DNA of 64,000 nucleotides from Alphaproteobacteria bacterium (GTDB taxonomy: Bacteria > Pseudomonadota > Alphaproteobacteria > Rickettsiales > SXRF01), in assembly GCA_020049775.1 (NCBI GenBank), contig JAGVLO010000003.1, positions 62,001-126,000 on the forward strand, given 5' to 3'. Below are positions 1-64,000 of the stretch, one piece after another. Position 1 is the first letter of the stretch; each line of letters starts with the position of its first letter. The position numbers and the translations under genes were made by a program. The notes below the pieces were generated by a model. That model did not search any database. It was not told the origin of the DNA and saw only the letters and a program-made list of their open reading frames with translations.

Positions 1-564
1 ACCGACATCATCGTATGCACCAGCGATCAGCCCAAGCTTTTTTCTAACGTGGCGGGCGCCATGTCGCTGGCGGGAGCCAACATCATTAACGCCAAGGTAT
101 TCACTTTGAAAAACGGTATGGCAGTGGACGTGCTGCAGGTGCAGGACATGGCGGGCAACGTGTTTGACAGGCCGGACAAGCTGGCCAAGCTGTCGGTGTA
201 TCTGGAACAGATGCTGGCCGGAGAACTGGATCCAACCGAGAAATTTGCCGACCGTTCGGCACGCTATGCTAGTGCCAGCCGTGCGGCGGTAGCTACTTCA
301 GGCAAGGTGGAGATTGACAACAACGCCAGCAACATCTGCACGGTAATTGAAATCATGGCGCGTGACCGCAACGGTTTTCTTTATGACATTACGCGAGCTA
401 TTGCCGACCTTGGCCTGTCCATTTCCACGGCGCATATTTCCACCTACGGTACGCAGATAGCCGACGTGTTTTACGTCAAAGATAATTTTGGCATGAAAGT
501 GTCGCACGATGCCAAACTCAGGCATATCAGAGATACGCTGATGCAGGTGGTGTCGCAACCTTAA
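1..564 (+). CDS. glnD: PII uridylyltransferase GlnD, C-terminal part
   Basis: The reading frame is open from the first base and ends at 564, so only the last 187 residues are present. They match the tandem ACT-domain end of GlnD, the enzyme that adds and removes UMP on PII proteins in response to glutamine. Two ACT-like units are visible, one around the segment SNVAGAMSLAGANI and one around DRNGFLYDITRAIADLGLSI. ACT domains bind glutamine in this family. The catalytic nucleotidyltransferase and HD domains lie outside the window. The stop overlaps the end of the converging response-regulator gene by 4 bases. Confidence 0.9.
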   Translation, partial: TDIIVCTSDQPKLFSNVAGAMSLAGANIINAKVFTLKNGMAVDVLQVQDMAGNVFDRPDKLAKLSVYLEQMLAGELDPTEKFADRSARYASASRAAVATSGKVEIDNNASNICTVIEIMARDRNGFLYDITRAIADLGLSISTAHISTYGTQIADVFYVKDNFGMKVSHDAKLRHIRDTLMQVVSQP

Positions 565-1649
565 GCGTTGTAGCTGGAGTATTTGTCTATCAGCTTGGCG
601 AGGTCGCGTACCAGCATAGCGCCGATTTCGCCGCCATCGCCCTTGATGCGCCCGCTAAACACCACCGAAATCGCCTGAATATGTTTTTCCAGAACTATCA
701 GATGGTACCTGTTTTCCTTATTATATACCTTGTGGCAGAAGCTATAAAGCATGCCCGCGATATCAGAGCCGCGTGTGTAGCCAAAGGTTCCGGCGCGTGA
801 TTTTATGGACAGCGCCGCTTCCTTGATGAGTGATATGAATTGTGCGGCATAGTCCGGACTTTGTATAAGTATGCGGTAGGTTTCTTCCAGCGTGGCGACA
901 TCTCTCATCATGCTGTCGATGAAAATTGTTTCCTCGTCGTGGATGATGTTTTCGGTTTGCTCCACGGTGGCAGCCGCAGTGATAATTTGCGGCGGCACTT
1001 CCAGACCGATTTTCTTTTTCAGCGTGTAGTCCGGTACAATCATGCGCGGCATGTCATCAAGAATGACTTGTTTCAGCTGGTCTTTGGGAACAACAACGGG
1101 CGGGCGGCGCACGATGACTTCGCGTGTTTCATTGGCGTCGCTAGGTAACGTCAGCGAGCTGACGCGGCGGCGGTCGGGTCCGATGAAATTTTTGCTGATG
1201 ATGAAGGCGCGCGGGTCTTCTACGATGTTGTAAATGCGCTCCAGCAGTGTTCTGGCTGAAAAGGGCTTGATGATATATTCAGTGATTCCTGCATCACGCG
1301 CTGCATGAATGTCATTACGTTCGTTGCGTGCAGTAAGCATGATGATCGGTATCATGCGGTTGGGCGAATCGAGTGACTGGCGCAGGTAAATGGAGAGGTC
1401 GATGCCACCCATCGCTTTCATCTGCCAGTCGGTGATGATGATGTCGATGGTTTCTTCCTTCATCAGCTCGACGACTTCCAACCCGTCACTGAGTACGAAT
1501 ACACGGTGACAGCCGATGGCGATCAGCAATTTCCGGATGAGGACAGCCATCTTCTGGTCTTTGTCGGCAACGGCGACGGACACTTTCTCAAACAGCTTAT
1601 TAGCTGTGAGGATAGAGGGCTTACCTAGCTCTGTAACTGAGGGTGGCAT
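561..1649 (-). CDS. CheY-like receiver-domain response regulator
   Basis: This protein of 362 residues opens with a receiver domain at about residues 22-145. The acidic pair is near D29-D31, the phosphoacceptor aspartate is D74 (IITDWQ), the conserved threonine is T106 and the lysine is K128 (IKPF). The remaining 215 residues are not a recognised DNA-binding output domain. A linker is followed by a helical region around residues 245-360 (segments KSRAGTFGY and HLIVLEKHIQ) that could be a phosphotransfer-like or protein-interaction helical bundle. No partner kinase is nearby. It probably signals through protein contacts. The receiver assignment is firm and the output role is unknown. Confidence 0.85.
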   Translation of the reverse strand: MPPSVTELGKPSILTANKLFEKVSVAVADKDQKMAVLIRKLLIAIGCHRVFVLSDGLEVVELMKEETIDIIITDWQMKAMGGIDLSIYLRQSLDSPNRMIPIIMLTARNERNDIHAARDAGITEYIIKPFSARTLLERIYNIVEDPRAFIISKNFIGPDRRRVSSLTLPSDANETREVIVRRPPVVVPKDQLKQVILDDMPRMIVPDYTLKKKIGLEVPPQIITAAATVEQTENIIHDEETIFIDSMMRDVATLEETYRILIQSPDYAAQFISLIKEAALSIKSRAGTFGYTRGSDIAGMLYSFCHKVYNKENRYHLIVLEKHIQAISVVFSGRIKGDGGEIGAMLVRDLAKLIDKYSSYNA

Positions 1650-1756
1650 GGACGCGGACTGCTTGAGAAACTATTGGTTTTCCAGCTTTTACTGTAGCGG
1701 AAAAAGAATTGATAATCCATTAATTACAATAGTTAACTATGCTTTCATCTTAGGCG

Positions 1757-2413
1757 CTATCCCGAGGGCAGCGATAGGAAATGCCTCACATAAGGGATGG
1801 TAAGGTTCTTGCGCTCGGCCAGTGAAGCACGGTCTAGCTTTTCAACCAACTCTCTGATTTTATAGAAAGATCTTCCCGTGCGCGGCAGCAGGTAGGCAAC
1901 GACTTCATCGGTCACTTTCATCTGGCGGTCGGCGAATTGTTTGCGCAAGGCGGCGGCCAGCGCCTCGTCATCGGCCTCGGCAATGGCGGCAGACGGCAAG
2001 GCATTTAGGCGCGATGTCAGGTCGGGCAGGCGAAAAGGCAGGTTGCGGGCGCTCAGACGGCTGGTCAGCAGCAGGTGGCTGCCCTGTTCCTTGCTGCTGT
2101 TATAGAGGTGGAACAGGAACTGTTCATCCTGTAGCCGTTCAATATCTTCCAGCAGCAGGTTGCCGCGCAAGGATGTAAGGTCGTCATCGGTGACGCTGGC
2201 GCAATCAAGGATGCTTGCCTGCGCTTTGCGCGCCCAGATATGGGCGAGGTGGCTTTTGCCGCTGCCTTGCGGCCCGTAGAGGTAAACGCCGTGGGCGGGC
2301 CAATTGGGCCATGATTCCAGCCACTGCCATGCTTCGCGGTTACAGCCTGATACCACAAAATTGCTGTCGGAAAATACAGGCGGGTGGGAAATATTCAGCG
2401 CATACTGGGACAT
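1757..2413 (-). CDS. hdaA: HdaA-type DnaA-related replication regulator
   Basis: The product has 218 residues from the ATG at 2413. The Walker A motif GPQGSGKSHLAHIW and the acidic LLLEDIERL segment are those of DnaA AAA+ proteins. The C-terminal DNA-binding domain of DnaA is missing, which fits Hda/HdaA, the factor that stimulates ATP hydrolysis by DnaA after initiation. The longer open frame upstream lies inside the preceding transporter gene and is discarded, because this ATG sits 2 bases before that gene's stop on the same strand. The order transporter then hdaA suggests one transcript. Confidence 0.85.
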   Translation of the reverse strand: MSQYALNISHPPVFSDSNFVVSGCNREAWQWLESWPNWPAHGVYLYGPQGSGKSHLAHIWARKAQASILDCASVTDDDLTSLRGNLLLEDIERLQDEQFLFHLYNSSKEQGSHLLLTSRLSARNLPFRLPDLTSRLNALPSAAIAEADDEALAAALRKQFADRQMKVTDEVVAYLLPRTGRSFYKIRELVEKLDRASLAERKNLTIPYVRHFLSLPSG

Positions 2414-2415
2414 GG

Positions 2416-3498
2416 CTAGCCCTTTTGCGACGGCGTGGATTCCTGATAATACTGGCTTTGCAGATATTGCTGCAGGGCGAAGCGGATAAGCACGCCGATA
2501 ATGGCGGTGGCGGGTACGGCCAGCAATATGCCGACAAAGCCGAACAGGGTAGCGCCCGCCAGCATGCCGAAAATAATCCATACCGGATGCAGGCCGACTT
2601 TTTCGCCCACCAGCTTGGGGGTGAAGAAATAGCCTTCCATCATTTGCCCGAATACGAATACGCCCAGCACCATGAGCATAGGCTCTGTGGTATCGAACTG
2701 GAAGAACGCTACGCCGAGGCCGGTACCCATACCAACCATGAGGCCGACATAGGGGAAAATCACCAGCATGCCGGTGGCAAGGCCAATCAGTATGCCGAAC
2801 TTGAGGCCCGCCAGCGACAGGCCGACGGCATAGAACGTACCCAGTATCAGGCAGACATTTATCTGGCCGCGTACAAAACCTGCCAGCGTGTCATCGATGA
2901 TGGCCAGTTGCTCGCGGATGGTTTGCGCATGGCGGCGCGGCAGATATGTATCCAGCCGTTGCATCACCTTGTCCCAGTCGCGCAACAGGTAAAAGGCGAC
3001 GATAGGCGTAATCAGTATCATCGACAGCAGGTTGACAACAGCCATGCCGGATTGCAGCACGCCTGTAAGGAAATCACCTACAAGCTTGAACATGACGCCG
3101 GAAATGTTGGTGGCGGCGGATTTAATACCCTCCATATCCACCAGCGGCAGCCCGCCTGGAATTTTTTCCAACTCGGCGGAATAACGCTGCTCGAATTCGA
3201 CGATATAGCCCGGGATAGCCAATATCAGGTCAGACAGCTGTGAGGCAATGACTGGAACAACCAGTACGGAACCAAACCCCACAGCGATGAAGAACAAAAG
3301 GGTGATAACTACAGTGGACAGCCCGCGCGAAAGCCCGAGCTTTTCAATCTTGTCGGCGGCGGGATCGAGGAAATAGGCGGTAAAAATTCCCAGCACGAAC
3401 GGCAGCAGGATGGAGCGGATAAGGAACAAAAAGACCAGCAGCGACACCACCATGCCCACCCAGAACAGCCAGCGCTTGTTTAGAGATGTATCAGTCAC
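2416..3498 (-). CDS. AI-2E/PerM family transporter
   Basis: This is an inner-membrane protein of 360 residues with about eight hydrophobic segments. The first covers residues 10-45. A long amphipathic stretch follows (about 70-160), and membrane segments cluster again from 150 to 345. The pattern and motifs such as PIVAFYLLRDW and FPYVGLMVGMGTG match the AI-2E exporter/PerM family, whose substrates vary and are often unknown. The start overlaps the end of the upstream DUF2066 gene by 8 bases and the stop is 2 bases before hdaA, so the three genes look like an operon. In many proteobacteria a perM gene lies next to hda, which supports the call. Confidence 0.85.
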   Translation of the reverse strand: MTDTSLNKRWLFWVGMVVSLLVFLFLIRSILLPFVLGIFTAYFLDPAADKIEKLGLSRGLSTVVITLLFFIAVGFGSVLVVPVIASQLSDLILAIPGYIVEFEQRYSAELEKIPGGLPLVDMEGIKSAATNISGVMFKLVGDFLTGVLQSGMAVVNLLSMILITPIVAFYLLRDWDKVMQRLDTYLPRRHAQTIREQLAIIDDTLAGFVRGQINVCLILGTFYAVGLSLAGLKFGILIGLATGMLVIFPYVGLMVGMGTGLGVAFFQFDTTEPMLMVLGVFVFGQMMEGYFFTPKLVGEKVGLHPVWIIFGMLAGATLFGFVGILLAVPATAIIGVLIRFALQQYLQSQYYQESTPSQKG

Positions 3499-4594
3499 GT
3501 GATATCACCCAGTAATTAGCATGTTTAAGCAAACGCAGATTCTGCGCCTGAAGGGCAGACTCCAGCGATTCCGGCGTACCGCGATAGCGCACGCTCATAT
3601 CCACCTGCTGGGGAGAAATAGCCAGTACATCAACCTTATCGACCATGGGCAGTTCGACAAGTCTAGCTTTGAGTTGTGTCCATGATGCCATGGTGGTGAT
3701 GCTGGCCAGAATCATAATCTGGTTGCGCTCACCGCGTCCGGCAACACTGTTCTTGAAGTCCTCAGTTTTTTTCTTTTGCAGGCCTGCGATAATATCATTG
3801 GCGGCGCGTATTAGCAGCATGTCCTTGGTTTCCTGCGGGTCAGCCTGATAGGTCAGCAGGTTGACCTCGCTTACCGCATAGTTCAGGCGCTTGCGGATAA
3901 CGGTCAGCACCATTTCCGGCGTGGCTACGAATTTGGCCTGCAGGATGACGATGTCACTGGCTCCGTAGCGGCTGATAAGCTTGGAAAGGGAGGCAAAGGT
4001 GGCGGTCTGCATGTTTTTGACATCAATCACCGCGCTGTCGGCGCTGTCGCCATAAGGCACGACAATACCGCCTAAGTTGGCTTCCAGCCCTACGGTTTTC
4101 CAGGTGGCACGCCAGGGGTTAGACTCCTCCCACAGCATGGTACGGCTGGCTTCTTCATAGACAGGCACAATCACGAAAGCACTGGCATTGCGGGCCGCCA
4201 GCACTTCGCTGCCTGAAACGGCTTTGGTGACCAGTTCGCTGATGGCATCGCCGTCAAACGATACCAGAAGGCGTGCGCGATAGCGTTTTTCGGAGATTTT
4301 CTCGTTAACCACCTCGACCCCGCGCGTCATGTCGGTAATCTGTTGTTCTGTCAGGGTATCCATGATGGCTTTGGCCTGCTGCGTACTGGTAAAACGCTCC
4401 AACAGCATGCGCAGGGCATCGCTTTCACCGTTGGCCATGGCTTTTTTACGGGCGTCGGCGGCGTCTTTGCCCGCGTAATCAACATCGACTTCGCTGTTGA
4501 CCACGGCTTCACCTGCCTGTGCTGGCATAGGCGCACCTGAAAGGACAAGGCAAAAACCGATAATTGCAAGCCAAGAAAATGTCTTAAGAGGCAT
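3491..4594 (-). CDS. DUF2066 secreted protein
   Basis: This is an exported protein of unknown function. The chosen ATG at 4594 begins a normal signal peptide (MPLKTFSW, then a hydrophobic core, with likely cleavage after PAQA). A frame-compatible ATG at 4642 would add 16 residues. The mature part starts with an alternating [18 protein letters not shown] segment typical of DUF2066 proteins, whose genes commonly sit beside perM, hda and the divergent purM, exactly as here. The C-terminal segment near residues 300-365 ([26 protein letters not shown]) resembles a small alpha/beta sensor fold. The periplasmic location is inferred from the signal. Confidence 0.75.
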
Positions 4595-4688
4595 AGTAAA
4601 ACACTTGAACCCTTGTAAAACTCTGGCATTACTCATACTCATTTATGGGCGTAATCGCAAACGGATAATATCGCGTAAGGGAACAGTC

Positions 4689-5735
4689 ATGAGCAAGGGT
4701 GCAACCTATCAGCAGGCAGGTGTCAATATCGATGCCGGCAACGCACTGATTGAGCGTATCAAGCCGCTGGCCCGCGCCACACGCCGTAGCGGTTCCGTCG
4801 ATGACCTTGGCGGCTTTGGCGCACTGTTTGACCCCAGACAGGCGGGATATACCGATCCGCTGCTGGTGTCGTCCACCGATGGTGTGGGAACGAAACTCAA
4901 AATCGCGCAGGCAGCCAATAAACACGACACTATCGGCATCGATCTCGTTGCCATGTGCGTCAACGATCTGGTGGTGCAGGGTGCGGAGCCGCTCTTTTTT
5001 CTTGATTATTTTGCTACGGGCAAACTCTCGGTGGATACGGCTGAGCAGGTGATCAAGGGAATAGCCGAAGGCTGCACACTGGCTGGCTGCGCGCTGATCG
5101 GCGGCGAAACGGCTGAAATGCCGGGCATGTATGCCGACGGCGAATATGACCTTGCCGGATTTACGGTGGGTGCGGTGGAACGCAGCCGGTTGCTGCCTTC
5201 AAAAACCATGGAAGCGGGCGATGTGGTGCTGGGACTTGCTTCCAGCGGCGTGCATTCCAACGGGTTTTCGCTGGTGCGCCATATCATGGCTACGCACAAA
5301 TTCGATTTCAGTTCACCGGCGCCTTTTGCAGCAGGCAAAACATTCGCCGATGTGCTTTTAGTCCCCACCAAACTCTATGTAAAAGGCTGCCTTGCCGTGT
5401 TGCGTTCGTTTCCGGACGCCATCCGCGGTTTTGCCCATATCACGGGCGGCGGCCTGCCAGAGAATCTTCCGCGCGTATTGCCCAAGACGCTGGCTGCCGA
5501 GATACGCATGTCGGCATGGACACTGCCGCCGGTATTCGCATGGCTCAAGGAAACGGGTAAAGTGCCTGACCACGACATGTGGCGCACGTTTAATTGCGGT
5601 ATCGGCATGGTGTGTATTGTGTCCAAGCCACAGGCCGCCAAAGTAGCCGAGCAGCTGCGCCAGCAGGGTGAAACCGTCTATGAGCTGGGCGCGCTGGTGG
5701 CGCGTACGGGCGAAGGGGTGATGCTGCGTGATTAA
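4689..5735 (+). CDS. purM: Phosphoribosylformylglycinamidine cyclo-ligase
   Basis: PurM is AIR synthetase, which closes the imidazole ring of purines using ATP and FGAM. The 348-residue product carries [13 protein letters not shown], the [17 protein letters not shown] segment and [11 protein letters not shown], all diagnostic of the family. A longer open frame begins at 4497 but overlaps the divergent DUF2066 gene. The ATG at 4689 follows an AGGGAA-like ribosome-binding stretch and gives the usual family length. purN follows with an 8-base overlap, so the two steps are translationally coupled. Confidence 0.95.
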
Positions 5736-6393
5736 ACGCAAAGTCGGAGTATTGATTTCCGGCAACGGCAGCAATTTACAGGCACTGATTGATGCCTGCC
5801 AACGGAAGGATTATCCTGCTGAAATTGCTGTGGTGATTTCCAATAAAGCCAATGCATTCGGGCTGACGCGTGCCGCCAGGGCGGGAGTTGCCTGCGAGGT
5901 GATTGACCATCAACGGTATGAGAGCCGCGAAGCTTTTGACGACGCCATGCATGAAATGCTGGAAAGGCACAAGGTGGAGTTTGTCTGCCTTGCCGGGTTT
6001 ATGCGCCTGCTTTCTGCTGCTTTTGTGCGCCGCTGGCAGGACCGCATGATCAATATTCATCCCTCGCTGCTGCCTGCCTTCAAGGGTATTTCTTCGCACC
6101 GCGACGCTATTGCCGCCGGTGTGCGCGTATCAGGCTGCACAGTGCATTTTGTACGCACGGAGATGGATGTCGGGCCGATTATCATACAGTCGGCGGTAGC
6201 CGTTTTGCCGCAGGACACGCCGGAAACATTAGGCACACGCGTGCTGGAGCAGGAACATATCTGTTACCCGCAGGCGCTAAAATGGTTGGCTGAAGGAAGG
6301 CTTTCCGTGCAGGGGCAAATCGTCAGCGTAAAAGAAAGCACGCCCCAAAATCCTACTAAGGCGAGTGGCGCGCTTATCAATCCCTTAGATTAA
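5728..6393 (+). CDS. purN: Phosphoribosylglycinamide formyltransferase
   Basis: PurN transfers a formyl group from 10-formyltetrahydrofolate to GAR in purine synthesis. The start is GTG, inside the end of purM. The 221-residue product shows the phosphate-binding [12 protein letters not shown], the FMRLLS segment and the catalytic [13 protein letters not shown] with its Asn and His. The C-terminus runs about 20 residues beyond the compact core (ending [12 protein letters not shown]), which looks like an unstructured tail. It converges on ndk with a 14-base gap. Confidence 0.95.
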
Positions 6394-6407
6394 ATAGATT
6401 AAATAAA

Positions 6408-6830
6408 TTAACCTACGATTTCGGTGTCGCTGAAAAAGAAACGGATTTCGTTTGCGGCGTTTTCCGGGCTGTCAGAGCCATGCACCGAGTTGCGCTCGAT
6501 GTTTTCGGCAAATTCCTTGCGGATAGTGCCGGCTGCTGCTTTTGACGGGTCGGTAGCTCCCATGATTTCGCGGTTGCGGGCCACGGCGTTTTCGCCTTCC
6601 AGCACCTGCACTACGACGGGGCCGGATACCATGTATTCCACCAGTTCGTCATAAAACGGGCGTTCCTTGTGTACGCCGTAAAACTCGCGTGCCTGAAGGC
6701 GGCTCATGCGGATGCGTTTGCTGGCAACAATGCGCAGGCCCTGCTCTTCAAACTTGGAAGTGATTTTACCGGTCAGGTTGCGCGCGGTTGCGTCCGGCTT
6801 GATGATGGAAAAAGTGCGTTGTACGGCCAT
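6408..6830 (-). CDS. ndk: Nucleoside diphosphate kinase
   Basis: Ndk exchanges the terminal phosphate among nucleoside triphosphates through a phosphohistidine. The 140-residue length is typical. [14 protein letters not shown], the [14 protein letters not shown] segment and RNSVHGSDS with the active-site His are all present. It is the only leftward gene between purN and the lipoprotein pair, and its promoter must lie in the 199-base gap to 7030. Confidence 0.97.
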
Positions 6831-7029
6831 TATTCAGACTCCAGCTATATCAATGTGATGGTCAAACTTGGCGGTTATATACGCACAAAGTGTTCAGAAA
6901 GCAACACCAGAAATAAGCTTTTGGTTTTGTCCCATATCAAAGCAAACAACAGACTGTACAAAGAACAGAAATTCGGTATGGTATCCCATCATCCATTCTG
7001 TTGGCCATTCCGTGTCTTACCATCGTGCT

Positions 7030-7857
7030 ATGCGTTTTGTTTTCCTGATTTCCGGCCTGGTGCTTCTGGCAGGCTGCGCCAACCTGCAGCAGCTTAAGGA
7101 GTTGCCCGCACCTGAAGACGATTTTTCCAGCGCGTTGATGGCCGAATATATCGCTTATGCTGAATCCGAGCAGGAACAGGGCCGTTGGGCCAATGCCAGC
7201 CATTTTGCCGATAAGGCGCAAAGGGTCGCCAAGGGCGAGGAAGTTGCGCCCGATGAACCCTCCGAAAGTGTCAGCAGCCCCGAAAAAGAAGAGCTGATTG
7301 CTGCCAATAAGTCTTTGAAATTATTGCTTAATGAGCGGGTGAAATCGCATAATCCGCAATTGTTGGCGCGGGTACAGCTTCTGTTTGATTGCTGGAACCA
7401 GCAAGCCAGAAGTGGCACTTCTTACGGCGACGGCCTGCGTGCCAGCTGCGCCGAGAATTTTGATCCGGAGTTGCTGGAGCTGGAAAATGACGTGCAGCAA
7501 TTCATTTACAGCGCGGTCAAGGCCTATTCGCTGGAGTTCACTTCCGGCAGCAGCCGCTTGACTAGTACGCACCAATCCAGCATACGCTCGGTGGTAAAGG
7601 CGGTTGCAAAACTTGCTGATTTCGTGGTGGTGGTTTCAGTGGGTTCAGCCCGCACTGCCAGCCAGAAGGCGCTAGCCGACAAGCGTGTGCAGGCAACGCG
7701 CGAGGCGCTCGCTGCTGCAGGTATTCCCGAGCGCCGCATCCGCCAGCATAGCGGGGATGATTCCAAGCGTGTTCACCTAAGCGGCGATAGGCCAAGAAGC
7801 ACCTACAACAAGGTGTCAATAACCATTAAAACGCCTAAAACGGCAGGGGAGTCGTAA
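7030..7857 (+). CDS. Lipoprotein with OmpA-like C-terminal domain (first of pair)
   Basis: This is a predicted outer-membrane lipoprotein of 275 residues. It starts at ATG 7030 so that the lipobox LLAGC (Cys16) falls at the right distance; the longer open frame upstream is not used. Residues 20-110 form a helical segment with EYIAYAESEQEQGRWANASHFADKAQ. Residues about 175-265 resemble an OmpA/peptidoglycan-associated fold (a run of SSRLTSTHQSSI, then a KRVQATREALAAAGIPERRI helix). The next gene starts directly after the stop and encodes a paralogue with the same layout. No clear Shine-Dalgarno precedes the start. Confidence 0.75.
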   Translation: MRFVFLISGLVLLAGCANLQQLKELPAPEDDFSSALMAEYIAYAESEQEQGRWANASHFADKAQRVAKGEEVAPDEPSESVSSPEKEELIAANKSLKLLLNERVKSHNPQLLARVQLLFDCWNQQARSGTSYGDGLRASCAENFDPELLELENDVQQFIYSAVKAYSLEFTSGSSRLTSTHQSSIRSVVKAVAKLADFVVVVSVGSARTASQKALADKRVQATREALAAAGIPERRIRQHSGDDSKRVHLSGDRPRSTYNKVSITIKTPKTAGES

Positions 7858-8952
7858 GTGGTAAAACAATACTTTAAACGCTGGGGTTTATTGGTTGCTG
7901 CAGTGCTGGCTACGGGTTGTTCCACCTACAGCCTCAAGGAGCTGAGGCATGCCAAGCCGAGCGAAGTCCCCTACCAGCAGGCGCTGGCTACTCTGTATAT
8001 GAATTATGCCATGCAGGAGGAAAAAAACTACGACTGGTTTACCTCTATGCATTTTGCCGATAAGGGGCTGATGGCCATTTACGGCAAGGACGTGCAGCCT
8101 GAAAATCTCGAAGACTGGCAGTTGCCCGCGGAAGTAATACCCACCATGGAAAAAGCCCGCGAACAGCTGGTTAGAATGCTGACGCAGGAAACCAAGCGTG
8201 ATTTTCCGCAGCAGCTTGCCGAAGCGGTGTATAATTTTGATTGCTGGGTAGAGCAGCAATATGAAAACTGGCAATGGGAGGATATTGCCCGCTGTCGCGA
8301 CGGGCTTGCCCGTGCATTCGAGCAGATGGGTGTTTCAACCCTGAACCTGACACCGATGGCGGATCCGGAAGCATCTTCTACTGCTCCGGCCGCAGCTCCG
8401 GTTGCGCCTGTTGAAGGCAAAGATGAAGGCGTGCCGCCGGAAGATGACGCGTCCGAGCCAATGAGTCCTGAAAGTGATGACATGGTCTCTGCCCCGCAGG
8501 AGAGTGAGAAGGTTGCCATGTCTGCCGACGAAGCGGTGCTGCTGCAACAGCAGGGAGATCCGCAGACGGCTGATATGATAATGAAATCACAGAATAAAAC
8601 CGAAGTTTCCGCTTCCCCTGCTGCCCCGCCGCCGGGGGTAGAAACTTCATCATACATGGTGTTTTTTGAAGAAAATTTAACAACTTTGCCGGATGCCGGA
8701 ACACGGGTGGTGGACGAGATTGCCAAAACGCTGACCGATTCCAATGACTATTCCGTGGTTATTGGTGCCAGTGAGCATGTGGAATTTGTTGAAAAACGCG
8801 CACAGGCTGTTAAGAATCGCCTGATTGAAGGCGGGGTGGATGCAAGCGCCATTACCGTCTCGGTATCGAAGGTACCGGATTTTTCTGCCGATGGCGGCGA
8901 GGGCGATAGCGCTCCCATCCGCCACCGTGTAGAAATTTACCTCAATCAGTAA
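7858..8952 (+). CDS. Lipoprotein with OmpA-like C-terminal domain (second of pair)
   Basis: The start is GTG immediately after the previous stop, so translation is probably coupled. The 364-residue product has a lipobox LATGC (Cys21). Its N-terminal helical region (LYMNYAMQEEKNYDWFTSMHFADKG) is clearly related to the same region of the upstream protein, including the shared HFADK motif. A Pro/Ala/Ser/Glu-rich linker covers residues 165-265. A C-terminal OmpA-like domain follows (VFFEENLTTLPDAGTRVVDEIA, KRAQAVKNRLIEGGVDASAI). The pair probably links outer membrane and cell wall. The exact role is not known. Confidence 0.75.
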   Translation: MVKQYFKRWGLLVAAVLATGCSTYSLKELRHAKPSEVPYQQALATLYMNYAMQEEKNYDWFTSMHFADKGLMAIYGKDVQPENLEDWQLPAEVIPTMEKAREQLVRMLTQETKRDFPQQLAEAVYNFDCWVEQQYENWQWEDIARCRDGLARAFEQMGVSTLNLTPMADPEASSTAPAAAPVAPVEGKDEGVPPEDDASEPMSPESDDMVSAPQESEKVAMSADEAVLLQQQGDPQTADMIMKSQNKTEVSASPAAPPPGVETSSYMVFFEENLTTLPDAGTRVVDEIAKTLTDSNDYSVVIGASEHVEFVEKRAQAVKNRLIEGGVDASAITVSVSKVPDFSADGGEGDSAPIRHRVEIYLNQ

Positions 8953-8988
8953 TTTTTACACCAAGCCTCAGGCGAAGCGTTTTTATTC

Positions 8989-10536
8989 ATGACCGACCGC
9001 ATACTCATTCTCGATTTTGGCTCACAGGTAACACAACTGATTGCGCGCCGTGTGCGTGAATGCGGTGTGTATTCCGAAATACGACCCTACAACATTCCCG
9101 ATGGCGAAATCTCCGCCTTTGGTCCCAAGGCCATTATCCTTTCCGGTGGCCCTGCCTCGGTGCATGAATCTTTCTCGCCCAAGGTCAGCCCGTCGGTATT
9201 TGGCATGGGTATTCCCATATTCGGCATTTGCTACGGCGAGCAGTTGCTCTGCCAGCAGCTTGGCGGTTCGGTGGAGATGTCGAATCACCGTGAGTTTGGC
9301 CGTGCCATGGTCGAGGTCAGTGATGATTGCGCATTGTTTGATGGTGTGTGGAAAAAGGGCGAGCAGCATCAGGTATGGATGAGCCATGGTGACCGCGTGA
9401 CCGCGCTCCCTGAAGGTTTCAGGGTGGTGGCAAAAACAGCATCGGCTCCTTATGCGGCGATTGCCGACGACCGCCGCCGCATTTATGCCGTGCAGTTCCA
9501 TCCGGAGGTGGCGCATACCCCTGATGGCGCAAAGCTTTTGCGCAATTTTACGCGTAATATCTCAGGCTGCCGCGGCGACTGGTCGATGGCGTCTTTCCGT
9601 CAGACGGAAATAGCGCGTATCCGCAAACAGGTAGGCGATAAACGCGTGGTCTGCGGCGTCAGTGGTGGCGTCGACTCATCGGTAGTGGCGGCGCTGTTGC
9701 ACGAAGCCATCGGTGACCAGCTGACCTGTATTTTCATCGATACCGGTATGCTGCGCGCTGGCGAGAGCAAGCAGGTGCAGGAACTATTCCGTTCGCATTT
9801 TCATATCCCGCTCATTCAGGTCGATGCCAGCCTTCTCTTTTTGAACAAGTTAGCGGGTGTCACCGACCCCGAGCGCAAGCGCAAAATCATTGGTGAAACC
9901 TTCATCGAGGTATTCGAGCAGGAAGCCCAGCAGGCTGGTGGTGCCGACTTTCTAGCTCAGGGTACGCTGTATCCTGATGTAATCGAGTCCGTCTCTTTTA
10001 TAGGCGGCCCGAGCGTTACCATCAAATCGCATCATAATGTCGGCGGCTTGCCCGAGCGCATGAAGCTGGGGCTGGTGGAACCGCTGCGCGAACTGTTCAA
10101 GGACGAGGTGAGGGTGCTGGGGCGCGAACTGGGCATGCCCGACGATATGGTGGGCCGCCATCCGTTCCCCGGGCCGGGGCTGGCTATCCGCATTCCGGGT
10201 GAAATCACTGCTGAGAAGCTGGCACTGCTGCGCAAGGCCGACGCCGTTTACATCGAAGAAATACGCAAGGCCGGTTTATACAAAGAAATCTGGCAGGCGT
10301 TTGCTGTGCTGCTGCCGGTGCGCACCGTCGGCGTGATGGGTGACAGCCGCAGCTATGACTATGTGTGCGCGTTGCGTGCCGTGACCTCTACAGACGGTAT
10401 GACCGCTGACTATTACCATTTCAGCCATGAATTCCTGAGCAATGTCAGCAGCCGCATCATCAATGAAGTAAAAGGCATAAACCGGATAGTGTACGACATT
10501 ACCAGCAAGCCTCCGGGAACAATTGAATGGGAATGA
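8989..10536 (+). CDS. guaA: GMP synthase (glutamine-hydrolysing)
   Basis: GuaA makes GMP from XMP, ATP and glutamine. The 515-residue protein is full length. The N-terminal class I amidotransferase domain has the nucleophile in FGICYGEQ, and the triad His/Glu in QFHPEVAHT. The ATP pyrophosphatase domain has the P-loop [14 protein letters not shown], and a C-terminal dimerisation domain ends in PPGTIEWE. It stands 36 bases after the lipoprotein pair and 6 bases before the yfgM-like gene. Confidence 0.98.
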
Positions 10537-10542
10537 CGCGAT

Positions 10543-11253
10543 ATGAATGAGCTGTTCAGGGAAATAGAAGACGATATCCGCCGCGAGCGCTTGGACAAGC
10601 TGTGGCAGAAATTCGGCAAAATGATGGTCTATGCCAGCATCGCGGCGGTGGTGCTTACGATTATTATCGTGATTATACAGAGCAACCGCGAAGAGCTGGC
10701 CAAGGAAAAAACATCACAGTTCATCCGTGGCATTGACCGCATCAATGTCGAAGATTTTAAGGGCGCTATCAGCATTTTCGAAGAACTGGCGGGCGACACA
10801 TCCTCTCCTTATGCTGGTCTGGCTATGTTGCAGAAAGCTAAGGCGCAGCAGGCGTTGGGTGACAAGGAGGGTGCCGTTAAAACTTACCAGGCACTGGCAG
10901 CGCGTGATGCCGAGCTGGGTGGCCTTGCCAAGTTACTGCTGCCGTCGAAGGATAGCAAACTGGTGGAACCGGACAAGGCTTCGCCTTTCTACCGCTCGCA
11001 ACAGGAATGGCTTGGCTGGCAATTGCTGGATCAAGGTAAAAAAGACAAGGCGGTGGAGATTTTCTGGTCTCTGCGTGAAGATGCGCAGGCACCTATGCAA
11101 CTGCGCGAACGCATGCATGAAGTGCTGCAGCATATCGCCCCCCAAAAATTATTGGCAGAAAAAGTGCTGACTGAAAAACTCAGCGAGCAACTGAAAAATG
11201 CCGCGGCGGTTGCGGATCAGAAAGCCAAGAAAGAGACTGGCAATGAAAAGTAA
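10543..11253 (+). CDS. YfgM-like membrane-anchored TPR protein
   Basis: The 236-residue protein has a cytoplasmic N-terminus (MNELFREIEDDIRRERLDKLW), a single membrane segment at about 27-45 and an external helical part with TPR-like repeats (KGAISIFEELAGD, GAVKTYQALAARD, KAVEIFWSLRED). The arrangement yfgM-like, bamB, der is that of the gammaproteobacterial yfgM-bamB-der region, where YfgM works with the Sec translocon and periplasmic chaperones. The end overlaps bamB by 11 bases. Family assignment is good; function is by analogy. Confidence 0.8.
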   Translation: MNELFREIEDDIRRERLDKLWQKFGKMMVYASIAAVVLTIIIVIIQSNREELAKEKTSQFIRGIDRINVEDFKGAISIFEELAGDTSSPYAGLAMLQKAKAQQALGDKEGAVKTYQALAARDAELGGLAKLLLPSKDSKLVEPDKASPFYRSQQEWLGWQLLDQGKKDKAVEIFWSLREDAQAPMQLRERMHEVLQHIAPQKLLAEKVLTEKLSEQLKNAAAVADQKAKKETGNEK

Positions 11254-12586
11254 TAAACAAACAGCGCTGCTGGTATTGATAGTGTGCAGCGTGGCGCTTG
11301 CCGGATGCAGTACGCTGCCGACATGGATGGGCGGTAAAAAGAAAGAACAGGAAAAGCTGGAAGGCGCACGTATTTCCGTGGTGCCGCCGGATGAAGCGTT
11401 GCAGCCGGATTCACGCCTTTCAGGTGTTGCTGTCAGCCTTCCGCCAGCGACCGCCAACAGTGACTGGCCGCAACATGCTGGCGGGTTTTCTGCCGCGCGT
11501 GGCAATCTTGCGGGTAAGGGAACATTTAATTCGGTAGCAAGTGTGCGTGCCGGTGAGGGCAATAGTTTTGCGTCAGTACTAGTGTTGCCGCCGGTAGTAG
11601 GAGATGGCCGCGTCTATGCAATGGATGCGGCGGGGTATATTTCCGCCCATGATGCAGGCAATATCGATAAAGTGTTGTGGACATCCGAAGGCGCTTACGA
11701 AGAAGACGCACCCGACAGTTTCGGCGGTGGTCTGGCCTATGACGGCGGGCGCGTGTATGCTGTTTCCGGTCGTGGCCAAGTGGTATCAATAGATGCCAGC
11801 ACCGGCACGGTGGTGTGGCGCAAGGGCTTGCGCGTAGCGTTCCGCTCGGCTCCCAAGGTTGCGGGCGGCAAGCTTTTTGCCACCACGCTTGATAACCAGA
11901 TATATGTTGTCCGCACCGACAATGGCGAGATCGCATGGACGCAGCGCGGTTTGACTGAGACGACTGATTTTATGAAGGTTGTATCGCCGTCACTACAGGG
12001 CGATACGGTAATTGCACCTTACTCCTCCGGCGAAATTTATGCCCTGTCTGCAAGCGACGGGCGGGAATTCTGGAGTGACGCGTTGTCGGCTGCGCGCGGG
12101 GTGAAGTCCTCGGCGTTGTTCAGCGGCATCGGCGGCGATCCGCTGATTGACGGCGAAGTGGTATTTGCCGTGTCCACCAGCCAGTGTACCGCCTTTCACA
12201 TTGCTGACGGCCAGCGCATCTGGGAGCGTCCGCTGTCTGCCAACAATACGCCGTGGCTCGCGGGCGATTACCTGTATTTCATGACCAGCGACAACACGCT
12301 CGTGGCGCTGGTGAAATATAACGGCGCTATCCGCTGGTCGGTGCGCTTGCCCAGCTTTGAAGACGAGGAAGAGAAAGACGGCGCAATATTATGGAAAGGT
12401 CCGGTGATGGTGGACAGCGCGCTGGTGCTGGCGGGTTCCCATGGCCAGCTGGTGCGCGTAGATGCCAGCGACGGCAAGGTGCTGACCACGACTGATATTC
12501 CTGAACACATCCACACTGCGCCGGTAGTGGCCGGTGGCCGCATGTACCTTGTCGGGCAGGATGCCACGCTCTATTCGCTAGAGTAA
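11243..12586 (+). CDS. bamB: Outer membrane assembly lipoprotein BamB
   Basis: BamB is the beta-propeller lipoprotein of the BAM complex that inserts beta-barrels into the outer membrane. The ATG at 11243 gives a lipobox ALAGC (Cys22), so the longer open frame upstream is rejected. The 447-residue product has repeated PQQ-type blades, visible as DASTGTVVWRKG, RTDNGEIAWTQRG, SASDGREFWSD and DASDGKVLTTTD. der follows after 4 bases. Confidence 0.92.
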   Translation: MKSNKQTALLVLIVCSVALAGCSTLPTWMGGKKKEQEKLEGARISVVPPDEALQPDSRLSGVAVSLPPATANSDWPQHAGGFSAARGNLAGKGTFNSVASVRAGEGNSFASVLVLPPVVGDGRVYAMDAAGYISAHDAGNIDKVLWTSEGAYEEDAPDSFGGGLAYDGGRVYAVSGRGQVVSIDASTGTVVWRKGLRVAFRSAPKVAGGKLFATTLDNQIYVVRTDNGEIAWTQRGLTETTDFMKVVSPSLQGDTVIAPYSSGEIYALSASDGREFWSDALSAARGVKSSALFSGIGGDPLIDGEVVFAVSTSQCTAFHIADGQRIWERPLSANNTPWLAGDYLYFMTSDNTLVALVKYNGAIRWSVRLPSFEDEEEKDGAILWKGPVMVDSALVLAGSHGQLVRVDASDGKVLTTTDIPEHIHTAPVVAGGRMYLVGQDATLYSLE

Positions 12587-12590
12587 TATT

Positions 12591-13934
12591 ATGAGCTTTA
12601 CCGTTGCCATTGTCGGCCGTCCCAATGTCGGCAAATCCACATTGTTTAACCGTCTGACCGGAAAGCGTCACGCGCTGGTCGATGACATGCCGGGCGTCAC
12701 GCGTGACCGCCGCATGGGGGAAGCGCGTATTGCCGACCTTGAATTTACGGTGATGGATACGGCAGGGCTGGAAGAAGCCGACAGTGAAACGCTGCAAGGG
12801 CGAATGACACGCCAGACCGAGCAGGCCATCGAGGAAGCGGACGTTGCGATGATTGTGGTGGACGGACGCGCGGGCATTACTCCCGCTGACCAGCATTTTG
12901 TGCGCATGGTGCGCAAAAAACACAAGCCGCTGGTGCTGGTGGTGAACAAGGCCGAAGGTGGCAAAGCTAACGCCGCCATCACCGACGCCTATTCGCTGGG
13001 GCTGGGCGAGCCGGTGGCGATTTCCGCCGAGCATGGCGAAGGCATGGGCGATTTATATGCCGCGCTGGCGCCGTTTGCCAAGGAAAGCGACGGCGAAGCA
13101 CCGAAAGAAACTATTGATACGCTCATGCAGATAGCCATCGTCGGCCGTCCGAATGTCGGCAAATCGACATTGCTTAACCGCATCATCGGCGAAGAGCGCG
13201 TGCTTACCGGCCCCGAGGCAGGCATCACGAGGGATGCCATTGCGGTTGATTTCCAGTTTGAAGGCAAAAACCTGAGACTGGTGGATACGGCGGGTATGCG
13301 CCGCAAAGCGAATGTGCAGGAAAAAGTGGAAAAGCTGGCGGTAGCCGATTCATTGCACAGCATACAATATGCGCATGTGGTGGTGCTGGTGGTGGACGCG
13401 CAGGCGCCGCTGGAAAAACAGGACAATACTATCGCCGCGCTCATCGAGCAGGAAGGCCGCGCTATGGTGCTGGCGGTCAATAAATGGGACAGTGTGGACG
13501 ATAAACCCGCTTACCTGAAAGCCATCCACCAGCGGCTGGAAAGCGTACTGCCGCAGGTGAAAGGCATTCCCGTAGTGCCGATTTCCGGCAAGACAGGGGA
13601 AAACATACCCAAGCTGCTGAAGGAATGTTTCCGTGCTTATGCATTGTGGAATCGCGAAATAGGCACGGGTGAACTCAACCGCTGGCTGGAAGCGGCGCTG
13701 GAAGAACACACGCCGCCCATGATAAGCACTCGCCGCCTCAAGATCCGCTACATGACACAAAAGTCAGCGCGTCCGCCGAGTTTCATATTATTCGCCAATA
13801 TGAGCGAAGTGCCGGAGCATTACCTGCGCTATCTGGTGAACACCATGCGTGAGCGCTTCAAACTGCCGGGAATTCCAATCCGTATCAGGGTACGCAAGAA
13901 CAAAAACCCGTATGCCGAAGGTCAGGAAACGTAA
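12591..13934 (+). CDS. der: Ribosome-associated GTPase Der (EngA)
   Basis: Der is an essential tandem GTPase for 50S ribosome maturation. Both G domains are plain: GRPNVGKST near residue 8 and again near residue 184, DTAGLEE and DTAGMRRK as G3 motifs, and NKAEG and NKWD as G4 motifs. A KH-like C-terminal domain ends the 447-residue protein (GIPIRIRVRKNKNPY). The ABC ATPase gene begins one base after its stop. Confidence 0.98.
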   Translation: MSFTVAIVGRPNVGKSTLFNRLTGKRHALVDDMPGVTRDRRMGEARIADLEFTVMDTAGLEEADSETLQGRMTRQTEQAIEEADVAMIVVDGRAGITPADQHFVRMVRKKHKPLVLVVNKAEGGKANAAITDAYSLGLGEPVAISAEHGEGMGDLYAALAPFAKESDGEAPKETIDTLMQIAIVGRPNVGKSTLLNRIIGEERVLTGPEAGITRDAIAVDFQFEGKNLRLVDTAGMRRKANVQEKVEKLAVADSLHSIQYAHVVVLVVDAQAPLEKQDNTIAALIEQEGRAMVLAVNKWDSVDDKPAYLKAIHQRLESVLPQVKGIPVVPISGKTGENIPKLLKECFRAYALWNREIGTGELNRWLEAALEEHTPPMISTRRLKIRYMTQKSARPPSFILFANMSEVPEHYLRYLVNTMRERFKLPGIPIRIRVRKNKNPYAEGQET

Positions 13935-13935
13935 C

Positions 13936-14889
13936 ATGACATCGCCACTTGCCCCATCACTTGCCATCGAAATCAAGCAACTGCACAAGACCTATATTGA
14001 CGGCAAGAAAAACCAGCACAAGGTGGCGCTCAGGGGCATCGATCTTGCTATTCCGCGTGGCGCGTTTTTCGGCCTGCTCGGGCCGAACGGCGCCGGCAAA
14101 TCCACCATGATAAATATCATGGCTGGCCTCGTGCTGAGAACCAGCGGCGAGGTGCGTATCTGTGGTTATGACATCGAAAAAGACATGCGTGGTGCGCGTA
14201 CATCGCTGGGTGTAGTGCCGCAGGAACTGGTGCTGGATACGTTCTTTACCGTGCGCCAGGCGCTTGACATCCACGCCGGATATTACGGCGTTTCTGCGGC
14301 CAAGCGCCGCACGCAGGAAATCATTGATGCGCTGGGCCTGTCCGACAAGGCCGACGTCAATTCCCGCCGACTTTCCGGCGGTATGCGCCGCCGCCTGCTC
14401 GTGGCTAAAGCGCTGGTACATCAGCCACCGGTACTGATTCTTGATGAACCCACCGCCGGTGTGGATGTAGAACTGCGCACGCAATTATGGGACTATGTGA
14501 AAGAGCTTAACCGCAACGGCACTACCGTGCTGCTCACCACTCACTATCTCGAAGAAGCCGAACAATTGTGCGACACCATTGCCGTTATCAACCATGGCGA
14601 AGTGGTGGCGTGCGACAGCAAGGCCTCGCTGCTGCGCAGTTTTGACAGCAAGCAGCTGGTCATTACCTTTGCCGGAGGCATACGTGAAGTGCCTGTACCT
14701 TTGCGCCGCTGGCCGGCGGAAATCGATAGCGAGGGCAAGCTGGTCATCAGCTACAAGCCGAGCAAGGACGCCATTCAGGACATACTTAGCACATTGCAGT
14801 CCTGCGGGCTTTCGGTGGGCGACCTCAACACCCGCGAAGCGCGGCTGGAAGATATATTTATTTCGCTTACGCATGACAAAGCGGCGTAG
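13936..14889 (+). CDS. ABC transporter ATP-binding protein
   Basis: The 317-residue protein starts at ATG 13936, directly after der. The Walker A motif is GPNGAGKST, the signature is LSGGMRRRL, the Walker B is VLILDEPTAGVD and the H-loop is LLTTHYLEEAEQL. This is the layout of ABC-2 type exporters (YadG/DrrA-like), with a C-terminal extension of about 80 residues after the H-loop. No permease gene lies next to it, so either the membrane partner is elsewhere or the ATPase serves another complex. The substrate cannot be inferred. Confidence 0.9.
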   Translation: MTSPLAPSLAIEIKQLHKTYIDGKKNQHKVALRGIDLAIPRGAFFGLLGPNGAGKSTMINIMAGLVLRTSGEVRICGYDIEKDMRGARTSLGVVPQELVLDTFFTVRQALDIHAGYYGVSAAKRRTQEIIDALGLSDKADVNSRRLSGGMRRRLLVAKALVHQPPVLILDEPTAGVDVELRTQLWDYVKELNRNGTTVLLTTHYLEEAEQLCDTIAVINHGEVVACDSKASLLRSFDSKQLVITFAGGIREVPVPLRRWPAEIDSEGKLVISYKPSKDAIQDILSTLQSCGLSVGDLNTREARLEDIFISLTHDKAA

Positions 14890-14903
14890 CCTTGAGGCGT
14901 CAA

Positions 14904-15473
14904 TTATTCTAGGCCGCGTTCAGTGGTTTTACCTTCTAAGGCCCGCCCCAGTGCTTTACTGATGGCCACGCTTCCTGATTTGTAGGCGCGGGTTAAATCT
15001 ACCCCATTGGTTGCAGCTTCGGCTATTTCCTTAATCTTTATTAATTCGGCGGCGGCTTGTTCAATCTTGGCAGTTTTTCTTTCGATACCCTTCTCAAAAA
15101 GGAAACGAACAAAAGCATCCAATTTTTCACCATCTTTGAAATCAAGGACAAAATAATCTGTGCGGGGATAAGATGAAGGATCTTTTTCGCCTTTATGTTT
15201 CTTAAAGCCAATGCGCACTAGGGCATTCATATCTTGATCTGATAACCCATAGACAATGAAGTCATCACTTTCAATTTCACCAATAAGTATGTCGTTTTCA
15301 ATGCTCGCAATAGTTTTAAGGCGTCCGCCTTCTAATACGCTCCAAGAGGGTATGGCTGCTTTCATCAGCGCTGCCAGTGAGGCGTTTTCTGTTTCAATGG
15401 ATTTTTGTGCGGATTCAGCAGTTGTTTTCGCATCACTAATGATGGTTGCCCACTTTGCTTTTGCCATAGCCAT
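14904..15473 (-). CDS. Hypothetical protein
   Basis: A protein of 189 residues that I do not recognise. It has an N-terminal helical segment rich in Ala, Lys and Glu (residues 1-45), a mixed alpha/beta middle (IENDILIGEIESDDFIVYGLSD, DYFVLDFKDGEKLDAFVRFLF) and a helical C-terminus. No signal peptide or membrane segment is present. The start at 15473 follows a TAGGGAT stretch; a second ATG lies two codons downstream. It converges on the ABC ATPase gene and stands alone, so its context gives no function. The codon and residue pattern looks genuinely coding. Confidence 0.65.
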   Translation of the reverse strand: MAMAKAKWATIISDAKTTAESAQKSIETENASLAALMKAAIPSWSVLEGGRLKTIASIENDILIGEIESDDFIVYGLSDQDMNALVRIGFKKHKGEKDPSSYPRTDYFVLDFKDGEKLDAFVRFLFEKGIERKTAKIEQAAAELIKIKEIAEAATNGVDLTRAYKSGSVAISKALGRALEGKTTERGLE

Positions 15474-15580
15474 ATCCCTAGATTTTTTATTAATAGGTTA
15501 ACAAATATAACAAAAAGTTAATAAGCGTCAATCATTATCGTCTATGGCACAAAAAACCTTATCATGTATAACCATTGCCT

Positions 15581-16777
15581 ATGGTAAAAACCCCGATTTC
15601 ATATTCTATCCGCCTGAAAAAAGGTAAGGAAAAGACCATTCTTTCCGGCATGCCGTGGGTTTATGCCAGCGACATCATCGAATCATCGGAACTTATGTTA
15701 CTGCCAGCGGGGGACCTTGTTGCTATCGAAACGCATAAAGGCCAGTTTATAGGCATCGGCTATTTCAATGCGCACTCACAAATTGCCTGCCGCGTGCTAG
15801 CCTTGCAGCGCGAAGCCATTGACGTTGCCTTTTTCAAAAAGCGCTTTGAAGCAGCGCTTGCCACACGTGAAAAGCTGGCGGCCGTGCCTTACTACCGCTT
15901 GGTGCATTCGGAAGCAGACGGATTACCCGGCCTGCTCATTGACCGTTTTGGCGATGCCTGCGTGGTGCAGGTGGGTACGGCGGGCATGGAAGCGCTGCAG
16001 CCGTTGTGGATGGCGGCGCTGGAACAGGTGATTGCGCCCAAGGCTATTGTGCTGCGCAATGACTTTGCTTCGCGGGGTCTGGAAGGAATGGGGCAGGGCG
16101 TATCGGTGTTTAAGGGCGAAATATCGCCACTGGTAGAGGTGCATGAGAACGGCTGCATTTATTTAGCTGATCTCATCAAAGGCCAAAAGACTGGCTGGTT
16201 TTATGACCAGCGCGATAATCGCCGTATGATGGCAGGATACTCCAAAGATAAAACAGTCGTGGATATTTATTCCCACTCCGGCGGGTTCGGGTTGCTTGCT
16301 GCCAAGGAAGGTGCGGTGTCGGTTACGCTGGTGGATAGTTCGGCGCTGGCTCTGGATTCGGCAAATCAAGCGGCAGCGCGCAACGGCGTGGAGTCACGCC
16401 TGTTTTATCGTCAGGGGGACGCCTTTGCCGTTATGGAGCAAATGGGGAAGAACGGTGAGACATTCGACATTGTGCTGGCTGACCCGCCCGCCTTTGTGAA
16501 AACAAAAAAGGACATGACAGCAGGATTAAAGGGTTATGAGAAAGTGGCAAGGCTGGCAACAAGGTTGGTGAAAGAAGGCGGGCTGTTGTTTGTAGCGTCC
16601 TGCTCGCATCATGCGCAGCGTCAGCAATTTAATAAAGCCGTGCAGGACGGCGTGGCCAAGGCGGGCCGTAAGGCAAAACTGCTCAAGCAGACAGGTGCGG
16701 CAGCAGATCACCCGCGTCATGCGATGCTTAGACAAAATGAATACCTTAAAGGAATCTTGCTGCAACTGCAGGACTAA
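15581..16777 (+). CDS. Class I rRNA methyltransferase, RlmI/RlmK-like
   Basis: The 398-residue protein starts at ATG 15581; a TTG two codons earlier is in frame but less likely. An N-terminal PUA-like domain (residues 1-80, with HPWVY-like MPWVYASDI) is followed by a Rossmann methyltransferase domain. Its SAM-binding motif is around VVDIYSHSGGFGLLAAKEGA and its catalytic segment is LADPPAF. This is the layout of RlmI, which makes m5C in 23S rRNA, but the target base cannot be told from sequence alone. It is a single-gene unit. Confidence 0.85.
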   Translation: MVKTPISYSIRLKKGKEKTILSGMPWVYASDIIESSELMLLPAGDLVAIETHKGQFIGIGYFNAHSQIACRVLALQREAIDVAFFKKRFEAALATREKLAAVPYYRLVHSEADGLPGLLIDRFGDACVVQVGTAGMEALQPLWMAALEQVIAPKAIVLRNDFASRGLEGMGQGVSVFKGEISPLVEVHENGCIYLADLIKGQKTGWFYDQRDNRRMMAGYSKDKTVVDIYSHSGGFGLLAAKEGAVSVTLVDSSALALDSANQAAARNGVESRLFYRQGDAFAVMEQMGKNGETFDIVLADPPAFVKTKKDMTAGLKGYEKVARLATRLVKEGGLLFVASCSHHAQRQQFNKAVQDGVAKAGRKAKLLKQTGAAADHPRHAMLRQNEYLKGILLQLQD

Positions 16778-16832
16778 AATTAACCAGTTTACCAAGGTTA
16801 ATCGAATTTAAGCTTTATATCTTAAGTTTTGA

Positions 16833-17471
16833 CTAAAAAGCCGCCGACGGAAACACGATATGCGCCTTGGTTGCACCCTTGCCAGTTACGGATACGGTCG
16901 ATTTCTTTTCGGTTCCGTTTAAGAAAGATTCCAGCGTGTATTTGCCAGCGGGAAGCTGCACATACACGTACGGGCCAGCGCCGCTGATGCGCATCATTTC
17001 GGCGCCATTGCTATCGAGTACGCGGAAATGGGCGTCGCCCACGAATTCACCGCCGGTGCCGCTGAGCAACACATGCAGGCTAAACTCGCTGGCGCGGACC
17101 TTGAGCATATCGGCTTCTTCGCTGCTGACGCCGCCGGTGACATAGGTTACGGTGCCGTTATTGATGACTTCCAGCGGCATGGCCGGAATAGCGTCGCCGC
17201 CTTCCGATTCGATCATGGACTGGTAGCCAGCTGGCTGCGGCGCGGCATTCACATGCGTGGTGATAGAAAGCGCCTGCGTCTGCGCTTGATTAGACTGCGT
17301 GGTAATTTGTGCGGTGGGTGCGGGCGCAGACGCAACACCGGCTGACGGGTCTTTTTGGCGCAGGCGCTGCAATTGTTCATCCATCGTCATTGGTTTATCC
17401 GAGCTTTGCGCAAAGGCGGGCAGGCTGCCTGCTGCGAGTAACACCGTGGTAATCATCAGTAATGTACGCAT
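16833..17471 (-). CDS. Secreted protein with a carboxypeptidase-regulatory-like domain
   Basis: An exported protein of 212 residues. The signal peptide is clear: MRTLLMITTVLLAAGSLPAFAQ with likely cleavage after AFA. The next 70 residues are Gln/Ala/Thr-rich and low in complexity. The C-terminal domain (about 120-212) has a beta pattern ending in VYVQLPAGKYTLESFLNG and VTGKGATKAHIVF, typical of small carboxypeptidase-regulatory-like beta-sandwich folds. Function unknown. It diverges from hmgA across a 170-base gap. Confidence 0.7.
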   Translation of the reverse strand: MRTLLMITTVLLAAGSLPAFAQSSDKPMTMDEQLQRLRQKDPSAGVASAPAPTAQITTQSNQAQTQALSITTHVNAAPQPAGYQSMIESEGGDAIPAMPLEVINNGTVTYVTGGVSSEEADMLKVRASEFSLHVLLSGTGGEFVGDAHFRVLDSNGAEMMRISGAGPYVYVQLPAGKYTLESFLNGTEKKSTVSVTGKGATKAHIVFPSAAF

Positions 17472-17641
17472 GCTAATATCCTTTTAAAATTAGTAACAGG
17501 GCATTCGCAGTATTTTCAGGGTAACGCCCTAGGGTATAAGAAAACAATAATGATTCTGTCCAAAAGTATAAAAAAACAATAGTGATTGTTTCGATTACCC
17601 CTGCTATATCATGGCTTAAACCAGATTGCGATGGGTAATTT

Positions 17642-18769
17642 ATGAAGTCATGGATACAGTTTCCCCGCAGCGAAGGCAAGGCTTCCCGCCAGGCCCACTG
17701 CGACCTGCCCGAGGGTACGTATGAGCGCGAATTCGGGCGCGAGGGTTTTTTCGGGCCAGTGTCCCACATTCATCATGCGCACCCGCCCACCAGCTGGACA
17801 AGCTGGGAAGGCGAACACAGGCCGCGTGCATTTGACCTTGTACGCCTTACCCATGCCGCCAACTGTCCGTGGAAAGCCACACAAATTATGCACAACCACG
17901 CGCTGCAGCTTCGTCTGTGGCGCACGGAAGGCGACATGGATCATCTTGTCTCCAACGGCGATGGTGATGAATTATTGTTCGTGCATGACGGTCAAGGCGA
18001 CCTGTTCTGCGATTTCGGCCACATGACCTTTAGTGAGGGTGATTACCTATTGCTGCCGCGCGGCAGTACATGGCGCGTGGAGTGCCAAGGCAAGGCCACA
18101 TTCCTGCTGATTGAAGCGACCAATGACGGCTTCCGCCTGCCGGACAAGGGCATGATGGGGCCGAATGCCATTTTCGATCCGGCGGCGCTGGTTGTGCCTG
18201 CGCTGGATACGGCATTCAAGGCGCAGCAGGGTGACAAGCCATGGAAGGTGCTTATCAAGCGCCATAATCGTTTTTCTACCGTGACCTATCCGCATAACCC
18301 GCTGGATGCGGTGGGCTGGCACGGCGACAATTTGCCGGTGCGCATCAACTGGCGTGACATACGCCCGCTGATGAGCCACCGCTACCATGTACCGCCATCG
18401 GCGCATACCACGTTCCTTACCGGACGTTTTGTAGTGTGTACGTTTGTGCCACGCCCGATTGAAAGCGATCCGGGGGCGCTTAAAGTGCCGTTCTACCATT
18501 CCAATAATGATTACGACGAGGTCATTTTTTATCATATGGGCGAGTTTTTCAGTCGCGACAATATCCACCCGGGCATGATGACATTGCATCCTTGCGGCTT
18601 CCCGCACGGGCCGCATCCCAAGGCATTCAAGGCAGGTGCGGAATTTGCCAAGAAGGAAGCCGACGAGGTAGCGGTGATGATCGACACGCGCGACGCCGTG
18701 GAGATGTCTGACGACCTGCACAAGGTCGAATGGAAAGACTATGTCGATAGCTGGAAAGTGAAAGATTGA
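17642..18769 (+). CDS. hmgA: Homogentisate 1,2-dioxygenase
   Basis: HmgA opens the ring of homogentisate with oxygen to give maleylacetoacetate, using ferrous iron. At 375 residues this is a short member of the family. The C-terminal metal-site region is recognisable: FYHSNNDYDEVIFYHMGEF and the HPCGFPHGPHP segment. It is followed after 33 bases by the fumarylacetoacetate hydrolase gene and then the isomerase gene, an order that confirms the pathway. Confidence 0.85.
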   Translation: MKSWIQFPRSEGKASRQAHCDLPEGTYEREFGREGFFGPVSHIHHAHPPTSWTSWEGEHRPRAFDLVRLTHAANCPWKATQIMHNHALQLRLWRTEGDMDHLVSNGDGDELLFVHDGQGDLFCDFGHMTFSEGDYLLLPRGSTWRVECQGKATFLLIEATNDGFRLPDKGMMGPNAIFDPAALVVPALDTAFKAQQGDKPWKVLIKRHNRFSTVTYPHNPLDAVGWHGDNLPVRINWRDIRPLMSHRYHVPPSAHTTFLTGRFVVCTFVPRPIESDPGALKVPFYHSNNDYDEVIFYHMGEFFSRDNIHPGMMTLHPCGFPHGPHPKAFKAGAEFAKKEADEVAVMIDTRDAVEMSDDLHKVEWKDYVDSWKVKD

Positions 18770-18802
18770 ACTAAGTATTTCTAAAACCTCAGAGGTAGCG
18801 TT

Positions 18803-19822
18803 ATGAAACTAGCATCACTCAAAGCAGGCGGCCGCGATGGTACGTTGGTGGTTGTAAGCAAGGATATGACAAAGGCGGTAGCCGTGCCAGGTATTGCGCC
18901 CACCATGCAGCAGGCGCTGGAGCGCTGGAGTTCCGTGCAGGCGCATCTGCAGGTGATATATGACGACCTGAACAAGGGCGAAAAAATCGCCGGTGTATTT
19001 AATTTCAACCCGAAAGACGTGGCGTCGCCACTGCCGCGCGCCTACCAGTGGCTTGACGGCTCGGCCTATGTCAACCATGTGGAGCTGGTGCGCAAATCGC
19101 GCGGGGTGGAAATGCCGGAAAGTTTCTGGACCGACCCGCTGATGTATCAGGGCGGCTCTGACACGTTGCTTGGCCCGCGTGATGACGTGCCTCTGGCTGA
19201 TGAAAAATGGGGCATTGATTTTGAGGCGGAAATTGCCGTGGTCACCGATGATGTGCCGATGGGCGTGACGCCGGAAGATGCAGCGCACCACATCAAACTC
19301 ATCATGCTGGTCAACGACGTATCACTTCGCTACCTTGCCATGAATGAAATTGCCAAGGGGTTCGGTTTCCTGCAGGCAAAACCTGCCAGCGCTTTTTCGC
19401 CTGTGGCGGTGACGCCCGATGATCTGGGAGCTGCATGGAAAGACGGCAAGGTGTGTCTGCCGTTGCTCAGCTACTACAACGGCACGCAGTTTGGCCGCCC
19501 GCATGCCGGCACCGACATGGTGTTTAATTTCCCCACGCTGGTGGCACATGCCGCGAAAACCCGTTTCCTGTCGGCGGGTACAATTATTGGTTCAGGCACA
19601 GTGTCGAACAAGGACCGCAGCGTCGGCTCGTCCTGCATTGTGGAAAAACGCACCATTGAAAAACTCGACACAGGTGACTCGACCACGCCGTTCATGAAAT
19701 TCGGTGATAATGTGAAAATCGAGATGGTGGATGATAAGGGCAAAAATATCTTCGGCAGCATTGAGCAGAAAATCGTGCCTTACCAGTACAAAAAGGCCCA
19801 GAAAATGACAGGGGCGGCATGA
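18803..19822 (+). CDS. fahA: Fumarylacetoacetate hydrolase family protein
   Basis: This enzyme cleaves fumarylacetoacetate to fumarate and acetoacetate, the last step of tyrosine breakdown. The 339-residue protein contains the acidic metal site segment DFEAEIAVVTDDVP, the substrate-loop region YNGTQFGRPHAG and SAGTIIGSGTVSNKD. The ATG at 18803 follows an AGAGGTAGC ribosome-binding stretch. Its end overlaps maiA by 4 bases. Confidence 0.9.
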   Translation: MKLASLKAGGRDGTLVVVSKDMTKAVAVPGIAPTMQQALERWSSVQAHLQVIYDDLNKGEKIAGVFNFNPKDVASPLPRAYQWLDGSAYVNHVELVRKSRGVEMPESFWTDPLMYQGGSDTLLGPRDDVPLADEKWGIDFEAEIAVVTDDVPMGVTPEDAAHHIKLIMLVNDVSLRYLAMNEIAKGFGFLQAKPASAFSPVAVTPDDLGAAWKDGKVCLPLLSYYNGTQFGRPHAGTDMVFNFPTLVAHAAKTRFLSAGTIIGSGTVSNKDRSVGSSCIVEKRTIEKLDTGDSTTPFMKFGDNVKIEMVDDKGKNIFGSIEQKIVPYQYKKAQKMTGAA

Positions 19823-20460
19823 AGCTTTATAGCTACTGGCGATCGTCGGCTTCTTACCGCGTGCGCATAGCGCTGGCGCTCAAAGGCCTGAAGGCGGAGA
19901 TTGTGCCGGTGAATTTGCTGACAGGCGAGCAGAAAGCTGACGCTTACCGCGCCATCAACCCGCAGATGCGCGTGCCTGCTTTGCAGGACGGCGAACATCT
20001 GGTTACGCAGTCCATTGCCATTATCGAATATCTCGACGAGCGCTACCCGCACGTGCCGTTACTGCCGCAACCACCGGAAGAACGCGCCTATGTGCGCGAG
20101 CTGTCGCTGGCGGTAGCCACCGACATTTCCCCGCTGAACAACCTCAGCCAGCTGAAATATTTAAGCGAGCAATTTGGTGTAACCGAAGAACAGAAAAACG
20201 TGTGGATAGCGCACTGGATTACGAGTGGTTTTGCCGCTATCGAAGCGGTGCTGGCAGCCAGCCCCTATACCAGCCAGTTCTGCCACGGCGTTAGCCCGAC
20301 CATGGCCGACTGTTTGCTGATACCGCAAATATATAATGCGCGGCGTTTTAACTGTGATTTATCACCCTATCCGAACATTGAGCGCATTGATGCCAATTGT
20401 ACAGCTGTGCCTGCCTTCCAGCAGGCACAGCCTGACGCGCAGCCAGATAAACCAAAGTAA
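19819..20460 (+). CDS. maiA: Maleylacetoacetate isomerase
   Basis: MaiA is a zeta-class glutathione S-transferase that isomerises maleylacetoacetate to fumarylacetoacetate. The 213-residue product has the family N-terminus with the SSASYRVRIALALKG motif, where serine and arginine contact glutathione, and the thioredoxin-fold segment ending in SIAIIEYLDERYP. The all-helical C-terminal domain follows. Start and stop overlap (ATGA) with fahA. Confidence 0.92.
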   Translation: MKLYSYWRSSASYRVRIALALKGLKAEIVPVNLLTGEQKADAYRAINPQMRVPALQDGEHLVTQSIAIIEYLDERYPHVPLLPQPPEERAYVRELSLAVATDISPLNNLSQLKYLSEQFGVTEEQKNVWIAHWITSGFAAIEAVLAASPYTSQFCHGVSPTMADCLLIPQIYNARRFNCDLSPYPNIERIDANCTAVPAFQQAQPDAQPDKPK

Positions 20461-20514
20461 TAAACTAAAATAAATTTTTGTAACTTTTTTAGCGATAACA
20501 ACGAATGAAATGAT

Positions 20515-20622
20515 ATGAGCGAAATGGAACAAAAACCTGAACAGAAATCCACCGCTATCGGCATTATGCTGACGGTGGCGGCGATACTCTCGCTGCTTCT
20601 GGTCAGTCTTTCTTACCTGTAA
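20515..20622 (+). CDS. 35-residue single-pass membrane peptide
   Basis: A small open frame starts at ATG 20515. It encodes a charged N-terminus (MSEMEQKPEQKSTA) followed by a hydrophobic stretch of about 20 residues (IGIMLTVAAILSLLLVSL) and ends SYL. Its stop overlaps the ATG of the next gene as TAATG at 20620-20624, so the two are almost certainly translationally coupled. The thioredoxin/NHL gene has no ribosome-binding site of its own, which supports this frame being real. It may anchor or assist that protein. Confidence 0.6.
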   Translation: MSEMEQKPEQKSTAIGIMLTVAAILSLLLVSLSYL

Positions 20623-22544
20623 TGCTGCGCCTGCTGCTGATAGCTTTGCTGTTGCTGCTGCCGTTGGGCAGCGTTCAGGCACAGCCTGCTTTTTCTGCAA
20701 CCAAAATCCACCAGCAGCTTGCCAGCCAGAAGGGTTGGCTAAACACGTCGCGGCCTTTGCAGGCGGATGATTTGCGCGGGCGCATTTTACTGCTCGATTT
20801 CTGGACATACTGCTGCATCAACTGCATCCATATCATGCCTGACCTCGCCTATCTCGAGCAGAAGTTCGGCGATAAGCTCACGGTCGTCGGCGTGCATTCT
20901 GCCAAGTTCAAGAACGAGCAGGACAGCGAAAATATCCGGCAAGCCATACTGCGCTATGATTTGCATCACCCCGTGGTTAATGACTTTGATTTTTCGCTGT
21001 GGGAAAAATTCGAGGTGGGTGCGTGGCCAACGCTGGTGCTGGTCAATCCCGAGGGTAAGGTTGAGAAAACCTATGCCGGCGAAGGCCACCGCGACGCGCT
21101 GGAAAAGGAAATACAGAAACTGGTGGAAAAATATGAAAGCAAGCTGGTAGCGGGCGGTCTGCCGCTGGCGCTAGAGAAAGAAAAAGCACCCAAGACGGTG
21201 CTTAAATTCCCCGGCAAGATTATCCATGTGCCGGACTTTGAGGGCAGGGAAGCGCTGCTGGTAGCCGATAGCGCGCATCACCGCATCGTGGCGATGACTA
21301 TGGACGGGCGCATCGTCGCACAGATTGGCACCGGCGTTGCCGGACGCGATGACGGCTATTTTGATTCGGCGCAGTTCAATAATCCGCAGGGCCTGCTTTT
21401 TCATAACAACACGCTCTATGTGGCCGATACTGGAAATCACGCACTGCGCATCGTGGATATGATGGCCAAGCTGGTGCAAACGGTGGCGGGAACGGGCAAG
21501 CAGGGATATGACCGCGAAGTGCAGGAACAACCGGCTATCAAAACACCGCTGGCCTCGCCGTGGGATCTGGCGCTGTACCCTGATAACCAGCATATCACCA
21601 TTGCCATGGCAGGGCTGCACCAGCTCTGGAAATATAACATTTTTAAAACCACCGTCAGTGTGCTGGCGGGTAATGGCAAGGAATCCATTGATGACGGGCA
21701 ATACCCCGTTAATTCGCTCTCGCAGCCCAGCGGCCTTTCCGTGCTGGGAAAGCAACTCTATTTCATAGATGCGGAAACCAGTTCGCTGCGCGTGCTTGCA
21801 AATGAAAACATCAAAACGCTGATTGGCAGTGGCCTGTTCACCTTTGGGCTTAAGGATGGTGGCAAGGGTCAGGCGCTGATGCAGCACCCGTTGGGCGTGT
21901 TTGCCAGCGAGGACGGTATCTATATTGCCGACGCCTATAACCACGCCATCCGTCGCTACGATACAAAGACCGGCCTGCTTTCCACCGTGTCGGGCAACGG
22001 CCAGAGTGGAAGCAAGGACGGCGCGCTGAAGGAGGCCAGCTTCAACGAACCTAACGGGCTGGTGAAGGTAGGTACAAAACTCTATGTCGCCGACACCAAC
22101 AACCATGCCGTCCGCGTCATTGACCTTGCGGCGGGCAAGGTTTCTACCTTGCAGGTGCGGCAGGAAGGTACGATGGTGGATGTGTTCAGCGAGGCGCTGC
22201 CCAACATGGTGCGGCTGCCTGCGGCAATCGTAAAGCAAGGCCAGCCGCTACAGATAATGATCGGTTTGCAGCAGGGCTGGAAAATCAACAAAGATGCACC
22301 CAGCTCATTAAATCTGTTTGAGATGGCGGCAACTCCAAAAGCGGTTGCAAGCATCGGGCTTGACGAGTTGAAAATGGGAAAAGTGCTGCTGCCTGCGCTG
22401 TCGTCCGGCAAGCAATACAGGCTTCAGGCCATGCTCTATTACTGTGAGGATAAGGACGGCGCGCAGTGTTTGCTGAAGAGCTTCGACCTGCCGATGTCAA
22501 CAGGCGACAGCGACACCACCAGCATTACGCTGCCGGTGAACTGA
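20622..22544 (+). CDS. Thioredoxin-like/NHL-repeat protein (NHLRC2-like)
   Basis: The 640-residue protein has a signal peptide (hydrophobic residues 1-20, cleavage near VQAQP). A thioredoxin-fold domain covers about 25-180 and carries the CxxC motif in YCCINCIHIMPDL. A beta-propeller of NHL repeats at about 200-520 shows the repeated pattern DSAHHRIV, DTGNHALRIVD, DAYNHAIRRYD and DTNNHAVRVID. A last domain covers 520-640. This is the NHLRC2 layout. A periplasmic redox role is likely but the substrate is unknown. Its end overlaps the converging rsmD by 20 bases. Confidence 0.85.
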   Translation: MLRLLLIALLLLLPLGSVQAQPAFSATKIHQQLASQKGWLNTSRPLQADDLRGRILLLDFWTYCCINCIHIMPDLAYLEQKFGDKLTVVGVHSAKFKNEQDSENIRQAILRYDLHHPVVNDFDFSLWEKFEVGAWPTLVLVNPEGKVEKTYAGEGHRDALEKEIQKLVEKYESKLVAGGLPLALEKEKAPKTVLKFPGKIIHVPDFEGREALLVADSAHHRIVAMTMDGRIVAQIGTGVAGRDDGYFDSAQFNNPQGLLFHNNTLYVADTGNHALRIVDMMAKLVQTVAGTGKQGYDREVQEQPAIKTPLASPWDLALYPDNQHITIAMAGLHQLWKYNIFKTTVSVLAGNGKESIDDGQYPVNSLSQPSGLSVLGKQLYFIDAETSSLRVLANENIKTLIGSGLFTFGLKDGGKGQALMQHPLGVFASEDGIYIADAYNHAIRRYDTKTGLLSTVSGNGQSGSKDGALKEASFNEPNGLVKVGTKLYVADTNNHAVRVIDLAAGKVSTLQVRQEGTMVDVFSEALPNMVRLPAAIVKQGQPLQIMIGLQQGWKINKDAPSSLNLFEMAATPKAVASIGLDELKMGKVLLPALSSGKQYRLQAMLYYCEDKDGAQCLLKSFDLPMSTGDSDTTSITLPVN

Positions 22545-23106
22545 TTTGCTTTATCAGCTTGATGGTGGCGCGGCCGTAGCGGCGCTCGTCGATGGTAAAA
22601 AATCCTTCCGGTAACGGGTTTTCTTCCTTGCTGTCATGCTCGATGACAATCAGCGCATCGGGCGCAAGCCAGCCGCCCTCTTTCAGGCTTTTAAGCGCTG
22701 GCTCGAGCAGTTTTTTGAAATAGGGCGGGTCGAGGAACACCAGTGAATAGGTCTGCCGCGCCCTGCCCAGCTTGGTGGCGTCGGCGGTGATAAAATCAGT
22801 GGTTTCGGTTTCCTTCATGCGCTGCGCATTATGTTGCGCGTTACCAATAGCATCACGCGCCTTGTCGATGAAGGTGACATGCGCCACCCCGCGCGAAAGT
22901 GCCTCCAGCCCGAAAGCGCCGGTGCCGCAGAATACATCGAGTACTTTCTGGTCGGCGAAGGATTGTCCGGCCAACCCGTGTTTGCTGTGGGCGAGGATAT
23001 TGAAAATTGCCTCGCGCGCGAATTCCGATGTCGGGCGGATATGCGGCCCCGCATCTTTCAGCAATTCAATACGCCTTCCTTTATGTTTTCCGGCAACGAT
23101 ACGCAT
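22525..23106 (-). CDS. rsmD: 16S rRNA (guanine-N2)-methyltransferase RsmD
   Basis: RsmD methylates G966 of 16S rRNA. The 193-residue protein has the family start MRIVAGKHKGRRIEL, the GTGAFGLEALSRGVAHV SAM-binding motif and the catalytic LDPPYFKK. It follows the pseudouridine synthase gene on the same strand after 4 bases, a common pairing of RNA-modification genes. Confidence 0.95.
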   Translation of the reverse strand: MRIVAGKHKGRRIELLKDAGPHIRPTSEFAREAIFNILAHSKHGLAGQSFADQKVLDVFCGTGAFGLEALSRGVAHVTFIDKARDAIGNAQHNAQRMKETETTDFITADATKLGRARQTYSLVFLDPPYFKKLLEPALKSLKEGGWLAPDALIVIEHDSKEENPLPEGFFTIDERRYGRATIKLIKQISSPAA

Positions 23107-23110
23107 GCGC

Positions 23111-23854
23111 TTACAGCTTCACAAACGACGTAAGCACCTTGGACGTCACTTCCTTGAGTTCGCCCTTGGACAGGCTACCCAACTGGAACGGGCCGTAAGA
23201 AAGGCGCAGCAGGCGGCTGACCTTGCAGCCGAAATGCTCGAAGATTTTGCGGATTTCGCGGTTCTTGCCTTCGGTCAGCGCTACGGTAAGCCATGTGTTG
23301 TCGCCTTTTTCGCTGTCGATGACGGCTTCTACGCTGCCGTAATGCACACCTTCAGACACGATGCCTTTTTTCATTTCGGACATCATGGCGGGTGTGATTT
23401 TGCCAAATACGCGCGCACGGTAGCGGCGTATCCAGCCGGTGGACGGCAACTCGAGCTTGCGCGCCAGCGCGCCGCTGTTGGTCAGTAGCAGCAGGCCTTC
23501 CGAATTCAGATCGAGCCTGCCGATGGAAATAACACGCGGCATACCCTGCGGCATGGCTTCAAACACGGTGGGGCGGCCCTGCGGGTCTTTGTGCGTGGTG
23601 ATCAGCCCTGCGGGTTTGTGGTAGAGCCACAGCCGCACCTTGTCCTGGGCTGCGAGCAGCTTGCCATTGACGATGACGGCGTCTTCCGCGGTGACGTTGA
23701 AGGCGGGGGTTTTCACCGTCCTGCCATTGACCTTGACGCGGCCTTCCTCAATCAGTTTTTCGGCTTCCCTGCGCGAACACACACCCGCACCGGCGATGCG
23801 TTTGGCAAGACGTTCAGAAGGGGTTGCAGCGTCGGGGGCGGCAGTTTCGGTCAT
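23111..23854 (-). CDS. RsuA/RluB-family pseudouridine synthase
   Basis: The 247-residue protein has an N-terminal S4 RNA-binding domain (SERLAKRIAGAGVCSRREAEKLIEEGRV) and the catalytic motif GRLDLNSEGLLLLTN, where the aspartate attacks the target uridine. The closest bacterial type is RluB/RsuA, but whether it acts on 23S or 16S rRNA cannot be decided here. Its start overlaps the end of the upstream small gene by 4 bases. Confidence 0.92.
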   Translation of the reverse strand: MTETAAPDAATPSERLAKRIAGAGVCSRREAEKLIEEGRVKVNGRTVKTPAFNVTAEDAVIVNGKLLAAQDKVRLWLYHKPAGLITTHKDPQGRPTVFEAMPQGMPRVISIGRLDLNSEGLLLLTNSGALARKLELPSTGWIRRYRARVFGKITPAMMSEMKKGIVSEGVHYGSVEAVIDSEKGDNTWLTVALTEGKNREIRKIFEHFGCKVSRLLRLSYGPFQLGSLSKGELKEVTSKVLTSFVKL

Positions 23855-24183
23855 CGGCGGGTCTTTGTTGGCTTTTTAGGCGGCGTAATGCCCGCCTCAT
23901 TTCCGGCGAGTTCTTTGAGCAAGCTCTCGTTGGCGTCACGGAAGGCAACGATCTGCGGATCGGCCATGTCACCGGTTTGTTCAAGGTAGGAAAGGATCTG
24001 CGATGCCCCTGCCTGAAGGTCGGAATCTGGGAACAGGTTGGCATGTGCCAGTCTGTAGAAGCTTAAACGCAGTTCCTGCATGTCGCGGTAGGATTCGTGC
24101 TGCTTGCCAAGTTCACCGGCAACCGTACCCAGATGCTGCGCCACATTGCGCGCGCTTGCCTTTATTTTAACATCAATGTCCAT
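23851..24183 (-). CDS. Hypothetical helical protein
   Basis: A 110-residue protein from the ATG at 24183; a start 8 codons upstream is also in frame. It is entirely helical in character (ASARNVAQHLGTVAGELGKQHESY, LRLSFYRLAHANLFPDSDLQAG) and ends in a basic PPKKPTKTRR tail. No family is recognised. It overlaps the amidotransferase gene upstream by 11 bases and the pseudouridine synthase gene downstream by 4, so it belongs to a tightly coupled four-gene leftward operon, which argues that it is real. Confidence 0.65.
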   Translation of the reverse strand: MDIDVKIKASARNVAQHLGTVAGELGKQHESYRDMQELRLSFYRLAHANLFPDSDLQAGASQILSYLEQTGDMADPQIVAFRDANESLLKELAGNEAGITPPKKPTKTRR

Positions 24184-24916
24184 GGCTATTCCTCGCTGCC
24201 TCGACAAAGGCTTTCATGATTTTTTCGTCGGCGTTGGTGACAAAATATTCCGGATGCCACTGCACGCCAAGGCAGAAGGGGTGTGTAGGCAGCTCGATGC
24301 CTTCAATGACACCGTCAGGCGCGACCGCATCTACCACCGCGCTCGGCGCGGGTACGGCCACGGCCTGATGGTGAGCGCTGTTTACGGCGATCTTATCTGT
24401 CCCCAATATGCGGTGCAGGAGCGTGCCTTTGGTGATGGTCACTTCATGCCCTGGCTCGGTGCGCGGGTTTTTCTGTTCATGCTCCAGCGCATTTTTGATG
24501 GTATCGGGTATATGCTGTATCAGCGTTCCGCCAAGCACGACGTTGAGCAATTGCTGGCCGCCGCAAATGCCGAGGATGGGGATTTTGCGTTCAATCGCCC
24601 CTTGGGTCATCGCCCATTCAAACTTGGTGCGGCGGTCCTTGGTGGTGACGGTTTCATGCTTGCTGGACTCACCGTACAGCTCGGGCGATACGTCAAACGC
24701 CCCGCCGGTGACGACCAGACCGTCCAAACGGTCGAGATAGGCGTTTACATGGTCAACTTCATGCGGCAGGGGCAGGGGGATGGCACCAAAACGGCTGGCC
24801 GAGGAACAATAATTTTCGCGCAGCGCGTACCACGGCATTTTGGAGTAGCCGCCTGCTTCTTCATAATCGAGGGTGAATCCAATAACAGGTTGGGCGATAA
24901 CAGGTTGATTGGCCAT
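24173..24916 (-). CDS. Class I glutamine amidotransferase, PuuD-like gamma-glutamyl hydrolase
   Basis: The 247-residue enzyme has the nucleophile elbow GICGGQQLLNVVLGG and the triad segment VQWHPEYF. N-terminal FTLDYEEAGGYS and the GLVVTGGAFDVSPELYGE segment match gamma-glutamyl-gamma-aminobutyrate hydrolases (PuuD) and related peptidase C26 proteins. No other putrescine-pathway genes are near, so the true substrate is uncertain. It heads the leftward operon. Confidence 0.85.
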   Translation of the reverse strand: MANQPVIAQPVIGFTLDYEEAGGYSKMPWYALRENYCSSASRFGAIPLPLPHEVDHVNAYLDRLDGLVVTGGAFDVSPELYGESSKHETVTTKDRRTKFEWAMTQGAIERKIPILGICGGQQLLNVVLGGTLIQHIPDTIKNALEHEQKNPRTEPGHEVTITKGTLLHRILGTDKIAVNSAHHQAVAVPAPSAVVDAVAPDGVIEGIELPTHPFCLGVQWHPEYFVTNADEKIMKAFVEAARNSHGH

Positions 24917-25050
24917 GAATTAACTGTGCTAGCGTTTGAGTGTTAACGTAAAAAACCACCTGAATATAGGCTGTTTTTGGTAATTTGTTAATACATACCT
25001 GCTTTTATAGAATAGGTAAAACATATCTTTGAGCAGGTAGCGAAAAGCCT

Positions 25051-25911
25051 ATGGATCGCGTCGTCCAATCCGTCTCTCTGGCCACAGTCGCCGGCACCGT
25101 CTTTGGGTTCACCCTTGTACTGGGCGCAATCGCCCATGGTACGGACAATTACTTCTCATTCCTGAGCATGGAAGGGTTCCTGATTGTAATTGGCGGCACT
25201 ATCGCCAACGCTTTCATGAGCTACCAGTCGCGCTATGTGCTGCGCGCATTCGGCGCTATCCGCAACATGATACTCAAGCCACGCGCCACCCGCGAAGGGC
25301 TGAACGCTGAAATCATGCGCCTGATTAAATGGGCATATCTCGTGCATTCCAAGGGGCTGGCGGGCTTAGAAGGCGAAATCGGCACCAAAATCAAAGAACC
25401 GCTGCTGCGTTATGGCGTAGAACTGGTGGTGACGGGTTACAAGCCGGAAGTCATACGCACCATGATGAACACAGCCGTGGAATCGGATTTCGAGCGCAGC
25501 ACCGTGCCGGTGACCGTGCTTCGCAACATGGCATCCACCGCCCCCGCTTTCGGCATGGTGGGTACGCTGGTGGGCATGGTGATCATGCTGCAAAATATCA
25601 ACGGCGACATGAATCTGATAGGGTCGGGCCTTGCTGTGGCGCTGCTTGCCACGCTTTACGGCATTATCGTGGCGCGTCTATTCTGTCTGCCTGCCGCTGA
25701 TAAGCTGATGCAGAAAGAAGAAATCATGCGCTTCCGCAATTATATGATGACAGAAGGCCTTGTGCTGCTGGCTGAAAAGCAAAGCCCACGCTACATGCAG
25801 GATAAGCTCAACAGCTTCCTCGACCCCGACATCCATTTCAATCTCGATGAGCAGATCAAGAAACAGCCGCCTGCCGGTCCGCATCCTGCGGGGCATGAGG
25901 GACACGCATGA
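25051..25911 (+). CDS. motA: MotA-like proton-channel stator protein
   Basis: A membrane protein of 286 residues with hydrophobic segments at about 8-28, 36-55, 160-182 and 190-212. The conserved MotA patterns are present: GGTIANAFMSY early, and TAPAFGMVGTLVGMVIML before the third segment. The gene pairs with a MotB-type gene overlapping by 4 bases. Together they would form an ion-driven stator. Whether it powers a flagellum cannot be shown, because no other flagellar genes lie in the window. Confidence 0.88.
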   Translation: MDRVVQSVSLATVAGTVFGFTLVLGAIAHGTDNYFSFLSMEGFLIVIGGTIANAFMSYQSRYVLRAFGAIRNMILKPRATREGLNAEIMRLIKWAYLVHSKGLAGLEGEIGTKIKEPLLRYGVELVVTGYKPEVIRTMMNTAVESDFERSTVPVTVLRNMASTAPAFGMVGTLVGMVIMLQNINGDMNLIGSGLAVALLATLYGIIVARLFCLPAADKLMQKEEIMRFRNYMMTEGLVLLAEKQSPRYMQDKLNSFLDPDIHFNLDEQIKKQPPAGPHPAGHEGHA

Positions 25912-26570
25912 TGCCCCCCAAGCGGTTTAAGCAGGAAGATAATGTCGATAGCTGGCTGATGAGTTATGCTGACATGATTACCTTGCTTCTGTGCTTTTTC
26001 GTGATTTTCATTTCCATATCCGAACCCAAGAAAGAAAAAATTCAGGCCATTACTGAAAGCATGGCGGGCAAGTTCGGCGCTATTGACCTTGCCACGCCGT
26101 TTCAGGGTGCATACAAGGAAATCCAAGGCGTAATCGAGCAGCGCCAGCTGCTCAAGGATATGGATGTGCAGCGCACCAAGAACGGCGTGATTATCGAAAT
26201 GTCGTCCGGTTCATTCTTCAAGACAGGTACGATTGAGTTGGCCTCCGACCGGCTGGAATCATTATCCGCGATTGCGGTGATACTCAAGAATATCGATTTC
26301 CTTGATTACCGCATTGTCATCGAGGGGCATACCAGCGACGAGCTGGTGAAGAACGGCGCATATCCATCCAACTGGGAATTTTCGGCAGCACAGGCGGCGC
26401 GGCTTGCGCGCTATTTCATGGAGCAGGGGGTTCAGGGCAAGCGTTTTGTGGTGTCCGGCTATGCCGACAGCGATCCCAAAGTGCCAAACCTGGACGCCAA
26501 CGGTAACGCCATTATGGAAAACCGTAATAAGAACGAACGCATCGTTATCCGTATCGACCGCGTTATTTAG
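25908..26570 (+). CDS. motB: MotB-like stator protein with OmpA domain
   Basis: The 220-residue protein has the single MotB membrane helix with its proton-binding aspartate in SWLMSYADMITLLLCFF, a linker, and an OmpA-type peptidoglycan-binding domain (VIEGHTSDELVKNGAYPSNW, SAAQAARLARYF, NKNERIVIRID). It starts within the end of motA and converges on metF, overlapping its end by 8 bases. Confidence 0.9.
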   Translation: MMPPKRFKQEDNVDSWLMSYADMITLLLCFFVIFISISEPKKEKIQAITESMAGKFGAIDLATPFQGAYKEIQGVIEQRQLLKDMDVQRTKNGVIIEMSSGSFFKTGTIELASDRLESLSAIAVILKNIDFLDYRIVIEGHTSDELVKNGAYPSNWEFSAAQAARLARYFMEQGVQGKRFVVSGYADSDPKVPNLDANGNAIMENRNKNERIVIRIDRVI

Positions 26571-27486
26571 CCACTTGTTTAGCCTGCGGTGCGGCGTCTG
26601 GCTTTTGTGCGGGACGCAAGCCCAGTGTGTGGCAGACAGCCGAGGTCAGGTCAGCGCGGTTCAGAGTGTAGAAATGCAAATGCTCCACCCCGTATTCCAT
26701 CAGCTTGCGGCATTGTTCGGCGGCTACCGTTACCGCCACCATGTTGCGCATGGTCGGGTCACTGTCGAGTCCGTCAAACAGGTGGCTTAACCAGTCAGGC
26801 ACGCTGGCGCCGCACATGGCGCTGAATTTTTTGACCTGCGATACATTGCCCACCGGCAATATGCCCGGGATAACGGGAATGGTGATGCCGCTTTTGCGTA
26901 TGCGGTCTATAAAGCGCAGGTAATGCTCTACATCAAAGAAATACTGGCTGATGGCGCGGGTGGCACCGGCATCGATTTTCTGTTTTAGGTAATCAATATC
27001 GTCTTCAAAGCTGCGCGATTCGGGGTGCTTTTCCGGAAAGGCGGCGACGCTGATTTCAAAATCGCCAATGCGTTTCAGGCCTGCCACCAGCTCTGAAGAA
27101 TAACAGTATCCTTGCGGGTGTGGGATGTAGGTGGCCATGCCCTGAGGCGGGTCGCCGCGTAGCGCCACGATATGGCGGATGCCTGCTGCCCAGTAGTCGC
27201 GTGCCACCTGATCTACTTCCTCGCGGCTGGCGCTGACGCAGGTCAGGTGGGCGGCAGGTTTCAGGGATGTTTCCTGAACCATGCGGCGCACGGTGTGGTG
27301 TGTACGTTCACGGGTGGTGCCGCCTGCCCCATAAGTAACCGAGACAAACGAAGGTGAAAGCGATTCCAGCTGGGTGATGGCAACCCATAATTTTTGTTCC
27401 ATTTCAGCGGTTTTGGGTGGGAAAAACTCAAAGGATACGGAAGGGGTTTTTCCGGTGAACCGATTTTCAAGAATAGTCTTGGTCAT
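26563..27486 (-). CDS. metF: 5,10-methylenetetrahydrofolate reductase
   Basis: MetF reduces methylene-THF to methyl-THF for methionine synthesis with a flavin cofactor. The 307-residue protein has the family start region VSFEFFPPKT, the VTYGAGGTTRERTH segment, HIVALRGDPP and the TRAISQYFFDVEHYLRFID region. I looked in the 240 bases upstream for a SAM-binding riboswitch and did not find one I could support. Confidence 0.96.
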   Translation of the reverse strand: MTKTILENRFTGKTPSVSFEFFPPKTAEMEQKLWVAITQLESLSPSFVSVTYGAGGTTRERTHHTVRRMVQETSLKPAAHLTCVSASREEVDQVARDYWAAGIRHIVALRGDPPQGMATYIPHPQGYCYSSELVAGLKRIGDFEISVAAFPEKHPESRSFEDDIDYLKQKIDAGATRAISQYFFDVEHYLRFIDRIRKSGITIPVIPGILPVGNVSQVKKFSAMCGASVPDWLSHLFDGLDSDPTMRNMVAVTVAAEQCRKLMEYGVEHLHFYTLNRADLTSAVCHTLGLRPAQKPDAAPQAKQVAK

Positions 27487-27727
27487 TTTCTAGATTAGTC
27501 TTTCTCTGTGTTTGTGGCTTATTTGCAACATCGTGTTTGTATTTGGGTTAAGTGCGCTCTGGGCCTTATTTTGTCGTTGTAATAGCACCACAGAAAACTA
27601 CATTGCCACCGCAAGTCAAGTTCATAAAAGCTTAATAGTTTTGTCGTAGAGTTATGTCGACGTCTGTGTGCAACGCTAATCAGATGTTTTATGAACAAAA
27701 TTACAGATCGGTTTAGGAGCAATTAAC

Positions 27728-28612
27728 ATGGGTTTCTTTGGGGGTTTGCTTGGTTCCCGTAAGGTTGTCGGCACTCTGGCGGTGGTCTGCCTTGTGGCTA
27801 TCATCAACCTGTTTGGCACGCATGGCAGCGCCAATGCCAACGAACAAAAACCCGCAGTTGCCGCTGCTCCTGCTGCTGATGCTGTCAGCAAGCCGGTGGT
27901 TGTCAAGAAAGCCGTCATTACCAAAAAGAAGAAAGACGAATTCGCTGACGAAGAACCGCAGGGCCTCGACAAAGACCCGCTGGAACCGCTCAACCGCGCT
28001 ATTTTTGAATTCAATCGCACGCTTGATGGCATGCTGATTCGTCCGGTAACGCAAGCCTATCGTGGTGTAGTGCCGGAACAGGGCCGTGAAATGGTTAGCA
28101 ATTTCCTCGGCAACCTCTATTCGCCGGTGGTATTCGCCAACTCGGTGCTGCAGGCTGACCCGCAGAACAGCTTTGCAACCTTGTGGCGCTTTATCCTGAA
28201 CTCTACACTCGGTGTACTCGGTATTTTTGATTTTGCCGGTGATGTGGTGGGTCTGCACAACCGCGATGCCGACATGGGGCAGACTTTTGCTATGTATGGT
28301 GCTGACGAAGGCCCGTATCTTGTGCTGCCGCTGATTGGCCCGTCCAACGTGCGCGACGGCTTTGGCCGTCTGGGTGACATGTTCTTTGTGCCAACCAACT
28401 ATGCTGACAGTGGATGGGTATCGGTGGCTGCCTACACCGCTATGGTGATTGATACGCGCTCGAACAACATGCAGGTTATCGATGACGTGTTTAAATCATC
28501 GCTTGATCCCTATGCCACATTCCGCAGCGGCTATGCCCAGAAGCGCACCTCCGACATCAAGCGTGCCAAGGCTTCGCGCGATGCCGCGCTGGAAAAGGCA
28601 AAGGCGCAGTAG
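27728..28612 (+). CDS. mlaA: MlaA/VacJ family phospholipid transport protein
   Basis: MlaA removes misplaced phospholipids from the outer membrane. The 294-residue protein has the family signature DPLEPLNRAIFEFNRTLDGM and the later GPSNVRDGFGRLGDMF. The N-terminus is a long hydrophobic signal with likely cleavage after SANA. No lipobox cysteine follows it, so this MlaA is probably not lipidated. A Lys-rich stretch KKAVITKKKKDEF precedes the core. An AGGAG site lies 9 bases upstream of ATG 27728. mlaC follows; mlaFED are not in the window. Confidence 0.9.
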   Translation: MGFFGGLLGSRKVVGTLAVVCLVAIINLFGTHGSANANEQKPAVAAAPAADAVSKPVVVKKAVITKKKKDEFADEEPQGLDKDPLEPLNRAIFEFNRTLDGMLIRPVTQAYRGVVPEQGREMVSNFLGNLYSPVVFANSVLQADPQNSFATLWRFILNSTLGVLGIFDFAGDVVGLHNRDADMGQTFAMYGADEGPYLVLPLIGPSNVRDGFGRLGDMFFVPTNYADSGWVSVAAYTAMVIDTRSNNMQVIDDVFKSSLDPYATFRSGYAQKRTSDIKRAKASRDAALEKAKAQ

Positions 28613-28641
28613 GCCCGATGTTTGAATAGGAAAAGCTTTCG

Positions 28642-29280
28642 ATGAAATATATTTATTCCCTGTTGCTGCTGGTTGCCCTCTCTGCCGTGGCTGTGTTTGG
28701 CTATGTGCAGCATGCGTCCGCCTCGTCCAAGGATACGGCCAGCAAATATGTTGAAAAGCTCGGTGATACAGCGCTAACCACCATTTCCAACAAATCTTTC
28801 AGCAAAGACCAGAAACAAGCCAAGCTGGACGCGCTCTTTTCCGAGAACGTGGATTTCAACTGGGTTGGCCGCTTTGTGATGGGCCGGTACTGGCGTCAGA
28901 TGACAGAGGCGCAGAAATCACGCTACCTGAAGGAATACAAGAAATTCCTCATCGTGCATTACACGTCGCGCTTCACCGATTACACCAGCGGTTCGTTCAA
29001 AATCACCAACACGCAGGATGATAGTGACGGTGAATACACAGTAGGTATGCAGATTGTGTCAAGTGACAAGGGCGCTCAGCCCGTGCTGGTGGATTACCGT
29101 GTACGTGCGGAAGCTGGTGGCTTCAAGATTTTTGACGTGATTGTCGAAGGTGTCAGCCTGATTACCACCCAGCGCTCTGAATTCGGCGCTGTACTCAACG
29201 ACAAGGGCATTGACCACCTGATTGAGCAGCTGGCTGCAAAGTCCAAAACCGGCGCTGTCAAGCCTGTAGCAAGTAAATAA
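28642..29280 (+). CDS. mlaC: MlaC-type phospholipid-binding periplasmic protein
   Basis: MlaC shuttles phospholipid across the periplasm between MlaA and the inner-membrane MlaFEDB complex. The 212-residue protein has a signal peptide (hydrophobic 4-20, cleavage after HASA) and the Tol-Tgr/Ttg2D-like core with NWVGRFVMGRYWRQMT and VDYRVRAEAGGFKIFDVIVEGVSL, typical for the family. It lies 29 bases after mlaA, so the two are probably cotranscribed. Confidence 0.92.
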   Translation: MKYIYSLLLLVALSAVAVFGYVQHASASSKDTASKYVEKLGDTALTTISNKSFSKDQKQAKLDALFSENVDFNWVGRFVMGRYWRQMTEAQKSRYLKEYKKFLIVHYTSRFTDYTSGSFKITNTQDDSDGEYTVGMQIVSSDKGAQPVLVDYRVRAEAGGFKIFDVIVEGVSLITTQRSEFGAVLNDKGIDHLIEQLAAKSKTGAVKPVASK

Positions 29281-29282
29281 CC

Positions 29283-30989
29283 ATGCGGCCTAGCGTGAAT
29301 AACGCTACCGCGCCTGCATCTCCAGCTTTCTCCCCCGTTACTTTGTTCTTGATATTTTTGGCACTGGCCACTGTTGCTGTATTTCCGCTGACGCTTTTTG
29401 ACTATGGCGGCGACATCATGTTCCAGTATGTAGCCATCAAATGTTTTGGTTCTCAGTTCTGGTCGGGCGAGATGTATCCACGCTGGTGTTTTGATGCACA
29501 TGCCGGATTGGGTTCTCCTGTATTTGTATTCTATCCGCCGCTTCCCTTTTATGCATCATCACTGCTATATCCGCTGACGTGGCTGGGGGTGGATATTCCC
29601 AGCCTGTATTTGTTCTGCCTGTGGCTGGCTACGTTAGTGACCGCCTTTACCGCATGGTGGTGGCTGCGTGACATCACCTCGGCGAAGCTGGCGCTTTTTG
29701 TAACGGTGATCTATCTGTGGCTTCCCTATCGTATGGAGCTGATGATGTTCCGCTCCGCTTACGGCGAGCTGTGGTGCATGGCGTGGCTGCCGCTGGTGAT
29801 TAAATATCTGCGCCTGCTGATGCAGGGTCAATTACGAGCCGTGCCGAAATTATCCGTGGCGCTTGGCTTATGTTTTCTTTCGAACATGCCTGCTGCCGTG
29901 ATTATTGTACTTGCCAGCGGTGTTTATGCGCTATGCATGGGTACACGCCACGTTCGCCTGCTTGCGGCATATGGGTTTGCGGTGCTGTGGGCATCGTTGC
30001 TGGCGGCGTTTTATGTGGTTCCCGCCATACTCTATAAACCCTTCATCACCACGGAAGGCGTGATTGGCGGCGTGCGCTCATGGAGCAATGATTTCCTGAG
30101 CATGGATAATGTCACCGTGCATGGTCAGGGGCATGTAGTGGTGGCAATTGCATTAATGCTGGCGGTGACTGCAGGCATGATGTTGATGGCATATCTGCGG
30201 TGCAGCCACGTTCGCGAACATTTTGTGAAACGTGAATTGCGCGCCTGGTCTTTGGTAATTTTGCTCGCGGTGTTCATGCTATTTCCCATAAGCAAACCCG
30301 TTTGGGAGCATATGGGATTTGTGTCCATGCTGGCCTTTCCGTGGCGTATGCAGCTTGCCGTTGCCGTGGGCGTGACATTCCTTGCCGCTGTTTTCTGCCA
30401 GTATATGCTGGCGCAAAACCGCAAGACCAACACGGGCGATACTGTGATGGTGCTGGCGCTTCTGGCGCTGGTATCGATGTTTGTGATTAGCGCGCGCGCG
30501 CCCGAGCATGTAACTTACGGCGACAAGATTCTTGAATCGCAATTCATTACCCAGCGCGAATACCGCACCATCTGGACTGATAAAGAAAATATCGCCATGC
30601 CCGTGATGCTGGAGCGGTTTGACAGACGCGCATCTATACCCAAATCCCGCGTGCTGTCCGGAGATGCGGCAGTGACTGTCACACGCTGGTCGCAGAACCG
30701 CGCCATACTGGATGTAAAAACCAGCGTGGCATCAAACATGCGGCTTGATTTACACTATTTTCCCATCTGGCAGGCGAAGACGGCGGCACACAGGTTGCTG
30801 GAGCTTTCTGCCGAGGAGGGCAGCGGCCAGATGCTGCTGGCGCTTCCGCCCGGGCAGTATAGCGTTACACTCAAGCCCTCTATATTTGCCGTATCGCCAT
30901 GGAAGATTGCGCTGGCGCATGCATTGAGCGCGTTTGCCTTTATTATGGCCTGTTATGGCTGCCAGCGCAGGAGGAAAGGGCATGTTTGA
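29283..30989 (+). CDS. Large membrane protein, PTPS-related/GT-C-like
   Basis: A 568-residue protein with about ten hydrophobic segments between residues 20 and 400 and a C-terminal soluble part of about 150 residues. The early FDYGGDIMFQYVAIKCFG and HAGLGSPVFVFYPPLPFY segments match the membrane family labelled 6-pyruvoyl-tetrahydropterin-synthase-related, which resembles GT-C glycosyltransferases. It overlaps the GDP-fucose synthase gene by 8 bases, suggesting a role in making or attaching a surface glycan. The specific activity is unknown. Confidence 0.7.
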   Translation: MRPSVNNATAPASPAFSPVTLFLIFLALATVAVFPLTLFDYGGDIMFQYVAIKCFGSQFWSGEMYPRWCFDAHAGLGSPVFVFYPPLPFYASSLLYPLTWLGVDIPSLYLFCLWLATLVTAFTAWWWLRDITSAKLALFVTVIYLWLPYRMELMMFRSAYGELWCMAWLPLVIKYLRLLMQGQLRAVPKLSVALGLCFLSNMPAAVIIVLASGVYALCMGTRHVRLLAAYGFAVLWASLLAAFYVVPAILYKPFITTEGVIGGVRSWSNDFLSMDNVTVHGQGHVVVAIALMLAVTAGMMLMAYLRCSHVREHFVKRELRAWSLVILLAVFMLFPISKPVWEHMGFVSMLAFPWRMQLAVAVGVTFLAAVFCQYMLAQNRKTNTGDTVMVLALLALVSMFVISARAPEHVTYGDKILESQFITQREYRTIWTDKENIAMPVMLERFDRRASIPKSRVLSGDAAVTVTRWSQNRAILDVKTSVASNMRLDLHYFPIWQAKTAAHRLLELSAEEGSGQMLLALPPGQYSVTLKPSIFAVSPWKIALAHALSAFAFIMACYGCQRRRKGHV

Positions 30990-31932
30990 ACTTGCAGGCA
31001 AGAAAGTTTGGGTGGCGGGCCATAGCGGTATGGTGGGTTCAGCCGTGGTGCGCAGGTTAGAAAGCGAATCATGCAAGTTACTTTTGGTCCCGCATTCCGA
31101 GCTTGATCTGCGCCGTCAGGATAAGGTTGAACAATGGATGCAGGAGCATCGGCCCGATGCTGTTTTTGTTGCTGCCGCCACTGTGGGCGGCATACACGCC
31201 AATAGCACGCGGCCTGCGGAGTTTATCTATGATAATCTTTCCATTGAGCTAAATATTATTCATGCGGCACATGTGTGCGGTGTAAAAAAACTACTGTTTC
31301 TTGGCTCGTCCTGTATTTATCCAAAATTTGCGCCACAGCCAATTACAGAGGACGCCTTACTGTCAGGCACCCTCGAGCCTACCAACGAATTTTATGCCAT
31401 TGCAAAAATTGCCGGCATTAAACTATGTGCAGCGTACCGGTGGCAATATGGCTGCGATTTCATAAGCGCAATGCCATCGAATGTGTATGGGATCAATGAT
31501 AATTTCAACCAGCAGATGTCGCATGTAATCCCCGGGCTTTTGCGCAGGATTCATGAGGCAAAACTGCAAGGAGTTCCCTCGGTAGCGGTGTGGGGTTCGG
31601 GTGCTGTGCGCCGCGAGTTTATTTTTTCGGAAGATTTGGCGGACGGGCTGGTTTACCTGATGAAGTGTTATTCGGGGGAGCAGCATGTGAATATTGGCAG
31701 CGGTGAAGATATCACTATTCGCCAATTAGCGGATATGCTGGTGGATGTAGTAGGATATAAAGGAGAAATTACCTTTGATACAAGCAAGCCGGATGGCACC
31801 CCGCGCAAACTGCTCGACATCAGCGCTATTAAAGCCATGGGCTGGCATCCAGAGACGCCACTGCGCAAGGGACTGGAAGAGATGTATCGCTGGTTTACCA
31901 ACCAGTCGGCAGGCGCAATCCGCGGGGCTTAA
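30982..31932 (+). CDS. fcl: GDP-L-fucose synthase
   Basis: This enzyme epimerises and reduces GDP-4-keto-6-deoxymannose to GDP-fucose with NADPH. The chosen ATG at 30982 follows a strong GGAGGAAAGG site. The 316-residue protein has the Rossmann motif AGHSGMVGSAVVRRL, the Ser in FLGSSCIYPK, and the YxxxK pair in FYAIAKIAG. The matching dehydratase (gmd) is not in the window. Confidence 0.92.
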   Translation: MFELAGKKVWVAGHSGMVGSAVVRRLESESCKLLLVPHSELDLRRQDKVEQWMQEHRPDAVFVAAATVGGIHANSTRPAEFIYDNLSIELNIIHAAHVCGVKKLLFLGSSCIYPKFAPQPITEDALLSGTLEPTNEFYAIAKIAGIKLCAAYRWQYGCDFISAMPSNVYGINDNFNQQMSHVIPGLLRRIHEAKLQGVPSVAVWGSGAVRREFIFSEDLADGLVYLMKCYSGEQHVNIGSGEDITIRQLADMLVDVVGYKGEITFDTSKPDGTPRKLLDISAIKAMGWHPETPLRKGLEEMYRWFTNQSAGAIRGA

Positions 31933-32139
31933 CGGATCAATATTTGCGGATATTGTAGGATTTATCCGATTTATGTCTTACAGTACATTAATTATATTAT
32001 TATGAAACAATATAATAACCAAATTATAGGCTGCACAATATTTTTCAGGATAATGTCGTTAATTTGTAGAATTAATTAATGATTTACTTTAACAAGGTAC
32101 ACTTTCCTTAACCAAATCCCGTAAAGAGGAGAGTCCATC

Positions 32140-32979
32140 ATGTCCTGGTTCAAAAGAACGCCCGCCGTTACCGCCGAGCAGGAAGACCCGAAAGGCACCA
32201 AAAAATATACTTTCAGTTTCGGGACCGCAACACGTGGTCAGCTCCAGCAGATGATGGAAGATATCCTGAGCGAGCGCCGTGCCGAAATCAATCCGGTTGA
32301 GGCTGCGCACACGATCATGACGATGTTCTCAAAACCTGATGATCTACGTATTCTGCAAGAGTCTCCAACAGTGCAGGGCGTAGTGGTGGGTACGGATGAG
32401 CATGAAGGCCCTATTTCTTATCTATTACGTAAAGCGGCAAGCAGGCGTGAAGGTCCGCCCACTGCGGAAGATGTGCTATTTGCGGCTGCAGAAAATAGAT
32501 ACAGTGATCTATTGGATAAGGTAGAAACAGGCCGCGTATTGCTGGAAGATCCGGACGGCACAAAGAAATACGCCTTCAGCTTTGGCACTATGACCGGCAG
32601 CGGCTTGCAGCAGCGCATGGAGGATGTACTGCGCCAATATTCCGATATCGGCATGTATGCCGAAGGCGCCCAGAAGGTGCTGGATATGGTTACCACCGTT
32701 CCTGACAAGAAAATCCTGATGGAATCGCCGCGCGTGCAGAGCGTGGTGCTGGGTGGCCGCAACGGTACTGGCCCTGTTGACTATTTCTTGGAAAAAGCCC
32801 GCCAGAAGCTTGCTGAACAGGGCGGTGAGGACAAAGCGCCTGCCATCCAGCTGGACAGGCTTGAACAACGCTATGGCCAGTTGCGTGACGAAGTGTATGG
32901 CCAGCAGCGCGGCGTGGTAAAACCCGCCGAAAAATTCGAGCGGCGCATTTTCCGCGGTGACGACGAGCTGGGCCGCTAG
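32140..32979 (+). CDS. Unknown protein with an internal duplication
   Basis: A 279-residue soluble protein I do not recognise. Two copies of an approximately 85-residue unit are plain: one begins EDPKGTKKYTFSFGT at residues 15-29 and the other EDPDGTKKYAFSFGT at residues 137-151. Each runs on through LQQ-MED, an ILxESPxVQxVVxG segment and a GPxxYxLxKA end. The C-terminus is charged (EKFERRIFRGDDELGR). A good site (AAAGAGGAGAG) precedes ATG 32140. It is the last chromosomal gene before the tRNA island. Confidence 0.75.
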   Translation: MSWFKRTPAVTAEQEDPKGTKKYTFSFGTATRGQLQQMMEDILSERRAEINPVEAAHTIMTMFSKPDDLRILQESPTVQGVVVGTDEHEGPISYLLRKAASRREGPPTAEDVLFAAAENRYSDLLDKVETGRVLLEDPDGTKKYAFSFGTMTGSGLQQRMEDVLRQYSDIGMYAEGAQKVLDMVTTVPDKKILMESPRVQSVVLGGRNGTGPVDYFLEKARQKLAEQGGEDKAPAIQLDRLEQRYGQLRDEVYGQQRGVVKPAEKFERRIFRGDDELGR

Positions 32980-33053
32980 GCTTTCATCCAAAATCGCTTA
33001 AAAACACTGGAAGTAGCCCTATCTACTCGCTAGATATAAAGCCTTGCCTATGT

Positions 33054-33130
33054 GGGGCCGTAGCTCAGCTGGATAGAGCAAGTGATTCCTAATCACTAGG
33101 TCGGAGGTTCGAATCCTCTCGGTCCCACCA
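33054..33130 (+). tRNA. tRNA-Arg (CCT anticodon)
   Basis: A 77-base cloverleaf. The acceptor stem GGGGCCG pairs with CGGTCCC, and the CCA end is encoded. The D arm contains TAGCTCAGCTGGATAGAGCA. The anticodon stem AGTGA/TCACT holds the loop TTCCTAA with anticodon CCT. The T arm is GGAGGTTCGAATCCTCT-like. Its 3' 46 bases are repeated at 53652-53697, so this copy is the intact junction of an integrated island. Confidence 0.95.
33085..33130 (+). repeat. attL, 46-bp direct repeat copy inside the tRNA gene
   Basis: It starts ATTCCTAATCACTAGG within the anticodon loop and ends at the encoded CCA. The match to 53652-53697 is perfect over 46 bases and breaks on both sides. Confidence 0.95.
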
Positions 33131-33177
33131 ATTTTTTCAATGGGTTGCAGAAAATAGCTTGTTTAGTTATTTGCTCG

Positions 33178-33199
33178 CTTTCAACTTATTTTCAACTTT
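33178..33199 (+). promoter_or_regulatory. Candidate left arm-type integrase sites
   Basis: Two tandem copies of TTTCAACTT spaced 11 bases (one helical turn) apart lie 48 bases inside attL. The same 22-base block, with one difference, occurs in the same orientation at 53514-53535 near attR. Paired short repeats inside each end are what arm-type integrase binding sites look like. Binding is inferred. Confidence 0.5.
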
Positions 33200-33281
33200 C
33201 CAGATAAATAAATTGGTATTGATGGCGTATGATAATGCCATATAAATATCCAATATTCCGCCACTACATCAAAGCCATCGT

Positions 33282-34253
33282 ATGCAGATAAAGTCATTAT
33301 CAAATAAGGCTACATTCAGTGACATTGTTCATCTCGATGCAATCATAAATGCAGTAGGTGATTTTCTCTATCCGAACGAATGGTCAAATAATCCATATAC
33401 TGCCGGAGAACAACAACCCTTTTTCCGGGTAAAACCGAAGGATCACGCAAAAAAATTGAAGGGGCAGAAAAATACTCCGCCACAGGAATCAAAAGTGGTG
33501 CAGCAGCTACGGTACAGAATAGAAAATGGCATACCGAAAGATTCCAAGAAAACCCTTGTGCTATCGGTAGCCGAGCATCTGGAATTTACACGCGCTGTAG
33601 CCATGTTTAAGGGCGTGAGGATAAAAATCTTAAGTCTTGTTGAGGATAACCACTTACCATATACGGTTACATTAAAAGATGGGACGGATATTGCGCATAA
33701 AGAAATTAACAAAAGAGTTTGGCTGAAAAAGTACAGAAAGATTTTCTGTACGGGTTATATTCCCATTAAAGCCAATGGAGAAATACGTTGGGAAAGGATG
33801 TTTTTTCCGCTTAATGCCGGTTCTGAGGTGGTAAAGAAGATCAACAATATTCCTGCCGAGAAATTGAAGGGTTTTTATAACAAACTCCTGCCCGTTTTTG
33901 CTGACTATCTTGAAAAATTGGCAGGTGAGTTGAAAAAGAGGCAGCAAGAATACGATGATCTACACGACCAAAAACAAGGAAAATTGCAAAAGCATCCTAT
34001 TAATATTACGCAGCCAGAATGTTATAACCTATTGAAAACGCTGGCTGAGGAAATTTACAGCTGTGAATTTAGCGAAAAAATTGATTTTCCGGCCGTACTA
34101 GAAAAAACAAGTGACAATGTTAAGGGCTTGCTCGGAATCACTAAAAGGGGCAGCGGTGGAATTAGTGCCGATGATAGAGCCAAAAGGGCGAAAGACATTT
34201 TAAATAGAGTCAAAGCTGAGATTTTAGCTCAATCCAGTATGTCGTCGATATAG
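33282..34253 (+). CDS. Island protein of unknown function
   Basis: A basic soluble protein of 323 residues that I do not recognise. The N-terminal third is mixed (FSDIVHLDAIINAVGDFLYP). The middle holds a beta-rich segment (LPYTVTLKDGTDIAHKEINKRVWLKKYRKIF). Residues 200-240 are a charged helix (LEKLAGELKKRQQEYDDLHDQKQGKL), and the C-terminus is also helical. No signal peptide or membrane segment. It is the first gene inside the island, upstream of the replication module, but in its own transcription unit. Confidence 0.65.
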   Translation: MQIKSLSNKATFSDIVHLDAIINAVGDFLYPNEWSNNPYTAGEQQPFFRVKPKDHAKKLKGQKNTPPQESKVVQQLRYRIENGIPKDSKKTLVLSVAEHLEFTRAVAMFKGVRIKILSLVEDNHLPYTVTLKDGTDIAHKEINKRVWLKKYRKIFCTGYIPIKANGEIRWERMFFPLNAGSEVVKKINNIPAEKLKGFYNKLLPVFADYLEKLAGELKKRQQEYDDLHDQKQGKLQKHPINITQPECYNLLKTLAEEIYSCEFSEKIDFPAVLEKTSDNVKGLLGITKRGSGGISADDRAKRAKDILNRVKAEILAQSSMSSI

Positions 34254-34292
34254 ATCGCCTGACTATTATTCCCTCTCCTATTCCTTCCGTAA

Positions 34293-34309
34293 CTTGGCTG
34301 TAAGCCAAG
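34293..34309. other. Small hairpin between island genes
   Basis: CTTGGCT and AGCCAAG form a 7-bp stem with a 3-base loop in the 159-base gap before the HTH gene. There is no T-run, so it is not a clear terminator. Confidence 0.4.
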
Positions 34310-34412
34310 GTAAATAAATACATCTCCAGCGCTGATGATAATTGGAAAGGTGGCTTAGCCATCGCGGATGATTGCATGTGCGATTCAATTGTTAATTTTT
34401 TGGAGAAACGAT

Positions 34413-34661
34413 ATGACAATACAGACTAATAACGCGCTCAATTCAGAGCCGTTACCTTTACTTACGGAGCAAATTGAGATTTTGCTTTCCCGCAAGGAGG
34501 CAGCGAAGATTTTAGATGTGCAGCCGGGAACTTTGGCAGTTTGGGAATGTACCAAGCGTTATAAATTGCCGGTAACCCGCGTTGGTAGATTATGCAAATA
34601 CAAACCTTCTGACCTGAAAGATTTTATCAAAAGCCAGCAAAAAGGAGGGAATGATGAATAA
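34413..34661 (+). CDS. Helix-turn-helix (AlpA/excisionase-like) protein
   Basis: An 82-residue protein from the ATG at 34413, which follows TTGGAGAAA. The core LLSRKEAAKILDVQPGTLAVWECTKRYKLPVTRVGRLCKYKPSDLKDFI is the winged-helix form of MerR/excisionase-type DNA-binding proteins. It leads the replication-like operon and overlaps the CHC2 gene by 11 bases. In islands such proteins control excision or integrase expression, which I infer here. Confidence 0.8.
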   Translation: MTIQTNNALNSEPLPLLTEQIEILLSRKEAAKILDVQPGTLAVWECTKRYKLPVTRVGRLCKYKPSDLKDFIKSQQKGGNDE

Positions 34662-34983
34662 TTCATTCTCTGGCTGGGCAGATACAAAGCCGACCAAATA
34701 TGGTCTTAACCGCGAGCGCCTCCCAAAGGTGCCGGACTATTACCGCCAGCATATACGCAAGCTCGGCAAAACTAAAAGAAATGGATGGGCTGTCGGCATA
34801 TGCCCGTTTCACTCGGATTCGAAGCCGTCATTGAGCGTAAATATGAGGTCGGGTGGCTATAAATGCTTCGCATGCAATGCCAGCGGCGGCGATGTTATTG
34901 CCTTCCATATGGCCCAATACGGCTTTGATTTTCCAGCTGCATGCCGTGACCTCGGCGCATGGGGAGGGTCAAGTAATGAGTAG
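34651..34983 (+). CDS. CHC2 zinc-finger primase-like protein
   Basis: A 110-residue protein with the DnaG-type CHC2 zinc finger: CPFHSDSKPSLSV, then GGYKCFACNASGGDVIAF. Zinc ligands are the Cys and His of CPFH and the two Cys of KCFAC. It begins after an AAAGGAGGG site and overlaps the next gene, a Toprim protein, by 8 bases. Together the two genes supply the domains of one primase on separate chains. The catalytic polymerase part is not obvious. Confidence 0.85.
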   Translation: MMNNSFSGWADTKPTKYGLNRERLPKVPDYYRQHIRKLGKTKRNGWAVGICPFHSDSKPSLSVNMRSGGYKCFACNASGGDVIAFHMAQYGFDFPAACRDLGAWGGSSNE

Positions 34984-35446
34984 AATTCCTGACTACGTGT
35001 GGCATCATATTGTGGGCATCAATATCATTGGTGAGATTCACCGTTTTTATGATGACGGGGGAAGCAAAAAGGACATCCCTCATTATGTGCCTAGCAAGCG
35101 CGGTTTCAAACTGGGCATCCCTCCTTTGCTTAGTCCCTACCCTTTATTCGGTCTCAATTCCGTTAAGGATTTCACCAAGTCTATTTACGTAGTTGAAGGC
35201 CAAAAGTGCCAGCAAGCTATGGAGACGCTTGGCCTGCAATGTGTCACCAGCATTCTCGGTGCAAGCAGTGCCGAGAGAAGCGACTGGTCACCACTGGCAC
35301 AGGCCAAGCGTGTCATCCTAATGCCGGACAACGATGAGGCAGGGGAGAGGTATGCCCGCGATGTTTACCGCATCCTGTGCACACTTGATGCCAAGCATCT
35401 TATCAAAATAAAACTTTTTAAATTTGGAGGACAGAACAATGATTAA
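34976..35446 (+). CDS. Toprim-domain protein
   Basis: A 156-residue protein from ATG 34976. The Toprim fold is shown by YVVEGQKCQQAM (the acidic Glu) and VILMPDNDEAGERYARDVY (the DxD-type pair). Toprim binds metal for primase or topoisomerase chemistry. It sits between the CHC2 gene and the DUF3987 gene with overlaps at both ends, so the three are translationally coupled. A longer upstream frame is in the CHC2 gene's shadow and is rejected. Confidence 0.85.
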   Translation: MSRIPDYVWHHIVGINIIGEIHRFYDDGGSKKDIPHYVPSKRGFKLGIPPLLSPYPLFGLNSVKDFTKSIYVVEGQKCQQAMETLGLQCVTSILGASSAERSDWSPLAQAKRVILMPDNDEAGERYARDVYRILCTLDAKHLIKIKLFKFGGQNND

Positions 35447-37088
35447 CACAAAAAAGTACGTTTTCGACCTGCCAAAGGGTGGCGATATAGTTGATTTCAT
35501 ACAGGCTAATAAAATGTGCCCCAAGGTCTGGAACGGCCTAGATGGCCTGTCTAAATACTCAAAAAAGAATGGAGTAAGGAAACGCCTGAGAAAGGTAATC
35601 AATGACCATGCCGAGGACATTCCGGCGGAATGGGAGGAAAATGACGTGTGGCTCCATCCTGATATGGGAATTGCAACCGCTGAAGCGCATACCCCACCGT
35701 CATTGCCGTACCATGTGTTCGGCGATTTCTGGAGCGAGGCCGTAAAGTGGAATGCCGCTGCTTGTTCTGCTCCTGAGGATTATATCGCTCTTTGTCTTCT
35801 GGTCGTCGCGGCCGGAGTGATTGGTAACACTCGCCGTGGCTCACCTAATGAAAATTGGAGTGAGACGACAACCTTATGGGGGGCCATTGTCGGTGAGCCG
35901 GGGGCTAGTAAGACTCAGGCCATGAACGCTGTGCTCCAATATGTTTATCCCATCCAGAGGCGCTATGACCAAGAATATAAAGAGGTCTTGGAAGTGTGGA
36001 AACAGGAGGAAGCTCAATATAAACAAAGCTTGTCCAATAAGAAAAACGGGAATGACGACGATGATGAGATGTGTGAGGAATTACCCCCAAAACCTATTCA
36101 TAAGCGTCTTATTGTTAATGACATTACAACTGAAGGCGCGGCCCTTCGCATGAAGCAAAATCCTAGAGGTCTAACGTCTGTCCGGGATGAACTGGCTGGG
36201 TTTATAGGGGGGATAGGCAGGTATAGTGGCAAACCTGATAGCGACCGTTCATTTTGGTTGGAAGCAAACAATGGCGGTGTCTATGCTGTGGATCGCGCCT
36301 CCGCGCCGGATGAGCCTACCTTAATCGCTCATCTCAGCTTATCAGTGCTGGGTGGAACTCAACCGGATAAATTGCGCTCCATTCTCTTGTCAGGGGATAA
36401 TGACGGGTTGGCGGCAAGGTTCTTTATGGTATGGCCGCAACATAAAGTCTTCACCTATAAAAAAGATAGGTTTGAGGGGCATAAACAAGCATTGGCGGGA
36501 TTCGACCGCCTTGCCGGGCTGGAAATGCTCAGAACAAGCGATGATACCATTTCCCCGCTCAGTGTGCCGCTACATCCCAAAGCAGCTAAGATGTTTTATA
36601 AGTGGGTTAGGAAGTTCGAGAAAAGCATCGTTCATCGTACCGGTATGCTAAAGGGACACCTTGCAAAATACCGTGGTATGTCAGTGCGTATTGCGTTGGT
36701 GTTAGAGCTGTTATGGTGGTCTGTGAAGCCGAAGAGGGAAGAACCCCATAAAATTAGTGCCAAGGCTATCAATGCCGCCATTGAGTTGTTGGAAACATAT
36801 TTCATGCCGATGGCGATTCGTTGCTATGCTGATGCTTCCATTCCGCCAGCGCAGCGCAATTCAGCATCATTGGCAAGGTGGATTATGAAAAATAAGCCAA
36901 GTATCGTTAATGCCCGTAACCTTTATAGGCATGAGGACATTGATGGTTTGAATAACGCAGCAGCGGTCAAGGAGGCAATTCCGTTGCTCGTGGAGGCAGG
37001 TTGGTTGCGTCCAAAGCCTAGCCGTGAAGGTGGGGGATATGGTCGTCCACGCAGTGACTTTGAGGTAAACCCGCGTCTGTTCAATTAG
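35439..37088 (+). CDS. DUF3987 P-loop ATPase, island replication protein
   Basis: A 549-residue protein starting at ATG 35439 after a GGAGG site. It carries a modified Walker A (GAIVGEPGASKTQAMNAV) and the RDELAGFIGGIGRYSG and FWLEANNGGVYAVDR segments typical of DUF3987. These proteins accompany primase domains in phage satellites and islands and are taken to be replicative helicases. A winged-helix-like C-terminus (ARWIMKNKPSIVNARNLYRHEDI) may bind the origin. Its start overlaps the Toprim gene by 8 bases. Confidence 0.85.
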   Translation: MINTKKYVFDLPKGGDIVDFIQANKMCPKVWNGLDGLSKYSKKNGVRKRLRKVINDHAEDIPAEWEENDVWLHPDMGIATAEAHTPPSLPYHVFGDFWSEAVKWNAAACSAPEDYIALCLLVVAAGVIGNTRRGSPNENWSETTTLWGAIVGEPGASKTQAMNAVLQYVYPIQRRYDQEYKEVLEVWKQEEAQYKQSLSNKKNGNDDDDEMCEELPPKPIHKRLIVNDITTEGAALRMKQNPRGLTSVRDELAGFIGGIGRYSGKPDSDRSFWLEANNGGVYAVDRASAPDEPTLIAHLSLSVLGGTQPDKLRSILLSGDNDGLAARFFMVWPQHKVFTYKKDRFEGHKQALAGFDRLAGLEMLRTSDDTISPLSVPLHPKAAKMFYKWVRKFEKSIVHRTGMLKGHLAKYRGMSVRIALVLELLWWSVKPKREEPHKISAKAINAAIELLETYFMPMAIRCYADASIPPAQRNSASLARWIMKNKPSIVNARNLYRHEDIDGLNNAAAVKEAIPLLVEAGWLRPKPSREGGGYGRPRSDFEVNPRLFN

Positions 37089-37098
37089 CCAGTGGCAA

Positions 37099-37155
37099 TG
37101 CCAATAGTGCCAGTAGTGACGATAGCTATTATTGAATCTACTGGCACTATTGGCA
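37099..37155. repeat. Perfect 18-bp inverted repeat after the DUF3987 gene
   Basis: Arms TGCCAATAGTGCCAGTAG (37099-37116) and its exact complement (37138-37155) flank a 21-base loop, 10 bases after the stop of the replication protein. No T-run follows, so it is not an ordinary terminator. A related repeat lies at 52051-52114, and both loci include ATTAGCCAGTG. Confidence 0.9.
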
Positions 37156-37218
37156 CATTTGCAAAGCTCGCCAAGATAATCGAAAAATATAGCAATATAT
37201 TGAAATATATCAATAATA

Positions 37219-37246
37219 TTGACAGATCAATTTAATCTGCTATAGT
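37219..37246 (+). promoter_or_regulatory. Strong sigma70-like promoter
   Basis: TTGACA at 37219-37224, a 16-base spacer, and TATAGT at 37241-37246. Transcription should begin near 37253, which is the first base of a terminator hairpin. Confidence 0.7.
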
Positions 37247-37252
37247 GAACGT

Positions 37253-37286
37253 GCGCAGCACGTCGAACACGTGCTGCGCTTTTTTT
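37253..37286 (+). terminator. Rho-independent terminator
   Basis: Arms GCGCAGCACGT and ACGTGCTGCGC form a perfect 11-bp stem with a 5-base loop, followed by seven T residues. It may end the replication-operon transcript, but its position just after a promoter suggests attenuation or a tiny RNA. Confidence 0.85.
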
Positions 37287-37341
37287 ATGCGCTGCGATTA
37301 GCGACAGCGTATTCCCCATCAATATTTTTGGAGATATTTAT

Positions 37342-37971
37342 ATGGCAGACATCATCTGTTTTGATGAGTACCGGCGTAGCCGGAAGTTACATAAAATCAG
37401 AGCAATAAAGAAGACACGAAAGCAGCCTAAGCACATCAAACCGGATCGGCAGGGACATCACGATAGCCTGTGCGGGGTATACAGCATCATTAACGCCCTC
37501 AATGCTGTCTATAAATTATCTGGTGAGGATAGAGAGCGACTGTTCAAGTATCTCATCAAAAGGCTTGAGAAGGACCAGTACGTCACCAAAGCCATCATCG
37601 GCGGCACCTACAAAAAACATATTGATAATATGCTCGTCGCTGCAATTGACTATCTTCATAGGAGACATGCCGTCAAAATTGCCGTAAAGCGACTTTTTAA
37701 GCGCAAAACCCGTATTGGGGTGGACAGATACTGGCAGACACTCACCAGCTTTCTAGAGTCATCTAAGCGGCGGGCCGTTATTATCGGCATTTGCGGTCGT
37801 GATGACCATTGGACGTGCGTCCGCGCCATGAAGAATCTTGCTATGAAATTGATTGATTCCAGCGGAGAACGTTATTTGCGTAAGAGGTCGTGCCGCATAG
37901 GTAAACCCTATACCCAAAAATACTACCACCTTATCCTTAATGAAGCCTGGGGCCTGAGTCTCAAAGATTAA
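37342..37971 (+). CDS. Candidate cysteine-protease-like protein
   Basis: A 209-residue, very basic protein. After an N-terminal tail of about 35 residues comes HHDSLCGVYSIINALNAV with C44. Later come GRDDHWTCV with H156 and KLIDSSGERY with D172. A Cys at a helix start followed by His and Asp in this order is the pattern of papain-like and C39-like cysteine peptidases. The gene starts after GGAGATATTT. It follows the promoter-terminator element at 37219-37286. No family was recognised with certainty; the catalytic reading is inference. Confidence 0.6.
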   Translation: MADIICFDEYRRSRKLHKIRAIKKTRKQPKHIKPDRQGHHDSLCGVYSIINALNAVYKLSGEDRERLFKYLIKRLEKDQYVTKAIIGGTYKKHIDNMLVAAIDYLHRRHAVKIAVKRLFKRKTRIGVDRYWQTLTSFLESSKRRAVIIGICGRDDHWTCVRAMKNLAMKLIDSSGERYLRKRSCRIGKPYTQKYYHLILNEAWGLSLKD

Positions 37972-38055
37972 TTCACTGACTATTTGCCAATCCTACCACC
38001 GCCACATGCTGGCTGGTGAACATCATTTTTTTGCCAACAATTAAGAGGACTTTTT

Positions 38056-38379
38056 ATGAGTACTGAGAAAATACGCCAGTTGAACGATCAACTACGCAAA
38101 TATGGAACGGGGGGGAAAATATTGCTCACGCGCGGCATTTTAGCTTTAGGAGAAGAAGCTATACTGCATATCATGACTTTAATGCAGCGTTACTCTGATT
38201 TCTCCGAGGATAATGATCCCTATGGGGAACATGATTTTGGCGTTATTTGCCATGAAGGAAAGAAGTGCTTTTGGAAGATCGACTATTACGACCAGCAATA
38301 CAGCATGCACTCACCCGACGTCACCAATCCAGAGGTCACTTGCCGCGTACTTACATTGATGTTGGCAGAAGAGTATTAA
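38056..38379 (+). CDS. DUF3768 family protein
   Basis: A 107-residue protein of a small family common in alphaproteobacterial plasmids and islands. The hallmark segments DNDPYGEHDFGVI, FWKIDYYDQQYSMHSPDV and VTCRVLTLMLAEEY are all present. Its function is unknown. It starts after AGAGGACTTTTT and lies alone between the protease-like gene and the envelope pair. Confidence 0.85.
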   Translation: MSTEKIRQLNDQLRKYGTGGKILLTRGILALGEEAILHIMTLMQRYSDFSEDNDPYGEHDFGVICHEGKKCFWKIDYYDQQYSMHSPDVTNPEVTCRVLTLMLAEEY

Positions 38380-38510
38380 TGTATCTATATAATCATTTGC
38401 TTTATATAAATATTATGTTTTATCAAATGCACTCACATCAAATTTATAGAAGAATTTATAGGGCTGAATTAACAATGCAGAACAGCATGTTGACTGAATA
38501 TCCTGTAATT

Positions 38511-38587
38511 GCTTTCTATAGAAAGCCTGTTACGCTAACTTAAAGCTGGCCTTAAAAACAACTCTAGAAAATTTTATAAATTTTCTA
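38511..38587. repeat. Two palindromes upstream of the envelope pair
   Basis: A perfect 16-bp palindrome GCTTTCTATAGAAAGC (38511-38526) and an AT-rich near-palindrome (38565-38587, TAGAAAATTT mirrored) lie within 120 bases before the gene at 38628. They could be operator sites. The rest of the 248-base gap shows nothing else. Confidence 0.5.
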
Positions 38588-38627
38588 TCAAAACATAATT
38601 AATTAAGAAATTACTGGGGAAAATCCA

Positions 38628-39407
38628 ATGTCAAATACAATAGATCTAAGTACACGAGTAGAACAGCGTTTCTATGCTGTCGTTCGCTGGTTTGGCCTGC
38701 TCTTAGCCTCTATTACATTCGTCGCTTCACTTATGGCTGGAATCATAAGTGTGCATACATTATCGAGCACTGTTGATGATAGCATCCGCCCCCCCACTCT
38801 CTTGTATGAAGACTTCCGTCGTAATTTGGATGCATCTCTAGCAACAAAAGAAAAGCTCGCAACCAGTGCGGACACAACCTTGCAAGACAAGGAAAACAAA
38901 GAGAGACAAGCAAAAATGGAAGCCGATTACGAGCGGAAACTAAAGCCAATTCTTGATAAAATATTAGCTAGTTTAACAAAATATGCCGCCGCCATTCAAG
39001 TATCAAAACCCTCGGAACAAGGGGTTAATGATTTTGTACGTAAAAATATGAAAGAAATTCATGCCGCTGTTAATGATGAGATGGCTTGGCACTATGTTAG
39101 TGGGCTAGAAAAGTTAACCGCTGATCTTGCTTTAGATGGAGATCGACTGGCTAAATTGCCCACTGCTGATCCTCATCGTGTACGTTGGGATGAATTTCTG
39201 ATGTCCTACACAGATCAATTCAGGAGCGGCCTTGCTGAACAGTTTGAACGTATTAAGTATGAGCATGCTAATGATGGATTAGAAAAGGCCAAAGCATGGG
39301 GAATCTTGTCTATTGCTGGGGCGGTATTTCTAACCTTTGTTATTGCAACAATACTTTTGGTATTGCTGAGAATAGAACGAAACACTCGGACTATGTTAGC
39401 GAGATAG
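38628..39407 (+). CDS. Two-pass inner-membrane protein with coiled external domain
   Basis: A 259-residue protein. Membrane segments lie at about 20-43 (FGLLLASITFVASLMAGII) and 225-250 (GILSIAGAVFLTFVIATILLVL). Between them is a charged helical domain (KENKERQAKMEADYERKLKPILDKI). It resembles the sensing half of a membrane receptor but has no kinase, methyl-accepting or cyclase output domain; only about 10 residues follow the second helix. The next gene starts 4 bases after the stop, so they form a pair. Function unknown. Confidence 0.7.
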   Translation: MSNTIDLSTRVEQRFYAVVRWFGLLLASITFVASLMAGIISVHTLSSTVDDSIRPPTLLYEDFRRNLDASLATKEKLATSADTTLQDKENKERQAKMEADYERKLKPILDKILASLTKYAAAIQVSKPSEQGVNDFVRKNMKEIHAAVNDEMAWHYVSGLEKLTADLALDGDRLAKLPTADPHRVRWDEFLMSYTDQFRSGLAEQFERIKYEHANDGLEKAKAWGILSIAGAVFLTFVIATILLVLLRIERNTRTMLAR

Positions 39408-39411
39408 ATAT

Positions 39412-40227
39412 ATGAACTTATTTTACCGTTTTTCTATACTTACATCTATTGTATTTCTACTGGGTTTAATGGCTTGGATAAAAGAATCACATGCGGCAAG
39501 TTTTAATTGTGCAAAGAAGCGCTCCATATTGGAAATCATAATTTGCGCTGATCCTAATTTATCTGCTTTAGATAGCGAAGTAAGTGAAAAATATTTTACA
39601 CTGAAATCTTTATCTTCCGGTACGCAAAATCCCAAAATTTTAACAGAACAGCGAAAATTTTTACAGGACCGTCTTAAAGTATGCCCCATTCCTTTTAAGC
39701 CGACATTATCAGATGAAGAAAGCGGCCAAATCATTGTGTGCCTTAAAGGATATTATACATTGAGAATTGCTACATTAAAAAAAGAGATCGCTAATCAAGA
39801 AGGTCAAGTAAGAGAAAATATACCTAAAACAACATCAACAGTAGTATCTACAAACCAAGCAGTAGGCAATATGCCTGAGGCAGAATCCAAAGCAATTCCT
39901 ACAAATCAATCTATACCCCCTAAATCTGAAACCACTCTGCCACAATGTGATCAGTCTATTATTGCGAAGAAATATTATGTAGCATCGTGTATTACGCATG
40001 GCATGGAGATTGGTAAAAAGAGCGATATGTTGCAAGATGCTGAAAGCAAGATGAATAGTGAACGGAAGCAAATCGACTGTTCGCCTGACTCTTTGGATAG
40101 GGTACATGCGGCAGCAAATTCTGCAGCAGAACGCATAATTTCATCTGGAATGATTTCAAGTCTAATGGACTTTGGGGATGCTATAACGATAGAATGCAAT
40201 AAAGCGGCAACCACCTCATTAAAATAA
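39412..40227 (+). CDS. Secreted protein with LprI-like (DUF1311) N-terminal domain
   Basis: A 271-residue protein with a signal peptide (hydrophobic 7-24, cleavage after SHAA). The mature start NCAKKRSILEIIICADPNLSALDSEVSEKY is the Cys-rich pattern of the LprI/DUF1311 family, known for lysozyme-inhibitor-like proteins. A Ser/Thr/Pro-rich linker covers residues 130-180. A second part with cysteines (QCDQSIIAKKYYVASCITHG, IDCSPDSLDRV) looks like a separate small disulfide domain. It is coupled to the membrane protein upstream. Confidence 0.7.
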   Translation: MNLFYRFSILTSIVFLLGLMAWIKESHAASFNCAKKRSILEIIICADPNLSALDSEVSEKYFTLKSLSSGTQNPKILTEQRKFLQDRLKVCPIPFKPTLSDEESGQIIVCLKGYYTLRIATLKKEIANQEGQVRENIPKTTSTVVSTNQAVGNMPEAESKAIPTNQSIPPKSETTLPQCDQSIIAKKYYVASCITHGMEIGKKSDMLQDAESKMNSERKQIDCSPDSLDRVHAAANSAAERIISSGMISSLMDFGDAITIECNKAATTSLK

Positions 40228-40406
40228 TTAGGCATAGGTGGTCTCGAACGCAAGAAAGAGAACAAATGAATAAACTCTGGGATAAAATAGAGCTATCAGA
40301 AACAACTTGTAAAACTCCAGTTGAATAATAAACGCTAAGAAACGGCTAGTACAACTGAAGCCACACAATAAAAAACACTTCACTAATAAATTAGTATTTC
40401 TTTATA

Positions 40407-41330
40407 TCAATGAAAAGTCCCATCACTGCAATATTCTACATCAGCAGTTTGCATATCTTGTAAATTGTTTCCCATAGAACGCGTAACTTTGTATTTATTA
40501 CATCCAAAATCACCAATGCCATCCACCGGTATTATTTTACCACTATATCCAGATTGATTATTCGACCATTGCACTATTCCTTTTAGAGAATAAGCAGCGG
40601 CCATAGATTTTTGTATATACGACCAGTCACTCGGATCAATTATTTGCGATAATTGTTCTGGATAGTCAGTATTTTTATTCATATCATCTTTGAATTTTGC
40701 CGCACGATTGGCAATAATTGGACACACACTAAAAAATTTATTTAGCTCTGATAATGTTATTGCAAGAGTAATAGGAGCATTTTCCACCACTGGGAGACTA
40801 ACTCTGAGTTGCTTAGATTCGAGTAATTCCGTGATAGTAGGAGACTCAGAAGCTCTATACTGATTTGATATCTGTAAACTAACGGTATCTATTTTTGAAT
40901 TATCTACGGGTGTTTTGGTAATAGCCGCTTGCAACCCTCTGAAATATGCTTCCCAAGGCGGCGCAGTTTTTATTGCCCCATTATCGAAACGATAACTTAT
41001 TCCTGCGCCGCTAAATGAAGTTGTAAAATTATTGGTATCCATAAAATCTAATAAAGAAAAATCAAATCTCACATCTTCTTTATTAATACATAAAATAGAA
41101 ACTTTGATTTTGCTTTTATATTTGTATGGATAATTTTTAGTTGCGCTAATTATCTCTGTAACTTCATCTGTAAATGAGTTCTGATTGTGGCTGTGTTGCA
41201 TTTCCCATGAATCGGACGCAACAGCGGTATTGCTCATAAATATAAAAAATAACGCCAGTAATATTTGCACAAACAACTCCACGGCAAATAGGTTTATCCC
41301 AAGCGCCCAATGGCGCCGATAAGTTTGCAA
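40407..41330 (-). CDS. Secreted protein of unknown function
   Basis: A 307-residue frame whose N-terminal part has a hydrophobic segment FVQILLALFFIFMSNTAVAS, a plausible signal with cleavage near AVAS. The true start is unclear: TTG at 41330, GTG at 41282 or ATG at 41237. The upstream codons may belong to the decayed gene that overlaps it. The mature part has several cysteines and no family I recognise. It is transcribed opposite to its neighbours and sits between the envelope pair and the Zorya operon. Confidence 0.55.
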   Translation of the reverse strand: MQTYRRHWALGINLFAVELFVQILLALFFIFMSNTAVASDSWEMQHSHNQNSFTDEVTEIISATKNYPYKYKSKIKVSILCINKEDVRFDFSLLDFMDTNNFTTSFSGAGISYRFDNGAIKTAPPWEAYFRGLQAAITKTPVDNSKIDTVSLQISNQYRASESPTITELLESKQLRVSLPVVENAPITLAITLSELNKFFSVCPIIANRAAKFKDDMNKNTDYPEQLSQIIDPSDWSYIQKSMAAAYSLKGIVQWSNNQSGYSGKIIPVDGIGDFGCNKYKVTRSMGNNLQDMQTADVEYCSDGTFH

Positions 41331-41478
41331 ACCTACGAATCGTTAATTCGTATACACCTTTAACCAGTTTGGCAATGACGCTAATAAGTTTGGGCAAGAT
41401 CTCCTTCTTTTTATCATCAAACAGAAGGGATTTGATTCCTAGAATATCTATAAAGGCAACAATACGATTCTCAAGCAC
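41164..41478 (-). pseudogene. Remnant of a cyclase-like or related protein gene
   Basis: The first 70 codons read MLENRIVAFIDILGIKSLLF and continue to RRFANLSAPLGAWDKPICRGVV. The opening FIDILG motif and the later W-x-x-P-x-x-RG segment resemble a family of cytosolic proteins related to nucleotide cyclases, normally far longer. The frame then runs out inside the signal region of the secreted-protein gene in another frame. It looks like the 5' remains of a gene truncated when that gene was placed next to it. Confidence 0.45.
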
Positions 41479-41803
41479 TTTGAATATCTATTTGGTCTAG
41501 AAAAGATAGTATGCTCCTAGTATTTAGTACGAATTTGTAAAATGTACAATTTACTTAGATCCCTATAAAATAATTAACAATTTGTATATTATAGATATTT
41601 TTGTAATTGAAGTTTCATCCAAGTTAGCTGCCTCATAAAAAACTGTGGAATTCTGCCACTTAAAGTTCTAGCAATTGATTTTATTATTATTTTCAACCTA
41701 ATTACCGAGGTTTGCCCCCGTGATAGGGTTTATTAGGCTGTTTTAAAACAGCAAAAATGCGAAAACAAAAGCACAGCATACAAAATGCAGTAGGGATTTA
41801 ATC
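41479..41803. other. Intergenic region before the Zorya operon
   Basis: This 325-base gap is AT-rich. It must hold the zorA promoter and that of the leftward remnant. I see a perfect 16-bp palindrome GCTGTTTTAAAACAGC at 41737-41752, and a weaker GTGG/CCAC hairpin. No open frame of note. Confidence 0.6.
41737..41752. promoter_or_regulatory. Perfect 16-bp palindrome upstream of zorA
   Basis: GCTGTTTTAAAACAGC lies 51 bases before the zorA start. A perfect palindrome of this length in a promoter region is a good candidate operator for a dimeric repressor. No regulator gene is adjacent. Confidence 0.5.
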
Positions 41804-43699
41804 ATGGGACAGATCAATCATATACTTACCCAGTTTTCTGTGGATGGGGTCTGTAATATGCTTACACAAACATGGATGGTAAAATTTTTTGTTTTAACCA
41901 TTCTGTCTGTTGCCTTGATACCTTTTTATCAATCCATTTTTAGCATTAGAAAAGTTAATAAGGATTTGAATAACGCTACTACGGTTTTAAATGAACTCGG
42001 CAAAGAACGTCAGCATGAAGAATTTTATGCTCGGTTTGAAGCTATCAATAGCCGAATCTTAGAAATTACAGGTCTAAAACATGCTTGGCGGGAGTTCGTT
42101 GATAGCATGTATTTTGGCAACGAGTCTCTGAATAATAAAAAGGCTTATCTCTCACACAGGCCCTCCTACTATTTCAACAGGGATTCGGTACTCGGAACGC
42201 GATTAAATTTACCCCAATTTCTAGCTTATCCTAATTATCTTATCGGCATTGGGTTAACATTTACCTTTATCGGGCTAGCCGCGGCACTCCATGTTGCTCA
42301 AGGAGGTCTAGCAAATGGTGGTGGACAACAGGCGCTTAAAGACCTTCTGGCAGTAGCATCGATTAAATTCATAAGCTCTATTGCCGGGATTTTAAGTAGT
42401 TTAGTACTCTCATTCCTGCAAAGATGGAGAATCAAGAATTTTCAGGAGAGATTGGCTGCATTCTGTGACCTACTTGAAGAATGTACCGAATATAAATCAG
42501 CAGAAAAGCTGCTTCATGAGAATTTTCAGGAGCAGCAGAAACACACAATGGCACTCAATGATATGGCTACAAATATAGCCACAGGAATTGGTGATGTACT
42601 CAGTAATCAACTGCCATCCAGTGTTGCTAACGCGCTGGAACCTTTAGCTCATGAAATTAGAGCACTTGCTCAGAAATTTTCTGGAAGCAATGAAAATGCA
42701 CTGGAAAAGGTTCTTCAGGAATTTCTAGCACAACTTCGTAAAAGCTCCGCTGATGATATGCAAGGGCTTATCGATAGCGTTAAAACTCTCAAAGGCTCGC
42801 TCGATGGACTTGTTGTCAATATGCAGTCTATGGGTGAAACCTTTGGTTCAGACACCAAAGAATCTACTGCTCGTTTGGCATCAATGCTGGAAACATTCGT
42901 TACGTCTTTTGCTCCAGTTCAGCAGGGGATAGGTCAATTTGGTCAGGCATTGGCTTCTCTAGAAATTATTGCCAGCAAAATTGAACAAGCAGGTGGTAGC
43001 ATCAGTGGTGCAGCGGATATTAGCAATAAGAGCATGTCACAGCTAGCTGGAACAGTTACCGATATTTCAGGCAATCTTGCTCCGATGCAAGAACTGCTTG
43101 CGAACCTATCGCTGTCACTAAATAAAGTTGACGAAACTGCCCTACACCTAAAATCAGCAGGTGGCACCATTGCTATGGCAGCAGATGGATTCAAAAATTC
43201 TGCTGCATCGATAGAACAAGCAGAAGGCAGGTTTAATCAGAAAGTACAAATATTTGAGTCAGTAGCTGATGGTATATCTGGAACTATTGCTGTGCTCGAA
43301 CGAGCTTCTGGACAAGTAAGCAATGCTGCCCAGCCATTAAGCGAAGTATCAGTTGGTATTACCAAAGCACTGCAAGTAATGCAAGAAACTGAAATGAGAA
43401 TTCAACGCAACCAACAGGAATTAAATTCCATGCTGCTTGGCCTACAAAAATTCTCAGAAACCATTCCCAATCTATGGAAACAGTATGAAGATCGCTTCAA
43501 TAAGGTTGATGGAGATTTAGGTAAAGCATTTAATGAACTGGCTCAAGGAAGTGAACAATTCCGCTCTAGTATTGGTGAATTTGTAACGCTTCTTGATGAA
43601 CATTTTAGCAGTGCCATCAAAGATTTGAGTGGTGCCATTAATGAGCTTGCAGAAGAGAGAGAGCAGTCAACGTTTCAGAATAAAACAAGTGCGGCTTAA
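41804..43699 (+). CDS. zorA: Zorya type I protein ZorA (MotA-like motor with long tail)
   Basis: ZorA is the MotA-like pentamer subunit of the Zorya anti-phage system. The 631-residue protein has membrane helices at about 25-46, 144-166 (YLIGIGLTFTFIGLAAALHV) and 185-206 (SIKFISSIAGILSSLVLSFL). A cytoplasmic tail of over 400 residues is rich in heptad-like repeats and alpha-helical (for example SMLETFVTSFAPVQQGIGQFGQAL). The long tail is characteristic of type I ZorA. zorB follows after 4 bases. Its base composition is much richer in AT than that of the chromosomal motA at 25 kb. Confidence 0.92.
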   Translation: MGQINHILTQFSVDGVCNMLTQTWMVKFFVLTILSVALIPFYQSIFSIRKVNKDLNNATTVLNELGKERQHEEFYARFEAINSRILEITGLKHAWREFVDSMYFGNESLNNKKAYLSHRPSYYFNRDSVLGTRLNLPQFLAYPNYLIGIGLTFTFIGLAAALHVAQGGLANGGGQQALKDLLAVASIKFISSIAGILSSLVLSFLQRWRIKNFQERLAAFCDLLEECTEYKSAEKLLHENFQEQQKHTMALNDMATNIATGIGDVLSNQLPSSVANALEPLAHEIRALAQKFSGSNENALEKVLQEFLAQLRKSSADDMQGLIDSVKTLKGSLDGLVVNMQSMGETFGSDTKESTARLASMLETFVTSFAPVQQGIGQFGQALASLEIIASKIEQAGGSISGAADISNKSMSQLAGTVTDISGNLAPMQELLANLSLSLNKVDETALHLKSAGGTIAMAADGFKNSAASIEQAEGRFNQKVQIFESVADGISGTIAVLERASGQVSNAAQPLSEVSVGITKALQVMQETEMRIQRNQQELNSMLLGLQKFSETIPNLWKQYEDRFNKVDGDLGKAFNELAQGSEQFRSSIGEFVTLLDEHFSSAIKDLSGAINELAEEREQSTFQNKTSAA

Positions 43700-43703
43700 A
43701 TAG

Positions 43704-44426
43704 ATGCAACAGCCTTCAACAACACTTGAAACCCATGATGAGAGCTACTTTGCATCCTTTACAGATATGCTCGTTGGCATCATTTTTATTTTTATCATTC
43801 TACTGATGATCGTAGCAAATAACTTTCAAGAAGCTGCTGACTCTGTAACCAAAATCAATGAATCACGAGATAAAGTTCTTAAAGAAATAGCACGTTCCCT
43901 TAAAGACGCAGGAGTCCCTGTAACTGTGGATATTGAACAAGGAGTGCTGCGCCTACCCGAGAGTATTTTGTTTGGAATAGATGAATATAAAGTCAATACC
44001 AAGGGGGAGAAGGCATTAAATACTTTGGCTGACGTTTTAGAAAAGTATTTGCCCTGTATTTCAGTCACTGAAGATCAGTCTCGTTTAAGTGCCTGCAAAG
44101 AGTTGAATCTTACAAGTAAAGATGGGCTAGACGCAGTTTTTATTGAAGGTCATACAGATTCAACAGGCTCGTCAGAACATAATTGGCTACTCTCAGCACA
44201 ACGAGCAATTTCTGTATTCAGAGAAATAACAGATTCAAGGCCTTTTCTGAACGAAGAATTAAAGAATACCAGTGGAGTGCCTGTTATAAATGTAAGTGGT
44301 TATGAGGCTCGTAGACCTGTCGATCCAAAGAATTTTGAATTGAACAGGCGTATCGAATTGAGATTTATTATGCGTTCGCCAACCCCAGAAGACGTAAAGA
44401 AACTGAAAAATGCTGTCGGACAGTAA
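43704..44426 (+). CDS. zorB: Zorya protein ZorB (MotB/OmpA-like)
   Basis: ZorB is the MotB-like dimer that crosses the membrane and binds peptidoglycan. The 240-residue protein has one membrane helix with the ion-binding aspartate D21 in SYFASFTDMLVGIIFIFII. The C-terminal OmpA-like domain shows IEGHTDSTGSSEHNW, LSAQRAISVFREI and NRRIELRFIM. zorC starts 17 bases before its stop, so translation is coupled. Confidence 0.93.
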   Translation: MQQPSTTLETHDESYFASFTDMLVGIIFIFIILLMIVANNFQEAADSVTKINESRDKVLKEIARSLKDAGVPVTVDIEQGVLRLPESILFGIDEYKVNTKGEKALNTLADVLEKYLPCISVTEDQSRLSACKELNLTSKDGLDAVFIEGHTDSTGSSEHNWLLSAQRAISVFREITDSRPFLNEELKNTSGVPVINVSGYEARRPVDPKNFELNRRIELRFIMRSPTPEDVKKLKNAVGQ

Positions 44427-45843
44427 TATTGCACAAACAAAGGATCGCATTAAGCAGTTTCATAAAATGAAATTGTCTATCCAGATTTTACCTGTTCCTG
44501 TGACGGTAAAAACAGTTGAAAGCATCTCCGCACAGTTTTCAGGAACTCCTAAAGCACCTGCTCCCTTTGAAATTGAGGCCACATACACAAGATTATTGCT
44601 GGCGTTTGAGCATGGTAATTTAGATGCAATTGAACAAAGAGATTGGAAAATTGCAGCTTATGCACTCTGGTATGGGGGTGAGAAACTAGGAAGCAAAATT
44701 GACTTTCTAAAATATTATTTGCATCGATTGAAGCAACAATCATTACCCAGCAACTGGAGAAGGATGATTTATGTATATCTGCGAGATTTCAAGTATAGAA
44801 CTGACTTCCCAGAATCTTTTGTAATTCTTGCAAAAGCAATACAGTCAGCATTTGCTACTCCTGACTTAAAATCTCGCTTGGAACAATGGAGAATTCGCCA
44901 TGAAAAATTTGGATTATTTACAGAGAGTTTTGATCTGAAGAGAGCAGCTAATGCGTTTTCAGACGTTGCCCAATATGACTGGAAACTTTTTGCTAGCCTT
45001 ACTGGTCTTGATGGTGAATTGAGCTTTACTGGTTATGCTGAGGCGATTGGCTTGGAAATACTCAATCAGGCAATTTCAAACCCAAGAAAAGATACTGTAA
45101 AAGCAGTTCAGCAGTATCATATTGCAGATAAACATCTGCGATTTAGTGATAAGCGTGTTCAAGTTATTGAAGCATTATTATCACCTTGGGTACGAAACAA
45201 ATACATCCCTAATGATGAAGTAAAGAAGTCTGTTCAAGAATGGCTATTAGTTCAGTTTCATGATCCCCGCTTACCTGTTCACCGTGAGAAAGGCTGGCGT
45301 TTTGTAGGAGAGCCTTCATTACATGTGATGTTCAGATGGCTAGTGGGCGAAAGCCTCGATCAGTTCTTTGCAATTATAGACCAAATGGCGCTTGAGCATC
45401 AGTGGAAGTATCGTAAAGCCTTTTGGAAAGCCTACCATGAGAAGGGCTTGCTTGATGCTGCGTGGGTAGCACTTGGCCCTGACGCAAAATACTACGCTAA
45501 AAAGATATTTGGTGATAGCCTATCGGCGGGTGAACTTGAAGGCACAACTCAGGGCAATCAAAGCGTTTTGATCGTCAGAATTGGAGATTTAATTCTCGCT
45601 GAATGGAGTCATAATGGTAAGTGTCGCGCATGGAAATCAGATGCTAAATTCTGTCCTCCAACATACCAAGCAAAATATATAGGCTCTGCCCTGAAAGCCC
45701 CTTCTTTGCAAATTGTTGAAACTCACCAGCAAGATGGAATCAGCCATCAAGGTAGTGAAAACTATCGTTGGCAGGGAAGACTAGCTGACTTCATTTACGA
45801 TCAAACAGGTATAAGGATACAGCAACGTGATTTTAGGATTTAA
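44410..45843 (+). CDS. zorC: Zorya protein ZorC (EH signature domain)
   Basis: The 477-residue protein lies in the zorC position between zorB and the helicase gene. It is soluble and helical. The FRMLxxE-like helical repeats are weak, but the C-terminal block (RIGDLILAEWSHNGKCRAWKSD, then YQAKYIGSALKAP) fits the EH-signature domain of type I ZorC. ZorC is thought to bind DNA and act with ZorD. Both ends overlap the neighbouring genes by 17 bases. Confidence 0.85.
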   Translation: MLSDSNIAQTKDRIKQFHKMKLSIQILPVPVTVKTVESISAQFSGTPKAPAPFEIEATYTRLLLAFEHGNLDAIEQRDWKIAAYALWYGGEKLGSKIDFLKYYLHRLKQQSLPSNWRRMIYVYLRDFKYRTDFPESFVILAKAIQSAFATPDLKSRLEQWRIRHEKFGLFTESFDLKRAANAFSDVAQYDWKLFASLTGLDGELSFTGYAEAIGLEILNQAISNPRKDTVKAVQQYHIADKHLRFSDKRVQVIEALLSPWVRNKYIPNDEVKKSVQEWLLVQFHDPRLPVHREKGWRFVGEPSLHVMFRWLVGESLDQFFAIIDQMALEHQWKYRKAFWKAYHEKGLLDAAWVALGPDAKYYAKKIFGDSLSAGELEGTTQGNQSVLIVRIGDLILAEWSHNGKCRAWKSDAKFCPPTYQAKYIGSALKAPSLQIVETHQQDGISHQGSENYRWQGRLADFIYDQTGIRIQQRDFRI

Positions 45844-48800
45844 GCAAAAGGCAGTATCATATTATGCGCTATCCTCTCAAGAATCGATTGATGGAGATAA
45901 TTGGAGAGTCACGTTTCAATTAACTAAAGACGGTTCCCCTATAGCCATTTCTGAATGGCCAGCAACTAACCATAGTGGGGCTGTTTGGTTGCTCGATTTC
46001 ATTAAAATGAACGATCTAGAGTACACTCAGGATTCAGACATTTCAATCGCTGTGCCTTTCAATAGGCTCATGATGGAATTCGAGGGGCAAGAAGGCTATC
46101 TTCAAAGCTTGATCGAGTTCCCCCCTCTATTTGATGGTGGTATACACTTAGAAAGTTATGGTTTGCTTCATACCGATGGTTACAGCCTAGGCTATAATTG
46201 GCTGAATGGCCATGGCCGTCAATTAATGCAATGTGAGCGTAAGGCAGGATTTTTGATTGTTGGTGATAAGAAATATCTGCTCCCAACACATGCATGGAAA
46301 ATGGCTGAAAACCTTGATGCGATAAAGGTGTCCATTGACAATAGTGGTAATGTTAACTCTCGACTGAGAGTGCTTGAAGAATTTGAAAGGCTCAAGGAGT
46401 TATTGCCAGAGGCTGAAAGGAGTAGATTCTCTGAATCTTCCGACATATCCAGTTTGAAATTGCACTTTTCCAATGCCTTCAGATTAGAGGCTATTCCAGA
46501 TGGTAATAGCTATAAAATTCGTCCTGTTTTACTTAGAAGGCGCGAAGATCAAGACAGTGGATCATCAATATTTGAAAGCACCTTGCCTCCGAGTGAGCAG
46601 AACAAATACGCTGAATATTTTAGCAATAGCACCAAACTGCTCCCTCACTATAATCTGGGTGTTGGAAAATACCTTATTATTGGAGAGCAGTTGAATAAGG
46701 TGCTTTCTGTAGTGCATAAAATTCAACATGAGAGTGCCGAAGAACGTCTAAAGTTCTTGAGAAATCCGAAAGCTGCAATTGCTGAAAGCTTGGATGGTTT
46801 AATTGACGAAGATGAACTCGATAATATCTTTTCTGATAGGGTCATAGGAATTGGAGAATGGAATGTCAAAGTTATACCGTGGATGCAGATTCCTCCAAGT
46901 GATTGGATTCCAGAGCATGATTTCCCGGATGTTCCAAAAGGTATTGATATAGGCGGTATAAAAATTGAACTCACGTCAATAATGGCAAAAGAGCTTCTTA
47001 CTAAAATAGAGAATGCTCAAAAATCTGGAGTGCCATTTGTTAATCATAATGGAATTCAAATTCCAGCAAACAATACTGCAAGAACGTCAGTAGCGGCGCT
47101 TGTGCCTAGAAGTCCTGAGAAATCAGGCCTACCTAAAGAACCAAAGCCTGACCCAATATCTCAAAATTCCATAATGCTGGTTAAAGAGAATCTAGAATCA
47201 GTTGAATTTGCAGTCCATCGAGTGCCAAGAACTGTTTTCCCAACACAAAGAGGTATTCCTGATGCTGTGCGTACTACGCCAAAGCCACATCAAATAGATG
47301 CTTTTAATTGGCTATGTGAACATTATAAGGCTGGTTCTCGTGGTGTATTATTGGCCGATGATATGGGTCTTGGAAAAACCTTTCAGTCCCTCATGTTCCT
47401 TTCATGGCTGCGAAGTGGCATGGAAAATGGTGAATTAGCAGAAAAACCATTATTAATTATTGCCCCTACTGGTCTACTTAAAAACTGGGAAGCAGAAATT
47501 GAACGTCATTTACTGCGAGACTTAGGTAATCTTGTGAAAGTATTTGGTTCCGAGCTTAGAACCATACGTTCAGGTCTATCATTAAATACTCAGAAGCTAA
47601 GGAATGCTGGCCTTGTTCTAACAACCTATGACACCCTAACACGCTATCAAACTAGCTTTGGGGCAGTTGGTTTTGCTGCGGTTATTTTCGATGAAGTGCA
47701 AAAACTAAAGAACCCAGGGATTCAGAATTATAGTGCCGCCTCAAGTCTAAACTGTGATTTTTGGATAGGGATGACAGGTACACCGGTTGAAAACCGATTG
47801 TGTGATCTATGGGCTATAAGCGATGTTCTACAGCCCGGTATGCTTGGCTCTATCAAAGAATTCAGCAATAAATATGAAAAAGCTATGCTGGAAGGAGGCG
47901 ATACTGCTTTACAGCGAACAATTGAACTTCAGGATGGTTTGATAACGTCCTCAGAGACAACACCAGCATTCATGCTTCGTCGCATGAAGCATGAAAAACT
48001 GCCCGGGCTTCCCCCTAAGTATATCCATGAACATCCTCTGCCAATGCCTGAAGAACAGATGAAGGCATATAATCAGGTTCTAATAGATGTAAAGAATTCT
48101 GAAGGACGCAAAGGAGCGATGCTTGAGGCATTGCATAAGCTAAGAGCATACTCGCTACACCCAGATTATAAAAAACAGCAACAATATCTTAGTGATGATG
48201 ACTTCATTAAACGCTCTGCTCGTTTACAGTCCTGCTTCAAAATTCTTGATGGAATTCATGCGAAAAAGGAAAAAGCCCTAATTTTTATTGAATATAGCGA
48301 GTGGCATCGTCCTGAATTTCTAAGAGATATTATAAAAAATAAGTACTCGCTTAAAGAACTGCCAATGGTCATCAATGGGCAAGTCGATTCAGAAGCAAGG
48401 CAATCCCGTGTAGATGCATTTCAAAAGGAAAAAGGCGTTTTTGATGTCATGCTTTTATCACCACGCGCTGGTGGTGTAGGATTGACTCTTACAGCAGCCA
48501 ACCATGTTATACACCTTACCAGATGGTGGAATCCCGCAGTTGAGGATCAGGCCACTGATCGCGTTTATAGGATTGGGCAGGAAACGCCAGTGCATATCCA
48601 TTATCCAATGGCAATACACCCTGATCTTAGCGAAAGTTGCTTTGATTATAACCTTCACCAGCTTCTTGATTCAAAGCGTAAACTCAGCAGTCAGGTTCTT
48701 ATTGCCGTACCCGATGAAGGGGGCATTATGGATGCACTTATGGGTAAAACGTTCAAGACTGAGCGTAGCTTTGAAATCAGCCTTGATGAAAGCTATGTAC

Positions 48801-49192
48801 TGTCAGGTAATGAATTTCAAGACATTGCAATGCAAAGATTACAGAAATTTGCACCTTCTCAGGGTTTTCATGTTCGTTCCACGCCAAGATCATGGGATGG
48901 TGGTGCAGATATGATTATCGAAACGACTGATGGACAAATTGCAGCCATCGTACAGTGCAAACATGTTAGTAAGCCAGACAAAAGCCCTGAAATTAACGTA
49001 GACCTCGAAAGAGCATTCAAGAATTACGGCTGTGAGAGAAATGCTAGTATAGTCATGAAAATTGGCATTACCAATTCTAGTAAGGTCAGCAGCATAGACA
49101 GGCAATGGGAGAATCTATCGCCCCTGCATTTGATTATATCTGGTGCCCAAGGATTAAAGCCTGAAATGTTATTTAAGTCGCTTAAAAGTTAA
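45827..49192 (+). CDS. zorD: Zorya protein ZorD (SNF2 helicase with C-terminal nuclease)
   Basis: ZorD starts with GTG inside zorC and has 1121 residues. The N-terminal 490 residues are the ZorD-specific part. The SNF2 helicase core has Walker A near residue 508 (ADDMGLGKTFQSL), the DEVQ box near 620 and motif VI near 907 (DQATDRVYRIGQ). The last 120 residues form a restriction-like nuclease of Mrr type: DGGADMIIE near 1024 and IVQCKH near 1043 give the D...QxK pattern. Type I ZorD is thought to degrade invading DNA. No truncation or frameshift is seen. Confidence 0.95.
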   Translation: MILGFKQKAVSYYALSSQESIDGDNWRVTFQLTKDGSPIAISEWPATNHSGAVWLLDFIKMNDLEYTQDSDISIAVPFNRLMMEFEGQEGYLQSLIEFPPLFDGGIHLESYGLLHTDGYSLGYNWLNGHGRQLMQCERKAGFLIVGDKKYLLPTHAWKMAENLDAIKVSIDNSGNVNSRLRVLEEFERLKELLPEAERSRFSESSDISSLKLHFSNAFRLEAIPDGNSYKIRPVLLRRREDQDSGSSIFESTLPPSEQNKYAEYFSNSTKLLPHYNLGVGKYLIIGEQLNKVLSVVHKIQHESAEERLKFLRNPKAAIAESLDGLIDEDELDNIFSDRVIGIGEWNVKVIPWMQIPPSDWIPEHDFPDVPKGIDIGGIKIELTSIMAKELLTKIENAQKSGVPFVNHNGIQIPANNTARTSVAALVPRSPEKSGLPKEPKPDPISQNSIMLVKENLESVEFAVHRVPRTVFPTQRGIPDAVRTTPKPHQIDAFNWLCEHYKAGSRGVLLADDMGLGKTFQSLMFLSWLRSGMENGELAEKPLLIIAPTGLLKNWEAEIERHLLRDLGNLVKVFGSELRTIRSGLSLNTQKLRNAGLVLTTYDTLTRYQTSFGAVGFAAVIFDEVQKLKNPGIQNYSAASSLNCDFWIGMTGTPVENRLCDLWAISDVLQPGMLGSIKEFSNKYEKAMLEGGDTALQRTIELQDGLITSSETTPAFMLRRMKHEKLPGLPPKYIHEHPLPMPEEQMKAYNQVLIDVKNSEGRKGAMLEALHKLRAYSLHPDYKKQQQYLSDDDFIKRSARLQSCFKILDGIHAKKEKALIFIEYSEWHRPEFLRDIIKNKYSLKELPMVINGQVDSEARQSRVDAFQKEKGVFDVMLLSPRAGGVGLTLTAANHVIHLTRWWNPAVEDQATDRVYRIGQETPVHIHYPMAIHPDLSESCFDYNLHQLLDSKRKLSSQVLIAVPDEGGIMDALMGKTFKTERSFEISLDESYVLSGNEFQDIAMQRLQKFAPSQGFHVRSTPRSWDGGADMIIETTDGQIAAIVQCKHVSKPDKSPEINVDLERAFKNYGCERNASIVMKIGITNSSKVSSIDRQWENLSPLHLIISGAQGLKPEMLFKSLKS

Positions 49193-49261
49193 TTTTAGGT
49201 TTGGAGCAATGAGTTATTGATACTATAAGATTGAAATCACGGGAGTAATTGGAGGGGGATT

Positions 49262-49645
49262 TTGGGAAAGTACGGAAAATGTGCAAAGGCAGCGGTTGAT
49301 TTGCTCAAAAGCAATAAGGCGGCTGACCCAATAGTAGCATGGAAAAAAGCTGCTCTTGAAACATTTCCCGATAGCGAATCGTCGAGAAAGAAGTGCTGTC
49401 CTAAAAATGCTTTTCTAGGTCTTTGCGAAGAAGGGTTGATTAGAGGTGTTTCCGCTGGGGGTTATACAGAGTCTAAAGACAACAAGCGATACGCTCTAAA
49501 TGCTGTCAGTTTGTTAAAGAAGAATCCCAATTTAAGTAAAAATGAAAATGTTCTCTGGGAAAAGATTCAAGGCAATAATGCTAAAAAGCACAATGCACAG
49601 ATGGATGTGGTAATTACCCTATGGGATAACGATTTAATTGTTTGA
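49262..49645 (+). CDS. DUF6979 family protein
   Basis: A 127-residue soluble protein starting with TTG, preceded by a strong ATTGGAGGGGG site. The CPKNAFLGLCEEGLIRGVSAG segment, YTESKDNKRYALNAV and HNAQMDVVITLWD match the DUF6979 family, whose function is unknown. It lies 69 bases after zorD and 10 bases before the DUF262 gene, so it likely shares a transcript with that nuclease and may be its partner. Confidence 0.8.
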   Translation: MGKYGKCAKAAVDLLKSNKAADPIVAWKKAALETFPDSESSRKKCCPKNAFLGLCEEGLIRGVSAGGYTESKDNKRYALNAVSLLKKNPNLSKNENVLWEKIQGNNAKKHNAQMDVVITLWDNDLIV

Positions 49646-49655
49646 GAGAAAAAAC

Positions 49656-51356
49656 ATGGACGCTAAAGAACATAAAATTCAGCAGATTTTTACTGAAAAA
49701 CGAAAGTATCTTATCCCTGCTTATCAAAGGCCGTATTCTTGGAATACTGAAAACGCCTCAGAATTGCTGCAAGATATTACAGATGCCATTGACAACAAAT
49801 TGAAGGAATATTTCATCGGTTCCGTTATCGTTATTGGCAAAGGAGATGAAATTTATGAGGTAGTGGATGGCCAGCAAAGACTCACTACGATAACCATTAT
49901 CCTATCAGTCATTAGAGATTTAATCGGCAGTGATGGCATCGTAAATGATTTGCCTGGCACCGTGGATAAATCAGGAATCCAACAAGATTTGCAAAATCGA
50001 GTGCTTCCGACGCACCCTTATACAGGAAAACGTGAAGAACCAAGGCTTGCTGTCAGAAAACAAGACCAAATCGTATTTTTAGAACACATCCTCCTTGGTA
50101 AGAAAGTCGAGAAAAAGGATAGCTTCACCGATTCGCAACTAAATTTAGTCAACAATCGCCAAGCCATCGTGGATTTCTTTCAGGGGTTCACGACTAGAAA
50201 ACTTGCTGAATATGCGAATTTCATGCTTGAGCATATCTATCTCGTCTTTGTTAATACGGGGAATTTCGATTCTGCGTTCAGGCTTTTTAATGTGCTAAAC
50301 GCTCGTGGCTTGCCTCTTTCCAATGGCGACCTTATTAAAAACCAGCTTTTTGCCATAGCTAGCGATGATAAAAACCAGCAAGAAATGATTGAGCAAAGAT
50401 GGAATCAATTGGAAGATATTACCGGGCTTACTGGGCTGGATGATTTCCTGAGCCATCATAGGACTGCCCTTAAGGGAAACAATGCTCAGAATTCACTGCA
50501 AAAGGAATTTGAAGCGATTCTGAAGTCATACGCCCAGCCCGTCTCAGATTTCTGTATGGAGCTTGTTGAATCGGCACAGAATTACAGCAAAATCAAAAAC
50601 TATGTGAACAAGGAGTACAAGGATTTTTGGGGAATTGCTGACCGAAAATATTTGCAGTCTCTCTTTAACGTATCGAATGACGAATGGATTCCGCCATTGC
50701 TCGCCTTTTTAAACAAGCCTGTAGATGGGGTCAGTCAGGAAGCATTCCTCACTTTATTGGAGAAAATCACCTATCAAAACTGGATTAGGCGGCTTGGTAA
50801 ATCAAAAAGGAACACCGTTTATTATAACCTGATTTCCCAAATTATACAGGGCACTACCGCCAAAGACATCTTTGCAACCTTTACGAGTTTTGCAAATAAT
50901 GATGATTTCAAATCACTGATTGCCTCAGATGCCTACGGAACTCCCTATGCTAAGGCGGTGTTGCTAAGAATTGAAACAGAACTCCAAGATAATTCTGTAG
51001 AAAAAGTATTTCATGGTACTGTTTCTGTTGAACATGTACTCCCGCAAACAATGACAGATGAATATTGGAAATTGCGCTTTTCTGCTGAATCTCATGGGCG
51101 TCTAGTTCATAAGCTAGGGAATCTGGCCTTGCTAAGCGGCAGCAAAAATTCCGCAGCGCAGAATTATTCATTACCCAAAAAGCAAGAAATATATTCAAAA
51201 AGGAACAATAACGTCTCTTTCGATTTGACCAAAGAAATATGCAATGCGCATGAATGGACGGAAGAGGTTATTGAACAACGTCAACAGAAGCTAACTGAAA
51301 TCTGTATCAATACGTGGTCAATTAGTGAGGATGACAACATAGCACTCGCTGCCTGA
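49656..51356 (+). CDS. DUF262/DUF1524 (GmrSD-like) nuclease
   Basis: A 566-residue protein from ATG 49656; a TTG six codons upstream is less likely. The N-terminal DUF262 (ParB-like nucleotidase fold) domain has LIPAYQRPYSW and VVDGQQRLTTITII near residue 72. The C-terminal DUF1524 domain has the His-rich HNH-type motif VEHVLPQTM near residue 457 and LGNLALLSGSKNSAAQN. This is the single-chain GmrSD type, linked to type IV restriction of modified phage DNA. It directly follows the Zorya locus and DUF6979 gene. Confidence 0.88.
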   Translation: MDAKEHKIQQIFTEKRKYLIPAYQRPYSWNTENASELLQDITDAIDNKLKEYFIGSVIVIGKGDEIYEVVDGQQRLTTITIILSVIRDLIGSDGIVNDLPGTVDKSGIQQDLQNRVLPTHPYTGKREEPRLAVRKQDQIVFLEHILLGKKVEKKDSFTDSQLNLVNNRQAIVDFFQGFTTRKLAEYANFMLEHIYLVFVNTGNFDSAFRLFNVLNARGLPLSNGDLIKNQLFAIASDDKNQQEMIEQRWNQLEDITGLTGLDDFLSHHRTALKGNNAQNSLQKEFEAILKSYAQPVSDFCMELVESAQNYSKIKNYVNKEYKDFWGIADRKYLQSLFNVSNDEWIPPLLAFLNKPVDGVSQEAFLTLLEKITYQNWIRRLGKSKRNTVYYNLISQIIQGTTAKDIFATFTSFANNDDFKSLIASDAYGTPYAKAVLLRIETELQDNSVEKVFHGTVSVEHVLPQTMTDEYWKLRFSAESHGRLVHKLGNLALLSGSKNSAAQNYSLPKKQEIYSKRNNNVSFDLTKEICNAHEWTEEVIEQRQQKLTEICINTWSISEDDNIALAA

Positions 51357-51494
51357 GTGACTATTCATGGAACATAAAGCACTAGCGCAAAGACCAATTA
51401 AACGCATAGGTCAAATACTATACAATAATCAGCTTATGACTGAATTGGAGGTCAAAACATAGACGGCATTGAGCGGCTGGCGTTTGTAACTTCT

Positions 51495-51956
51495 CTAATG
51501 CGTGTCAAATTCCGTCATACAAGTGCGATATTCCATAGCTGCATACAATTCGAGCAGATATTGGTCTATAGGGTCTTCCACATGAAGGAATTTTACTTGC
51601 ATCAGTTTCACCAACTCGATCTGTCTTATAAATTCTGTCAAGAAAGGACTATCCGCTGCCACTAGAGAATTTCTAGACCCTTCGGACTTGTATGATGCCT
51701 TCTCGTTCCCTGAGGCCTTTCTGGCGCGTTTAAAAGCAAAGGATGCAGAGTAATGATTTTTGGTAATATGTCCTCTTGAGCGGTTCTTTAAATTACGAGT
51801 TCTTCCAACATGAACAGGCTCTCCATTTTCTAAGAACACATAGATTGCGGGCACCCTTGGCATTAATTTTGGCTTTAAAGGGACGACAGGACTATTATGT
51901 AGCTGCAAGAAGAGGTCTTTCGTCCTCAAAATGCGCTTCTCAAACTCCGTATTCAT
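51495..51956 (-). CDS. GIY-YIG nuclease-fold protein
   Basis: A 153-residue protein transcribed toward the nuclease gene. The GIY-YIG core appears as AIYVFLENGEPVHVGRTRNLKNRSRGHI, where the two YxV and VGRT segments are the family motifs. The last part (ESVEF...HVEDPIDQYLLELYAAMEY) supplies the acidic end. Such proteins are often small stand-alone nucleases in islands. It may be a nickase or a repair protein; no partner is evident. Confidence 0.75.
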   Translation of the reverse strand: MNTEFEKRILRTKDLFLQLHNSPVVPLKPKLMPRVPAIYVFLENGEPVHVGRTRNLKNRSRGHITKNHYSASFAFKRARKASGNEKASYKSEGSRNSLVAADSPFLTEFIRQIELVKLMQVKFLHVEDPIDQYLLELYAAMEYRTCMTEFDTH

Positions 51957-52050
51957 ATACCATTCCAGTGATGACCTCTACATATTGATACTAAGAAATA
52001 AGACTAACAAATATACCCAAATATTATTAGACTTTGCGATTCGAGTAGAT

Positions 52051-52114
52051 AATGGCAATAGTGACAATAGCGTCATTAGCCAGTGCTTTTGTCTCTATTG
52101 TCACTATTGCCATT
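52051..52114. repeat. Perfect 20-bp inverted repeat next to the integrase gene
   Basis: Arms AATGGCAATAGTGACAATAG (52051-52070) and its exact complement (52095-52114) flank a 24-base loop, 7 bases from the integrase stop. No T-run flanks either side. It resembles the repeat at 37099-37155 in arm sequence and in the neighbouring ATTAGCCAGTG. Confidence 0.9.
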
Positions 52115-52121
52115 AAGATCT

Positions 52122-53504
52122 CTACTTTTTATTTTTAATAGGGTTTGTAACGGCCATCAACATGGCTTCGGTGGCTGTATTCACCGATTGCCGAACAGGG
52201 TCAAGATTTAATCTGGCATAGATAGCGGTGGCTGCTTGACTTTTATGCCCGAGAGACTTGCCAATAACAAAGCTATTTGCGCCGGTGGCGGCTTGCCAAC
52301 TACCTAGCGTTCTACGCAAATCATGGATGCGTAAATCGCCCAGCCCTACATTGCTGGTATCAATATCCATATCCTGAGCCATTTTACGATAATTTACCAA
52401 AGCTGAAGGTAGAGTTCCCTCCACAGATTTTTTAGCATCATGTGTTTTTTTATCGCTCCAGTGCTCATGCTCTGCAATTAGCTCTATCAATTGGAATATC
52501 TCGACACGAATGTGAATACGTTTCCATGCCTTTTTAGGGTCTTGCAGATAGCCAGCTTTGCCGACGCTCTCAAACACCCAATCTTTTATGCTGGCCACTT
52601 TTTCTTTTCCGGCTTTGTTTTTCTGGTACTCTTTCTTGCGATTATTGAGAATTTCGGCTGCCTGTGGAGATAGGGGAAGGGTAAGAGGGTCACCATTCTT
52701 AGTATCAGGAATACGCCATTCGCCGCGTTCTAAATTTATATGTCTCCACTGCATGGTCTGTACATTGGAGCGCCTTGCACCTGTCAACAGGGTAATCATG
52801 ATAAAATCCCGGATTACGGTATTATCTTCCTGAATGACGGCCTCCCAGAAATATTTTAATTCTTGAGGCTGTAAGAAGCGGTCGCGGCTTTTCTCCTTGA
52901 ATTTCTGTACTCCCTTTACCGGATTCCCGGTCTTGGTTACGCCGTCTTTTATTGCTTTATTGTAAATGGTACTCAGTAGCGCCAGCATCCTATTTGCGGA
53001 GTAAATGCCATTCTCTTCGCCAATTTGCGCATGTTTCTTACGGATGTCCAAGGTGGTGACGGTGGATAGTTTCCGCTTTTTCCAGTCTTCTAAACAGCGA
53101 TTGAACTGCGCTTCGTCATATTGCCATGTTTTTTTATGGGGTTTGGCATGCTCTTTTAGATAAATATCAAAATAATCGCCGAGCGTGATTTCTTTGCTGA
53201 GAGTCCGTTTGGCCGCCTGAGGATTTATACCATGTGCGACAACTGTTAGCGCAGCGTGAGCAGCTTTACGGGCATTTTCAACGCTCAAGTCAGGATAAAC
53301 GCCGAGTTTGTATTTAATGGCTTTCCCATCAACTTTTTTGCTCAAATAAAAGGTTTTCCGGCCGCTCTTAAATACCATTACCATAAGCCCCTTGATCTGG
53401 CTGTCATAGCAGATGTAAGGTTTTTCAACTTCAGGCACTAGAAGTCCGTTTAAAGAATGCTTCGTGAAATTTATTATATCTGCCTTTTTCCGCTCTTTTT
53501 TCAT
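52122..53504 (-). CDS. int: Tyrosine-type site-specific integrase
   Basis: A 460-residue integrase of the P4/DUF4102 type. The N-terminal arm-binding domain covers about 1-105 (VFKSGRKTFYLSKKVDGKAIKYKLGVYP), followed by a core-binding domain. The catalytic domain has R in LLTGARRSNVQTMQW, the HxxR box in IHDLRRTLGSW and the nucleophile Y429 in AIYARL. It lies at the right end, reading leftward away from attR, and surely moves the island at the tRNA-Arg gene. Confidence 0.95.
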   Translation of the reverse strand: MKKERKKADIINFTKHSLNGLLVPEVEKPYICYDSQIKGLMVMVFKSGRKTFYLSKKVDGKAIKYKLGVYPDLSVENARKAAHAALTVVAHGINPQAAKRTLSKEITLGDYFDIYLKEHAKPHKKTWQYDEAQFNRCLEDWKKRKLSTVTTLDIRKKHAQIGEENGIYSANRMLALLSTIYNKAIKDGVTKTGNPVKGVQKFKEKSRDRFLQPQELKYFWEAVIQEDNTVIRDFIMITLLTGARRSNVQTMQWRHINLERGEWRIPDTKNGDPLTLPLSPQAAEILNNRKKEYQKNKAGKEKVASIKDWVFESVGKAGYLQDPKKAWKRIHIRVEIFQLIELIAEHEHWSDKKTHDAKKSVEGTLPSALVNYRKMAQDMDIDTSNVGLGDLRIHDLRRTLGSWQAATGANSFVIGKSLGHKSQAATAIYARLNLDPVRQSVNTATEAMLMAVTNPIKNKK

Positions 53505-53513
53505 CCCTGCCTA

Positions 53514-53535
53514 CTTTCAACTTGTTTTCAACTTT
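53514..53535 (+). promoter_or_regulatory. Candidate right arm-type integrase sites
   Basis: The counterpart of 33178-33199: two TTTCAACTT copies 11 bases apart, in the same orientation, just upstream of the integrase start. It may also serve in autoregulation of int. Confidence 0.5.
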
Positions 53536-53651
53536 ATACGTTAAATAGTAACGCAAAATGTAAAGAACAATGCAAGCAAGAAATGGAGTAATATAATGAA
53601 ATTTAATAATAATATATTGTAATGAACTCAGATAAAACAACCGACTCTATC

Positions 53652-53697
53652 ATTCCTAATCACTAGGTCGGAGGTTCGAATCCTCTCGGTCCCACCA
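53652..53697 (+). repeat. attR, 46-bp direct repeat copy
   Basis: An exact copy of 33085-33130, ending at CCA. Only the 3' part of the tRNA is present, so this side is the displaced fragment. Confidence 0.95.
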
Positions 53698-53733
53698 TTT
53701 CCTAAGCGTCTTCTGACGTTTAGGAAATGGTGG
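53692..53733. repeat. Near-perfect 19-bp hairpin overlapping attR
   Basis: The left arm CCACCATTTCCTAAGCGTC (53692-53710) contains the tRNA CCA end. The right arm (53715-53733) is its complement apart from one G-T pair. The loop is TTCT. No T-run follows. Confidence 0.8.
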
Positions 53734-53755
53734 AAGCATTGGACTTGAGAACCTC

Positions 53756-53849
53756 GAGGTTCGGCATTATTTCAGTAAGAAATAATGGACAGCGCAGCTG
53801 CCCGAAGGGGGCGAAGCCAGCAGGCGAGCCTCTATCCTCTCGGTCCCAC
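53756..53849 (+). repeat. T-arm-like tRNA fragment split by a 70-bp insert
   Basis: GAGGTTCG at 53756-53763 and ATCCTCTCGGTCCCAC at 53834-53849 together rebuild the tRNA T arm and acceptor end. They are separated by about 70 bases that include a 9-bp hairpin (CATTATTTC/GAAATAATG, 53765-53787). It may be the scar of an older insertion. The rest of the 212-base gap before dps holds nothing else I can name. Confidence 0.55.
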
Positions 53850-53909
53850 TATTTTTATGGCAATGCTCGTACCCGCCACGCCAACCCTACTCGCATTGCA
53901 GGACAGATA

Positions 53910-54380
53910 TTACAAGCTGCTCTTTAGCATCCATTCCGCTTTGCGGTGTACGGTAAGGCGCTCAATCATGAAACCTGCCACTACTTCGTCACCCGCTTTC
54001 TGTGCGGCTTCAAGCGCGGTTTGCAATGTTCTGGAAATTTTACCCTGATCGGCGATGAGTTCTTTCACCATCTGCGCGGCGCTGGCATTTTCATTGCCCG
54101 GCTTGATGGTGGCATTTTTACTGAAGGCATCGAACGTGCCAGGTGCTTTTTCGCCGAGGCCACGGATGAGTTCTGCCACGGTATCATTAGCAAGCGCGAG
54201 ATCGTTATACTGGGTTTCAAACAGCACATGCAGCGACTGGAAATTCGGTCCTTCGACATTCCAGTGGTAATTTTGTGTTTTGAGGTACAGGGCGTAATTA
54301 TCGGAAAGCACGTCTTTGAGTGCGGTAACAACGGCCTTGCTGCTTTTATTGTTAAGTGGGGTAACGGTGGATTTGCTCAT
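53910..54380 (-). CDS. dps: Dps/ferritin-like DNA-protecting protein
   Basis: Dps oxidises and stores iron and protects DNA in stress. The 156-residue product starts at ATG 54380 after an AGGAG site; a start 9 codons earlier is also in frame. The family segments are present: NYHWNVEGPNFQSLHVLFETQYNDLALANDTVAELIRGLG with the ferroxidase His and Asp residues, and an N-terminal Lys-containing tail (TPLNNKSSKAV). It is the first chromosomal gene beyond the island. Confidence 0.92.
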   Translation of the reverse strand: MSKSTVTPLNNKSSKAVVTALKDVLSDNYALYLKTQNYHWNVEGPNFQSLHVLFETQYNDLALANDTVAELIRGLGEKAPGTFDAFSKNATIKPGNENASAAQMVKELIADQGKISRTLQTALEAAQKAGDEVVAGFMIERLTVHRKAEWMLKSSL

Positions 54381-54472
54381 AGAAAACTCCTGATTGATTT
54401 TCGCCAATCATAGTGCTTGCGGAGAATCTGTGCAATGAAATGCAGTTGTGGGCAACAGGGGCCAACCTAGCA

Positions 54473-54510
54473 CCTGCCCTCCGGTTTCCTTGCGGATTCC
54501 AGAGGACAGG
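54473..54510. terminator. Hairpin downstream of the first cassette gene
   Basis: CCTGCCCTC and GAGGACAGG form a 9-bp stem (fully paired in leftward RNA if one G-U is allowed), 33 bases past the stop of the gene at 54543. The T-run (CTTTTT) is on the rightward side, so its direction is uncertain. Confidence 0.45.
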
Positions 54511-54542
54511 GCTTTTTGGTTGGTTGGTGTCAGGTCAGGCCG

Positions 54543-55121
54543 TCAGTTCTTTTTGACGAGGAAGAACCCTTCGCCAGACGGAACGTACGACCAGAACCCG
54601 TTGGGGTTCTCCCAGTGGACGGGAATCTGGGGGGTACCCAGCTTACCGTCCTGCCACGGGATGAACACGACGTTGCAGAAGCGGCTGGTCGCGAACCCGC
54701 CGAGGCTCGTCTTCGCGATGATGAGTTCGCACCCATTCACCGTTCCGCCGAACCCCGTATCGATCTGTCCCAAGTGGATCTCTCCACCGGCCAGACCCGA
54801 GTTCTTGAACACCAGCGTCGCGTTCCCGTAGGTCGCGTGCTTCACCGTGGACGGCGCACCGAACTTACCCAGCTCGGTGATGACCATCGGATCCAGTTCC
54901 ACGATCTCGATCTCCCGGTTCTGGTTGACCGTCGTCGTCGGGGCCGCGAGCTGCTGCCTGCCGTCCTTCTTCTCGTCCTTCGGGGTCTTCTCCTCCGTGT
55001 TCTCGGTCTTGACGACTTCGAACCCGGGGATGTAACCCTTCTTGGCGAGGTAGATGCCCAGCACGAACACGCCCGCGAGGATCGCGATGACCCCCACACC
55101 AATCAGACACTTGCGCACCAT
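54543..55121 (-). CDS. Membrane-anchored protein of unknown origin (cassette 1)
   Basis: A 192-residue protein with a short cytoplasmic start (MVRKC), one membrane helix (about 5-25), a charged linker with ENTEEKTPKDEKKDGRQQ and a beta-rich outer domain ending PSGEGFFLVKKN. A good AAGGAGAT site precedes ATG 55121. Third codon positions are almost all G or C, unlike the neighbouring chromosome. A leader hairpin with CCTGA(A)CAC arms lies upstream. The protein family is not recognised. It is one of several single-gene cassettes here. Confidence 0.65.
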   Translation of the reverse strand: MVRKCLIGVGVIAILAGVFVLGIYLAKKGYIPGFEVVKTENTEEKTPKDEKKDGRQQLAAPTTTVNQNREIEIVELDPMVITELGKFGAPSTVKHATYGNATLVFKNSGLAGGEIHLGQIDTGFGGTVNGCELIIAKTSLGGFATSRFCNVVFIPWQDGKLGTPQIPVHWENPNGFWSYVPSGEGFFLVKKN

Positions 55122-55221
55122 GGTAATCTCCTTCCAGCTGAGCTGGATAGGTGAGCTCCCCTACACCTCCTGAACACGAAACTGTGTCAGGCAAGTGGTT
55201 GGAGTCGCTCAGTGCGTATCT

Positions 55222-55350
55222 ATGTCAAACGACGCATTGCTGCGCCGGTTAGACCCAAATGAATGGTTCTGTACATTCCGCTATCTCCGGTTAAGGAGGC
55301 AACAGAATGGTAAACTCATAAATAGGATTTATGAGGCTAAAACAGGATAA
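55222..55350 (+). CDS. Possible 42-residue protein
   Basis: ATG 55222 opens a frame with a balanced, basic composition (MSNDALLRRLDPNEWF, then a run of Arg, ending YEAKTG). The codons look chromosomal rather than cassette-like. Without a ribosome-binding site or a relative to compare, it may be chance or a fragment. Confidence 0.25.
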   Translation: MSNDALLRRLDPNEWFCTFRYLRLRRQQNGKLINRIYEAKTG

Positions 55351-55487
55351 TTTTAACCCATGGGTAAGGAATTAGCAAATTATTTTCTAGGAATTTTAAT
55401 GGGTTGAGTAGATTAAATATACAGGAAAATCAGCCTATAAAGGCCGTTTTATGGATTGCGGCCCGAATGCAATCTTTTCCCCAAAAG

Positions 55488-55529
55488 CACAAAAGGAACC
55501 CCCGATTTAACGGGTGAGTTCCTTTTGTG
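55488..55529 (-). terminator. Terminator of cassette 2
   Basis: CACAAAAGGAAC and GTTCCTTTTGTG form a perfect 12-bp stem around an inner CCCG/CGGG stem, followed on the minus strand by GCTTTTGG. It lies 32 bases past the stop of the gene at 55562. Confidence 0.8.
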
Positions 55530-55561
55530 GCTAGTTGCCTAGCGGTTTGCTGTCCTTACCG

Positions 55562-55930
55562 TCACACCGCCTTGGCCACCTTCAGCTTGGGCTTCAGGCG
55601 GGCGGGCAGGTGTACGGTCTGACCGTAGTGGTCGTAGCACGGGGAGTAGACCCGCATCGAGATGTCTTCGTGCCACGAGGGCGCGACGACGATCTTGATC
55701 TCGGTGTCCGGGTCCGTAGCCACGATCTCGATCGTATTATCGATCGCGATCAGCTCCGAGCCGCTGTACTCGCCGTTGACCTTCCAGCCACCGTAGAGGC
55801 CGTTGAACTGGTGAACAGTCCAGCGGGTTTGCCACCCAAACTGACGCCCGAGGGTCGTCGGTTGGGTGCGGGTGAAACGGAGGTCGAAGACGTCATGCGT
55901 CTCGACACTAACGAAGAGCCACGCAAACAT
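55562..55930 (-). CDS. Unknown protein, cassette family (cassette 2)
   Basis: A 122-residue soluble protein, paralogous to the one at 56288-56647. Shared features are the start MFA, the V-x-D-x-R-x-T core, PTTLGRQFGW, QFNGLYGGWKVNGEYSGSE and a following beta-rich half. The spacing and residues suggest a small beta-barrel or sandwich. G/C-rich third positions contrast with the AT-rich spacers. The start follows CGGGAGACTGGA. No family is recognised. Confidence 0.65.
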   Translation of the reverse strand: MFAWLFVSVETHDVFDLRFTRTQPTTLGRQFGWQTRWTVHQFNGLYGGWKVNGEYSGSELIAIDNTIEIVATDPDTEIKIVVAPSWHEDISMRVYSPCYDHYGQTVHLPARLKPKLKVAKAV

Positions 55931-56287
55931 TCCAGTCTCCCGAAGGGAGGCAGCTGCACATTAAAATAATGGCGTACAGCATTACCATACACAAAGAGGT
56001 TACCCAATTTCTTGAGGCCTCGTAAGCGCCGAAAGCAGATGCAAAACACATGCTAACAATCACTAGAACGCTTTAATCTTAGCAAATTGGTTAATGGTTA
56101 TCAATTGCTATGGCAGCGGATGAAATACATTTAATTATTTGTATTATATATCTATTTATGTCTATGAGAGGACGCAGGCAATGATTTTTTTTATTAGTGT
56201 CCTAAAAACACAAAAGGAACCCCCAATTTAATGGGTTGGTTCCTTTCGCGGCTAGCTTACGCTAACAGATGTTGCTTGCTCTCTTGA
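55931..56287. other. Intergenic spacer between cassettes 2 and 3
   Basis: This 357-base stretch holds the leader and probable promoter of cassette 2 (read leftward: AGTGAT then TTGTTAGC near 56050-56070, a motif also found before cassette 3) and the cassette 3 terminator at 56213-56246. The centre is AT-rich with no open frame of note. Confidence 0.55.
56213..56246 (-). terminator. Terminator of cassette 3
   Basis: AAAGGAACC and GGTTCCTTT form a 9-bp stem around CCCAATTTAATGGG, followed leftward by TGTGTTTTTAGG. It is clearly related to the cassette 2 terminator. Confidence 0.8.
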
Positions 56288-56647
56288 TCACGCCGTGACC
56301 GTCTCGTCCAACTCCTCGACGGGGTTGAACTCGAGCAGCATGGGCGCGTCGTACACGCCGAAGTCGTACAGCGACACGCTGTCCACCACGTTGCCGTCGG
56401 CCGTCAGGCTGAAGCGGTGCGTGATGAGCATGTTGTTCGCGACGACCTCGTTGCCGACGGTGAGCGGGATCTCGGTGGATCCCGTCTGCTCGCCGTTGAT
56501 CGTCCACGCGCCGTAGTGGCCGTTGAACTGGGCCACGACGAAGCGCTCCTTGTAGCCCAGCGAGCGGCCGAGGGCCGTGGGGGCGTACTTGGTGACGCGG
56601 ATGTCGTGGACTTCGTAGCTGCGCACGTTGTTGAAGATCGCGAACAT
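56288..56647 (-). CDS. Unknown protein, cassette family (cassette 3)
   Basis: A 119-residue paralogue of the cassette 2 protein, starting at ATG 56647 after GAAAGGGG; a longer upstream frame is not used. Conserved core: MFA, VHDIRVTKYAPTALGRSLGY, QFNGHYGAWTINGEQTGSTE. It ends in an acidic tail (EFNPVEELDETVTA). G/C-rich third positions again. A two-hairpin leader (56677-56700 and 56721-56732) precedes it and matches the leader of cassette 4. Confidence 0.65.
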   Translation of the reverse strand: MFAIFNNVRSYEVHDIRVTKYAPTALGRSLGYKERFVVAQFNGHYGAWTINGEQTGSTEIPLTVGNEVVANNMLITHRFSLTADGNVVDSVSLYDFGVYDAPMLLEFNPVEELDETVTA

Positions 56648-56676
56648 CGGACAGACCCCTTTCGAGAGTCGTAGGC

Positions 56677-56732
56677 ACCACACTTGTATTGGTGTGTGGT
56701 TTACCATCTAGTAACAGGTCCGGAACTTTCCG
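56677..56732 (-). promoter_or_regulatory. Two-hairpin leader of cassette 3
   Basis: Arms ACCACAC and GTGTGGT (56677-56700) and CGGAA/TTCCG (56721-56732) precede the start by 30-85 bases. Both hairpins recur before the next cassette, at 57045-57069 and 57086-57100, with changed but compensating bases. Confidence 0.6.
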
Positions 56733-56772
56733 AACGCTGGTAAGAGACAAAGCCCTAAAACAAGCTAACAAT

Positions 56773-56792
56773 ATCATACCGATTAGTATGAT
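56773..56792. promoter_or_regulatory. Palindrome, candidate operator or promoter
   Basis: ATCATAC and GTATGAT are mirrored around six bases. Read leftward it continues as GGTATGATATTGTTAGC, where TATGAT would serve as a -10 box for cassette 3. Confidence 0.5.
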
Positions 56793-56886
56793 TCAATAGA
56801 AATAACAACGTGTCATAAAATATTCACAATAATAAATTATATATAATACAGTGTTATAGCTAAAAACTATAGACCAAAAAGTCTAT

Positions 56887-56904
56887 TCATACCAATAAGT
56901 ATGA
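56887..56904. promoter_or_regulatory. Second palindrome copy
   Basis: TCATAC and GTATGA around six bases, with the following TATTGT matching the first copy in the opposite direction. The 94 bases between the two are very AT-rich. Confidence 0.5.
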
Positions 56905-57012
56905 TATTGTCGGCGTTAGAGAGTGAGGAGATAAATGGCGTTTGGCGCAGCACAAAAAACTAAAGGAACCGCCCTGCGCTTCGAACGTCACCATCTTTTG
57001 CTTCGCGAACAT
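56887..57012 (-). pseudogene. Remnant of a fourth cassette gene
   Basis: A perfect start region (GGAGACCAGGTA before ATG 57012) opens MFAKQKMVTFEAQGGSF. The DNA then passes directly into GGTTCCTTTAGTTTTTTG, which is the right half of the cassette terminator. The body of the gene is missing, and the 41-residue frame that results ends in unrelated sequence. It keeps the same two leader hairpins as cassette 3. Confidence 0.6.
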
Positions 57013-57044
57013 TACCTGGTCTCCTTTCGTAAGAGATACCAGGC

Positions 57045-57100
57045 GCCACACATTGACATGGCGTGTGGCAAACCATTTGAACAGTCCCGAAACGTTCGGG
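57045..57100 (-). promoter_or_regulatory. Two-hairpin leader of the fourth cassette
   Basis: GCCACAC/GTGTGGC (57045-57069) and CCCGAA/TTCGGG (57086-57100). Order and spacing match the leader of cassette 3. Confidence 0.6.
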
Positions 57101-57231
57101 AACTGGAAAGGCCTGATGGACATCAGACTACTAAAGCGGTTCAATTATAGTATATTTGGGCTGTTTTTCAAAAAAATAGCCCCTACCCACTGACCGAGCG
57201 GATGAAGCAATAGATATATTACAGTATATTG

Positions 57232-58191
57232 CTAAGCCACTTCGATTTTGCGTACTTCTTCCAGATCAAGTGACTGCATCAACTCGCGCCATTCACCTTT
57301 GCTCATGCCGCTATCTTCCTGCGTGACATTTTCACCTGCTATCATGCGTTTGACAATGGCAAGGCCCTTGGCGGAAAGCGATGTGCCGCCCATGCGGTAA
57401 TCCATGAAGGCTTTGTAGGTAATCGGCACCCACGCCTTGAGTACATCGAGCATAGCTTCTGCATAAACACGGATTTCATACTGCGCGTGGCTGTCGGCGC
57501 GCAAGGAAAGGAAATGAAGCAAATTATGCAGGTCGATTTTCCAGTACCACTGGGTATAGAAATTCACTGGTAAATTCATGCGTGCAAGTTCGCGTGCCAA
57601 CCCGTCTTTGCCCTCATCGAAGATTTTACCTTCTTCGTTGCAGTTCATCATTTCCTCATATTCCGCATATGATTTTACAGAATTTTCCTTGAGTATCTGA
57701 AGTACGCGAGCTGCTTGTGCGCCTTCCAGCACGTCGCCACGGCCCTGCCTGTTGGATTTGGACTGGGCTGCCAGCTGGTCGGGGGCGGGTACATAGAATT
57801 CCTTGTCCATGATGGAGTAGCGGCCGGAATATTCATTCACGTTGGCGGTGCGGTGGCGTATCCACTGGCGGGCGATGAAAATCGGCAGCTTGATGTGGAA
57901 CTTGATTTCGCACATTTCAAACGGTGTGGTGTGGCGGTGGCGTAGCAGGTAATTGATAAGGCCTGCGTCCTCGTTGACCTTTTTGGTGCCTGCGCCGTAA
58001 GAGACCCGCGCCGCCTGCACAATGGCAGCGTCGGTACCCATATAGTCAATCACGCGCACAAAGCCGTGGTCCAGTACCGGTATGGGCTTGTAGAGCATGT
58101 CTTCCAGCCCGGGGGACACGTCGCGCAGGGAAGGCTTGGCGGCCTTGCGCAGGGCGTTGATTTCGTTTTCCTGTTCTGGGGTAAGGAGCAT
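57232..58191 (-). CDS. thyX: FAD-dependent thymidylate synthase
   Basis: ThyX makes dTMP from dUMP with methylene-THF and reduced flavin. The 319-residue protein has the diagnostic motif [15 protein letters not shown]. At 319 residues it is longer than the commonest ThyX size (about 230-250), mostly by an N-terminal extension ([19 protein letters not shown]...) that is seen in alphaproteobacterial members. It borders the foreign cassettes on one side and the tmRNA region on the other. Confidence 0.95.
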
Positions 58192-58296
58192 GGCGGAAGC
58201 CTCCGGTTTTAACGTTTTACAGGTGCATTTAAGGGGGCGTTGCCGCCCTTGTCCATATTTTTTTAATAATTTGCTGCCCTATCTAATTTTGGCCCC
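58192..58296. other. Spacer between thyX and the tmRNA promoter
   Basis: It holds the thyX promoter and a partial G/C hairpin (GGGGGCG...GCCGCCC near 58230-58250) followed rightward by seven T residues. There is no rightward gene for that to end, so I leave it unassigned. Confidence 0.4.
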
Positions 58297-58325
58297 TTCA
58301 CAAACCCAAAGTGAAGACCTATACT
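58297..58325 (+). promoter_or_regulatory. Promoter of the tmRNA gene
   Basis: TTCACA at 58297-58302, a 17-base spacer and TATACT at 58320-58325. The expected start near 58332 is the first base of a UUCG-capped hairpin. Confidence 0.65.
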
Positions 58326-58331
58326 ATAAGT

Positions 58332-58655
58332 GCTGCCTTCGGGCGGCTATGGTGATAAACGCAGTTTGGAATAAACGGATTGGACCCGGGGGCAGTACCC
58401 GGCGGGTCCACCAAGCCGCCGGAATCGACGGCTTGGTGGGCCCGAATAGGCTCGACAAACGTAATAAAGAAATTGTTTTTACCCGGGATGATTCCGTCGA
58501 TACTCGGATCAAAACTTTAAATGCCAACGACAACGTTGCATTTGTTGCAGCTAACGACAACGCAGTCGTAGCAGTTCGCGCCGCAGCCTAATTGGCGGGT
58601 GTGAGCTCTAGCTCGTAACGCGGCCGGGGGTGCGCCGGGCAACAGAAGCCCCCCA
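58332..58655 (+). ncRNA. ssrA: Two-piece (permuted) tmRNA
   Basis: tmRNA rescues stalled ribosomes. The order is permuted as in alphaproteobacteria. The acceptor piece comes first, about 58332-58413: a GCTGCC-TTCG-GGCGGC hairpin, T stem CCGGG/CCCGG with loop GGCAGTA, acceptor strand CGGGTCC and then ACCA. A removed spacer of about 24 bases follows. The coding piece starts at 58438 with GGGCCCG, which pairs with CGGGTCC. The tag reading frame is 58523-58591 and ends in TAA. The outer ends are approximate. The long rightward open frame across this region is not a protein. Confidence 0.92.
58523..58591 (+). other. tmRNA tag reading frame (22 codons plus stop)
   Basis: The frame begins GCC AAC GAC AAC (ANDN), repeats GCT AAC GAC AAC nine codons later, and ends R-A-A-A then TAA. 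The resume codon is taken as the first GCC because it follows the usual TTAAAT context. If the second copy were used, the tag would have 13 residues. Confidence 0.75.
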
Positions 58656-58830
58656 CTTACTTATTGTTCTAGCAATATATTATAGCAATATTCTACCCGT
58701 GTCGCGCCTGTCTCAGGGCCAAAGCATGTTTTTTCCTGTGTCCTGATGACAAATCGCCGCTTGCTGCTATACTGTGTAGCTAAAGCATTTTACGCTATAA
58801 AACGCATTTTTGACAGAAACCATAAGTATC

Positions 58831-59313
58831 ATGACCAAAGACGTGCTTCATTATTCAACACTGATAGACCAGGCTATGCGCGGAGTGGTGCGCGACGTGC
58901 TGAAACAAATCAGCCGCGCCGGACTTCCGGGCGAACACCATTTCTACATTTCCTTTTCCACCGTGTTTCCAGGTGTGCAGATATCGGAACAGCTGAAAGC
59001 ACGCTATCCGAAGGAAATCACCATTGTGCTACAGCACCAGTTCTGGGACTTCAAGGTGGATGAACGTATGTTCACGGTCACGCTCAGCTTTGGCGGTGTA
59101 CCGGAAAAACTGGTAATTCCGTTTGCGGCTTTGACCGCCTTTGCTGACCCCAGCGTCAAGTTCGGCCTGCAATTCCAGCAGGAAGAAACCGAGGCAGTTG
59201 AGTCGGAGTCCATGGACCTGCTGCAGGATCTCGCGCCCAAGGCGGCGGATAATGTGCCGGGCGATGACAGCACTGCTGAAATCATTTCGCTTGATTCCTT
59301 CCGCAAGAAATAA
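58831..59313 (+). CDS. sspB: ClpXP adaptor SspB (alpha type)
   Basis: SspB tethers ssrA-tagged proteins to the ClpXP protease. The 160-residue protein starts at ATG 58831; a TTG seven codons upstream is in frame. The tag-binding domain covers about 1-115 (HHFYISFSTVFPGVQISEQLK, ITIVLQHQFWDFKVDERMF, FGGVPEKLVIPFAAL). The C-terminus ends in the short ClpX-binding tail (EIISLDSFRKK). It stands 175 bases after the tmRNA gene. Confidence 0.9.
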   Translation: MTKDVLHYSTLIDQAMRGVVRDVLKQISRAGLPGEHHFYISFSTVFPGVQISEQLKARYPKEITIVLQHQFWDFKVDERMFTVTLSFGGVPEKLVIPFAALTAFADPSVKFGLQFQQEETEAVESESMDLLQDLAPKAADNVPGDDSTAEIISLDSFRKK

Positions 59314-59324
59314 CTTCCGTACAG

Positions 59325-59783
59325 ATGACTGGTCATACCAACCCCTTTATGCAGCTGGCACTCGAGCAGGCGCAGAAAGCCGCGTCTGCGGATGAAGTGC
59401 CGGTGGGTGCCGTCGTGGTAGGGCCGGATGGCAAGACACTTGCCAGCGCCCATAACCTTGTGGAAACCAACCGTGACCCCACGGCCCATGCCGAGATACT
59501 GGCGCTGCGTTCCGCTTGCGAAATCCTTAAGAACCCACGCCTTGTTGATTGCGATTTATATGTAACGCTTGAGCCTTGCGCCATGTGCGCGCAGGCCATT
59601 GCCTTTGCCCGCATACGGCGGCTTTATTTCGGGGCATCTGACCCCAAGGGCGGCGGGGTGGAGCATGGGGGGCGTATCTTCAACCAGCCTACCTGCCACC
59701 ACAAACCCGAGCTTTATGGCGGTATTGGCGAGGCGGAATCGGCGCTTTTGCTCAAAAATTTCTTCCAAAGCTTACGAAATTAG
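59325..59783 (+). CDS. tadA: tRNA-specific adenosine deaminase
   Basis: TadA converts A34 of tRNA-Arg(ACG) to inosine. The 152-residue protein has the zinc-binding HAEILAL motif with catalytic Glu and PCAMCAQAI with the two Cys, and the usual C-terminal PELYGGIGEAESALLLKNFF. It begins 11 bases after sspB. Confidence 0.95.
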   Translation: MTGHTNPFMQLALEQAQKAASADEVPVGAVVVGPDGKTLASAHNLVETNRDPTAHAEILALRSACEILKNPRLVDCDLYVTLEPCAMCAQAIAFARIRRLYFGASDPKGGGVEHGGRIFNQPTCHHKPELYGGIGEAESALLLKNFFQSLRN

Positions 59784-59827
59784 CTATTGTTGCTGCCAAT
59801 TTAACGAATAGAACGAGGCTTACGGCT

Positions 59828-61513
59828 ATGGCTGCTTACCAGTATATCTATGTAATGAAAGACCTTTCCAAGGCCTATCCGGGCGGTAAGGAAGTGCTTA
59901 AGGGCATTTACCTGTCCTTCCTGCCGGGGGTGAAGATTGGTGTACTCGGCCCTAACGGATCGGGTAAGTCCACCCTGCTTAAAATCATGGCGGGCCTCGA
60001 GAAAGACTTTAACGGTGAAGCATGGGCGGCTGACGGCGTAAAAATCGGCTATCTGGAGCAAGAACCCAAGCTGAACGAAAAACAGAACGTGATGGAAAAT
60101 ATCATGGGTGCGCTGGGCGAGAAAAAAAACCTGCTCGACCGCTTCAATGAAGTGTCTAACAAGCTGGGCGAAGTCACCGACGACGACGAGATGAACAAGC
60201 TCATCGAAGAACAGGGTGATTTGCAGGAAAAAATCGAAGCCTGCAACGGCTGGGATTTAGAGCGTGAAATCGAAATCGCCATGGACGCGCTGCGTTGCCC
60301 GCCGAAAGACGCCGATGTTACCAAAATCTCCGGCGGTGAACGCCGCCGTGTGGCACTGTGCAAGCTGCTGCTGGAAAAGCCCGACATGCTGCTGCTCGAT
60401 GAACCGACCAACCATCTGGACGCTGAATCGGTTGCGTGGCTGGAACATTTCCTTTCTGAATATGCAGGCACGGTGGTGATGGTCACCCACGATCGTTACT
60501 TCCTTGATAACGTCACTGGCTGGATTCTGGAACTCGACCGCGGTCAGGGCATTCCGTATGAGGGCAACTATTCCGAGTACCTAACTCAGAAGCAAAAGCG
60601 CATGTCGCAGGAAAAGAGCGAAGATAACGCCCGCCAAAAACAGCTGGCTACTGAAGCCGAGTGGATTCGCCAGTCGCCGAAAGCGCGCCAAGCCAAGAGC
60701 AAGGCGCGTATCGCCGCTTACGAAACCATGTTGGCGCAGGAGTCCAAGTCGCAGGTCGGCGTGGCACAGATTGTTATTCCGGCAGGGCCGCGCCTCGGCA
60801 ACACTGTTATCGAAGCTACCGACGTGTGCAAGGGCTTTGGCGACAAGCTGCTGATGGACAAGCTCTCCTTCTCGCTGCCGCCGGGTGGCATTGTCGGCAT
60901 TATCGGCCCTAACGGTGCGGGTAAAACCACCTTGTTCCGCATGATTACTGGCGCTGAAAAACCTGATTCCGGCACGTTCAAGGTCGGTGATTCGGTGCAG
61001 CTTGGATATGTTGACCAGTCACGCGATTCGCTCAACGACAAGAAAAGCGTGTGGGAGGAAATCTCCGGCGGCGACGAGGAAATCTATCTCGGCAAAAAAC
61101 TGGTGAAAAGCCGCGCTTATTGCTCTTCGTTTAACTTCAAAGGTTCTGACCAGCAGAAAAAAGTCGGCACGCTTTCGGGCGGTGAACGCAACCGCGTGCA
61201 TCTCGCCAAGATGCTGCGCAAAGAGTCCAACGTGCTGCTGCTCGATGAACCGACCAACGATTTAGATGTGGAAACGCTGCGCGCGCTCGAAGAAGCGCTG
61301 CTGGAATTTGCTGGTTGCGCGGTGATTATCTCGCACGATCGCTTCTTCCTCGACCGTGTCGCTACCCATATCCTCGCTTTTGAGGGCGACAGCCATGTCG
61401 AATGGTTCGAAGGCAACTATCAGGCGTACGAAACCGACCTCAAGAAACGCCTCGGCGTGGATGTGCTGGTGCCGACGAAAGTCAAATACAGGCCGCTGCA
61501 AAGAGCGTCGTAA
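59828..61513 (+). CDS. ettA: Energy-dependent translational throttle ABC-F protein EttA
   Basis: EttA is an ABC-F ATPase that binds the ribosomal E site and gates early elongation. The 561-residue protein has two ATPase domains: GPNGSGKSTLLK with SGGERRRVALC, and GPNGAGKTTLFR with SGGERNRVHLA. The arm insertion in the first domain and the linker (EAEWIRQSPKARQAKSKARI) are typical for EttA. It ends one base before the converging RNase-H-fold gene. Confidence 0.95.
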   Translation: MAAYQYIYVMKDLSKAYPGGKEVLKGIYLSFLPGVKIGVLGPNGSGKSTLLKIMAGLEKDFNGEAWAADGVKIGYLEQEPKLNEKQNVMENIMGALGEKKNLLDRFNEVSNKLGEVTDDDEMNKLIEEQGDLQEKIEACNGWDLEREIEIAMDALRCPPKDADVTKISGGERRRVALCKLLLEKPDMLLLDEPTNHLDAESVAWLEHFLSEYAGTVVMVTHDRYFLDNVTGWILELDRGQGIPYEGNYSEYLTQKQKRMSQEKSEDNARQKQLATEAEWIRQSPKARQAKSKARIAAYETMLAQESKSQVGVAQIVIPAGPRLGNTVIEATDVCKGFGDKLLMDKLSFSLPPGGIVGIIGPNGAGKTTLFRMITGAEKPDSGTFKVGDSVQLGYVDQSRDSLNDKKSVWEEISGGDEEIYLGKKLVKSRAYCSSFNFKGSDQQKKVGTLSGGERNRVHLAKMLRKESNVLLLDEPTNDLDVETLRALEEALLEFAGCAVIISHDRFFLDRVATHILAFEGDSHVEWFEGNYQAYETDLKKRLGVDVLVPTKVKYRPLQRAS

Positions 61514-62416
61514 TCAGCGCCCTTTGCCCTCCTGTCCACGGTCTTTCCATTGCCTGCTGGCACGGTTGGCATTGTCGTGGCATTCGATGGTGTCGCCGTC
61601 GGCTTTGTTATAGCGCGCATGTTCGGCGCTGAAGCTGTGTACCTGTATCATGTCGGCAATCTGCTGCCATAGTTCGGCGCAGGGCTTGGTGCGTTTGATG
61701 GTGGCAATGCGCCCTTTGCGCTGTAGTTCCTCGCTCATGTGGTTGAGCGTGTCCACCACGCCCATATTGTCGCAGCGTATATTCAGGAAGCAGGATTTTT
61801 TGCCCTGCTCGAGATATTTGAGCGCTTCCAGCACGCCGCGCACTTCGCTTTCATACGAATCCCTGATGGTGGCCTGCCATGTCAGCGTAATACGGAAATC
61901 ATCGCGGGTTTCTTTACTGCCCATACGCTCTAGAATAACATGCCCGCCGCCATGGCCGCTGCCGTGTTTGCCCCCGGGTTTTCCCTGGCGGAACGATCCG
62001 TCGGTGGTGATGGTAATGGGTGTTTTGTTGTCCGTTTGTTTAGGGGCGGCGCTCAGGTCTATGCCCGCCATCATCTGCACGATGTTAGGCAACAATGCCA
62101 TGGGTACAAGATAGCCGGTTTCCTGTTTGGCGTCTTCGCCTACGGTGAGCATGGTGATGTCGCCGGAGGCTTCCAGCCGCTTGAGTACATCTGAGAGCTT
62201 TTTGGCATCGAGCGAAAGCTTGGCAAGTGGCTTGCCGCTGTCATCGAGCAGGTCCAGCGCGTAGTCGGACGCCGCGGCCATCAGGCCGGCGGGTTTTCCG
62301 CCAGCTGACGCTTGAATGAATATATTGCCGGTTTTGCGCCAGTATTTGTCTGAACGCACGACAGGCCTGTTTTCTTCCGGTTCATCAGCTTCGATTTTTT
62401 GTTGGCTTAACGCCAT
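61514..62416 (-). CDS. RNase H-fold protein with N-terminal extension
   Basis: A 300-residue protein. Residues 1-130 are an unrecognised domain with a SDKYWRKTGNIFIQAS segment. The C-terminal half has an RNase HI-like pattern: ITTDGSFRQG (first Asp), SEVRGVLEAL (Glu), IRCDNMGVVD (Asp) and ECHDNANRAS (Asp), with a Gly-rich GKHGSGHGGGH insert after the first strand. It could cleave RNA-DNA hybrids. The start at 62416 follows GGGGGGAAT. The N-terminal domain is unusual. Confidence 0.75.
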   Translation of the reverse strand: MALSQQKIEADEPEENRPVVRSDKYWRKTGNIFIQASAGGKPAGLMAAASDYALDLLDDSGKPLAKLSLDAKKLSDVLKRLEASGDITMLTVGEDAKQETGYLVPMALLPNIVQMMAGIDLSAAPKQTDNKTPITITTDGSFRQGKPGGKHGSGHGGGHVILERMGSKETRDDFRITLTWQATIRDSYESEVRGVLEALKYLEQGKKSCFLNIRCDNMGVVDTLNHMSEELQRKGRIATIKRTKPCAELWQQIADMIQVHSFSAEHARYNKADGDTIECHDNANRASRQWKDRGQEGKGR

Positions 62417-62479
62417 ATTCCCCCCGCTCGCTGTACATCTGGCATAAAGGGAAAATGAGCTCAGGGCAATGAAAACCGC

Positions 62480-63310
62480 TTAAGTGCCGCGCGTAATCAC
62501 CTTGTCGGTGGTTAATATCTCGCCGACGGGGATTTCCGGCATAGCCCTGATTTTGCTATAATAGTCAGTGAAATCCGGCCTTGTTTCCTCGAATAATTGC
62601 TCGAAGCTGTCGATAACGAAATAGGTCTTCTGCACGTCGTCGATGTAATATTGCGAGCGCATCATGCGCAGCAGGTCAAAGCCGATACGGTTAGGCACGG
62701 GGCTTTCCAGCGAATAGACTGTTTCTTTGGCCGAGGACACAATGCCCGAGCCGTAAATGCGCAGGCCTTCCTTGGTGTTGATAAGGCCGAATTCTACCGT
62801 GAACCAGTAGAGGCGCGTAATGAAATGCGATGCGCCGAGATGGTTAGCCTTCACCGCGCCTTGCCCGAACTGCTGCATGTAATCGGCAAATACGGGGTTG
62901 TTGAGCAGTGGCACATGCCCGAACAGATCGTGGAAAATATCCGGCTCCTGCAAATAATCCATTTCTTCGCGCTTGCGTATCCACCATGTAACGGGAAACT
63001 GGCGTTTGGATAAATGCTCAAGGAAAATTTCGCCCGGAATCAGCCCCGGCACGGTGACAATGCGCCAGTTGGTGTTTTTCTCCAGCATGTCGCTGACGCG
63101 TTGTAAATCAGGGATGCCGCCGGAGGTGAGGATGCCGAGCTGGTCGATGGATTCCATATACTCGTTGCAGGCGCGGCCTTTGAGCAACGGCTTCATGCGG
63201 TTGCAGAGAATATTCCACACGGCGTGGTCGTCATCAACATATTGCCTGCTGTCGAAGTCGAACGTATAGTCGGGCCGCATGTCAGGCGGATGGGTATCTG
63301 CGCGAATCAC
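62480..63310 (-). CDS. phhA: Phenylalanine 4-monooxygenase
   Basis: PhhA hydroxylates phenylalanine to tyrosine with tetrahydropterin and iron. The GTG at 63310 is preferred because it follows GGGAGG at the right distance; a TTG at 63331 is also in frame. The 276-residue protein has the family PDIFHDLFGHVPLL segment with the two iron-binding His and the WFTVEFGL segment with the third ligand Glu. It is the first step of the pathway completed by hppD and hmgA-fahA-maiA. Confidence 0.93.
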   Translation of the reverse strand: MIRADTHPPDMRPDYTFDFDSRQYVDDDHAVWNILCNRMKPLLKGRACNEYMESIDQLGILTSGGIPDLQRVSDMLEKNTNWRIVTVPGLIPGEIFLEHLSKRQFPVTWWIRKREEMDYLQEPDIFHDLFGHVPLLNNPVFADYMQQFGQGAVKANHLGASHFITRLYWFTVEFGLINTKEGLRIYGSGIVSSAKETVYSLESPVPNRIGFDLLRMMRSQYYIDDVQKTYFVIDSFEQLFEETRPDFTDYYSKIRAMPEIPVGEILTTDKVITRGT

Positions 63311-63382
63311 CGTAAACCTCCCAAGTGACAAATCGAAAAATCACTGTTTTGTATATTATAAACCCTACATAAAAGCAAATCC

Positions 63383-63853
63383 ATGGTGCAAAAAAAATCA
63401 TCCTCCAAATCTTCAAAAAACCAATCTTCCAAGGTGGTTATACGCGAATTCAAGAGCAAGCAGGACTGGCAGTCCATGTATCCGCTTATCAAGCAGCTCA
63501 ATAAAACCATCACACGCAAGGCGTTTGATACATTGCTGCCGGATATGCTTTCGCGCGGCTATCGCTGCATCGGCGCTTATCAGGGCGAAAAGCTGATTGG
63601 CGTCATGGGTTTTTGGGTGAGTGTGCGCTTTTGGTGCAAAAAATACATTGATGTCGATAATGTCGTGGTTGATAAAACCTTACGCAGCAAGGGGATAGGA
63701 AGCATAATGATGGCATGGGTGGAAGCCGAAGGCCGACGTCAGAAATGTGAAATGTCCATGCTCGACTGCTATGTTACGCATCATGCATCACACCGCTTTT
63801 ATTTCCGCGAAGGCTATTGTATTCTCGGCTACCACTTCACCAAAAACTTATAA
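63383..63853 (+). CDS. GNAT-family N-acetyltransferase
   Basis: A 156-residue protein. After a Lys/Ser-rich start of about 20 residues comes the GNAT fold, with the acetyl-CoA binding segment VVDKTLRSKGIGSIMMAWVEAEG and a C-terminal CYVTHHASHRFYFREGYCILGYHF. The substrate is unknown. It lies between the divergent phhA and the following hppD. Confidence 0.85.
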   Translation: MVQKKSSSKSSKNQSSKVVIREFKSKQDWQSMYPLIKQLNKTITRKAFDTLLPDMLSRGYRCIGAYQGEKLIGVMGFWVSVRFWCKKYIDVDNVVVDKTLRSKGIGSIMMAWVEAEGRRQKCEMSMLDCYVTHHASHRFYFREGYCILGYHFTKNL

Positions 63854-63886
63854 AAAAACGCCAAAACTTATAAAACGTAGGACAAT

Positions 63887-64000
63887 ATGAGTGCAGAAAA
63901 ACTGAATCCCCAAATGAATCCCATGGGGACGGATGGTTTCGAATTCGTGGAATATGCCAGCCTCAATCCGCAGCCGCTGGAACAATTATTCACCCAGCTC
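63887..64000 (+). CDS. hppD: 4-hydroxyphenylpyruvate dioxygenase, N-terminal part
   Basis: The window ends 38 codons into this gene. The start PMGTDGFEFVEYA is the family N-terminus; HppD converts hydroxyphenylpyruvate to homogentisate. The ATG at 63887 follows GTAGGACAAT. It supplies the substrate for HmgA. Confidence 0.85.
   Translation, partial: MSAEKLNPQMNPMGTDGFEFVEYASLNPQPLEQLFTQL

Follow-up and report, generated by a model that had tools for sequence, protein, structure and literature searches.

The tmRNA tag is usually viewed as a short single-site degron, and the locus analyzed here raises the question of how a tag that carries the ANDN motif twice is built, how it came about and how it might be used by the adaptor SspB. 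In the window, i.e. the whole 64,000-nucleotide stretch of DNA that was analyzed, a reading of the letters alone (the sequence-only reading) had recognized a tag frame with ANDN occurring twice and followed by R-A-A-A, and this frame was confirmed by ARAGORN, Rfam and the sequence itself. The Rfam covariance model RF01849 (alpha_tmRNA) matches at 58293-58657 with 226.4 bits (cut-off 50), RF04321 (tmRNA_permuted) also matches the locus, and with ARAGORN and RF04321 permuted tRNA-like halves with an intervening sequence are present. The tag extends over 22 residues from the GCC resume codon (codons at 58523-58588, stop codon TAA at 58589-58591), ends in A-A and, read as ANDNVAFVAANDNAVVAVRAAA, has the layout ANDN, five residues, ANDN, five residues and RAAA. 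The pattern AACGAYAACN{9,39}GCNAAYGAYAAY matched once in the window and not at all in 100 dinucleotide shuffles, so that chance alone would not be expected to produce the doubled arrangement. As read from its sequence, the tag corresponds to a normal 13-residue tag preceded by an additional module of the SspB type (Table 1).

Table 1. Positions of the tmRNA gene, the parts of its tag and the adaptor gene in the window.
Feature	Positions	Strand	Basis
Permuted (two-piece) tmRNA gene, ssrA	58320..58682	+	ARAGORN tmRNA*; Rfam RF01849
A at -4 of the resume codon, corresponding to A86 of E. coli	58519..58519	+	Sequence
Tag frame ANDNVAFVAANDNAVVAVRAAA + TAA	58523..58591	+	Sequence, ARAGORN
N-terminal module ANDNVAFVA, extra copy	58523..58549	+	
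C-terminal module ANDNAVVAVRAAA, with the length of a normal 13-residue alphaproteobacterial tag	58550..58588	+	
SspB adaptor gene	58831..59313	+	PF04386, E 1.6e-46

Because the two 27-base units of the tag, which agree at 16/27 positions overall, do so at only 5/15 positions outside ANDN, the doubling is old, and ANDN alone has been held. Every readable tmRNA of the window's family (14/14, i.e. 13 relatives and the window) encodes a doubled tag of 22 residues with a period of 9, and a tag identical to that of the window is present in two genomes of another genus (G003 and G008). Where close relatives are named, they are uncultured genomes filed under Rickettsiales, Alphaproteobacteria or Pseudomonadota bacterium. 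Beyond the family, most sampled families of the order have doubled tags with periods of 5 to 18, and tags with a single motif (13-16 residues) occur in five. Based on the low identity outside ANDN and the doubled relatives, two of them with the identical tag, we rejected a recent tandem duplication or an assembly artifact private to the window's genome, the probability of which we regard as negligible. The sequence-only reading had taken the tag to be unusual for its organism while noting that a form shared by relatives would speak against this; the comparison revealed that all 14 tags of the family are doubled, and that the form is common to most of the order and recurs elsewhere. Accordingly, the doubled tag is an old, repeatedly evolved variant and not a local oddity.

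The length of the tag depends on where translation resumes, and the sequence-only reading had allowed that resumption at the second GCT would give a normal 13-residue tag. In E. coli, the main determinant of the frame is A86, which lies four bases before the resume codon (PMC2481249). We compared 29 doubled tags, 25 from the window's order and four from family f138, all chosen by motif; the first ANDN has an A at its -4 position in 29/29 of these and the second in 5/29. In relatives, the resume-site profile amounts to ~22 bits at copy 1 and ~6 bits at copy 2, and the Rfam alignment places the resume codon at the first GCC. That the second module alone already has the length of an ordinary tag would suit resumption at the second GCT; however, because the A at -4 precedes copy 1 throughout and copy 2 rarely, and Rfam agrees, we rejected this start on its upstream context and consider a 13-residue product very unlikely.

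In 23/29 doubled tags, 13 residues separate the second ANDN from the C-terminus (11-15 in the others), the motif-to-motif distance in the same tags varies from 5 to 18, and single-motif tags elsewhere mostly have 10-13 residues. Because the C-terminal distance is nearly constant, the motif spacing is variable and single-motif tags have these lengths, the second half corresponds to an ordinary tag and the first half to an added module. Within copy 1, D3 and N4 are invariant in 29/29 tags of the motif-selected set, with GAT/GAC used 14/15 times and AAC/AAT 23/6 times, and they are likewise invariant at the residue level, with varying codons, in the 14/14 family tags, a set that was not selected by motif. 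Because the residues are fixed while the codons vary, copy 1 looks constrained as a peptide and not as RNA only; copy 1 overlaps the resume region, and part of its conservation may be at the RNA level. Overall, both copies of the motif look constrained at the protein level, an interpretation that is weakened by the motif-based choice of the 29 tags.

The main rival to alternative docking is that the N-terminal module acts mainly as a spacer, such that a longer unstructured tag would let ClpX engage buried ends while ANDN would be a relic of the RNA near the resume codon. Several long tags indeed keep the initial GCN-AAN without D3/N4 (ANKK, AKTT, AKSY) and carry the motif only nearer the C-terminus, and with E. 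coli proteins, lengthening the sequence ahead of ALAA improved degradation in the absence of SspB (PMC8512704). Against this, a pure spacer would not need the D3/N4 that the family keeps while its codons vary, and we consider this possibility unlikely.

The adaptor gene that the sequence-only reading had assigned next door to the tmRNA is indeed there (Table 1). The core of its product matches PDB entries 2nys, 2qas and 2qaz (E 1e-34 to 1e-39), and its C-terminal tail ISLDSFRKK, presumed to bind ClpX, is conserved. SmpB (PF01668, E 4.6e-58) and ClpX (PF06689, E 9.6e-20) are encoded elsewhere in the genome. As a separate observation, two neighboring frames on the minus strand of the window (55562-55930 and 56288-56707) encode similar short proteins (..VHD.R.T...PT.LGR..G..) that look like tandem paralogues.

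In a PF04386 search of genomes with a readable tag and good completeness, an A-N-x-N-type motif was present in 48/49 SspB-positive vs 2/12 SspB-negative genomes, which were picked with their tags known and of which the negatives represent about four families only, so that p-values for this association overstate independence. SspB was found in 32/32 tested genomes with multi-motif or long tags (completeness at least 90%), and 10/12 of the genomes lacking SspB have short tags without the motif. Ten loci with short tags lacking ANDN, such as ANESYALAA, AKSDYAEYALAA and ANDDYAELALAA (L161, L162, L175, L177, L215, L239, L258, L272, L279 and L305), are all from genomes without detectable SspB. The co-occurrence agrees with the motif serving as the SspB site. 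Thus, the doubled motif emphasized by the sequence-only reading holds up, with both copies looking protein-constrained and the motif tracking the presence of SspB.

The same reading had taken the adjacency of the two genes as a hint that binding and delivery changed together. Among 106 loci for which both genes were recovered by ARAGORN and a protein search, tmRNA and SspB are on the same strand in all 106; the SspB start lies <1 kb 3' of the tmRNA in 95/106, the genes abut or overlap by a few bases in eight, and they are 1.3-2.2 kb apart in three. Because 79/95 of the close loci have tags in which the NDN motif is not doubled, adjacency is a general feature of the Alphaproteobacteria examined and uninformative on doubling, and we rejected it as a sign of co-change. 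Comparing SspB of doubled-tag genomes with that of others, we found no striking change that matches the doubled tag, and only six clade-typical substitutions, which are confounded by phylogeny, distinguish the former.

The sequence-only reading had suggested that each tagged protein would gain two SspB sites. If both copies are docking sites, one SspB dimer with its two grooves, or two dimers, might occupy both ANDN simultaneously, resulting in avidity. The residue-level conservation of both copies in 29 genomes and the presence of SspB in all tested genomes with multi-motif tags and a completeness of 90% or more would agree with such bivalent docking. On the other hand, a period of 5 to 18 residues fits poorly to a fixed geometry and, with about seven residues per site, a period of 9 leaves about two residues as linker. 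Moreover, in E. coli eGFP-AANDENYAANDENY, which has two AANDENY in tandem (period 7), the KD for SspB did not change significantly, i.e. the doubled degron gave no gain in affinity, and the authors suggest that two SspB cannot bind it at once (PMC8512704). Simultaneous binding of two SspB is, therefore, doubtful, and we regard bivalent docking as improbable.

Our working hypothesis is instead that the two sites are used one at a time. Translation would resume at the first GCC, adding the 22-residue two-module tag. SspB would dock on the ANDN of the C-terminal module ANDNAVVAVRAAA, an ordinary tag, and the final residues of this module would enter ClpX over the usual distance. The other module, ANDNVAFVA at the N-terminus, would be an additional docking sequence of the SspB type that selection has kept. 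While the inner site would be used in the ordinary register, the outer site would offer another dock on a longer tether and thereby make productive delivery more likely, and similar tags would have arisen separately in other lineages. What the data show directly is the gene, the tag with its conservation and spacing, and the presence of SspB, SmpB and ClpX; we infer that SspB docks singly on each of the two copies and that this brings a benefit. Taken as a whole, we consider it fairly probable that this gene is a working alphaproteobacterial two-piece tmRNA, the two-module tag of which offers two alternative SspB docks used singly, and that the doubled form is ancestral to the window's family and held across most of the order.

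To place the doubled tag in the class, we read tags from 181 genomes outside the order, leaving six ambiguous ones unread. In this sample, which holds most low-scoring tmRNAs and in which unusual tags are, therefore, over-represented, tag lengths were 9-15 residues in 150 genomes, 20-25 in 14 and 29-32 in 11. The order adds tags of 18-24 residues and one of 33, so that lengths group into 9-16, 18-25 and 29-33 residues, and the number of A-N-x-N motifs is one, two or, in some cases, three. Outside the order, long multi-motif tags (18-33 residues overall) occur in about 15 families. Two motifs were present in 0/155 short tags. Among distinct long tags, extra A/C/S/V-N-x-N motifs were found in 19/19 from the order, against at most 8 in shuffles, and in 20/25 from outside it, against at most 11, and some long tags have three motifs. 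In several long tags, e.g. ANKKFVPANNNNAFALAA and AKTTKARRVTAANRNTVIGVRVAA, the first motif has decayed and one that lies 11-14 residues from the end is kept. At six loci (L167, L183, L184, L193, L198 and L234), the tag has 29-33 residues and contains A-N-x-N-like repeats in two or three copies, e.g. ANSNVANGNSVGATGGFAAFAPANGNFAAVAA, and several of these tags are arginine-rich. Of note, 10/17 matches to the doubled pattern in the class are not tmRNA, including L070 of G210. Genome G306 (L218) has three alpha_tmRNA matches above the cut-off, perhaps extra copies or a mixed bin. The survey corrects the assumption that doubling is peculiar to the window's genome.

A tree of RpoC fragments from 57 genomes, i.e. 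a quick tree from one gene, implies at least six changes of tag state, four of which are forced by well-supported branches. The window's order forms one clade (support 100) with both doubled and single tags inside, and a second clade (support 98) of small-genome lineages holds most of the other multi-motif tags. Family f138 stands apart, outside the order, and has a tag (ANDNAQFVAANDNFVV...) that resembles that of the window; this likeness may reflect convergence, transfer or tree error. The four f138 loci (L066, L067, L068 and L160) have doubled tags close to the window's (ANDNxxFVAxNDN). A single deep origin of all multi-motif tags had been suggested by a 28-row RpoC tree with one mis-read row (G018) but did not hold up once single-motif families were added. 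The history likely comprises at least two separate gains and some losses. We more tentatively propose, as an idea that we would at present sooner doubt than adopt, that alphaproteobacterial tmRNA tags evolve by whole adaptor-binding modules, that multi-motif tags arose more than once and occur solely where SspB is retained, and that doubled sites represent two successive SspB docking registers on one substrate.

Tags of Ehrlichia and Anaplasma in tmRNA databases have two ANDN/ANDD-like motifs in about 20 residues with other spacing, and similar tag sequences probably already sit unremarked in databases. Searches of the open literature found no description of doubled tmRNA tags. A 2025 tmRNA database paper gives 10 amino acids as the commonest tag length and two as the shortest, and searching its text by term revealed no passage on duplications or repeats within tags. 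Conserved, recurrent multi-motif tags suggest selection on tag length and on the number of adaptor sites in large uncultured alphaproteobacterial groups, and such tags represent natural test cases for how docking distance and site number relate to ClpXP delivery.

Among known systems, the window's tag resembles the engineered E. coli AANDENYAANDENY degron in having two SspB motifs in one tag (PMC8512704), and the extended DAS+4 tags of E. coli in that the SspB and ClpX elements are spaced further apart (PMC8512704, PMC9382460). These degrons differ in that they are artificial, have a period of 7 and involve E. coli SspB, and the tandem version is without a ClpX-binding end. The adaptor itself belongs over its core to the same family as SspB-alpha (PF04386; PDB 2qas and 2qaz from Caulobacter, 2nys from Agrobacterium) and shares the conserved SLDxFRKK tail, deviating by the six clade-typical substitutions only. 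Finally, the locus is like the Caulobacter-type two-piece tmRNA (RF01849) in its permuted gene, GCN resume codon, ANDN start, alanine end and the SspB gene just downstream, and is unlike the usual RF01849 tags of 9-16 residues in that its tag has 22 residues and a second ANDN module.
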